Under the pieces are notes generated by a model, which saw only the letters and a program-made list of their open reading frames with translations, was not told the origin of the DNA and ran no database searches. A DNA stretch of 41,284 nt from Acidimicrobiales bacterium (GTDB taxonomy: Bacteria > Actinomycetota > Acidimicrobiia > Acidimicrobiales > Ilumatobacteraceae), in NCBI GenBank assembly GCA_025463415.1, contig JAOBWO010000472.1:1-41284 (forward strand), read 5' to 3'. Below, in pieces: positions 1-41,284 of the stretch (positions within the stretch are counted from its first letter, which is position 1; the number at the start of each line of letters is the position of its first letter). A program made the position numbers and the translations under genes.

Positions 1-2
1 CT

Positions 3-404
3 CCGGGCACCGTGAACAACTTCGTGTTCCTCGCCGCGCACCACTACTACGACGGCGTCATCTTCCACCGGATCATCAACGGCTTCATGTGCCAGGGTGG
101 CGACCCCACCGGAACCGGCACCGGCGGTCCCGGGTACAAGTTCGCCGACGAGCCGGTGAAGCAGCGCTACCAGCTCGGTTCGGTCGCGATGGCCAACGCC
201 GGCCCGAACACCAACGGCAGCCAGTTCTTCTTGATCAGTGGCCCCAGCGGTGTCGGCCTGCCCCCGCAGTACAACCACTTCGGTCAGATCGTGAAGGGTC
301 TCGACGTGCTCGAGACGATGCAGAACGTGAAGACGGCGCGGGGCGATCGTCCGGTCGACGACGTCGTCATCAACAGCGTCACCATCACTGTCGCCGACGA
401 CTGA
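3..404 (+). CDS. Peptidyl-prolyl cis-trans isomerase, cyclophilin type (5' truncated by window edge)
   Basis: Reads FHRIINGFMCQGGDPTGTGTGGPGYKFADE...MANAGPNTNGSQFFL, the classic cyclophilin core; frame is open to the window start. Confidence 0.95.
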   Translation, partial: PGTVNNFVFLAAHHYYDGVIFHRIINGFMCQGGDPTGTGTGGPGYKFADEPVKQRYQLGSVAMANAGPNTNGSQFFLISGPSGVGLPPQYNHFGQIVKGLDVLETMQNVKTARGDRPVDDVVINSVTITVADD

Positions 405-421
405 TCCCGCGGCCCGCCGCT

Positions 422-1657
422 GTGGCCCGCCCCACCACGTCCAGCGCCGCGCCCGGCCGAACGAGAGCGGACATCTCCGCGTCCGAGGCGAGGCGGATGG
501 CGATCGCGGCGCAGGGTCTGGCCGATCCACGTCCGACCGGCAAGATCACCCAGCGCCACCTGCGCAAGGTGATCGAGCAGATCGGTCTCATCCAGATCGA
601 CTCGGTCAACGTGCTCGTGCGCAGCCAGGAACTGCCGCTGTTCGCGCGCTTGGGTCCACACCCGCGCACGCTCATCGACGAGGCCGCAGCCGCCGGCGCG
701 CTGTTCGAGTACTGGGTCCACGAGGCCAGTCACGTGCCCACCGATCACTACCACCTGTATCGCTGGAAGATGGACCGTGAGCACCGTTGGGGCGAGGTGC
801 AGCGGCTCAAGGATCGCCGCCCCGAGTTCCTCGACGCAGTGCTCGCCCGCGTCGACATCAACGGGCCGTCGGCGTCCGGCGAGTTCAACGCGCGGGTCGG
901 CCCGAAGGGCACATGGTGGGACTGGGACGACGCCAAGATCGCGCTCGAGCACCTGTTCTGGTCGGGCAAGCTGACCGCCCGCCGGCGTCCGAACGACTTC
1001 GCCCGTCTGTACGAGCTGACCGAGCGCTGGATCCCGCAGTCCGCGCTCGACCACCCGGTGCCCACCGAGCACGAGGCGCGCAAGGAGCTCCTCGTGCTGG
1101 CTGCGAAGCACCACGGCGTGGCGACGCTGGGGGATCTCGCCGACTACCACCGTCAGAAGCCCTTGGACGTCCGCCCGCTCGTGCAGGAGCTGGTCGAGGA
1201 TGGTCGACTGCTGCCGGTGACGGTCGAGGGTTGGGGCAAGCCCGCCTTCATCCATCCCGAGGCGCGACGTCCACGCCGCGTCTCCGCGCGGGCCCTGCTG
1301 AGCCCGTTCGATTCCCTCGTGTTCAACCGCGAGCGCACCGAGCGCGTCTTCGGCTTCCACTACCGGATCGAGATCTACGTGCCCCAACCGAAGCGGATCT
1401 ACGGCTACTACGTGTTGCCGTTCCTGCTCGGCGACGAGTTGGTCGGTCGCTTCGACCTCAAGTCGGATCGGCAGAGCAGCACGCTGCTCGTGCAGGGTGC
1501 GTACGCGGAACCCGGTGTTCCCGACGACGTGATCGTGCCCGAGCTGGTCGAGGAGCTTCGGCTGATGGCCTCGTGGCTCGGCCTGGAGCAGATCGTCGTC
1601 AAGCCCCGTGGCGATCTCGCCCCGGCCCTGGCCGATGCGATCGCCGTGTCCGCATGA
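422..1657 (+). CDS. Winged helix DNA-binding domain protein, YcaQ/AlkZ-like DNA glycosylase family
   Basis: In-frame GTG at 422 inside ORF 89..1657; RHLRKVIEQIGLIQIDSVNVLVRSQELPLFARLG...YWVHEASHVP is YcaQ-like. Confidence 0.85.
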   Translation: MARPTTSSAAPGRTRADISASEARRMAIAAQGLADPRPTGKITQRHLRKVIEQIGLIQIDSVNVLVRSQELPLFARLGPHPRTLIDEAAAAGALFEYWVHEASHVPTDHYHLYRWKMDREHRWGEVQRLKDRRPEFLDAVLARVDINGPSASGEFNARVGPKGTWWDWDDAKIALEHLFWSGKLTARRRPNDFARLYELTERWIPQSALDHPVPTEHEARKELLVLAAKHHGVATLGDLADYHRQKPLDVRPLVQELVEDGRLLPVTVEGWGKPAFIHPEARRPRRVSARALLSPFDSLVFNRERTERVFGFHYRIEIYVPQPKRIYGYYVLPFLLGDELVGRFDLKSDRQSSTLLVQGAYAEPGVPDDVIVPELVEELRLMASWLGLEQIVVKPRGDLAPALADAIAVSA

Positions 1658-2634
1658 GCATCTCTCGCGCCGATTCGTTCGTGCCATTGGCGGAGACGTC
1701 CCGCTCGGGCGTGCCCGAGTCGCTGCACTTCGGCGCGGTCGTCGCGCTGTCGGCCGACGGCACGGTGGCGTTCGGCGCCGGCGACCCTGGCCTGCTGATA
1801 TACCCCCGGTCGTCGAACAAGCCGATCCAGGCGTTGGGGATGCTGCGATGCGGCCTCGACCTCCCTCCCGACCTGCTGGCTCTGGTGTGCGCCAGCCACG
1901 ACGGGACGCCGAGGCACATCGACGGTGTGCGCCGGATCCTGGCCGTCGCATCGATCGACGAGGCCCAGCTCGACAACACCCCGGACCTCCCACTCGACGA
2001 GGCGTCTCGATCCGCGGTCCTCCGCGCCGGCGGCGGGCGTGCCTCCATCCTGCAGAACTGCAGCGGCAAGCACAGCGGCATGCTCGTCACCTGCGCGATC
2101 AACGGTTGGCCGCTCGACGGCTACCTCGATCGCGAGCACCCGTTGCAGCGCGCGATCAACACGGCGTTCCCGGAGGTGACCGAGGAGCCGATCGGCCACA
2201 TCGGCGTCGACGGCTGCGGCGCACCCGCACACGTGATGTCGCTCACCGGCTTGGCTCGGGCGTTCCGCAACATCGCGATCGCCTCGCAGGGCTCGGACGC
2301 GGCCCGCGTTGCCGCGGCGATGAGCACTCACGCTGATCTGGTCGGCGGCGCCGCACGTGATGTCACCCAGTTCATGCGCGGCGTGCCGGGCCTGGTCGCC
2401 AAGGACGGCGCCGAAGCGGTGTTCGCAGCAGCGCTGCCCGACGGTCGTGCGGTCGCGGTGAAGATCGCCGACGGCAACCACCGAGCCTGCGCACCCGTGG
2501 TGGTCGAGGCCCTGCGCCGGCTCGGCGTCGACGTCGGCGAGGTGAGCCAGGTCGTGCACGAGCCGATCCTCGGACATGGACACGAGGTCGGTGCCGTCAC
2601 GTTCCTCGCCGGCGCCCTCGACCAGACTGGCTGA
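1654..2634 (+). CDS. Asparaginase (L-asparaginase II type)
   Basis: ATG at 1654 overlaps the upstream stop (ATGA); YPRSSNKPIQALGMLRCGLDL, ASHDGTPRHIDGVRRIL and QNCSGKHSGMLVTC motifs. Confidence 0.88.
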   Translation: MSISRADSFVPLAETSRSGVPESLHFGAVVALSADGTVAFGAGDPGLLIYPRSSNKPIQALGMLRCGLDLPPDLLALVCASHDGTPRHIDGVRRILAVASIDEAQLDNTPDLPLDEASRSAVLRAGGGRASILQNCSGKHSGMLVTCAINGWPLDGYLDREHPLQRAINTAFPEVTEEPIGHIGVDGCGAPAHVMSLTGLARAFRNIAIASQGSDAARVAAAMSTHADLVGGAARDVTQFMRGVPGLVAKDGAEAVFAAALPDGRAVAVKIADGNHRACAPVVVEALRRLGVDVGEVSQVVHEPILGHGHEVGAVTFLAGALDQTG

Positions 2635-2636
2635 CC

Positions 2637-3563
2637 ATGGCCGCGCTCCATCCGATCCCGTTCGTGCCGCCACTCGACGACTTCGAGTACGGCGTCGTCG
2701 AGCAGGTCACGCCCCTCATCCGCCGGCTCATCGCCGACAACCCGACCAAGTACAGCTACCGCGGCACGGGCACCTACATCGTCGGCCACGGTGACGTCGT
2801 GGTGATCGATCCCGGCCCGACGCTCGACGCCCACCGCGACGCGCTCGCCGCCGAACTGCTGGGCGAGCGGGTGCGCGCAATCCTCGTCACCCACTGCCAT
2901 GCGGACCACTCGCCGCTCGCTGCATGGCTGAGCGCCGAGACCGGCGCACCCACTGTCGCGTTCGGCCCTCACGGGGCGGTCGATCTCGACGATGCCGACT
3001 CCGATGTGAAGGTCGAGGAATCGATCGACCTCGCGTTCGTTCCCGATGTCGTCGCAGCCGACGGCGATGTCGTCGCCGAGATCGGCGGTGCAGCGATGCG
3101 GGCGGTGCACACACCGGGGCACACCTCGAACCACCTGTGCTTCAGCCTGGAATCCGAGCGGGCGCTGTTCACCGGTGATCACGTGATGGGCTGGAGCACC
3201 ACGGTGGTGTCACCGCCCGACGGCGACATGCGCGCCTACGTCGACTCGCTGGCCAAGGTCGCCGGTCGTCACGACGCCACGCTCTGGCCGACCCACGGCA
3301 ACCCGGTCACCGACGTCGCTCCGTTCCTCGACGCGTACCTCGCCCACCGGCTCGAGCGCGAGCGCCAGGTGCTCACCGGAGTGCGCGCCGGGTCGACCAC
3401 GATCGAGGCAATGGTGGCGGTGATGTACGCCGATGTTCGCGAGGAGCTGCACAAGGCTGCCGGCCGCAGCGTCTTCGCGCACCTCGTCAAGCTGGTCGAC
3501 GACGGCGTCGTCAGCACCGATGGCAAGCCGCCAAACCTGAAGTCCGTCTTCCACGCGGTCTGA
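2637..3563 (+). CDS. MBL-fold metallo-hydrolase (LACTB2-like)
   Basis: THCHADHSPLAAW metal motif, GTGTYIVGHGDVVVIDPGP, TPGHTSNHLCF, FTGDHVMGWSTTVVSPPDGDM. Confidence 0.92.
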   Translation: MAALHPIPFVPPLDDFEYGVVEQVTPLIRRLIADNPTKYSYRGTGTYIVGHGDVVVIDPGPTLDAHRDALAAELLGERVRAILVTHCHADHSPLAAWLSAETGAPTVAFGPHGAVDLDDADSDVKVEESIDLAFVPDVVAADGDVVAEIGGAAMRAVHTPGHTSNHLCFSLESERALFTGDHVMGWSTTVVSPPDGDMRAYVDSLAKVAGRHDATLWPTHGNPVTDVAPFLDAYLAHRLERERQVLTGVRAGSTTIEAMVAVMYADVREELHKAAGRSVFAHLVKLVDDGVVSTDGKPPNLKSVFHAV

Positions 3564-3670
3564 CCGGCTCAATCCGCGTGGCGTGGGGGCGGCCGACGAA
3601 TGCAAAGTTTGTGCCAAGAATCAGGGCCGAGCCGCCGCAGCTGGGCCCGATCTCGGCAGGGTGACGTTTA

Positions 3671-4090
3671 GTGCACCAAGCTCCCCGGGTAGCTGGAGGT
3701 GTGCGGAAAGGGGCGGATCCTGTGGACACCAAGCTCGGTCTCGGCGTCGTTGCCGACGTCAGCCTCAGCATCCAGATCATCCACGACCGCCGTGAGGCGC
3801 GCCTCGTGCCCATCGGTGAGCTGGACGTCCACTCCGCGAACACCTTCGCCGTTGCCGGTGACCTGGCACTCACCGAGCGGCCAGAGCACCTCCACGTCGA
3901 CCTCACCCAGGTGACGTTCATCGACTCCAGCGGCGTGCGCAGCCTCGAGGTGCTGGTCGCCCTCGCGGACGAGCGCGGCATTCCGTGCACCATCGCCGGA
4001 CGGCCCGGGCACGATGAAGAATCGGCTCTCGGGGACGCGATCGTTGTCTGGTCGGGGTCGACGACCCGACGGATCGAACGGCCCACGTGA
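3671..4090 (+). CDS. STAS domain protein (anti-sigma factor antagonist-like)
   Basis: LVPIGELDVHSANTF...LHVDLTQVTFIDSSGVRSLEVLVALADE; GTG at 3722 is an alternative start. Confidence 0.8.
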   Translation: MHQAPRVAGGVRKGADPVDTKLGLGVVADVSLSIQIIHDRREARLVPIGELDVHSANTFAVAGDLALTERPEHLHVDLTQVTFIDSSGVRSLEVLVALADERGIPCTIAGRPGHDEESALGDAIVVWSGSTTRRIERPT

Positions 4091-4098
4091 TCAGCGGA

Positions 4099-4257
4099 TC
4101 AGCAGCGGACTGAGGACTCGGCCCGGCACGCCGGGCAGAGCTCGTCGTCGTCGCAGCACAGCGACGGGGGATCGATGAGGGCGAGGTCGAGCGATCGCAG
4201 CACCAACGACGGACGCCACGCGTCGATCGCACGTCGCCAACCGGATCCGTTCCTCAT
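4099..4257 (-). CDS. Possible small Cys-rich protein (52 aa)
   Basis: Reverse ORF MRNGSGWRRAIDAWRPSLVLRSLDLALIDPPSLCCDDDELCPACRAESSVRC; CC...CPAC clustering; fits between the STAS gene and the next CDS. Confidence 0.3.
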   Translation of the reverse strand: MRNGSGWRRAIDAWRPSLVLRSLDLALIDPPSLCCDDDELCPACRAESSVRC

Positions 4258-4349
4258 TCCGTCACCATTCCCACGACTCGCCGGGATCAGACGCCCACCG
4301 TTGGGCCGGTCGCGGTCGAGATCGACGGCCCCGATGGTACCTTCGTCGG

Positions 4350-6371
4350 ATGGGCGAGCCGACCCAGCCCGCCGACGACCCGGTCGAGCCACCCCCCGAC
4401 CTGCCCATCGCTGACGCGCCGACCGTTCACGAAGGCCCGCCCAGTGTGCGGGTCGTGGTCGAGCCCATCGTTGCCGCCCCGGCGCGTCCGCTGGCCAAGT
4501 TGGTGGTGCTCGCGGTGTTGCTGGCAATGCTGCTGGTGGCCAACGATCGGTCGTCCGCATCCCGTGAACGTTCGCTGCGCACCGCCGATCCGGCGCAGTA
4601 CGTCGAGCCCACGACCAGCACGATCGAGGCCCTGCAGCCGACGATCGTCAGCACGGTCGAGGTCCCCACCACCGCCGGCCCCCTGCCGACCCAGCCCACA
4701 GAAGCACCGCAGGCCGTGCACCCGGCGCCGACAGTTCCGGCCGCGACGACGCTCGACACGGCGCCGCCCCAGGCCACGGCAGACACCGCTACGGCTGCGG
4801 CGGTGCCACCGGGGGGAGACGGATCCGGAGGTTCCGGTTCCGGCGCTGACGCCGACGTCAGCCGAGTGATCCCCGATCCTGCACCGCCGACCGGCGCTGC
4901 GGTGGTGTCGCCGTGGGCGGACAAGACGCGCACCACGGCCGCCGGCTACGTAGCCACCGACGTCGGCTGTGCCGGCGGCACGTCGGCCGGCGCGCTCGAC
5001 GCGTTCTTCAAGGAGCGGATCGGACCGGTCATCGGGCACGACTACCAGCACGTCTACCCCCTCGGTGGAGACCGGTACCTCTGGCTGTTCCAGGACACCT
5101 TCGTCGACTACAGCGGCAAGGCGACGAACCTCTCCCAAGCGGTGTTCGACCACAACACGGCGATGATCCAGGAGGGCGCGTGCTTCACCCTGTACCACCG
5201 CGGGTCGATCTCCCAGCCGACGTCCTTCGAGCAGGGCAACGGCGAGAACTGGAAGTCGAAGTGGTTCTGGCCGATGGGCGGGCAGACGGTGGGTGGACGC
5301 ACGTACATCTACTGGGCGCAGATGTCGAAGGACGGTTACAACCCGACGGGCGCCAACGGTCTCGGCTGGCACCCGGCGCAGACGTGGCTCGCGGTGTACG
5401 ACGCCGACACCCTGCAGCGGCTGTCGTTCCAGCCCGCGGCGAACCCTGGCGTCTCCCCGATCTACGGCTACGCGGTGGCCAGTGACGGTGAGTACACGTA
5501 CCTCTTCGGCAACACCTTCGAGCAGAACCTGCAGCGCGAAGGTGGCTACTTCAACGGACCGCACAGCGGTACGAGGATGTGGCTGGCTCGCATCCCGCTC
5601 GGGCACTTCGAAGCTGCCCCGGAGTACCGCTCGGGCGATACGTGGACGAGCGACGAGAGCCAGGCGACGCCGATCGTCGAGCGGTACTGGGCGGAGAACC
5701 CGATGGAGCCCCGCTACATGAACGGGCAGTGGGTCGCGGCCACGAAGATCGACGGATACTGGGGTGATTCGTTGTCGATCGACGTCGCCAACGATCCGTG
5801 GGGACCGTGGACGACCGTCGACCGACGTGGCATCTCGCCGCGTGGCGGCGACCCGTTGATGAACACCTACAACGCCTACCTGATGCCGTGGTTGTCGGGC
5901 GGGTCGTTGGTGGTCAGCGTGTCCGAGAACGCGCGCAACATGCTGCGCGACGCGTGGCCACGTCCCTCGCGCTACCGGCTGATGTTCTTCGGCGAGGCGC
6001 TGGTGGCGCCGCCCCCGCGAGACGACACAACGACGACGAGCAGCGTCGACGACACCACCACGAGCGTGCTCGACACCACCACGTCCGTGGCGGAGACGAC
6101 CACCACCACGAGCGAGACCAGCACCACGGTGGTCGACACGACCTCGACCGTCGAGGTCACGGTGCCGCCCGAGACGACCACCACCAGCACCGTTCCGCCG
6201 TCGACGACGACCACCACCAGCAGCACCCCGCCACCGACCACGACGTCCACGACCGCACCACCCGCGCCGATCACGACGGTGCCCCCCTGCACGACCGATC
6301 CCTCGACCACGACCACGACGACCACGACGACCGTTCCGCCACCGACGGACTCGACCGACCCGCCGTGCTGA
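4350..6371 (+). CDS. Membrane-anchored secreted protein with DUF4185-like (beta-propeller) domain and Thr-rich C-terminal tail
   Basis: TM segment LAKLVVLAVLLAMLLVAN, T/P/A-rich linker, then GDRYLWLFQDTFVDYSG...HNTAMI...WFWPMGG...YIYWAQM; tail of TTTT/TSS runs. Confidence 0.7.
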   Translation: MGEPTQPADDPVEPPPDLPIADAPTVHEGPPSVRVVVEPIVAAPARPLAKLVVLAVLLAMLLVANDRSSASRERSLRTADPAQYVEPTTSTIEALQPTIVSTVEVPTTAGPLPTQPTEAPQAVHPAPTVPAATTLDTAPPQATADTATAAAVPPGGDGSGGSGSGADADVSRVIPDPAPPTGAAVVSPWADKTRTTAAGYVATDVGCAGGTSAGALDAFFKERIGPVIGHDYQHVYPLGGDRYLWLFQDTFVDYSGKATNLSQAVFDHNTAMIQEGACFTLYHRGSISQPTSFEQGNGENWKSKWFWPMGGQTVGGRTYIYWAQMSKDGYNPTGANGLGWHPAQTWLAVYDADTLQRLSFQPAANPGVSPIYGYAVASDGEYTYLFGNTFEQNLQREGGYFNGPHSGTRMWLARIPLGHFEAAPEYRSGDTWTSDESQATPIVERYWAENPMEPRYMNGQWVAATKIDGYWGDSLSIDVANDPWGPWTTVDRRGISPRGGDPLMNTYNAYLMPWLSGGSLVVSVSENARNMLRDAWPRPSRYRLMFFGEALVAPPPRDDTTTTSSVDDTTTSVLDTTTSVAETTTTTSETSTTVVDTTSTVEVTVPPETTTTSTVPPSTTTTTSSTPPPTTTSTTAPPAPITTVPPCTTDPSTTTTTTTTTVPPPTDSTDPPC

Positions 6372-6397
6372 CGGGTGCGCTGAGTACATTCGCTCGG

Positions 6398-6850
6398 ATG
6401 AGCGCATCTGCCGGGGCCCAGACATCACACATCGGATTGTGCGTGACCGACCTCGAGCGGTCCTTGCGGTTCTACTGCGACGGGCTCGGCTTCGAGCGCG
6501 TCCTCGCGTACGTCCTCGACGACACGATGCTGCCGGCCCTCGGCCAGAGCCTGGAGGTGTCGTCACCGGTCTCGTTGACGTCGCAGTTCATCCAGCTCGA
6601 CGGGCTGAAGATCGAGCTGCTCGAGTACCGAATGCCGGCACCGAGTGGCACGCCGTCGACGAGCCGCGGCACGGTCGGTCTCACCCACCTGTCCTTCTAC
6701 GTCGACGACGTCGACGCCTCCGCTGCGCGGCTCGCCGAGCTCGGCGGCACGATCATCGAGTCGACTCGCGCGACGCTGGGCATCGAGATCGTCTTCCTCG
6801 CCGACCCCGATGGCGTGCGCGTTGAGCTGATGTCGCCGAAGCCGGCATGA
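6398..6850 (+). CDS. VOC family (glyoxalase/epimerase-like) protein
   Basis: ATG at 6398; HIGLCVTDLERSLRFYCDGLGFERV and HLSFYVDDVDASAARLAELGG...FLADPDGVRVELM. Confidence 0.92.
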   Translation: MSASAGAQTSHIGLCVTDLERSLRFYCDGLGFERVLAYVLDDTMLPALGQSLEVSSPVSLTSQFIQLDGLKIELLEYRMPAPSGTPSTSRGTVGLTHLSFYVDDVDASAARLAELGGTIIESTRATLGIEIVFLADPDGVRVELMSPKPA

Positions 6851-8217
6851 CCTCCACCACTCCCGGAGCGAGCGTGGCTCCCGCACCGCGAGCACATCTC
6901 GCGTCGGTGCCCGTGTACATCCCCGGTCGCAGCGCGGCCGAGGCGATGGCCGAGCACGGCATCAAGGAAGCCGTGAAGCTGGCGTCGAACGAGGTGCCGT
7001 TCGGACCGTTGCCCGGCGTGGCCGAAGCGCTCGCGAGTGCTGTGTCGGACACCGCACGCTACGCGGACCACGACAGCGATGTGCTCGCCGAGCGATACGC
7101 CGGCGAGCTGGGCCTGACCCGAGCCCACGTCGCGGTGGGGCCGGGATCGGTCGGTCTGCTGCAGCAGCTGACCCTCGCCTATGCGGGGCCGGACGACGAC
7201 GTCCTGTACCCGTGGCCGAGCTTCATCGCCTACCCGCAGTTCTCCGGCGTGGTCGCTGCCAACCGCGTGGTCGTGCCGTTGCGCCGGTGCTCGATCGACG
7301 TCGACGCCGTGCTCACCGCGATCACCCCGCAGACGCGGATCGTCTTCATCGCCAACCCGAACAACCCGATCTCGGGTGCGTTGCGCACCGACGACCTCCG
7401 CCGGCTGCTCGACGGCGCGCCGGCCGACTGCCTCGTGGTCATCGACGAGGCATACCGCGAGTTCGTCACCGGTGCGGATGTGGGCGATGCGCTCCAACAC
7501 CTTGCGGAGTTCCCGAACCTCGTCGTGCTGCGGACGCTGTCGAAGGCGTACGGCATGGCCGGCCTCCGCGTGGGGTTCCTCATCGCCGACCCGGTGGTGG
7601 TCGCCGCGGTCTACGCGACGATGATCCCGTTCGCGGTCAACGGTCCGGCGCAGGCGGCCGCGATGGTCGCGCTCGATCAACAGGCGGAGGTCCGTCGCCG
7701 TTGCGCGGTGATCATCGAGGAGCGCCAGCGCGGCGCACAGGAACTGCGCCGGCGCGGTCTCGGTGTGCCCGATTCGCAGGGCAACTTCTGGTGGCTGCCG
7801 GCGGGGGATCGCTCCACCGAGATCACGGTCGCGCTCGAGCAACGCGGCGTGGTGGTGCGCCCGTTCCCGACCGGCATTCGTGTCACGGTCGGCCTGCCGG
7901 CAGAGAACGCGGCGTTCCTGAGCGCGCTGGACGGGGTGCTGGCCGACGATCCCACCCGCACCGGGTCGTGGACGCTGCCCACAGGGGCGCGTGCGCAGCG
8001 AACGGCCGACCTGCTCGACCGGATCCGCCCGCGGTTGTCCCGGACCTCCGCCGACGCGCGTGCTGCCGATCGGGTCGCGGCCCGTCTGGCCGAGCTCGGT
8101 GACGACGACTGGGCGCTGCTCGAAGCGGGCGTGGGTCCGTTCGGCGATCTCGCTGAGACGGCCGAGTGGATGGCCTCGTCCGCCGGGGACCCGGGAGTGC
8201 ACGTCGGCGGCGAATAG
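6847..8217 (+). CDS. Histidinol-phosphate aminotransferase-like PLP enzyme with C-terminal extension
   Basis: KLASNEVPFGP, NPNNPISGALR, VVIDEAYREF, RTLSKAYGMAGLRVGF; ATGA overlap with upstream gene; ~90 aa beyond the expected fold. Confidence 0.85.
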   Translation: MTSTTPGASVAPAPRAHLASVPVYIPGRSAAEAMAEHGIKEAVKLASNEVPFGPLPGVAEALASAVSDTARYADHDSDVLAERYAGELGLTRAHVAVGPGSVGLLQQLTLAYAGPDDDVLYPWPSFIAYPQFSGVVAANRVVVPLRRCSIDVDAVLTAITPQTRIVFIANPNNPISGALRTDDLRRLLDGAPADCLVVIDEAYREFVTGADVGDALQHLAEFPNLVVLRTLSKAYGMAGLRVGFLIADPVVVAAVYATMIPFAVNGPAQAAAMVALDQQAEVRRRCAVIIEERQRGAQELRRRGLGVPDSQGNFWWLPAGDRSTEITVALEQRGVVVRPFPTGIRVTVGLPAENAAFLSALDGVLADDPTRTGSWTLPTGARAQRTADLLDRIRPRLSRTSADARAADRVAARLAELGDDDWALLEAGVGPFGDLAETAEWMASSAGDPGVHVGGE

Positions 8218-8266
8218 GCTGTGACTCGCACGGCCCGACAGTGTGGCCCGGAGCTTGGAGCGTGTC

Positions 8267-8575
8267 GTGGAGTTGAAGGCTGGAGCCAGGTTGCGCAGCG
8301 CGGTGTGCGCCACGGAGGTCATCGTGGTGCGCTCGTCGGGCAACGACGTCGATCTGCGTTGTGGTGGGCATCCGATGCTCCCGGCCAGCGAGCAGCGCGA
8401 TCCCGAGGCGACGCCCGATGAGGATCTCGCCACGGGCACCGCGATCGGCAAGCGCTACGCCGACGACGATCTCGGGATCGAGCTGCTGATCACCAAGCCC
8501 GGCACCGGCACGATCAGCGTCGATCGCGAGCCGATGGCGCTCAAGGACGCGAAGCCGCTCCCGTCGTCGGACTGA
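8267..8575 (+). CDS. Conserved-looking hypothetical protein (~102 aa)
   Basis: GTG at 8267; VELKAGARLRSAVCATEVIVVRSSGNDVDLRCGGHPMLPASE. Confidence 0.6.
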   Translation: MELKAGARLRSAVCATEVIVVRSSGNDVDLRCGGHPMLPASEQRDPEATPDEDLATGTAIGKRYADDDLGIELLITKPGTGTISVDREPMALKDAKPLPSSD

Positions 8576-9605
8576 TCTCGTCGATCAGCCCCCACTCCAG
8601 CGCCGTCGAGGCGCTGACCGGACTGCCGCACAGGGCCAGCAGCGCGCACCGTTGCCGCCCGATCCGGCGGGTGATGCTGACCGTTCCCCCAGCTCCGGGG
8701 ATCAGCCCGAGTGACAGCTCAGGCAGCGCGATGGCGCTGTCCGGGTGTGCGCTGACGTGGCCGGCGAACGCCGGCAGTTCGATGCCGGCGCCCATGCATG
8801 CGCCGTGGATGTGGACGCGGGTGCGATCGCTCAGCTGAGCCATCAACCGGGCCGGCGAGCGCGAGAGTCGCGTCACGTGCGCGTCCGCCGGATCGGCGAA
8901 GCTGCCGAACTCGCCGAGGTCGCCGCCGCTGCAGAACGAGGGGCCGTTGCCGCTCATCTCGATCCGCTGGATCGAATCGTCGACGACGGCGAGGGCGAGC
9001 GCTTCGCTGACCGCATCACGCATGTCCCGCCCGAACGCGTTGTGCCGCGCCGGTCGGTCGAGCACGATCCGCAAGGTGTCGCCGGAGCGAGATGCGATCG
9101 CTGCGGGACGGTTCGTGGGCGTGGCGGGTCGAAGTGTGTTCGCCGCTCGCCACGTGGCGAACTCGGCGCCTCCCTGCAGGGTCGAGTAGACCGCCGACTC
9201 CGACGCCAGCCCGTTGTCGATCGACAGTGCAGCGGTCGCACGCAGCAACACCGCCAGCGAGCGCGCGGCAACCGGGTTGTGCCCGACGGTGGCCAGCACG
9301 CCCGCCAGCAGAGGGTCGTCGTCGGCGAGCACGACGTCGAACAACCTCGGTGGATCCTCCAGCTGCTCGCCGCGACCGATGCCGATCACGACGATCGGGA
9401 GCGACCCGGCGTCGGCAACGGCGCCGAGCGCATCGGCGTCGTCGATCTCGACCACCACATGCGCGAGCCCGCCGGCCAGCTGCTCGTCGCTGAACGGCGA
9501 GCGGAGCAGCTCGAGCAGTTCGCGAGAAGTGATCAGTGCCGGTCCGATCCTCCCGAGACTATGTGTGCCGATGATGATGTTCCGGTGTTCCCCCCGGAAG
9601 ATCAT
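8541..9605 (-). CDS. Enoyl-CoA hydratase/isomerase family protein with N-terminal extension
   Basis: IVLDRPARHNAFGRDMRDAVSEAL, GNGPSFCSGGDLGEFG, HGACMGAGIELPAFAGHV, PELSLGLIPGAGGTVSITRRIG; start at 9605 uncertain. Confidence 0.82.
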   Translation of the reverse strand: MIFRGEHRNIIIGTHSLGRIGPALITSRELLELLRSPFSDEQLAGGLAHVVVEIDDADALGAVADAGSLPIVVIGIGRGEQLEDPPRLFDVVLADDDPLLAGVLATVGHNPVAARSLAVLLRATAALSIDNGLASESAVYSTLQGGAEFATWRAANTLRPATPTNRPAAIASRSGDTLRIVLDRPARHNAFGRDMRDAVSEALALAVVDDSIQRIEMSGNGPSFCSGGDLGEFGSFADPADAHVTRLSRSPARLMAQLSDRTRVHIHGACMGAGIELPAFAGHVSAHPDSAIALPELSLGLIPGAGGTVSITRRIGRQRCALLALCGSPVSASTALEWGLIDEISPTTGAASRP

Positions 9606-10432
9606 CTGCTCCGCGATCTCGGCATCGTGACGCACCGCGTGTCGCCCACCCGCACCCTCAGCGCCACCTCGCTGGACCCCTCCAAGCGGGACCGCACCGG
9701 ACGCCCGGCGGTCGGGTTCCTGTCCGCCTTGGTCGACATCAACGCCGCCCAGGTCGCGCTGCAGGCATCGCAGCCGCGATGGACCGCGACAGCGGCACTG
9801 TCTCTGCACGCCTCCGGGAGGGTCGCAGGGGGAACGCTCGTCTCGGACGCCCAGCTGGTTCGCCTCGGTTCCACCCCGATCGTCGTCCGCGCGTCGGTGC
9901 ACGATGCGGGCCGTGCGCAGCCCGACGAACTGCTGGACGCACTGGCGGACGACGGCGGGCTCGCCGTCGCCGCCATGCCGCGCATCGCATCAGCGGTGCT
10001 GACGTTCGGCCGCATCCCGGCGGAGGCATCGGTGGCGTCGGCCACCTACGACCCGGCGACGTCGCCGCCCCGGTCACGCCTCGAGTCGTCCGGCGCTTCT
10101 TGCGCCGAGCCGCTCGCGGAACGACTCGGCACCGTCGTCACACGGCCGGGAACGATCGAGATCGACCGGCCGCCTACACGCGCAACAGCTTCGGAACCGT
10201 GTTCGGCGGTGCCTACGGGATGTTGTTCCAGGCGCCGGCGAGTCGCTCGACTCCGGGCTCGTCGCAACGGATCCGGAGGTTCAGTACCTCAGCCAGACCG
10301 AGCTCGGCCCGGTCGTCGTCACCGCCGAGGTCGTGCGCGACGACCAGCACGGCGTCGTGTGCGATGTCGCCGCAATCGTCGGGGAGAAGGCGCTGAGCAT
10401 CGGCAGCGTCACGCTCGCCCGTCGCATGTGAA
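9561..10432 (+). pseudogene. Hotdog-fold thioesterase-like gene broken by two frameshifts
   Basis: Frame 0: HLLRDLGIVTHRVSPTRTLSATSLDPS...EPLAERLGTVVTRPGTIEIDRPP; frame 2: YTRNSFGTVFGGAYGMLFQAPA; frame 1: ESLDSGLVATDPEVQYLSQTELGPVVVTAEVVRDDQHGVVCDVAAIVGEKALSIGSVTLARRM*. Confidence 0.75.
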
Positions 10433-10441
10433 CGGCCCGGG

Positions 10442-10465
10442 AGCGGTGCACAACCCGGCACCGCT
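10442..10465 (+). terminator. Candidate hairpin terminator after the thioesterase-like gene
   Basis: Perfect 8-bp inverted repeat AGCGGTGC-acaacccg-GCACCGCT, 10 nt after the stop; no T-tract. Confidence 0.4.
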
Positions 10466-10495
10466 GCCCGCCACCTCCAGATTGTCGCAGGGGTG

Positions 10496-10516
10496 GGGGC
10501 TTGCCGCAAGGACCCC
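10496..10516 (+). promoter_or_regulatory. Rifamycin-associated element (RAE)-like inverted repeat upstream of rph
   Basis: GGGGCTTGCCGCAAGGACCCC: CTTGC-C-GCAAG core flanked by GGGG/CCCC, 61 nt before the rph ATG. Confidence 0.75.
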
Positions 10517-10577
10517 GATCGTGCTGTGAATGGTCGCTGTCGGCTCACGGCGGGCGACACATCGGAGGTCAAGAGAC

Positions 10578-13283
10578 ATGCGCACGTACTGGACGAATGC
10601 CGCCGGCGCGACCGTGTTGACGCTGCGGGATGTCGACCGGACGTCCGTTGCCAGGGTCGGTGGCAAGGGAGCCAACCTGGGCGAGCTGTCGCGGATCGAC
10701 GGCATCGACGTGCCGGCAGGTTTCTGCGTCACCACCGAGGCCTTCCGCCGGATCGTTGCGGCCGCTCCGTTCATCGACGTGCTGCTCGATCGCCTGTCGA
10801 ACCTGGCTCCGGATGACCCGGTCGCGGTTCGTGCCCTCAGCGCAGAGATCCGCGATGCGATCGTCGCTGTCGAGATCCCGTCCGGCATGGACGCGGCGAT
10901 CGCGGAGGCGGTCGCCGAGCTGGGCATCAACGCCGCCTACGCGGTGCGGTCGAGCGCGACGTCCGAGGACTCGCCGACCGCATCGTTCGCCGGTCAGCAG
11001 GACTCGTACCTGAACGTCGTGGGACTGCAGCAGATTCTCCGGCACGTCAGCCGGTGCTGGGCCTCGCTGTTCACCGAGCGAGCGGTCACCTACCGCATGC
11101 GCCGCGGGATCGACCCACGCACGGCAGAGATGGCCGTGGTCGTGCAGCGGATGGTGTTCCCCGATGCGGCGGGGATCATGTTCACCGCCGACCCGATCAC
11201 GTCGAACCGGCGGATCGCTGTGATCGAGGCGGGCTACGGCCTCGGTGAAGCGTTGGTCTCCGGGTTGGTCGACGCCGACGTGTTCGTGGTGCGCGATGGC
11301 GAGATCATCACCACGACCATCGGTCGGAAGCAGCTCGAGATCCGCGAGTCACCATCGGGCGGCACCGAGCATCGCGCCGTCGAGTTGCACCGTCAGGCGC
11401 AGCCATCGCTGACCGGCGCGCAGGTGCGGCGCCTCGCGCAGCTGGGCCGGCGGATCGAGACCCACTTCGGGTGCCCGCAGGACATCGAGTGGTGTTCGGT
11501 CGGTGACGTCCTCCACATCGTCCAGACCCGGCCGATCACCACCCTGTTCCCGATCCCCAGCAGCGCCGACGGCGCCAACCACGTGTACGTCTCCGTCGGC
11601 CATCAGCAGATGATGACGGATCCGATGAAGCCCTTGGGGCTCTCGCTCTGGCAGTCGATCGCGATGATCCCCATGCACGCGGCCGCCGGTCGGCTGTTCG
11701 TCGACGTGACGGCGCGACTGGCGTCACCTGCGACGCGTTCGGCAGTCATTGACGGCCTGGGCACGTCGGACCCGTTGATCGGGGATGCGTTGCGGGCCGT
11801 CGTCGATCGCGCCGACTTCATCGAGGAGCGCCCGGATGACGTACGCGGCGCGCCGGCGCCGGGCACCGCGCCGACCCCGATCCCCACCGATCCGGGGATC
11901 GTCTCGGCGTTGCGCGACCGCACCGAGGCGTCCATCGCTGAGGCGCGGCGCAGCATCCGGGGCAGGACGGGCGAAGCGTTGCTCGACTTCATCGTCGCGG
12001 ACGTCCAGGAGCTGAAGCACGTCCTGACGGACCCGCAGAGCATGCAGGTGATCGTGGCTGGGATGGATGCCACGGCGTGGCTGAACGAACAGCTGCAGGC
12101 GTGGCTCGGCGAGAAGAACGCCGCGGATGCGCTGGCTCGATCGGTACCCGGCAACGTCACATCGGAGATGGGGCTTGCGCTGCTCGACGTGGCCGACGCC
12201 GTCCGGCCCCATCCCGAGGTCGTGGCTTTCCTGCGCGACGTGCGCGACGGACGCGACGTGCATGGGGATGGCTTCCTCGATCAGCTGCCGATGCTGGCCG
12301 GCGGAACCCAGGCGCGAAACTCGGTCCTGGGCTATCTGGATGTCTACGGCATGCGTTGCGTCGGCGAGATCGACATCACCAGGCCGCGCTGGAGCGAGCG
12401 TCCGACGACGTTGGTGCCGCTGATCCTCGGCAACGTCGAGAACTTCGCGGCCGGAGAGGCGGAGCGGCGGTTCGCCGAGGGGCAGCGCGCTGCGGCGAGG
12501 AAGGAGGAGGAGATCCTGCAGCACCTCCGAGCGCTGCCGGACGGGGCGCGGAAGGCGGAGCAGGCGAAGCGGATGATCGATCGCATCCGCACGTTCATCG
12601 GCTACCGCGAGCACCCGAAGTACGGCATCGTCTGCCGCACCTTTCTGTACAAGCAGGCGCTGATGGCCGAGGCCGACCGGCTCGTCGCGGCGGGCATCGT
12701 CGGTGAGGCGGAGGACATCTTCTTGCTGACGCTGCAGGAACTGCACGAGGTCGTGCGCACGGGCGCACGCGTCGACGACGAGCTGATCCGCCGCCGTACG
12801 GCCGAGCACGCGTCGTATCAGGCGCTGACGCCGCCGAGGGTGCTGACGTCCGACGGTGAGGTCGTGGCAGGGTCCTACCGTCGCGGCGACCTGCCCGCGG
12901 GCGCATTGGCCGGACTGCCGGTCTCTGCCGGCACGGTCGAGGGGCGGGCCCGGATCATCCTCGACATCGCGGATGCCGACCTCGAACCCGGTGACATCCT
13001 CGTGACGGCGTACACGGATCCCAGCTGGTCACCGCTGTTCGTCGCGATCGCCGGGCTCGTGACCGAGGTCGGTGGGCTGATGACCCATGGTGCGGTGATC
13101 GCCCGCGAGTACGGCCTACCGGCGGTCGTCGGAGTCGAACATGCCACCCGGTTGATCCAGAACGGACAGCGCATCCGCGTCAACGGCACGGATGGCTTCG
13201 TCGAGATCCTCACCACCGGTCTGATGGTGCAAGCTGTCGAGGTGGAGCAGGGGGAGCAGACACCGACCGGTGAGGAGGCGTGA
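10578..13283 (+). CDS. rph: Rifamycin-inactivating phosphotransferase (rifampin phosphotransferase, Rph)
   Basis: N-terminal ATP-grasp VGGKGANLGELSRIDGIDVPAGFCVTT; DPMKPLGLSLWQ; FIGYREHPKYGIVCRTFLYKQALMAEADRL; swivel His domain GGLMTHGAVIAREYGLPAVVGVEHATRLIQNGQRIRVNGTDGFVEIL. Confidence 0.9.
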   Translation: MRTYWTNAAGATVLTLRDVDRTSVARVGGKGANLGELSRIDGIDVPAGFCVTTEAFRRIVAAAPFIDVLLDRLSNLAPDDPVAVRALSAEIRDAIVAVEIPSGMDAAIAEAVAELGINAAYAVRSSATSEDSPTASFAGQQDSYLNVVGLQQILRHVSRCWASLFTERAVTYRMRRGIDPRTAEMAVVVQRMVFPDAAGIMFTADPITSNRRIAVIEAGYGLGEALVSGLVDADVFVVRDGEIITTTIGRKQLEIRESPSGGTEHRAVELHRQAQPSLTGAQVRRLAQLGRRIETHFGCPQDIEWCSVGDVLHIVQTRPITTLFPIPSSADGANHVYVSVGHQQMMTDPMKPLGLSLWQSIAMIPMHAAAGRLFVDVTARLASPATRSAVIDGLGTSDPLIGDALRAVVDRADFIEERPDDVRGAPAPGTAPTPIPTDPGIVSALRDRTEASIAEARRSIRGRTGEALLDFIVADVQELKHVLTDPQSMQVIVAGMDATAWLNEQLQAWLGEKNAADALARSVPGNVTSEMGLALLDVADAVRPHPEVVAFLRDVRDGRDVHGDGFLDQLPMLAGGTQARNSVLGYLDVYGMRCVGEIDITRPRWSERPTTLVPLILGNVENFAAGEAERRFAEGQRAAARKEEEILQHLRALPDGARKAEQAKRMIDRIRTFIGYREHPKYGIVCRTFLYKQALMAEADRLVAAGIVGEAEDIFLLTLQELHEVVRTGARVDDELIRRRTAEHASYQALTPPRVLTSDGEVVAGSYRRGDLPAGALAGLPVSAGTVEGRARIILDIADADLEPGDILVTAYTDPSWSPLFVAIAGLVTEVGGLMTHGAVIAREYGLPAVVGVEHATRLIQNGQRIRVNGTDGFVEILTTGLMVQAVEVEQGEQTPTGEEA

Positions 13284-14010
13284 TGGCCGAGGAGTTCTAC
13301 GGACGTGATCTCAGTGAGGCGGAGTTCTGGGGTGTCGATCTGGCGAGGGCGACGCCGCGCGACGTCAACATGACCGGTGTCCGGATGAAGAGCATCAGGC
13401 TGGTCGACGTCGACATCGATGGGTTCGTCGACGCGCTCGTCGTCAACGGGGTCGATGTCACCGGGTTCGTCAACGAGCACGACCGGTGGTACCCGCTGCG
13501 CGGCATGCTTCGGCCCACCGACGTCGCGGGCATGCAGGCCGCGCAGCGCGCGCTCGACGACACATGGGCCGCCACCGTCGCCCGCGCTCGAGGGTTGCAG
13601 GACGAGCAGTTCCACGAATCGGTGGGCGCGAGTGGTCGTTCGTCCAGACGCTGCGGCACCTCGTGTTCGGCGTCGACAAGTGGTTCGCCGAACCGTTGCT
13701 GGGCCAGGCCACGTTCCATGCGCTCGGCCTCGTCGACGGAGGTTCGCGTGAGCGCCCCTGGGTCGGCGTGGACCCCGATGCCCGACCCGGTCTCGACGAC
13801 GTCGTCGCGGTCCGTGACGAGCAATCCGCGCAGCTGAGGGCCTTCCTCGACGGCATCTCCGACGGTGACCTCGACCGCGCGGTCGAGGTGCTCGATGCCG
13901 GCACGGTGCCGATGTCCGAATGCATGTACACCGTCTTCGAGGAGTCCTTCGAGCACCATCGCTACGCCGTGCGCGACCTCGCCCAGCTCGAGGCAGAGCC
14001 GACCGCCTGA
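13283..14010 (+). pseudogene. DinB-family protein with pentapeptide-like N-terminus, single frameshift near 13620-13640
   Basis: Frame 2: FYGRDLSEAEFWGVDLARATPRDVNMTGVRMKSIRLVDVDIDGFVDALVVNGVDVTGFVNEHDRWYP...DEQFHESVG; frame 1: EWSFVQTLRHLVFGVDKWFAEPLLG...YTVFEESFEHHRYAVRDLAQLE. Confidence 0.75.
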
Positions 14011-14033
14011 CCCGCCGACAGTAAGTTGGGCGG

Positions 14034-15281
14034 GTGCCCGGGTGCCCCGACGAACGCGACCGCGACGTCGCCGATATCTCGGCGCGATGGGCGGCGTCCG
14101 GCGCGGCGGGCCTGTCGGGACGCCCCGATGGTCCAGCGCTCGACGTGCCGTGTGGCGTGATCGAGGTCGTCGAAGCGGCCGCGACGACGGTCCGCGACCT
14201 GACCGAGCGCGCCGGTCGGTGTGTCGCACTCGATGGCCTCGCGCTGCTCGGTGAGCGCGCGGCGCTGTCCGGCCTGGTCCGGCAGGGAGCGGTCAGCTGC
14301 GGCGGCGCGACCCGTCTGCTCCACGCCGCCGACGGCTGGCTGGCGCTGTCCCTGGCCCGAAGCGACGACATCGACAGCCTTCCCGCGTGGCTCGACGGTG
14401 CGCCCCCGCTTCCGGACGTTGCTGATGCCGAGTTGCTGTGGGCAGTGCTGGCAACGGCGGTGCGCAGCCGGCCCGTCGGCGAGCTGATCGAGCGCGCAAC
14501 ACTGCTCGGCATGCCGGTCGGCGGGTTCGGCGAGGTGGCCGAGGGGCCGACGACAGCGGTCGACGTCGTGCCGCTCGACGGGCAGGTGCCTCCGAAGCCG
14601 ATCGATGAGCTCGTCGTCGTCGATCTGTCGGCGCTGTGGGCGGGCCCGCTGTGCGCCGACCTGCTCGCTCGTGCAGGCGCGCGGTTGATCAAGGTCGAGA
14701 GCGCAGATCGCCCGGACGGGGCTCGCCTCGGAACACCGTTGTTCTTCGATCTGCTCCATGCCGGCCACGACAGCGTCTGCATCGACTTCCGCAGCGAGGC
14801 CGGCCGTCGCGATCTGCGGCGACTCATCCGGCGCGCGGACGTCGTGATCGAGGCGTCCCGCCCGCGCGCGCTCCGTCAGCTAGGCGTCGACGCAAACGCC
14901 ATCGACGGACCGCGGGTCTGGTTGTCGATCACCGCCCACGGCGCGACGGGGCTCGCCGCGCCGCGGATCGGGTTCGGAGACGACGCTGCAATTGCGGGTG
15001 GCCTGGCGACGCGTGACGAGCTCGGGCCGTGCTTCTGTGCCGATGCGATCGCGGATCCGCTCACCGGCATCGTCGCCGCGTCGGCCGTTCTGGAAGCGCT
15101 CGACCGTGGTGGGCGATGGCGGATCGAGGCGTCGCTGAGTCGCACGGCTCGGCTGGCGGCGGCCGGGCCGATGACGCACATCGCAGGATTGCAGCTCGCT
15201 GCGCCGCGAGCCCGGGAACCGCTCGGGACGGCCGCGCCGATGGGCCTGCACACCGACGCCGTGCTGGCCGCGCTCGGTTGA
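14034..15281 (+). CDS. CoA-transferase family III (CaiB/BaiF-like), apparently permuted domain order
   Basis: VVVDLSALWAGPLCADLLARAGARLIKVES, DSVCIDFRSEAGRRDLRRLIRRADVVIEASRPRALRQLG, WLSITAHG; preceded by DGWLALSLARSDDIDSLPAWL. Confidence 0.8.
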   Translation: MPGCPDERDRDVADISARWAASGAAGLSGRPDGPALDVPCGVIEVVEAAATTVRDLTERAGRCVALDGLALLGERAALSGLVRQGAVSCGGATRLLHAADGWLALSLARSDDIDSLPAWLDGAPPLPDVADAELLWAVLATAVRSRPVGELIERATLLGMPVGGFGEVAEGPTTAVDVVPLDGQVPPKPIDELVVVDLSALWAGPLCADLLARAGARLIKVESADRPDGARLGTPLFFDLLHAGHDSVCIDFRSEAGRRDLRRLIRRADVVIEASRPRALRQLGVDANAIDGPRVWLSITAHGATGLAAPRIGFGDDAAIAGGLATRDELGPCFCADAIADPLTGIVAASAVLEALDRGGRWRIEASLSRTARLAAAGPMTHIAGLQLAAPRAREPLGTAAPMGLHTDAVLAALG

Positions 15282-15332
15282 CCGGCGGGACCGGCCGCAG
15301 CCCACGGAGCAGGGGCGGCTACGGTCACCCCG

Positions 15333-16592
15333 ATGTCCATCGATTTCGATGACCTCGAGAGGCGCGCCGGTTTCTTCGTCGGCAGCAAGCCGGCCACCGT
15401 CACGTTCCTTCCCGAACCGGATCGCCGCCGACGTCGGTACACACTGATCTCGGTCGACGACCACCTCGTCGAGCCGCCGCACATGTTCTCGGGTCGGGTG
15501 CCGGCCCGCTTCGCCGAGCTCGCGCCGCGCGTCCTGCTCGACGAAGCAGGCATGGAGTACTGGGCCTACGACGACAAGCGGCACTACAAGGTCGGACTGA
15601 ACGCAGTGGTCGGGCGGCCGCAGTCCGAACTGAGCTTCGAGCCCAGCCGCTTCGACGAGATGCGCAAAGGCGCATGGGACATCGACGCCCGGATCCACGA
15701 CATGGATCTCAACGGTGTGTACGCGTCGCTGAACTTCCCGTCCTCGTTGGCCGGCTTCGCGGGGCAGCGGTACCAGCTCGGCGTCAGCGACCCGGAGCTT
15801 GCCCTGGCCGTCGTGCGTGCCGCCAACGACTGGCACCTCGAGGAGTGGGCGGGTCGTCATCCGGGTCGGATCATCCCGGCGCAAGTCCCGTGGTTGCTGG
15901 ATCCGGTGGTCGGAGCCGCTGAGATCCGGTACAACGCCGCGCGGGGTTTCCGGGCCGTGACGTTCCCGGAACTGCCCGAGCGTCTGGGACTGCCGTCGCT
16001 GCACACCGGCTACTGGGATCCGTTCATGGAGGCGTGTGCCGAGACGGGCACGGTCGTGTGCCTGCACGTCGGCTCGTCGTCGTCGGCGCCGATGACGTCG
16101 TCGGATGCGCCGGCCGACACGATCGGCGTGCTGTTCTTCGGGTGGGCGATGTTCGCTGCGGTCGACTGGCTGTACTCGAAGCTGCCGGTGCGCTTCCCCG
16201 GCCTGAAGATCTGCCTCTCGGAGGGCGGCATCGGATGGGTCGCCGGGCTGATGGACCGGCTCGACCACGTCGGTCGGTACCAGGCGATGTACGGCACCTG
16301 GGAGGGCATCGACCTCACCCCGCGCGAGGTGTTCCAGCGCAACTTCTGGTTCTGCGCGATCGAGGACCCGTCCGGTCTCGACCACCGGCACCGGATCGGC
16401 ATCGACCACGTGATGCTCGAGTCGGACTACCCGCACCAGGACGGCACCTGGCCGGACACCCAGGAGATCATCCACGACCAGATCGGCCACTTCCCTGCCG
16501 ATGAGATCCGCAAGGTCACATGGGAGAACGCGTCGAAGCTGTTCGAGCATCCCGTTCCCCAGGCGATCCAGGACGATCCCGAGGCGTTCTGA
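15333..16592 (+). CDS. Amidohydrolase family protein (amidohydrolase 2 / ACMSD-like TIM barrel)
   Basis: LISVDDHLVEPPHMF, GVYASLNFPS, FRAVTFPELPERLGLPSLHTGYWDPFMEACAETGTVVCLHVGSS, HVMLESDYPHQDGTWPDT. Confidence 0.88.
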   Translation: MSIDFDDLERRAGFFVGSKPATVTFLPEPDRRRRRYTLISVDDHLVEPPHMFSGRVPARFAELAPRVLLDEAGMEYWAYDDKRHYKVGLNAVVGRPQSELSFEPSRFDEMRKGAWDIDARIHDMDLNGVYASLNFPSSLAGFAGQRYQLGVSDPELALAVVRAANDWHLEEWAGRHPGRIIPAQVPWLLDPVVGAAEIRYNAARGFRAVTFPELPERLGLPSLHTGYWDPFMEACAETGTVVCLHVGSSSSAPMTSSDAPADTIGVLFFGWAMFAAVDWLYSKLPVRFPGLKICLSEGGIGWVAGLMDRLDHVGRYQAMYGTWEGIDLTPREVFQRNFWFCAIEDPSGLDHRHRIGIDHVMLESDYPHQDGTWPDTQEIIHDQIGHFPADEIRKVTWENASKLFEHPVPQAIQDDPEAF

Positions 16593-17287
16593 TGGAGGAG
16601 TCAGATCTCCCGTTCCGGATCGCGGCCGGCCGACGCATGCTCTACCGGGAGGGCTGTGACTCGAACGTCGGCGGCCATGTCAGCGCCCGCGCCGAGACGG
16701 GCGAAGGGTTCTGGGTCACCGGGTTCGAGTACCTCGACGAGACGATGCCCGCCAACATCGCGATGCTCGACTTCGACCTCGAGCCGCTCATCGGCCAGCA
16801 CGCCCTCTCGCCCGCGGTGAACTTCCATGCGCTGATCTACCGGCTCCGGCCGGACGTGAACGCGATCGTGCACCTCCACTCCCACTACATCTCCGTGCTG
16901 TCGTCGACGGGTTCGACCGTTGGCATGTACAACGTGGCCGCCGTGCTGTTCCACGACGAGCAGGTGACCTACTTCGACGACGGTCACAAGGCGCACACGC
17001 AGGTCGCCCACGACCTCGGCGACCGGCGGGTGGCCATCCTGCAGAACCACGGCGCGATCATCGCCTCGGACACCCTCGAGCACGCCGTGATCGAGGCGAT
17101 GACGTTGGAGATGTGTGCCCGCTACCACCTGGAGTGCGTCGCAGCAGGCGGCAAGGAGATCGCCCTCGACGAGGTCGTCGGCGGCAAGACGATGTACCGC
17201 AAGTACTTCCTCCAGCACATGTGGGACGCCAACTACCGGCGGATCCGCCGCACCGATCCGGACCTGTTCGCGACCCTCGACACCTGA
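16592..17287 (+). CDS. Class II aldolase/adducin family protein
   Basis: ATG at 16592; SNVGGHVSARAE, AIVHLHSHYISVLSS, ILQNHGAIIASDTLEHAVIEAMTLE. Confidence 0.9.
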   Translation: MEESDLPFRIAAGRRMLYREGCDSNVGGHVSARAETGEGFWVTGFEYLDETMPANIAMLDFDLEPLIGQHALSPAVNFHALIYRLRPDVNAIVHLHSHYISVLSSTGSTVGMYNVAAVLFHDEQVTYFDDGHKAHTQVAHDLGDRRVAILQNHGAIIASDTLEHAVIEAMTLEMCARYHLECVAAGGKEIALDEVVGGKTMYRKYFLQHMWDANYRRIRRTDPDLFATLDT

Positions 17288-17293
17288 GCGGCT

Positions 17294-18454
17294 TCAGTAG
17301 GAACGCGGCAGTGACAGCGTGTGCTGGGCGACGAAGTTGAGGATCATCTCGCGGCTGACCGGCGCGATGCGCAGCAGTCGCGACAGTCCCCACATGTCCG
17401 CCAGTCCGTACTCGCTGGTCATCCCGTTGCCGCCGTGGGTCTGAATGGCGATGTCGAGGCAGCGGTAGCCGGCTTCGGCTGCGGCGTACTTGGCCATGTT
17501 GGACGCTTCCGCGGCGATCGAGCCGGAACCGTCGTGGTCGTGCGCCCACGCGGCTTTCATCATCATCAACCGAGCGAGCTCCAACTCGATCTTCGCCTCG
17601 GCGAGCGGGTGGGAGATGCCCTGGTGCGAACCGATCGGGACGTCCCAGACGCGACGATCGGTGGCGTACTCCGCGGCCCGAGCGAGCGCGTAGCGGCCGA
17701 TCCCGGCGCACAACGCTGCACCCGTGATCCGCTCCGGGTTCAACCCGTGGAACACGACGCGCAAGCCGTCGCCCTCGTCGCCGAGCCGGCGGCTCACCGG
17801 GACTTCGACGTTGTCGAAGAACAACGTGAACTGCTTCTCGGGTGACGCGATCTCGACCGGGATCAGCACACTCTCCAGCCCCGCCGAGGCAGTGTCGACG
17901 ATGAGCAACGAGAGCAACGCCCGACCGGACGCCTCGTCGGTGCCGGTGCGGACGACGACCAGGATCTGCTCGGCCTCGTCGACGCCCGAGATGAACGTCT
18001 TGCCGCCGTTGAGCCGATAGACGTCGCCGTCGCGGACTGCCGTCGTGTGCAGCCGGTGGGTGTTCGACCCAGCGTCTGTCTCGGTGATCGCGAACGCCAT
18101 CTTGCCGCCGGCCGACATCGAGGGGAGCCATTCCGCGCGTTGCTCGTCGGTGCCGAAGTTGGCGATCAGCTCTGCGCAGATCGCGGCCGACACGAGGATC
18201 AACAGCAGTGGGCACCCCGCAGTGGCCACTTCCTCGCACACGATGGCCAGCTCGGTGATGCCGGCGCCGCCCCCGCCGTACTGCTCCGGCAGGTGCACAC
18301 CGAGGAACCCGAGCTCGCCGAGGGCATCCCAGAGCTCGTCGAGCTTGGCACCGTTGCGGACGGCGTCGGCGTAGTAGCGGTGCCCGAACTGCGCGGCGAC
18401 GTCGCCGACAGATCCACGCAGCAGTTGATGTTCATCTGTCTCGGCGAAGTCCAT
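17294..18454 (-). CDS. Acyl-CoA dehydrogenase family protein
   Basis: FAITETDAGSNTHRLHTTAVRDGDVYRLNGGKTFISGVDEA, ALARAAEYATDRRVWDVPIGSHQGISHPLAEAKIELE, QTHGGNGMTSEYGLADMWG. Confidence 0.93.
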   Translation of the reverse strand: MDFAETDEHQLLRGSVGDVAAQFGHRYYADAVRNGAKLDELWDALGELGFLGVHLPEQYGGGGAGITELAIVCEEVATAGCPLLLILVSAAICAELIANFGTDEQRAEWLPSMSAGGKMAFAITETDAGSNTHRLHTTAVRDGDVYRLNGGKTFISGVDEAEQILVVVRTGTDEASGRALLSLLIVDTASAGLESVLIPVEIASPEKQFTLFFDNVEVPVSRRLGDEGDGLRVVFHGLNPERITGAALCAGIGRYALARAAEYATDRRVWDVPIGSHQGISHPLAEAKIELELARLMMMKAAWAHDHDGSGSIAAEASNMAKYAAAEAGYRCLDIAIQTHGGNGMTSEYGLADMWGLSRLLRIAPVSREMILNFVAQHTLSLPRSY

Positions 18455-18468
18455 GGCGCTCCTGACGG

Positions 18469-18492
18469 GATCGGCCCTGTCACAGGCCGATC
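18469..18492. promoter_or_regulatory. Candidate operator: 8-bp inverted repeat upstream of the acyl-CoA dehydrogenase
   Basis: GATCGGCC-ctgtcaca-GGCCGATC, perfect arms, 14 nt upstream of the ACAD start codon. Confidence 0.4.
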
Positions 18493-18597
18493 ATTTGTGA
18501 ACGATCGACAACACACTATTCTCGCCCGTCGAGGACCCCGTGACGCCGTAGCGGATGCCATGGTGGTCATCGGCGAGCACACCGGCGGGGGAGGACG

Positions 18598-19368
18598 ATG
18601 GACATCGAGGCACTGTGCGACGACCTGCTCGCCGAGCGCGCCGAGCTGTTCGAACACGTCGACCTCGTCGGAGACGACTGGCAGGTTCCGACCCCCTCTG
18701 ACGGTTGGACCGTGCACGATCAACTCACCCACCTCGCCTGGTTCGACGAAGCGTCGACACGGGCCATCCTCGACCCGGTCGCGTTCTGCGCCGAGCGAGA
18801 CCGGATGCGCAGCGGCGTCGGGTACTTCGTCGATGCGATCCGTGCCGACAATACGGCGCGATCCCCGTCCGACGTCCGCACCTGGCTCGCCTCGTCCGGG
18901 CAGGCGTTGGTTGCCGCTGCACGGGCCGCGGACCCGACGGTGCGGGTCCCGTGGTACGGACCGGACATGACCGTGGCGTCCTCGATCACGGCGCGGATCA
19001 TGGAGACCTGGGCGCACGGACAAGACGTGGTCGACGCGGTCGGAGCTCGGCGGTCACCGACGCCGCGGTTGCGCCACGTCGCCTTCCTCGGATGGCGAGC
19101 GCTGCCGTTCAGCTTCACCGCGCACGATCGGCCGGTGCCCACTGAACCGGTTCGGGTGGAGGTCGACGACCTCGTGTTCGGGCCCGCTGACGCGACCAAC
19201 GTCGTCCGCGGATCCGCTTTGGACTTCTGCCTGCTCGTCACCCAACGTCGTCACCTCGCCGACACCGATCTCCGCGCCGATGGTCCGGTGGCGGCCGAAT
19301 GGCTCACGATCGCGCAGGCGTTCGCCGGCCCACCGGGTTCAGGCCGGCGGCCCGGCCAGTTCCGGTGA
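18598..19368 (+). CDS. TIGR03084-like metal-binding / DinB-type (maleylpyruvate isomerase-like) protein
   Basis: DDLLAERAELFEHVDLVGDDWQVPTPSDGWTVHDQLTHLAWFDEASTRAI...RIMETWAHGQDVVDAVG. Confidence 0.85.
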   Translation: MDIEALCDDLLAERAELFEHVDLVGDDWQVPTPSDGWTVHDQLTHLAWFDEASTRAILDPVAFCAERDRMRSGVGYFVDAIRADNTARSPSDVRTWLASSGQALVAAARAADPTVRVPWYGPDMTVASSITARIMETWAHGQDVVDAVGARRSPTPRLRHVAFLGWRALPFSFTAHDRPVPTEPVRVEVDDLVFGPADATNVVRGSALDFCLLVTQRRHLADTDLRADGPVAAEWLTIAQAFAGPPGSGRRPGQFR

Positions 19369-19382
19369 CAGACGCCGGGCGA

Positions 19383-21929
19383 TCACTGTGAGCGCAGTGC
19401 TACCGCAGGTTGTGTGCGGCTGGCGATGAGGGCCGGGAGCGTCGCGGCAAGGTTTGCCACGACGAGTCCAGCGGTGATCACCACGGCGACGGCAGTGGCG
19501 GGAACCGTCGTGTGGGGGACGACGTCGAGCTGTGTCGCGAATGCGATCCAGAGCGAGCGTCCGAGGACTGCGCCGACCGGTACTCCGATGATGAGGCTGC
19601 TGAGGATGGTGGCTGTTGCCTGCCAGCTGACGCTCTCGGCGATCTGTCGACGGGTGCAGCCGAGAGTCTGCAGGAGGGCGAACTCCCTGCGGCTGCGTTG
19701 GACAGACGCCGCGAGCGCGATGGCCAGAGCGACGGACGTGCCCGCTCCCAGCGCGCACGCGAGCAGCACCGGAACGGATCCGACGTCGGATGTGTTGACG
19801 ATCTCGGCGGGGCGTTGTGGCCCGATGACGGCGGCCGATCCGGGGTACTGCCCGATCGATGCGGCGGCATCGGCGATGATCGCATCGGTGGCGCTGCGGG
19901 GCGCGTCGGGCGAGAAGCGAATGAACACCACGGGCGGTCCTGCAGCGCTGGCGGGAGTTCCCGACGGTCCTTCGCCGAAGGCTTGGCGGTCGTAGCCGGG
20001 AACGTGCTGTGGTGCCACGATCGCCCCGACTCCCAGGGAGGTGTGTGCTCCGTGGGAGATGCCGAGGGTCGGCAGGGTGGCGGTGCCGACGATCGTCAAG
20101 CTGGTCGCGGTGCCGACGACGCCGATGTCGACGTTGTCTCCGATGTCCTTGCCGAGCATGCTGGCCGTCTTCGTGCCGAGGACGATCTCGTCGTCAGCTC
20201 GGATCATGCGGCCGGTCAGTATCGGTGGTGTGACGTCGCTGCCGACTTCGAGTCCGAGCAGGGCGACGTTGCGGCCATCGAGCGAGTCCGTGCCGAAGTA
20301 TCCGCCGGACCATCCGACGATCTCGGGGCGTTTGTCGAACGCGGCGTGCGCCGCAGCCAGGTTGATGTTGCCGTAGCCGCTCTGATCGAAGATGGCTGCA
20401 TCCCAGTTCCACCCGTACAGAGGCGGCGACGCGAGCAGCACGCGAAAGCTGGCCCCGAACGTCACCGCGGCCATGATCGTGGCAGCGGAGATCATCCCGG
20501 CGACGATCACGGGCCGCACCTGACGTGGGCTCGTGCCCGACGCACCGTCGAAGGCTCGTCGAAGCCCCGCGACTGCGGATGGCGACATCCCGGCTCTGGC
20601 CGCCGCGCTCGCGACCTTGGAGTGACGGGGCCTCGCCGTTCGTTCGTGTTGACCCGGAGATCCGTGAAGCGCTGACAACACCGCACTCATTGCGAGCGCG
20701 GTGAACAACGCGAGCGCGCCGAGGCCGAGCACCGTCGCGTCTGCGTCGAAGCCCGGCTCGACGGCGACTCGTCGAACGGCGCCGATGGGCATGAGCGGGG
20801 AGGCGAGGTACGCGATCGCCACGGCGAGCCCTGATCCGATGAGCAGCGCCGCGAGCACGTCGACGAGAGCGGCGATCGTCAACATGCGGGGAGATGCGCC
20901 GAGCGCATGCAGCAGGTCGCGGTCCGGCCGACCATGGCGGAGTCGCCGGCTGACTGCCTGACCGACGAGAACCAATGTTGCTGCCGCCGCGATCGCACCG
21001 AAGATCGCCATCGCGAGCGACAGTGGTCGAACTGCCTGTTCGGCGTGGAAGGTGTCGACGGAGGTGGTTCGGAAGAACTGAGGTGAGCCCGGGTCGAGCT
21101 GCTGCACGTACCACTGCTTCAGCGAGGGGATGTCTGCATCGCCGTTGCGCAGCCTGAGTCCTTGCCACGCATACGACGCATAGGGAGCTGCCAACTTCGA
21201 GAACGCCGGCGTGACGAGCGCCAGCGGTGAACGGTTGGTGTCGTCCTCGATCACCTCGTCGACGAACAACCCGATGCCGACGATGGTGACGTGGCTCGTG
21301 ATCACCGGTGGTGGAGGATCGTCATAGAACGAATCCGCACTCGTTTGCTCCGCCGAGTACGTCCCGAAATCGAGATGTTCGCCGACGTGATAGCCGTACA
21401 GCTGGGCTGCCGTCTCGTTCATCGCGATCTCGTCGCTGCGGTCCGGATCCGGTAGCCGCCCTGAGGTCGGCGCGAATCGGTCCATCGTGAAGAACCGACC
21501 GTCGAAGGTCCCGAGCGTCTCGAAGTCCTTCGCAAAGTCCGGCCGACCGTTCACCAACGGCCAGGTCGTGAACGCCACGTACGCCGTGGAGGATTCCACT
21601 TCAGGTCGTGCCGCAATCGCTGCGTCGATCTGAGGGTCATATTGGCCGTAGTCAACGGCCATCGTCGAAGCCTGCGAATCACGCAAGAAGCGTGGATATG
21701 CGGACTGTGTGCGACGTGCACCCGCCAGCGCGAACATCGATACGCCGCCCAGACATCCGAGCAGCACGACGATCACGAGCAGCTCACGGCGGTTCCGGCG
21801 CGACGCGTTCGCCCAGAGGCTCGTCAAGAGATCCACTCGAACATGATCTCGCGGCCACGGGAGGTCCGCCAGGGTGCGAGCAGGCCGAAGCGGAGTGGTG
21901 TCAGCTACCCGTTCGGGGATAGGGGTCAA
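19383..21929 (-). CDS. FtsX-like permease (ABC transporter permease), start codon uncertain
   Basis: 848 aa with multiple TM helices; SRREFALLQTLGCTRRQIAESVSWQATATILSSLIIGVPVGAVLGRSLW and C-terminal AATLPALIASRTQPAVALRSQ; TTG at 21929 or GTG at 21836. Confidence 0.85.
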   Translation of the reverse strand: MTPIPERVADTTPLRPARTLADLPWPRDHVRVDLLTSLWANASRRNRRELLVIVVLLGCLGGVSMFALAGARRTQSAYPRFLRDSQASTMAVDYGQYDPQIDAAIAARPEVESSTAYVAFTTWPLVNGRPDFAKDFETLGTFDGRFFTMDRFAPTSGRLPDPDRSDEIAMNETAAQLYGYHVGEHLDFGTYSAEQTSADSFYDDPPPPVITSHVTIVGIGLFVDEVIEDDTNRSPLALVTPAFSKLAAPYASYAWQGLRLRNGDADIPSLKQWYVQQLDPGSPQFFRTTSVDTFHAEQAVRPLSLAMAIFGAIAAAATLVLVGQAVSRRLRHGRPDRDLLHALGASPRMLTIAALVDVLAALLIGSGLAVAIAYLASPLMPIGAVRRVAVEPGFDADATVLGLGALALFTALAMSAVLSALHGSPGQHERTARPRHSKVASAAARAGMSPSAVAGLRRAFDGASGTSPRQVRPVIVAGMISAATIMAAVTFGASFRVLLASPPLYGWNWDAAIFDQSGYGNINLAAAHAAFDKRPEIVGWSGGYFGTDSLDGRNVALLGLEVGSDVTPPILTGRMIRADDEIVLGTKTASMLGKDIGDNVDIGVVGTATSLTIVGTATLPTLGISHGAHTSLGVGAIVAPQHVPGYDRQAFGEGPSGTPASAAGPPVVFIRFSPDAPRSATDAIIADAAASIGQYPGSAAVIGPQRPAEIVNTSDVGSVPVLLACALGAGTSVALAIALAASVQRSRREFALLQTLGCTRRQIAESVSWQATATILSSLIIGVPVGAVLGRSLWIAFATQLDVVPHTTVPATAVAVVITAGLVVANLAATLPALIASRTQPAVALRSQ

Positions 21930-22588
21930 GGGCGGCGGGCGAGGGATGCGAGGAGGTGCTCGGATCGGGCGGTCCAGCCGAACAACGCTTCGATGACGGT
22001 GAGCGTCGCGTCATGGTTCGTCCTCTCGTGGTCAGCGCCGACGGCTTCGGCGCAGCAGTCGGTGAGCAGCAGGCACCGGTAGTCGCGATAGAACGCATCG
22101 CGCAGCGTGGACTCGACACAGACACTCGTCGTGCAGCCGGTGAAGATCAACGAGCTGATGCCCCGGCTTCGCAGCACGTCGTCAAGGTCTGTCTCGAAGA
22201 CACCGCTGTAGCGATGTTTGGCGATCACCACGTCCTCTGGGTGCGGGGCGAGCTCGTCGATGATCTTGGTGTTCCAGGTGTCACGCACGAGGACCCGGCT
22301 GCTCGTGCCGTCGGGTGCGTCGACGTGTTGTCCGACGCCCATCGCCAGGTGACGCACGCGGTTCGGAGCATCCACCGCGCCCAGGTCGGCGAGATCCTCG
22401 TCGAACCGCATCGCGAGGTAGACGACGAGCAGGCCGGCGTTGCGAGCCGCGTCGAGAACGAGTCGAATGGGCTCGACAACCGATCGGATGCCGCCGAGAG
22501 GGATCTCCGCCCGGCCGAACATGCCCTCATCCGAAGCGAAGTCATGCTGCATGTCGACGACGATCACCGCAGTGCTGACACAGCGCAC
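21926..22588 (-). CDS. Isochorismatase-like cysteine hydrolase
   Basis: TAVIVVDMQHDFASDEGMFG, VIAKHRYSGVFETDLDDVLRSRGISSLIFTGCTTSVCVESTLRDAFYRDY. Confidence 0.92.
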   Translation of the reverse strand: MRCVSTAVIVVDMQHDFASDEGMFGRAEIPLGGIRSVVEPIRLVLDAARNAGLLVVYLAMRFDEDLADLGAVDAPNRVRHLAMGVGQHVDAPDGTSSRVLVRDTWNTKIIDELAPHPEDVVIAKHRYSGVFETDLDDVLRSRGISSLIFTGCTTSVCVESTLRDAFYRDYRCLLLTDCCAEAVGADHERTNHDATLTVIEALFGWTARSEHLLASLARRP

Positions 22589-22729
22589 GCGAAGATCGCC
22601 GGTCGAGCTCGACGGAAACGACTGGTTCCTGGTCTGACGTCATCAGGTCAGCTTCGACCCTGCCGCCGGCGAACGCAAGATGCTTCCTGTCTCGGAAACG
22701 TCACCAGAGAAGTAGTTGCACTTGCATCA

Positions 22730-23105
22730 ATTGCGACGTTGCTGCTGCGACGGCGACGCGGATGCGTTGCTTGACGGCGTCGAGCTCGCCGTCGAGGCGG
22801 CGCATGTCGGCGAGGTGTTCGCGGGCGAGGCGTCGGCGTCGACGGCGACGAGGTCATCTCCGACGTCGATGGCGTCGACGAACTCGGTGCCGTGAGCTGC
22901 GCTGATCCGGATCGGTGCGCCGCCGGCGGACAGTTCACGCAGCATCACATGCAGACGGCACGCGGACTGGGTGCGCAATCCCGACAGATCATGGTGGCGG
23001 TCAGCGAGGAGCCGCAGAATCGCGGTGTGACCATCGCGGGTGACGGTGCGTAGGCCCAGTGACGCAGGCCGGCAATCGCGGTAGCGAGGGCGTCGTTGGG
23101 ATCCT
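22730..23105 (-). mobile_element. Decayed IS110-family transposase remnant
   Basis: Reverse strand across frames: DPNDALATAIAGLRHWA / LRTVTRDGHTAILRLLADRHHDLSGLRTQSACRLHVMLRELSAGGAPIRISA / LAREHLADMRRLDGELDAVKQRIRVAVAAATSQ; frame changes and no intact N- or C-terminus. Confidence 0.75.
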
Positions 23106-23620
23106 GATGAAATTGGTGAACGCCTCTTTCGAGCCACGCGACCTAAGGTCCGGCCGGCTGACGCTTCGTTCGATAACCAACCCGACCAGCGGGCAGCAGG
23201 CGCTTCCAGAGTCAACCGACCAGAACCACAGACGCTAAGACACGCTCAACGCCAGCGATCACTCTCCGTCAGAAGCCTCTGGCCCGCTCCGGCCTCCGGC
23301 GCAGATCGGCGGATCGACGCTCGTTCTCGACTGCATCTGCGCGTTCTGTGTTGGTCCGTCACGCTTTTTCTCTGCGACGCTGCCCGCGGCCTTTGGGATC
23401 GCTTCGACCGCCGCGTCCCCCCGTTCACCTCAGCTCGTCTGAAACGGGGCGGCACTTCCAGGGGTGGGTGAGGAGCAGGCTGGTGAGGTCCTTCACGGGT
23501 GTGTCGTGGCCGTAGACGATGAGGACGGCATCGGGGCCGGCGGATGCTGGTGTTGTCGGCGCATGGTTGGGTATTTCATCTCGGCTGCCGGTGCCGAGGA
23601 TCGATTTGTTGTCTGCGGGG

Positions 23621-24469
23621 TCAGATCGCGTCGACGTCGAGTCGTCGGCCGGCGATGGCGGCGCGGAGGTCGTTGAGCGTTGTGAGCGTGGCGTCTGCTT
23701 TGCTTCGGTCTGTCGCGGCGAGGCCGAGTACGAGGGCTTCGAGCAGAACGAGGGTGGTGGCGTGGCTGGCGAAGTATCCGGGTGCGCCGCGTACGCTGTG
23801 GAGGGTGAGGTCGACGCGTTCGCGGAGGCGTCGATCGGTGCTGTCGGTGATCAACACGATCGGTGCGCCTATGGCGGTCGCGTGGTCGATGAGTACGCTG
23901 ACGTGGTTCTGTGGTCGGCCGTAGGCAAGCAGAACGATCGCATCTGTGGCGCTGAGTGTGAGGAGCTCGTCGGCGAACGAGGTGCCGGTGTGGATCATGG
24001 CGCCGCTGTTGCGTCCGATGCGTTGGCAGAGTAGTCGTCCGTAGTCGGCGAGGAACGCGGAGGGTCCGACGCCGCGCCACATGATCCGTGGTCGAGAGGC
24101 GAGCACGGTGACGGCCCGTTCGAACAGCTCGGAGTCGACCCGTTCGGAGAGCGTCTGCAGACCGGTCCGCTGATTGGCGATGCTTCGGCTCAAGAGTTGG
24201 TTTGCGGGTGTGTCGGCAAGCGTGCGTTGCATCCGGTCGGCGATGAGCGGTTCCGCGGCCTGCGCGGCGAGTGCCGAACGCAGCTCGCCGAGACCGTCGT
24301 ATCCCAATGACCTGGCCGTGCGAACGACCGTCGCATCGCTCGTTCCGACGCGCGCCGCGATCGCGGCCGCTGACAGCACCAAGCCTGCAGGTCCAGAGGA
24401 GAAGAGGAACTCGGCGACGCGACGTTCGGAGGGTGCGAGCGAATCGAGTCGATCCAAAAGATTCTGCAT
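23621..24469 (-). CDS. MurR/RpiR-family transcriptional regulator (HTH + SIS)
   Basis: MQNLLDRLDSLAPSERRVAEFLF...SAAAIAARVGTSDATVVRTARSLGYDGLGELRSAL; SIS part ATDAIVLLAYGRPQNHVSVLIDHATAIGAPIVLITDS. Confidence 0.9.
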   Translation of the reverse strand: MQNLLDRLDSLAPSERRVAEFLFSSGPAGLVLSAAAIAARVGTSDATVVRTARSLGYDGLGELRSALAAQAAEPLIADRMQRTLADTPANQLLSRSIANQRTGLQTLSERVDSELFERAVTVLASRPRIMWRGVGPSAFLADYGRLLCQRIGRNSGAMIHTGTSFADELLTLSATDAIVLLAYGRPQNHVSVLIDHATAIGAPIVLITDSTDRRLRERVDLTLHSVRGAPGYFASHATTLVLLEALVLGLAATDRSKADATLTTLNDLRAAIAGRRLDVDAI

Positions 24470-24473
24470 GTGA

Positions 24474-24487
24474 GTAGCATATACTAC
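24474..24487. promoter_or_regulatory. Candidate RpiR operator overlapping its own -10
   Basis: Near-perfect palindrome GTAGCATATACTAC; reverse-strand TATGCT (24476-24481) lies 6 nt before the RpiR ATG. Confidence 0.4.
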
Positions 24488-24552
24488 GCGATGATCGCTA
24501 CTGTTGCATTCACTACTACGCAATTTGAGAGTGCGTGAGAGAGGGAGCTGGG

Positions 24553-25284
24553 ATGCATAACGTGTTGTTGTTCTTGGCGGCGTTTCTGGCGTCGGCCGTG
24601 GAGATGGTCGAGGCATTGACGATCGTGCTCGCCGTCGCCGTGACGCGAGGCTGGCGCTCGGCGGCGTGGGGGGTCGGCTCGGCGTTGGGCGCACTCGCGG
24701 TGATCGTTGTCGTGGGTGGGCCGGCGATCACCCGCCTGCCGATCTCGGGGTTGCGCGTGGTCGTTGGCACCGTGCTGTTGATCTTTGGGTTGCAGTGGTT
24801 GCGGAAGGCCATCTTGCGGTCCAGCGGCCTGAAGCCGCTGCACGATGAGGAAGCCATCTACCGCGCCGAAGTCGAGGGGTTGCGCAATGCCGAGGGGCAC
24901 GACTGGTACGCGTTCACTGTCGCATTCAAGGGTGTGTTTCTGGAGGGTTTGGAAGTGGCGTTTCTCGTGGTGACCTTCGGAGGGAGTCAACACAACATTG
25001 GCCTCGCCAGCATCGGTGCGGCCGCGGCGTTGCTCGTCGTGGTCGTCGTCGGCGCGTACGTTCATGCGCCGCTGTCGCGAGTGCCGGAGAACACGCTGAA
25101 ATTTGGTGTCGGGCTGATGCTGACCGCATTCGGGGTGTTCTGGAGCGCGGAAGGGGCTGGAGCGAGGTGGCCGGGCGGGGATCTCGCCATTCTCGGGCTG
25201 CTCGGTGGGCTGACGGTCGTCTCGTTCGCGCTTGTCGGCACTGCCCGCCGGCATGTGCTCGTCGGTTCCGAGGGCACCTCATGA
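24553..25284 (+). CDS. COG4280-like multi-pass membrane protein
   Basis: ATG at 24553 after AGGGAG; LLFLAAFLASAVEMVEALTIVLAVAVTRGWRSAAWG...FTVAFKGVFLEGLEVAFLVVTFG duplicated E-containing TM repeats. Confidence 0.75.
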   Translation: MHNVLLFLAAFLASAVEMVEALTIVLAVAVTRGWRSAAWGVGSALGALAVIVVVGGPAITRLPISGLRVVVGTVLLIFGLQWLRKAILRSSGLKPLHDEEAIYRAEVEGLRNAEGHDWYAFTVAFKGVFLEGLEVAFLVVTFGGSQHNIGLASIGAAAALLVVVVVGAYVHAPLSRVPENTLKFGVGLMLTAFGVFWSAEGAGARWPGGDLAILGLLGGLTVVSFALVGTARRHVLVGSEGTS

Positions 25285-25559
25285 AGTGGCTTCGGAACCT
25301 CGGTCGCTTCTGGTACGACTTCATCGTTGGCGACGATTGGACGATCGCGGCAGCGGTCATCGTCGCCGTCGCTACGACAAAGTTCCTGTCGCACGCCAAG
25401 GGCACTGCGTGGCCAGTGGTCCCGGCCGCGGTCATCGTCATGCTCAGCTGCTCGATCTGGCAGGCATACACACGGGCTCGCCGTGACGCTAAGGCGTGTC
25501 GTCGAGTCGCCGACCAGGACAGCGGCGACCAAGCCTCGCCGCTGCCCGATCTGCCATGA
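25281..25559 (+). CDS. Small membrane protein (92 aa) coupled to the upstream gene
   Basis: ATGA overlap at 25281; MKWLRNLGRFWYDFIVGDDWTIAAAVIVAVATTKFLSHAKGTAWPVVPAAVIVMLSCSIW. Confidence 0.7.
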   Translation: MKWLRNLGRFWYDFIVGDDWTIAAAVIVAVATTKFLSHAKGTAWPVVPAAVIVMLSCSIWQAYTRARRDAKACRRVADQDSGDQASPLPDLP

Positions 25560-25566
25560 GCACCTG

Positions 25567-26853
25567 ATGGGTCGCGATGGAGGCACGTGGAGCGGAACTC
25601 TCGCCGAGGGGACCGACTACGCGATCTCGATCCCCGAGCACTGGAATGGCACGCTGGTCAATGATCTCGATGCCGTGATCAACATCAGCGCCGACACCCC
25701 GGTCGCGAAGTTCCTCCTCGACCACGGGTATGCCTACAGCGGCACCAATCGCCGCGTCGACCGCGACACTCGGTTCGATCCGCGCGCCGAGCGCGACGAA
25801 CAGGCTCAGGTGCTCGACATCTTCAATCGCGAGTTCGGATCACCCCAGCACGCCCTTCAATACGGCTGCTCTGGAGGTGGCGCCGCTGCCCTCGGCGTAG
25901 CCGAGACGTATCCCGACCACTTCGACGGCGCGATCTCGATGAACGGCGTCGAGCCAATCGTCATCTCTAACATTCGTCTCGACCTGCTCTTCGCGCTCAA
26001 GGCGCTGCTCGCGCCCGACAAGGATCTGCCCGTTGTCGGCGTCGGCACTCAACAGGCGAACAAGGCTGGATTCGAATGGCGGATGGTCCTCGAAGCCGCC
26101 GCGGCGACAGCCGTCGGTCGAGCGCAGATGGCGCTGGCCGGCTCGCTGGCACAACTCCCGGTATGGGCAGCGACGACCCCTCCGTACCCGGACGAGCCTG
26201 ACCCGAACGATCCGGTCGCACGCGAGCGGTCGGTGGTGCATGCCGTCTTCGACGCCGCCCTCTATGCAGTCGGAACCACCCCCTTGTACAACAACCCGGC
26301 CGGGGTGATGTGTTCGAACAACGACGTGGACTACACCCAGTTCTACGCAAACGCCGAAACGGGCTACGCAGGGATCGTCGAGTCGCTCTACCGCCACGCG
26401 GGGCTCTCGAGCCCGAGTGCGATCCGCGCGGATCTTGATCGCATCAATGCCCACCCGCGAGTCAAAGCGGACCCGGCAGCCGTGGAGTACTGGTCGCAGC
26501 GAGCACTCAGCGGCAACCTGCGGATGCCACTCCTACAGCTCACAACCATCGGCGACGGCACCCGATCAGACGCGATGATGGCCGCGTACGCCGAGGCCGT
26601 CACCGCCAACGAGAAGAGCCATCTCTACCGACAAGCTTTGGTGAACGCGGCCGGACACTGCACCGCGAACGTGACCGAGATCGCAGCCGCGCTCGCAGCG
26701 TTGACCCACCGACTGCAGACCGGCGCATGGGACGACTCCACGACCGCCGACACTCTCAACACAACCGGCCTCAACCTCGGCCTCGACGACAACCCACGCT
26801 TCATCAGTCCCACCCGCGTGAAGATCAAAGCGAACCGAACGTTTTTCCGATAG
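25567..26853 (+). CDS. Alpha/beta hydrolase (tannase/feruloyl-esterase-like)
   Basis: ATG at 25567; ALQYGCSGGGAAALGVAETYPDHFDGAISMNGVEP (GxSxG), ...VNAAGHCTANVTEIAAAL. Confidence 0.75.
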   Translation: MGRDGGTWSGTLAEGTDYAISIPEHWNGTLVNDLDAVINISADTPVAKFLLDHGYAYSGTNRRVDRDTRFDPRAERDEQAQVLDIFNREFGSPQHALQYGCSGGGAAALGVAETYPDHFDGAISMNGVEPIVISNIRLDLLFALKALLAPDKDLPVVGVGTQQANKAGFEWRMVLEAAAATAVGRAQMALAGSLAQLPVWAATTPPYPDEPDPNDPVARERSVVHAVFDAALYAVGTTPLYNNPAGVMCSNNDVDYTQFYANAETGYAGIVESLYRHAGLSSPSAIRADLDRINAHPRVKADPAAVEYWSQRALSGNLRMPLLQLTTIGDGTRSDAMMAAYAEAVTANEKSHLYRQALVNAAGHCTANVTEIAAALAALTHRLQTGAWDDSTTADTLNTTGLNLGLDDNPRFISPTRVKIKANRTFFR

Positions 26854-26941
26854 CCCTTCTCGAGGAGATGGCTCTGTAGCTCTTCGGTGGCGCACTGATG
26901 CGACCATGTGTGGCGAGTCGATGTAACCGTTGAGGGTCGGT

Positions 26942-27442
26942 TCAGAGCCGGTTGGGACCCGTCATCAGGGTGACGAGCTGGTCGAGAGCAGCTCCCCAGC
27001 CGTCGGCGAAACCCATCGCCTCGTGCTGGTCATGGTCGGCTTCGTTCGCGTGCATCGCGATGGCCCGGTAGTGGGTCCCGCCGTCGGGCGCCCCCTCGAT
27101 CTCAATTCGTGCGGTGAAACCGAGCCCGGCACCGTTAACCGGGGCGAACGGACGGAAGTCATCGGTCATCACGCTCGTGTACACCAACAGCTGGTTCGGC
27201 TCGATCTGGAGGTAGCAGCCGACGTTTGGATACTGGACCCCTTCCGGCGATTCCATCGTGGTGACGCAGCGACCACCCGGTCGCAGGTCGATATCGACGG
27301 CGGCAGTTCTCCACGGGGCCGGTGTGAACCATTGGACGAGCAGCTCCGGTTCGGTCCACGCAGCCCAAACCCGCTCGGGTGACACGAAGATGGTGCGTTC
27401 GATCACGAGGTCAAGCGCAGAGTTCGGGGTGAAGTGGTTCAT
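26942..27442 (-). CDS. SRPBCC/AHSA1-like domain protein
   Basis: LVIERTIFVSPERVWAAWTEPELLVQWFTPAPWRTAAVDIDLRPGGRCVTTMESPEG. Confidence 0.92.
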   Translation of the reverse strand: MNHFTPNSALDLVIERTIFVSPERVWAAWTEPELLVQWFTPAPWRTAAVDIDLRPGGRCVTTMESPEGVQYPNVGCYLQIEPNQLLVYTSVMTDDFRPFAPVNGAGLGFTARIEIEGAPDGGTHYRAIAMHANEADHDQHEAMGFADGWGAALDQLVTLMTGPNRL

Positions 27443-27792
27443 CGGTTTCCTTGGTTGTGATGTGTGGTGATCAACAGGTGGTCCAGCTGGTCGAGCTTGC
27501 GTTCCCAGTGATTGCGGAACTCCGCCAACCACGCCGACGCCAGTTGCAACGACGCAGGAGCCAGCTGGTAGGTGCGGGTTCGCCCGGCCTTGTGTGAGGT
27601 CACGACCCCGGCGCGCTCCAGGACGCCCATGTGCTGCATGAACGACGGGAGCGCCATCGCGAACGGCGCTGCCAGCTCACTCGCCGACGCCGGCGAGACA
27701 CTCAAACGCTCGACAACCGCAAGGCGAGTCGGGTCTGACAATGCATTGAAGATGTCCGGCAGTGCGGGATCAACCCGCTGACACTGAGGCAT
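27439..27792 (-). CDS. ArsR-family HTH transcriptional regulator
   Basis: IFNALSDPTRLAVVERLSVSPASASELAAPFAMALPSFMQHMGVLERAGVVTSHKAGRTRTYQLAP; ATGA overlap with the SRPBCC gene. Confidence 0.93.
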   Translation of the reverse strand: MPQCQRVDPALPDIFNALSDPTRLAVVERLSVSPASASELAAPFAMALPSFMQHMGVLERAGVVTSHKAGRTRTYQLAPASLQLASAWLAEFRNHWERKLDQLDHLLITTHHNQGNR

Positions 27793-27799
27793 GTGGCTA

Positions 27800-27828
27800 A
27801 CTGTACAGCAGACCAGTACTGAGGTCAA
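27800..27828 (-). promoter_or_regulatory. Sigma70-type promoter of the arsR-SRPBCC operon (predicted leaderless)
   Basis: Reverse strand TTGACC-17 nt-TACAGT, then 7 nt to the ATG. Confidence 0.6.
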
Positions 27829-28342
27829 TACCTAAATGTCGTCGAACGCCGAGAAACTCGGTGTGAAGCCGCCGAGAGGCGAGACGCCCCGTACATGTGA
27901 CATCGCCTTCGCCGAATACGTGAGCAGCTTCAAGCAGTGCCAGTACACGCAAGGATGGATTGACCGGCTCGTCGCACTCTGCTCCCATGAACTCAGCTTC
28001 GCTGAGACAACTGGCCGTCCCGCGCGGCCATTCGTCGCCGGCGAAAGTCCAGCGACGGACGAGTGACTGATGCGCACTCGCTGTCAAGCATGAACTCAGC
28101 GCAGCCCCACCTCGCCAAGGGCAACTACGCGAACTAGGCGGCCATCTGGGGCGCTAGGGCCGCGAGCACAGCAACCGCCGTGAACAGCGTGTGCCACGTC
28201 TGCCAGCGTCGGCTGGTGATCCCGTGCGCTGCGAGAATTGCTCCGCCGGCCCCGGCGATCGCGCCGACGGCAGCTACGGGGCATCCGGCGCTTCTGTCGG
28301 TGACAGCGAGACTGTCGGCGACTACCCACTCAATGGGACAGG

Positions 28343-28369
28343 TGCAACAGATCGATGTTCCGGCTCGTC
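28343..28369 (+). promoter_or_regulatory. Candidate ECF-type promoter of sigma module 1
   Basis: TGCAAC-N17-CGTC just upstream of the sigma start. Confidence 0.35.
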
Positions 28370-28381
28370 GTTCATGGTGTG

Positions 28382-28849
28382 ATGACACGCGACTCAAGTA
28401 ACGATGCCGCACGCGAACTAATCGCGTTGCTATACGAACGTGAGTGGGCATCGCTGGCCCGAGTCGCCTTTCTCTTGACCGACTCCCGTCACATCGCCGA
28501 GGACGTTGTCCAGGACGCCTTCGTTCGCCTTCAGGCAACCCGCAGCCGAGTGAACAATCCAGCCGCCTATCTGCGCACCAGCGTCATCAACTCCTGCCGC
28601 GACATTCACCGACACCGTGCCGTCGTCGCTCGAGCTCCAACACCGCGACCAGAACCCGTGATCGCTCAACACGACGAACTCTTCGACGCCATCGCTGCGC
28701 TCCCTTGGAGACAGCAAGCAGCACTCGTGCTGCGCTTCCACATCGACCTCACCGACCAAGCGATCGCAACAGCACTCGACTGCCGCCCGGCCACCGTGCG
28801 ATCCCTCATCCACCGCGGGCTCGCATCCCTTCGAAAGGAACTCTCATGA
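28382..28849 (+). CDS. ECF (sigma-70 family) RNA polymerase sigma factor, module 1
   Basis: SLARVAFLLTDSRHIAEDVVQDAFVRLQ (region 2) and LPWRQQAALVLRFHIDLTDQAIATALDCRPATVRSLIHRGLASLRKEL (region 4). Confidence 0.9.
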   Translation: MTRDSSNDAARELIALLYEREWASLARVAFLLTDSRHIAEDVVQDAFVRLQATRSRVNNPAAYLRTSVINSCRDIHRHRAVVARAPTPRPEPVIAQHDELFDAIAALPWRQQAALVLRFHIDLTDQAIATALDCRPATVRSLIHRGLASLRKELS

Positions 28850-29541
28850 ACAACTTGGAAGACCGTCTCCGCCACCACTACACCGATCGTGCCGCAATCA
28901 TGCCAACGTCCGGACCAGGACTCGACGATCCAGTAGCAGCCACCATCACAGCAGGCCCCCACCGAGCCAAACCCAGGCGAACGTTGCGTCTCGGCATCGC
29001 CGCGGGCACCATCGCAGCCGCCGTCGCACTCGTCGCCATCGCAGCCAACCGCTCAACCGACACGAACTCGGCCAGCACCCCGCCCAGCCCAGCCAGCAAC
29101 GACGCCCCAACGACCGTCGAGACAACGGTTGCGATCCCCGGAGCCACACTGCCCCCAGATCCCACGCTGTCTCAGACCCCGGTCACCGTCGCCTACGGCG
29201 GGCCGCGCTCGTACTGGCGGTGGCTGCCCGATCTTGACATCGCCGAGCAACAGACCGCCACCGGCGGAACTGAACTGTGCTGGCGCACGCCTACCGGCGA
29301 CGGCTGCATCGACGACGCCTTCGAAAGCCCGGCAACTGGGATCATCCCCACGGACGAAGCGGCGATCATCTTGGCTCGGCCAGCACTCGGTCAGATCGCC
29401 AACCCCACAACTGTCACCGCCTTGCTGTCCGACCAGACCACCGTTGTCGGTGCCCTCTTGTACGACAGCGACTTCGGCGTCGGCTACGCCCGCATTCCCC
29501 TGCAACCCGGTCTGACCGTCGTGTCGGCTACCTCCCAGTAG
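28846..29541 (+). CDS. Single-pass membrane protein coupled to the ECF sigma (possible anti-sigma), module 1
   Basis: ATGA overlap; MNNLEDRLRHHYTDRA N-terminus, TM LGIAAGTIAAAVALVAIAA, S/T/P linker, ~140 aa outside domain. Confidence 0.75.
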   Translation: MNNLEDRLRHHYTDRAAIMPTSGPGLDDPVAATITAGPHRAKPRRTLRLGIAAGTIAAAVALVAIAANRSTDTNSASTPPSPASNDAPTTVETTVAIPGATLPPDPTLSQTPVTVAYGGPRSYWRWLPDLDIAEQQTATGGTELCWRTPTGDGCIDDAFESPATGIIPTDEAAIILARPALGQIANPTTVTALLSDQTTVVGALLYDSDFGVGYARIPLQPGLTVVSATSQ

Positions 29542-29845
29542 CTGACCTTGCGGGCCTATAGCCGCCGGATGGCGAATCGATCGCATAGCGCCAGATCTGT
29601 CGATCGGGCTACCGACGAAATACGCGATCAGCGCAGAACGCGCGGCGCAGAACGACGTCACCGTCGGTGCCGATGATCGCAACAGGTCGGCGCGTCGGAT
29701 GGCCCCGTGCCCGGCAGCGAGAATCGCGGGTGTTGATGGGGTCGGGGATTGGGTCAGCGGCCGGTGTGTTCGTGTACGTTCCGCAGATTCGACGATCACG
29801 TTCGAGAAGCGGTGATCCGACGCGTCACCTCGGCGGTTCCCGGTG

Positions 29846-30691
29846 TCAGGCGTCGCGTCGGCGGAGCAGGATGGAGGCTGCGATGAGTGCCACGACGGCG
29901 TAGCCGGCGAAGACGATGAAACCGCGCCATGGTGACAGCGTGCTGTTGTCGGAGCTGATCGACATCAGTGCTTGTCCGGCGTTGCTGGGCAGCCACTTGT
30001 TGATCCGGTCTCCCCATGTCTGCGGAAGGGCGCTGGCGATGACGGGGAGCACGAGGATGATGCCGACGAAGGCACCGATGCCGCCAGCGACATTGCGCAC
30101 GATCGCACCGATGCCCATCGCCAGGGCGGCGACGACGGTCAGGTAGAGCCCGACGCCGATCACGATCCTCGGCACGTCGGGAGTGGACCAGGTCACTGCG
30201 ATGTGCCGCACGGCCAGGAAGTGCTCGCTGATGAAGAACGTGACGATCGCAGTTGGGACCATGGTCACGAGCGTCAGCGTGGTGAGGACGCCGACCTTGG
30301 CCCACAGCACGGGAAGCCGACGCGGCACGGCGGCCAACGTGGCCCGGATCATCCCGCCCGAGTACTCGCCGGCGATCAACATCACGGCGAGAACGCCAAC
30401 GGCGAGCTGGGCCAGGTTGAACCCGGACAACGGGTCGGCGAGCGGGTCGAAGTGGAGCTTCTGGCGCGGCCGCATGTTCGGCCAGTCGTTCGCGGTCGAC
30501 CATGCGATGGCGATGCCGATGCCGGGCACGGACACGATCGCCAGAGCCATCGTCAGCCACGATGAGCGGAGCGTGCGCAGCTTCAACCATTCGGACCGGG
30601 TGACACGCCGCGCGGTGACCTTGATCGCAGACGCTTCGGCGTCAGTCATGGTCGGAACGGCGACGCGTGGGTTGTCGAGGATGTCGGTCAT
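29846..30691 (-). CDS. ABC transporter permease (ABC-2 type)
   Basis: VTRSEWLKLRTLRSSWLTMALAIV...MLIAGEYSGGMIRATLAAVPRRLPVLWAKV...LLRRRDA. Confidence 0.9.
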   Translation of the reverse strand: MTDILDNPRVAVPTMTDAEASAIKVTARRVTRSEWLKLRTLRSSWLTMALAIVSVPGIGIAIAWSTANDWPNMRPRQKLHFDPLADPLSGFNLAQLAVGVLAVMLIAGEYSGGMIRATLAAVPRRLPVLWAKVGVLTTLTLVTMVPTAIVTFFISEHFLAVRHIAVTWSTPDVPRIVIGVGLYLTVVAALAMGIGAIVRNVAGGIGAFVGIILVLPVIASALPQTWGDRINKWLPSNAGQALMSISSDNSTLSPWRGFIVFAGYAVVALIAASILLRRRDA

Positions 30692-31614
30692 GGGTGTGTT
30701 ACTTCCGTCGGCTGGTACTCGAGCGAGTCGTGGGTGAGTGACATGAATGCTTCTTCGAGCGAGGCTTGGTGGGCCACCAGCTCGTGGAGTCGGATACCGT
30801 TCGCGGCGGCGATGTCGCCGATCTGTTCGCTTGTCATGCCGAGCACCTCCAGCCGCCCCGGCGAGGAGGCGGTCACGTGGACGGTGGCCCCGACCAGCAG
30901 CTCGCGCAGTCGCCCACCATCGGGTGTGCGCACGTTGACCAGATCGGACGACGCCTGGCGGATGAACTCGGCCACAGGGACGTCGGCGATCAGCCGGCCG
31001 CGTCCGATGACGAGGAGGTGGTCGGCGGTCAAGGCCATCTCGGACATCAGGTGCGACGAGACGAGCACCGTGCGACCCTCGGCGGCCAGGTCGCGGAGGA
31101 GGTGCCGGATCCACAGGATGCCGTCGGGGTCCAATCCGTTGACGGGTTCGTCGAGGATCAGTGTCGCCGGATCACCGAGCAGCGCCGCGGCGAGCCCGAG
31201 CCGTTGTCCCATGCCGAGGGAGAAGCCGCCCACTCGCTTCGAGGCGACATCGGCGAGACCGACGAGGCCGAGCAACTCGTCGACGCGACGTGAAGAGATC
31301 CCGCACGTCGCGGCCAGCACGAGCAGATGGTTGCGCGCCGACCGGCCGTTCTGCACAGCCTTGGCCTCGAGCAGAGCACCGACTTCGTGGAGTGGCGCAC
31401 GGTGTTCGGCGTACGGGCGTCCGTTGACGGTGACCGCCCCGCTCGTCGGAGCATCGAGCCCGACGATCATCCGCATCGTCGTGGACTTACCGGCGCCGTT
31501 CGGCCCGAGGAATCCGGTGACGATCCCAGGCTTCACCGAGAACGACAGGTCGTCGACCGCGGTCTTCTCGCCGTAGCGCTTCACCAGCTGAGTGGCTTCG
31601 ATCACTGCACACAT
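30688..31614 (-). CDS. ABC transporter ATP-binding protein
   Basis: GFLGPNGAGKSTTMRMIVGL (Walker A), FSLGMGQRLGLAAALLGDPATLILDEPVNGLDPDG, VLVSSHLMSEMA; ATGA overlap with the permease. Confidence 0.95.
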   Translation of the reverse strand: MCAVIEATQLVKRYGEKTAVDDLSFSVKPGIVTGFLGPNGAGKSTTMRMIVGLDAPTSGAVTVNGRPYAEHRAPLHEVGALLEAKAVQNGRSARNHLLVLAATCGISSRRVDELLGLVGLADVASKRVGGFSLGMGQRLGLAAALLGDPATLILDEPVNGLDPDGILWIRHLLRDLAAEGRTVLVSSHLMSEMALTADHLLVIGRGRLIADVPVAEFIRQASSDLVNVRTPDGGRLRELLVGATVHVTASSPGRLEVLGMTSEQIGDIAAANGIRLHELVAHQASLEEAFMSLTHDSLEYQPTEVTHP

Positions 31615-31693
31615 CCCTTGTTCGGCGGACAGGTTGCGCCCACCTCGGTAAGCCCTGGGCAAGACGCGAGTCAACGTACGGCAAACCACGGTT

Positions 31694-31709
31694 AGTCGCG
31701 ATCGCGACT
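31694..31709. promoter_or_regulatory. Perfect 16-bp palindrome upstream of the ABC operon (candidate operator)
   Basis: AGTCGCGATCGCGACT, 79 nt upstream of the ATPase start (reverse strand). Confidence 0.45.
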
Positions 31710-32078
31710 TACCCCACTCTCATCTCCGGCGTGTTGAATCACATCCACCGGACCCGACGAGGGCCGGCGGCGGTGTTGCTGGACAGAGCGTGGGCAGAGC
31801 GCTGCGGTCATCGACGACCCGCTGGAACCAGTGCCGCCTCGGAGCCACCGTCGGCGACCCGCCGGCGGCGAGACCCCATCGAGTTCCTGACCGCACCTGA
31901 CTCCACTTCTGGCAGATTCGACACCCGACGAGTGAACCTCCCCGGGGATCGCTGACTGCTCTGATGCCCCCGGGTTCCATGGACACAAGCGCCTAACGCG
32001 CGGAGCAGAACGACGGTCACGCGTCCGGCTCCGTTGAGCGCCGAACGGCGCGTATGGGTTTGTGTCGGTGTTGGCGTG

Positions 32079-33290
32079 CTACGGCCGACTGGCGGTGTCG
32101 AGTCCTGCTGTGAGTTGTTCGAGGGCGGGGGTGAGTCGTTCGAGCGGTAGGTAGCCGAAGCCGAGGCGTGCGATGCGGTGTGACTCGCCGAACCATTCGC
32201 CGTTACCGAGTTGTAGGTCGAGCCCGGGCAACGTCGTCCAGAACCGTTGTACGGCCTCATCGGAGAAGGCATCTCGGCTGAGGCGGATGCAGCACATGGC
32301 GCCCCCATCGGGACGAATCCAGTCGACCCGTTCGTGCTGCTCGTCCTGCCATGCCTCGACGATCGCGAGTGCTTGTTTGAGCAGCTCGCGTCGAGGCTGC
32401 AGGATCCGATCCCTCGCCTCCAGGATCCCGACCGCGACGGCTTCGTCGAGCACCGAACCCGACAGCACGATGTTCATCTTGGCCACGATCAGTCGGTCCC
32501 GAAGTTCCGGGTCGTGGAGCGTGAGCCAACCGCATCGGAGACCTGGGGCGCCATGAGCCTTCGAGATCGACCCGGAGGTGACGATTCGCGGATCGATAGC
32601 GGCGAAGCTCGGCGGTATCGGAGCGTCCCCGTAGGTGGCGTCGCGGTAGATCTCATCGACGAGCAGCAAGGCGCTCGGACAGACGCGCTGCATGTGGCCC
32701 AAGAGCGCGTCGACGTCGTCGGGTTGGGCGACGACCCCGCTCGGGTTCTGCGGTGTTGCGACGCATACCAGCCGCGTCGCTGGCGACAACGCTGCGGCAA
32801 CCATGCCGGCATCGAGACGATACCTGTCGTCGAACGCGAGCGGCACCGTCCTCACAATGACTCCGCTCCCCACCATCGCATCACGCGTCGGCGGGAACGC
32901 AGGGGTGAGGACCACGACCTCGTCGCCTGGTCGACAGTGCTCGACCGCCAGAAGATACAAGCCGAGCGCCACGCCTTGTGTCGTCAACACTTGGTCGGCA
33001 GAAACCCCAGTGAGGTCCGCGATCCGAGCGCGCAGGTCTGCACTGCCCGCGGCGCTGCCGTAGCCGAGCCGAACACTTCGGAGCGCGTCGAGTCCGATCA
33101 GATCGACGACGTCACCGAACAACAGATCCTGTGACGTGCTCTCCCCGAGATTGTGGACCGGGTAGTGGTCCAGCAGCGAGATGATGTCATTCCGAGGGAA
33201 CCGTCCTGACCACGCCAACTCGCTCCCTCCTACAGTCGCGACCCGACAGTAGCCATCACGCGACGATAACTCCGGACGAGAATCCACCAT
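32079..33290 (-). CDS. Class I/II PLP-dependent aminotransferase
   Basis: LGYGSAAGSADLRARIADLTGVSADQVLTTQG, ATPQNPSGVV, LLVDEIYRDATYGD, SGSISKAHGAPGLRCGWL. Confidence 0.92.
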   Translation of the reverse strand: MVDSRPELSSRDGYCRVATVGGSELAWSGRFPRNDIISLLDHYPVHNLGESTSQDLLFGDVVDLIGLDALRSVRLGYGSAAGSADLRARIADLTGVSADQVLTTQGVALGLYLLAVEHCRPGDEVVVLTPAFPPTRDAMVGSGVIVRTVPLAFDDRYRLDAGMVAAALSPATRLVCVATPQNPSGVVAQPDDVDALLGHMQRVCPSALLLVDEIYRDATYGDAPIPPSFAAIDPRIVTSGSISKAHGAPGLRCGWLTLHDPELRDRLIVAKMNIVLSGSVLDEAVAVGILEARDRILQPRRELLKQALAIVEAWQDEQHERVDWIRPDGGAMCCIRLSRDAFSDEAVQRFWTTLPGLDLQLGNGEWFGESHRIARLGFGYLPLERLTPALEQLTAGLDTASRP

Positions 33291-33574
33291 CGCTCGACTC
33301 GTCAAGGCCGGAATCGCCAAGTTCCCGGAGGCCCGGACGGACGGGCACAGAACGTCAGCGCAGAACGACCAACCGCCGGCGAGGTCGCGCCCGAACGGCG
33401 CCTCTGGATCCCAAGTTCCCCAGCGTTGAGCCATCGGAGTCCACGTGGGACTTCGTGAGGCAGGGATCTCTGTCCTGCACCTGAAGGTCGTCTGCTCCAA
33501 GGTGGCAGGTCGGTGCGGGTCGGCGGCATCTATACGGTGATGCGGGTTTGTAGAAAAGGAGCGAGCGGTTTGGG

Positions 33575-34030
33575 ATGACGCCAGCGGAGATGTACGACAA
33601 GTACGCCGACGAGCTGATCCGCTACGCGACCGTTGTGGCCGGGCCGTCGAGTGCCGAGGACGTGTTCTCGAGCGCTTTCGCACGGTGCGTTGAGCGCGTC
33701 GACTGGAGCGAGGTTCGTGACCCGCGCGGCTACTTGTATCGCGCCGTGCTCAATGAAGCGCGTGGGCAGCGGCGTGCCGCGCAGCGTCGACTTCGTCGCG
33801 ATGCGATGGACGCCGCCGGACGCCGCGATGAGGACTCGACGACGTTCGTGCGAAGCGAGGTGTTCGAGGCAATGCACCGGCTCGCCGCCCGTGAGAGGGC
33901 GGTGATCTTCCTGACTTACTGGGGTGATCTCACTGTCGGAGAGATCGCCCACCGATTGGACACGTCCGAACGAACCGTTGCCCGCGATCTCGCCAAAGCG
34001 AGACGACTGCTGGAGGAGTTGCTCTCATGA
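33575..34030 (+). CDS. ECF sigma factor, module 2
   Basis: YADELIRYATVVAGPSSAEDVFSSAFARCVERVDW and RLAARERAVIFLTYWGDLTVGEIAHRLDTSERTVARDLAKARRLLEELL. Confidence 0.88.
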   Translation: MTPAEMYDKYADELIRYATVVAGPSSAEDVFSSAFARCVERVDWSEVRDPRGYLYRAVLNEARGQRRAAQRRLRRDAMDAAGRRDEDSTTFVRSEVFEAMHRLAARERAVIFLTYWGDLTVGEIAHRLDTSERTVARDLAKARRLLEELLS

Positions 34031-35817
34031 ACACCGACCTCGACACCAAGATCTTGCGGGCGATGACCGAGCTGGTCAATGCCGCACCGATGCCGCCTCC
34101 GCTGCCGCAGCCGCCAGGAGACGAATCGTCGCGTGCGCGGAGGCCGGCAGTGCTCGGACGAGCCGCGGCCATCATCCTCGCCGTCGTCGTTGGCACGGTG
34201 ATCATCGTGAGCCGCCACCACGATCCAGCTCGGATCATCAACTCACCATCGAACGACGCACCAAACACAGACCTGAACACACTGACGTCCACACAGACCA
34301 CCGAACCCTCGGCGGCGACGTCGACGATCGGCGAAACAACGCCGACCGCAGCTCCAGCGGAATCGTCGACGACGAGCCCGCTCGGCGCAGGAGACCCAAA
34401 CGCCCACTCTCTCGGGCTGACCGGCGCGCTGCCCAACGACCTTGCTGTCTGGGGGATCGAACATGTCGTCGCCCGCCCCACCGCGACGATCACGTCTCAG
34501 CTCTTCGGAGCGATGACCCGCGACGGCACACGAGTCGACCACGGCATCCTGCTCCGCACCAGCTCGACACAGGAGTCGATCGACTCCAGATCTCAGGTCA
34601 TCGAGGTGCGCGGCCAAACCGGTGCGGACACATCCGTGGACGGGCTCGACGTCAATGTCAAATGGATAGAGAACGGTCACACGCTCATCGCAACCGCGCA
34701 CGGCCTCGACAAGGGCGCAGTGATCGCGATGCTCGACGACCTTCACTGGAACAGCAACCCGGACCTCGGCTTCGACCCTGCGTCGATCGATCTCCCGGCG
34801 ATCGCTTCGGCAACGGAGCTTCCAAGCATCGCTCGGTCCCTCACGTGGTACGAGCTCGCACCCACCGACGAAACGTTCTCCGACATCGCCTCGGTGAGCC
34901 GGTTCGTCGTGGGTCGCACCACCTCCTACCTCGGGCCCGACATTGTCTTCGCAGGCGTCAAGCAGAGCAACGGCTTCGTCGTTTGCGACACATGCCGGCC
35001 CTACAGCATCGTTGCGCTTGCACCCAACGGCGAAGTAGCGCTCGGCCCACAGCACACTGCACAGGGCCACCCGAACGACGCTGACCGCGCCAACGACATC
35101 GCACTGCTCGACGCTCTCGCCCCGTTGAAGGACGCAGACATCGCCGCGCTCGACCGCCACGTGACCGACCGGCTCGGCACGCTCCCAGTCATCAGCTCCA
35201 TCGACATCGGGAATGTCACGATCGAAGAGCGCGGCTCTGACCCACTCACGATCACAGCGCTCTGCATGGTCCGCGAGACAGAGCGCACATGCAACCTGAT
35301 CAATCAACAGCACTTCTCATACGAACCGCTTCCCGCCGCGGCAACCGCGTTGCTCAACGGACAGTGGTACATCGCCTTCACGACCAGCATCACGGACACC
35401 ACCGATGTCGCGGTCACCGCAGCGGACGGCACCACTTTGACCGCACAAGAAGCGACCGACAGCACTCGCCGCTGGCAGCTCTACCTCGTCCCCGACGACG
35501 CCACCTCGATCACCGTCACCGCACCAAACCTCTTCCCCCAGCCGACCTACGGCCGGCCACCAGCCGACAGCGCAAGCACCAACACCCCAACGATCACAGC
35601 GCCAACAGACGGCGGCCCAACTGCAGGCGCGACCACGACCACCATCGACCCGATCCTCCTGCGCCACTACACCGTGAAGGCCGGAGACTCGCTCTACGTC
35701 ATCGCTCGACGATACGGAGTCACCATCGACGCCATCGTTGCCGCCAACCAATGGCGAGAAGGACAGATCCACCTTCTCCACCCCGGCGACCAGATCAACC
35801 TCCCACCCGCCCCATGA
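34027..35817 (+). CDS. Single-pass membrane protein with C-terminal LysM domain, coupled to ECF sigma, module 2
   Basis: ATGA overlap; TM AAAIILAVVVGTVIIVS; T/S-rich linker; C-terminus HYTVKAGDSLYVIARRYGVTIDAIVAANQWREGQIHLLHPGDQINLP. Confidence 0.85.
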   Translation: MNTDLDTKILRAMTELVNAAPMPPPLPQPPGDESSRARRPAVLGRAAAIILAVVVGTVIIVSRHHDPARIINSPSNDAPNTDLNTLTSTQTTEPSAATSTIGETTPTAAPAESSTTSPLGAGDPNAHSLGLTGALPNDLAVWGIEHVVARPTATITSQLFGAMTRDGTRVDHGILLRTSSTQESIDSRSQVIEVRGQTGADTSVDGLDVNVKWIENGHTLIATAHGLDKGAVIAMLDDLHWNSNPDLGFDPASIDLPAIASATELPSIARSLTWYELAPTDETFSDIASVSRFVVGRTTSYLGPDIVFAGVKQSNGFVVCDTCRPYSIVALAPNGEVALGPQHTAQGHPNDADRANDIALLDALAPLKDADIAALDRHVTDRLGTLPVISSIDIGNVTIEERGSDPLTITALCMVRETERTCNLINQQHFSYEPLPAAATALLNGQWYIAFTTSITDTTDVAVTAADGTTLTAQEATDSTRRWQLYLVPDDATSITVTAPNLFPQPTYGRPPADSASTNTPTITAPTDGGPTAGATTTTIDPILLRHYTVKAGDSLYVIARRYGVTIDAIVAANQWREGQIHLLHPGDQINLPPAP

Positions 35818-36111
35818 ACAGCCACGTCGCCTCGTGGCCACGATCTGGAATCGAGCACGTCGGGGCCCAACATGCCGTCCGGGAGCGCCGATACCGACCC
35901 ACAACGACGCGACGCAGAATGACACCAGATCGACCACCCTGCACCAGCACGAACGGCGCATCGGCCCGTCCTATATGCGGCGGTAGGGGACACGCGTTAC
36001 GTCTCCGACGAAGAACCTCCGGGTCGCTGCCTGCGCTGGGCACAGTGGACAAGACGGCGGGCTAGGGGCACACTTGCGCCGAACGGCACCGAGCCTGGAT
36101 CACGCCATGCG

Positions 36112-37911
36112 ATGACACGGAACCAAACAACAAGCTCGCGACGTCACAAAGACGTGCGCCGCTTCCTGGTCGTCGTCCTTGCGCTCTCATCCGCCGCGTG
36201 CGCATCTCAAGCGAGTGTCGCGACGACAGCATCGGGCACCGACGCATCGACACGAGCATCGACCGATCCGACCGCGACATCGCCGGCTCCCAGCCCTTCC
36301 GACGACCCCGCCGCTCCGCTCACGACGTCGTCGACCACGGCGACCCCCGACCCGACGGCGGCAACCGCAGCTGCGCCCGTACCGGTCGCATCCACGCCAC
36401 CGACCGCCGAGCCGCTGGCCGAGCCGCAGCTGGCCCTGACGATCCCTCTCGACGGAACCCCATCGGCGATCGCGACCACCACCTTCAACGATCACAGCTT
36501 CGTGTGGGTCGCCATTCAGCCGGCTTCCGGAACAGGCCTCATTGAGGGCATCGACGCAACCACCAATGCTGTCGTCACCCACGTCGAGCGCTCGGGCACC
36601 GTCTCGTTCGCGCACAGCCCGCTCAACCCCGCACTACTAATCACCTGCTCACCCAACGACATCCAGCTGATCGACGCCTCCGTCGGTGGCGTCGTACAGA
36701 CCGTGCCTGCGCCCTGCACATCGACGATGGCAGTCGACCACCAGGGCAACCTGTGGTTTGAGGACGACGCGGAACTCGTCGAGCTCGGTCCGGACTTCTC
36801 CCCGCTTGCCCGCATCCGACTCGACTCGCCGGGCGCCGCAGTCGGCGTCGGCTCCGGGTCAGTCTGGGCCGCACAGTCAGCGCCAGGCTCGACATCGATC
36901 ACCCGCGTCGATCCAGCCAGCCATCAGATCGTCGCGACGATCCCGCTACCGAACCCGGCCACGAACATCGTCGCCGACGGCTCCACCATCTGGGTCACCA
37001 CCGCCGCAATGGGCTCCCCGGGCTCACCGACGTTGCTCGGCATCGACCCCGCATCGAACACCGTCACCTCGTCCGACACGATCACCGCACCCGACGCCTC
37101 GGGCACCGCAGACGTGGCGGCCACCGGCCTCGACATGTCCGGCGGTCAGCTATGGGCCGTCGACGCCCTCGGCAACACCTCCGTGATGGACACCAACACC
37201 AATCTCGTCGCGGACCGTCCGCGACTCCTCGATCCGACAGACACTGCAGCGGACGACCGGGTCTTGGCCGCCGACGGCGCCATCTGGCTGACGCGTTCTG
37301 CGCCCGACGAACTGATCCGAGTCGACCCAGGAACGCTCGGCTATTCCGTCAACGGTTACCCACAGACAACTACACACCCCATCCGTGCCGAGATCGCCAG
37401 CGGGTGCCCGGCCTCGATCGGCAACGTCGCCGAGTTCAGCTCCACCGCCGCCCTGTTCGTCACCAACCCAACCAGCGCGGACCTGCAGAATACGTTCGTG
37501 CCCGGCGCCCCCACCGTTGCGATGATTTGCCGCTACACAGCGGCACAACCGGTCGACACAGCGATCAGTCGCAGCGGTGTCAGCGGCGGCACCCTCGCCG
37601 CCTCGCGACAACTCGACTCCTATGACGCTGCCGCGCTTGCCGACACCCTGAACTCGATCATCCCATCGGACATCATGTCCGGCTGCCTCGTTGGCCAAGA
37701 CGGCGCGCGCTACACGGCCATCGTGTTCGCCGTCCCGAACCGGGCCGACGTCGACGTGTGGCTCAAGGACTGGATCGGCTGCCCCGAAGTCACCAACGGC
37801 ACACACTCCTCGGGAGAACTCATCAACGGCAACGGCACCGACTTCACCACTCTGCTCGACGCCGACCTACCACCCACTCCCAACCCCGACCCCTACCAAC
37901 CACCGCCCTGA
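36112..37911 (+). CDS. Secreted lipoprotein-like protein with beta-propeller-type repeats
   Basis: N-terminus RRFLVVVLALSSAACASQ; T/S/P linker; repeats such as GSVWAAQSAPGSTSITRVDPASHQIVATIPLPNPATNIVADGSTIWVTT. Confidence 0.7.
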   Translation: MTRNQTTSSRRHKDVRRFLVVVLALSSAACASQASVATTASGTDASTRASTDPTATSPAPSPSDDPAAPLTTSSTTATPDPTAATAAAPVPVASTPPTAEPLAEPQLALTIPLDGTPSAIATTTFNDHSFVWVAIQPASGTGLIEGIDATTNAVVTHVERSGTVSFAHSPLNPALLITCSPNDIQLIDASVGGVVQTVPAPCTSTMAVDHQGNLWFEDDAELVELGPDFSPLARIRLDSPGAAVGVGSGSVWAAQSAPGSTSITRVDPASHQIVATIPLPNPATNIVADGSTIWVTTAAMGSPGSPTLLGIDPASNTVTSSDTITAPDASGTADVAATGLDMSGGQLWAVDALGNTSVMDTNTNLVADRPRLLDPTDTAADDRVLAADGAIWLTRSAPDELIRVDPGTLGYSVNGYPQTTTHPIRAEIASGCPASIGNVAEFSSTAALFVTNPTSADLQNTFVPGAPTVAMICRYTAAQPVDTAISRSGVSGGTLAASRQLDSYDAAALADTLNSIIPSDIMSGCLVGQDGARYTAIVFAVPNRADVDVWLKDWIGCPEVTNGTHSSGELINGNGTDFTTLLDADLPPTPNPDPYQPPP

Positions 37912-38030
37912 TGACTCACCGTGGCAGGCGCCACCGCCATGGCAGCTGGCAGGCGCCGCAACCTCCTCAAAGCCCGGGCACTCCGACAGCCGTTCGGTCC
38001 TCAGATCGCAACGACGTTCGTCGGAACTCC

Positions 38031-38594
38031 GTGACACGAGGGCCCAAGGTTCTCGCGGTCGTTGTTGCGGTCAGTCTTTGCGCTACCAGTTGTGGTGCTG
38101 GCGCTGCAACGAGCTCGTCAGCGCCCGGCCCAGGGCACCAGTCTGCGAGTGAAGGAACGACGGTCACCCTGAACGATCCTCTCCTGCTGACGGACCCGGC
38201 CCTCGCATCACATCTCGGGCTGAAGATGGTGACGGAACTCAGCGATCCGATTTCGATCGGCTCGGCATCTCTCACGCCGCCCACGTCGTCGCCGACGATT
38301 TCAGTTGATGAGGCCTATCTCGCAACGGAGCCCAATCGGGCGGTGTCGTCCCACTTCGGTTCTTCGGCGACGTTCGAGGTGCTCCTCGCTTCTTATGGTG
38401 AGGCGACGGAAGCCCAATCCGTGTCTCGCACTCTCGTGTACGACTTCGTGGTTCGCGGCACAACCTGCGTTCCGGTCAGCGCCACGACCGCTCCGCGGGG
38501 AGCGACGGCGGTTCCGTCCAAATCGTGCACCGTGCACGTTCTGGTCGACGCCACGACAGGAACGCTTCTCCTCCGCTCCGAAATTTGGCGCTGA
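38031..38594 (+). CDS. Small putative lipoprotein
   Basis: GTG start; VTRGPKVLAVVVAVSLCATSCGAGAATSS signal with Cys. Confidence 0.55.
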   Translation: MTRGPKVLAVVVAVSLCATSCGAGAATSSSAPGPGHQSASEGTTVTLNDPLLLTDPALASHLGLKMVTELSDPISIGSASLTPPTSSPTISVDEAYLATEPNRAVSSHFGSSATFEVLLASYGEATEAQSVSRTLVYDFVVRGTTCVPVSATTAPRGATAVPSKSCTVHVLVDATTGTLLLRSEIWR

Positions 38595-38623
38595 CTACGC
38601 ATTCGGGTCTGCCGATCGGACGC

Positions 38624-38650
38624 TGCAACGTTTGTGGGTCGGGCAGCGTT
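38624..38650 (+). promoter_or_regulatory. Candidate ECF-type promoter of sigma module 3
   Basis: TGCAAC-N17-CGTT, 34 nt before the sigma start. Confidence 0.35.
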
Positions 38651-38684
38651 GATTCGGGTGTGAGGCGTCGCGATCGGGGGACTG

Positions 38685-39182
38685 ATGTTGGAACCAGTGG
38701 AGGAGGGGTTCGACGAGTTCTTCCGCGCGAACCATTCGGCGCTGTTGGGGTGTTCCTTGGCGATCGTCGGCCAGGTGGAGCTGGCGCGTGAGATCGCCCA
38801 GGAGTCAATGTTGCGGTGCTTCCGCGACTGGCATCGCGTCCGCCGGCTGGATCGCCCGGATTTGTGGGTGCGGCGGGTGGCGGTGAACTTGGCAATCGAC
38901 GACCGGCGACGGTTCGGGCGTGAACAACGACGTATGGCGCGCCATGGCCCGGCGCCGTCGGCAGAGGCGGTCACTGCAGAGATGTCCTACTTGTGGGGGG
39001 CAGTCCGCGCCCTGCCGGCGCAGCAGCGAGCCGCAGTGGTGCTCCGGTACGTGGACGACCTGAGCGTGGCAGAGATTGCGATCGTGCTGAAGGTCGCCGA
39101 CGGAACCGTGAAGTCATCGCTGTCCCGGGCGCGGACGACGTTGTCGAAGATGTTGAGCGAGGAGGTCGAGATCGATGGTTGA
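38685..39182 (+). CDS. ECF sigma factor, module 3
   Basis: FDEFFRANHSALLGCSLAIVGQVELAREIAQESMLRCFRDWHRVRRLDRPDLWVRRVAVNLAIDDRRR; LPAQQRAAVVLRYVDDLSVAEIAIVLKVADGTVKSSLSRARTTLSKML. Confidence 0.92.
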   Translation: MLEPVEEGFDEFFRANHSALLGCSLAIVGQVELAREIAQESMLRCFRDWHRVRRLDRPDLWVRRVAVNLAIDDRRRFGREQRRMARHGPAPSAEAVTAEMSYLWGAVRALPAQQRAAVVLRYVDDLSVAEIAIVLKVADGTVKSSLSRARTTLSKMLSEEVEIDG

Positions 39183-41139
39183 GGTCGATGAAGAACTGGC
39201 AACCGCCGGCGTAGAGATGCGGGCGCGAGCTGCGGAGGTCGCCCAGACCACGCTCGTGCTCGGGCAGATCCACGCCAGCGTGCCCGTCGGTGTTCGACGA
39301 CTTCGTTGGCGTGCTCTCGGGGTGGCCGTGTCGGTGGCGGCGGCCTGTGCGGTGGTCGTCGTCGTGCGTAGCGGCGCGGACCAGAGCATCACCACGGCCG
39401 GCACCGACCCGGCGGCAGCGGCGGCGAGTTCGAATGATTCCGCTGTGGATTTGACCACGACGTTGGCGGCGAGCCCCACAACACCGACAGAGACAGCGTC
39501 GACACCGGCGCCCGCGACGACGCTGCGCGGGCAGACATCGAGGCTCGACGAGAGCCCGGACCTGGGCGTGATCACCGCGCTGCCGGCTGCGCCGATCTCA
39601 GGCCGGTCGTCGCCCGAATCCGTCTGGACGGGGTCCGAGTTCATCGTGTGGGGTGGCGACCTGCCGGCCGACGGCGTTGCCGATGACCCGCAGGGCGCCG
39701 CCTACGACCCGAACACGCACACGTGGAGGGTTTTGCCTCCTGCGCCGATCGTCAGTCGAGCCGACGCCGCAACGGTGTGGACCGGCACAGAGATGATCAT
39801 TTGGGGCGGCGAGACAACCAGCTCGGCGTTCGCCGACGGCGCCGCCTACAACCCGGTCACGAACGCGTGGAGGGTGCTGGCTGCCGGCCCGCTGGCGGCC
39901 AGGGCATTCTCCGGTGTCGTCTGGACTGGGGACCGGATGATCATCGTCAGCGGACACCCATCGGAGGTTTCGCTCAGCCCCGGCCAACCGAACCCGGCGC
40001 TCCAGGGCGCCAGCTACGACCCGGCCGCGGATCGTTGGACGCGGATCGCGGATGCGCCAGGTGAGATCCACGGGCCCGACCCGCAGATGGTCTGGACCGG
40101 TACCGACGTGCTCGCCGTGCTCGGTCCCGACATGTTGCTCGGCCCATCCAGCCCAGGCGCGTTGCCGTCGATGCTGGCGACGTACTCGCCATCGACCAAC
40201 ACCTGGACGACCGCCCACAGCCCGACGCAGCCGGCGCCGTCCGAACTCACCCTGATCAGCCCACCGGGCCCCGACGCCTTGGTCGCAGCCATCGACCCGG
40301 TGCCAGGCGTGCCCTCGTACATCCTCGACGCCCATGGAAATGTGCAGCGCACACTCGCCCCGCGGCCGCTTGACCCGTTCTATCAAGCCTTCAGCGATCC
40401 AGTCTGGGACGGCACAGAGCTGATCTCCTGGCTCGGCAACCCGCACGGTCTCGCCCTCAACCCGGCCACGGACACGTGGCGCATCTACAACGCGGGATCG
40501 CTCCCTCCACAGATCGGCAGCGCGATGGCCTGGACCGGCACCGAGCTCCTCACATGGGGCGGCTCCATGTACGACGCCAACAGCAACCTGGTCGGCGCCG
40601 CGGCCGGCATCTCCTACCGTCCCGACACCACAGGCAACCAGCGGCCCCCGGCATCGACGGTCACCAACCCGCCGCTCGGGCAGGTCGGTGCCGCGCTGCC
40701 GAAGATCGCCGCCGCGACAGAGGACGTACAGCACCACGTCGTGCTCGACCTCAGCGGAGGTCTGACCGTCGAGACCCGAGGCCTGTTCAACGACGTACCG
40801 TCGTTGTGCGTGATCAGCGCTGTCAGCCGCACCGAGACCGGTCGCGTGTGCGCCGACAATCCGTCCGCGATCGGCCTCTTCGACTTCCCCATCGCGGATC
40901 CCGCCGACGCATCAGCCGCGTACGAGATCATCGCCACCGCGTCGACAACCATGCTGACCGCGGCGACCCCGTGCAAGTCCGCTACCGGCAGCACCGACGG
41001 CAGCGACGTCACGCTGTGGGCATGCCACGTCTCGGCGTCACCGAACGATCCCCTCATAGGCCCGCTGCGAATCACGGTCTCGTCGCCCGGGACCACGCCA
41101 GTCGACATCGCCATGCGAATACCGATCCCGGCACGATGA
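39175..41139 (+). CDS. Single-pass membrane protein with Kelch-like repeats, coupled to ECF sigma, module 3
   Basis: 8-bp overlap with sigma; TM LGVAVSVAAACAVVVVV; repeats ESVWTGSEFIVWGG / ATVWTGTEMIIWGG / GVVWTGDRMIIVSG / AMAWTGTELLTWGG with AAYDPNTHTWRVLPPAP-type blades. Confidence 0.85.
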   Translation: MVEVDEELATAGVEMRARAAEVAQTTLVLGQIHASVPVGVRRLRWRALGVAVSVAAACAVVVVVRSGADQSITTAGTDPAAAAASSNDSAVDLTTTLAASPTTPTETASTPAPATTLRGQTSRLDESPDLGVITALPAAPISGRSSPESVWTGSEFIVWGGDLPADGVADDPQGAAYDPNTHTWRVLPPAPIVSRADAATVWTGTEMIIWGGETTSSAFADGAAYNPVTNAWRVLAAGPLAARAFSGVVWTGDRMIIVSGHPSEVSLSPGQPNPALQGASYDPAADRWTRIADAPGEIHGPDPQMVWTGTDVLAVLGPDMLLGPSSPGALPSMLATYSPSTNTWTTAHSPTQPAPSELTLISPPGPDALVAAIDPVPGVPSYILDAHGNVQRTLAPRPLDPFYQAFSDPVWDGTELISWLGNPHGLALNPATDTWRIYNAGSLPPQIGSAMAWTGTELLTWGGSMYDANSNLVGAAAGISYRPDTTGNQRPPASTVTNPPLGQVGAALPKIAAATEDVQHHVVLDLSGGLTVETRGLFNDVPSLCVISAVSRTETGRVCADNPSAIGLFDFPIADPADASAAYEIIATASTTMLTAATPCKSATGSTDGSDVTLWACHVSASPNDPLIGPLRITVSSPGTTPVDIAMRIPIPAR

Positions 41140-41284
41140 TGGCCAACTTTCGAACCAATACGTTCTCGTGCCCCATGCGGCGGTCATCGCCGACAAGATC
41201 ACCCGCCCGGCCCGATGACGGTCGAGTCCGCCATCGGAAGTGACTGCTGCTCCCCACCGCTGACCTTGTCGCGCCAGAGCTGCC

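What the first reader, a model, noticed from the sequence alone, without database searches (positions are those of the whole stretch)
10496..13283. Rifampin phosphotransferase with an RAE-like inverted repeat
Seen directly: GGGGCTTGCCGCAAGGACCCC 61 nt upstream of an Rph-like ORF with ATP-grasp, middle and swivel-His (THGA) regions. Established: the rifamycin-associated element is a conserved inverted repeat (GGGGCTTGC..GCAAGGCCCC type, recalled from the literature) found upstream of actinobacterial rifamycin-inactivation genes. This predicts an inducible rifamycin resistance gene embedded in ordinary metabolic genes.
Basis: partly seen in the sequence, partly recalled or inferred. Interest (0 to 1): 0.65.

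Follow-up and report, generated by a model that had tools for sequence, protein, structure and literature searches.

The report
Rifamycin-inactivating kinase with two-way promoter element
The gene is a normal rifamycin-phosphorylating resistance enzyme, and the palindrome in front of it is the known rifamycin-associated element; comparing about 110 such elements shows that the palindrome sits exactly midway between two promoters that face away from each other, which makes the unknown switch behind drug-induced resistance testable.

Summary
Window 10578-13283 is rifampin phosphotransferase (Rph): NCBIfam equivalog at 1430 bits against a cut-off of 999, with the ATP, rifampin and swivel-His residues conserved. 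GGGGCTTGCCGCAAGGACCCC (10496-10516) is a real rifamycin-associated element (RAE). 71 of 80 related rph genes carry one. All 41 exact RAE sites found in 30 of 397 genomes of the phylum lie beside a HelR, Arr, Rox, Rox-like, Rgt or Rph gene.

New here: the conserved unit is about 80 bp, not 19. The palindrome is flanked at equal distance by two outward-facing -10 hexamers: antisense TANNNT at -21..-26 and sense [CG]ANAAT at +21..+26, each in 96% of 113 sites and almost never at another offset. With the core left out, the flanks still rank the window site first of 82,166 positions. In Solirubrobacterales the same -10 pair surrounds a different palindrome (CTCATGAG), in 7 of 7 cases upstream of a rifamycin-inactivation gene.

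I infer a symmetric, factor-bound divergent promoter pair whose antisense arm probably holds the sense arm down. The reviews I could read call the RAE mechanism unsolved. The primary RAE papers were not held, so prior description cannot be excluded. The window copy has the weakest -10s. Nothing was tested at the bench.

The parts
10578..13283 (+). rph: rifampin phosphotransferase, 901 aa, ATG 10578, stop TGA 13281-13283
   Evidence: NF041857 1430 bits vs cut-off 999; 52.9% identical to RPH-Lm over 859 aligned residues; K22, R117, E297, Q336, Q337, V368, T523, R666, E667, K670 and H825 conserved, T136 is Ser
10564..10568 (+). GGAGG ribosome-binding site
   Evidence: sequence
10496..10516 (.). 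rifamycin-associated element (RAE), class form with a one-base longer right arm
10460..10538 (+). whole conserved element (RAE plus both flanks)
   Evidence: model R1 47.4 bits in the window (the window site is one of the 46 model sequences). Independent test: flank-only PWM trained without the class sites ranks it 1 of 82,166
10501..10506 (+). sense -35-like TTGCCG inside the RAE
10526..10531 (+). sense -10-like GTGAAT (19-nt spacer); lacks the usual A at position 2
10504..10509 (-). antisense -35-like TTGCGG, overlapping the sense -35
10479..10484 (-). antisense -10-like CAATCT (19-nt spacer); alternative GACAAT at 10481-10486 with a 17-nt spacer; lacks the usual T at position 1
10438..10465 (-). 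hairpin (AGCGGTGC...GCACCGCT) at the start of the predicted antisense transcript; approximate ends; no T-run in this copy

Best explanation
An inducible rifamycin-resistance gene. Rph charges His837 from ATP and passes the phosphate to the drug, as in RPH-Lm (shown by homology and residue conservation). It is driven by an RAE element. The element is a near-palindrome midway between two divergent promoters: a sense promoter for rph, and an antisense promoter that drives no recognisable conserved gene and in most Actinomycetia relatives would run at once into a terminator-like hairpin (both shown as conserved sequence patterns). Most likely a dimeric, rifamycin-responsive factor binds the palindrome and lets RNA polymerase use the sense promoter, while the antisense promoter competes for polymerase and keeps the sense promoter low without drug (inferred; the factor is unknown).
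For: Rph identity. RAE upstream of 71/80 rph loci. 41/41 exact RAE sites in 30 of 397 genomes lie beside HelR, Arr, Rox, Rox-like, Rgt or Rph genes. Two outward -10s at fixed, equal distance in 96% of 113 unique sites and in 33/33 non-rph sites, with low entropy only at T1, A2 and T6 of the antisense hexamer. 12 chance RAE matches in viral contigs have no such pair. Flank-only score puts the window site first of 82,166. Element with a swapped palindrome but the same -10 pair upstream of 7/7 rifamycin-inactivation genes. Antisense hairpin, mean z -2.0 vs +0.3 for the sense side. No linked regulator gene: no neighbour family in more than 9/80 loci.
Against: The window copy has the poorest -10s (GTGAAT, CAATCT) and its antisense hairpin lacks a T-run. 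No transcription start sites or induction data were available. Related elements share ancestry, so 113 sites are not 113 independent events; the non-rph sites were oriented with a score that includes the -10s, although the gene lay downstream in each. In the class of the window some elements keep the -10s but lose part of the right arm, which a strict dimer site would not predict. The antisense role is inferred from conservation only.
Confidence: 0.6

Rival explanations
1. The RAE is a plain operator: a rifamycin-sensing repressor covers the -35 of the sense promoter, and the antisense -10 is incidental.
For: RAE palindrome overlaps the -35 (PMC10719064 reports this for mycobacterial helD P2). 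Palindromes are classic dimer sites; a swapped palindrome exists.
Against: Antisense TANNNT is kept at exactly -21..-26 in 96% of sites and 33/33 non-rph sites. The CTCATGAG core carries no TTG -35, so something other than derepression of a normal promoter is needed there.
Confidence: 0.25
2. No dedicated factor: RNA polymerase itself senses the drug through competition of the two promoters, a divergent version of the Bacillus helD/pps dual-promoter alarm.
For: Bacillus antisense promoters also have 19-nt spacers and short terminated antisense RNAs (PMC12802891). Canonical antisense -10 against a weaker sense -10. No linked regulator.
Against: Bacillus promoters are convergent and 39 bp apart; shortening them to steric overlap abolished induction. 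RAE promoters share their -35, so a drug-arrested polymerase would block the sense promoter. The palindrome arms extend beyond the -35s.
Confidence: 0.2
3. The enzyme acts on another substrate (PEP synthase-like, aryl ketone or mycotoxin kinase).
For: The superfamily is broad and often misnamed PEP synthase; Rph-like kinases for 4-hydroxyphenylethanones and zearalenone are reported (PMC12167813, PMC11768653, titles and abstracts).
Against: Best hit is the rifamycin equivalog, rifampin-contact residues are kept, and the RAE links it to rifamycin genes only.
Confidence: 0.06
4. The inverted repeat is chance.
For: It is short and the genome is G+C-rich.
Against: Shuffle expectation 0.18 at up to 3 mismatches; flanks alone single out the site.
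Confidence: 0.01

Closest known systems
Rifampin phosphotransferase RPH-Lm (Listeria; PDB 5HV1, 5FBS)
   Same: Full-length architecture, catalytic His, ATP and rifampin-site residues
   Different: 52.9% identical; T136 is Ser and Y351 is Trp here (Y351F had little effect in RPH-Lm, PMC4844700)
Rifamycin-associated element of Actinobacteria (Spanogiannopoulos 2014, cited in PMC12802891 and PMC10719064)
   Same: CTTGC-N-GCAAG palindrome with G/C arms upstream of a rifamycin-resistance gene, overlapping a sense -35
   Different: Right arm one base longer; described here as the centre of a symmetric pair of outward promoters
Bacillus subtilis helD/pps convergent dual-promoter rifampicin alarm (PMC12802891)
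   Same: Sense plus antisense promoter, 19-nt spacers, short terminated antisense RNA, same gene families
   Different: Convergent and separated there; divergent with overlapping -35s and a palindrome here

Membership tests
Rph | Score above the NCBIfam equivalog cut-off over full length | tested here: met
   1430 vs 999 bits, profile 2-864/864
Rph | Catalytic swivel His and ATP-site Lys22, Arg117, Thr136 | tested here: met
   H837, K30, R124 conserved; Thr136 is Ser143, also Ser in 2 of 80 relatives
Rph | Rifampin/phosphate contacts Gln337, Arg666, Glu667, Lys670, Val368 | tested here: met
   all identical
Rph | Phosphorylates rifamycin and confers resistance | not testable with these tools
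   needs enzyme assay
RAE | Inverted repeat GGGNCTTGC-N-GCAAG...CCC in the 5' region | tested here: met
   one extra base in the right arm
RAE | Upstream of a rifamycin-resistance gene, as in relatives | tested here: met
   71/80 rph loci; 41/41 sites in the phylum sample
RAE | Mediates induction by rifamycin | not testable with these tools
   needs reporter assay
Bacillus-type convergent dual promoter | Sense and antisense promoters facing each other about 39 bp apart | tested here: not met
   -10s face outward and -35s overlap

The most novel reading that the evidence does not exclude
The RAE is the centre of a symmetric divergent promoter pair with an exchangeable central palindrome (CTTGCNGCAAG or CTCATGAG). 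Rifamycin switches polymerase from a futile, immediately terminated antisense promoter to the resistance gene, a second solution to the drug-sensing problem besides the convergent Bacillus alarm.
Probability: 0.3. Interest if true: 0.8.

Novelty: new variant of a known kind. Interest (0 to 1): 0.5.

Why it matters
RAE-type control stands in front of every main class of actinobacterial rifamycin resistance (HelR, Arr, Rox, Rgt, Rph), and the accessible reviews say its regulator and mechanism are unknown. Two outward promoters at fixed distance from the palindrome, a swapped palindrome in Solirubrobacterales and half-degraded palindromes in the class of the window give concrete mutants and natural variants with which to decide between a bound factor and polymerase competition. 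The element model also finds diverged elements that the 19-bp pattern misses.

Tried and rejected
(1) A conserved upstream ORF between RAE and rph as a drug-sensing leader peptide: in Streptomyces and Micromonospora it reads as the N-terminus of the glycosyltransferase Rgt, so I took it for a gene remnant; absent in the window. (2) The upstream TATA block as a second sense -10: the plus strand has C, not T, at position 6, while TANNNT fits on the minus strand. (3) A MerR-type site in the 19-nt spacer: the palindrome centre lies on the -35, not in the spacer. (4) A linked regulator gene: none conserved. (5) Further RAE genes in this MAG: none found; Arr absent; rpoB not found with a 90-residue probe, so target resistance could not be judged. 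(6) RAE in viruses: 12 pattern hits, all without the -10 pair. (7) A degenerate class-wide pattern that missed even the window site and a strict two-flank pattern with only 2 hits were poor probes.

Full report
Observation. The ORF from ATG 10578 gives 901 residues, scores 1430 bits against the rifamycin-inactivating phosphotransferase equivalog (cut-off 999), carries the ATP-grasp and swivel domains, and aligns end to end with Listeria RPH. From that alignment, RPH-Lm Lys22, Arg117, Glu297, Gln336, Gln337, Val368, Thr523, Arg666, Glu667, Lys670 and His825 are identical here; Thr136 is Ser and Tyr351 is Trp. Trp is the usual residue at the latter position in 78 of 80 relatives, and Ser at the former in 2 of 80. 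Mutation data for these residues are in PMC4844700.

Is the repeat an RAE? Eighty relatives were fetched from named genomes. Seventy-one carry a core CTTGC-N-GCAAG with G and C arms upstream. The exceptions are mostly outside Actinomycetota (Myxococcus, Leptolyngbya, several Chloroflexi), plus Frankia and a Nocardioidaceae MAG; a Dormibacteraeota locus has a diverged copy and a Solirubrobacteraceae locus a different core. An exact RAE pattern hits 30 of 397 genomes of the phylum, while its reversed control hits 2. All 41 sites read lie beside a gene related to HelR (10), Arr (5), Rox (7), a Rox-like FAD monooxygenase (10), Rgt (2) or Rph (7).

Anatomy. Aligning sites on the palindrome centre shows conservation far beyond 19 bp. 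On the minus strand TANNNT occupies -21..-26 in 96% of 113 unique sites, with 0-4% at any other offset from 12 to 44; on the plus strand NANANT occupies +21..+26 in 96%, with about 0-2% elsewhere. By gene class the figures are 77/81 and 78/81 for rph, and 33/33 on both sides for the others. In the antisense hexamer positions 1, 2 and 6 have low entropy (0.20, 0.07, 0.13 bits; positions 3 and 4 have 1.76 and 1.50), the signature of an actinobacterial -10. The palindrome core TTGC[CG]GCAA gives both promoters an overlapping -35-like TTGC[CG]G and a 19-nt spacer. The two outward hexamers differ (TANNTT and CANAAT), so they are not simply outer arms of a larger palindrome. Twelve chance matches to the RAE core in viral contigs have no such pair in register.

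The window copy. A matrix of the flanks only, with the RAE core left out and trained without the class of the window, gives the window site the best score of 82,166 positions in the window on both strands; the upstream flank alone also ranks first. Its individual -10s are weak (GTGAAT, CAATCT). A consensus scan found no textbook promoter or terminator.

Antisense transcript. From about -33 outward most Actinomycetia loci read GGCAAGGAG...CTCCTTGCC-TTT, a terminator-like hairpin at the very start of the predicted antisense RNA (mean z -2.0 against +0.3 for the sense side, mononucleotide shuffles). No conserved gene lies on that side. Mycobacterial, Acidimicrobiia and window copies do not all show it.

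Variants. A sequence-only model of the element (R1) searched over 395 genomes of the class found 12 genomes with a match. Of 12 sites aligned, most keep the antisense -10 in register; several keep TTGC-N-GCAA and both -10s but have degraded right arms, and they precede Rox-like, Rph or Rgt genes. In Solirubrobacterales, 7 of 232 genomes hold CTCATGAG in place of the RAE core, control 0. All seven have antisense TANNNT and sense CATAAT about 20.5 nt from the new centre and lie 51-108 nt upstream of a Rox-like monooxygenase (6) or Rph (1). The search pattern fixed the core and the sense -10, so only the antisense -10 and the gene behind it are independent confirmation. This core has no TTG, which speaks for a bound factor doing the work of the -35.

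Literature. Only three papers in the library name the element. The FEMS review (PMC10719064) and the 2026 Bacillus paper (PMC12802891) state that the RAE overlaps a sense -35 and that regulator and mechanism are unknown; neither mentions an antisense promoter at the RAE in the passages read. The primary papers (PNAS 2014, Mol Cell 2022) were not held. The Bacillus helD and pps antisense promoters have 19-nt spacers and a short terminated transcript, a notable parallel, but they are convergent and lose induction when brought into steric overlap, so the same collision model cannot simply be moved to the RAE.

Shown, inferred, open. Shown by sequence: Rph identity, RAE identity, the two-sided -10 frame, the swapped core. 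Inferred: that the -10s are used, that a dimeric factor binds the centre, that the antisense arm restrains the sense arm.

Noticed in passing
L181-L187, L023:4861-4934: A second RAE-like core, CTCATGAG, inside the same outward -10 pair, upstream of Rox-like or Rph genes in 7 Solirubrobacterales genomes.
   Followed up: partly
L109, L115, L118, L130, L133, L164, L168-L172 and others: An FAD monooxygenase family (NCBIfam NF005303, hypothetical protein), below the Rox cut-off, is one of the commonest genes behind an RAE; candidate second rifamycin monooxygenase.
   Followed up: partly
L017, L029, L039, L044, L070 and other Streptomyces/Micromonospora-type rph loci, between RAE and rph: Stub ORF matching the N-terminus of Rgt (MRVLLSTYGGRGDVEP...) ahead of rph, as if rph had replaced most of an rgt gene behind the RAE.
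   Followed up: partly
L169-L172, L175, L176: Elements in the class of the window with degraded right palindrome arm but with -10 hexamers kept.
   Followed up: partly
L173 (G289): Diverged RAE followed by what reads as an rph N-terminal fragment without a full gene: likely rph pseudogene.
   Followed up: no
window 13280-14010: Gene overlapping the rph stop; its second half matches DinB_2 in another frame, so a frameshift (assembly error or decay) lies near 13.7 kb.
   Followed up: partly
window about 9600-10431: Upstream coding region appears to change frame twice; no Pfam match in the pieces tried.
   Followed up: partly
L167 (G157): Element half with good antisense -10 but no rifamycin gene downstream; an NACHT-like ATPase ORF lies nearby.
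   Followed up: no
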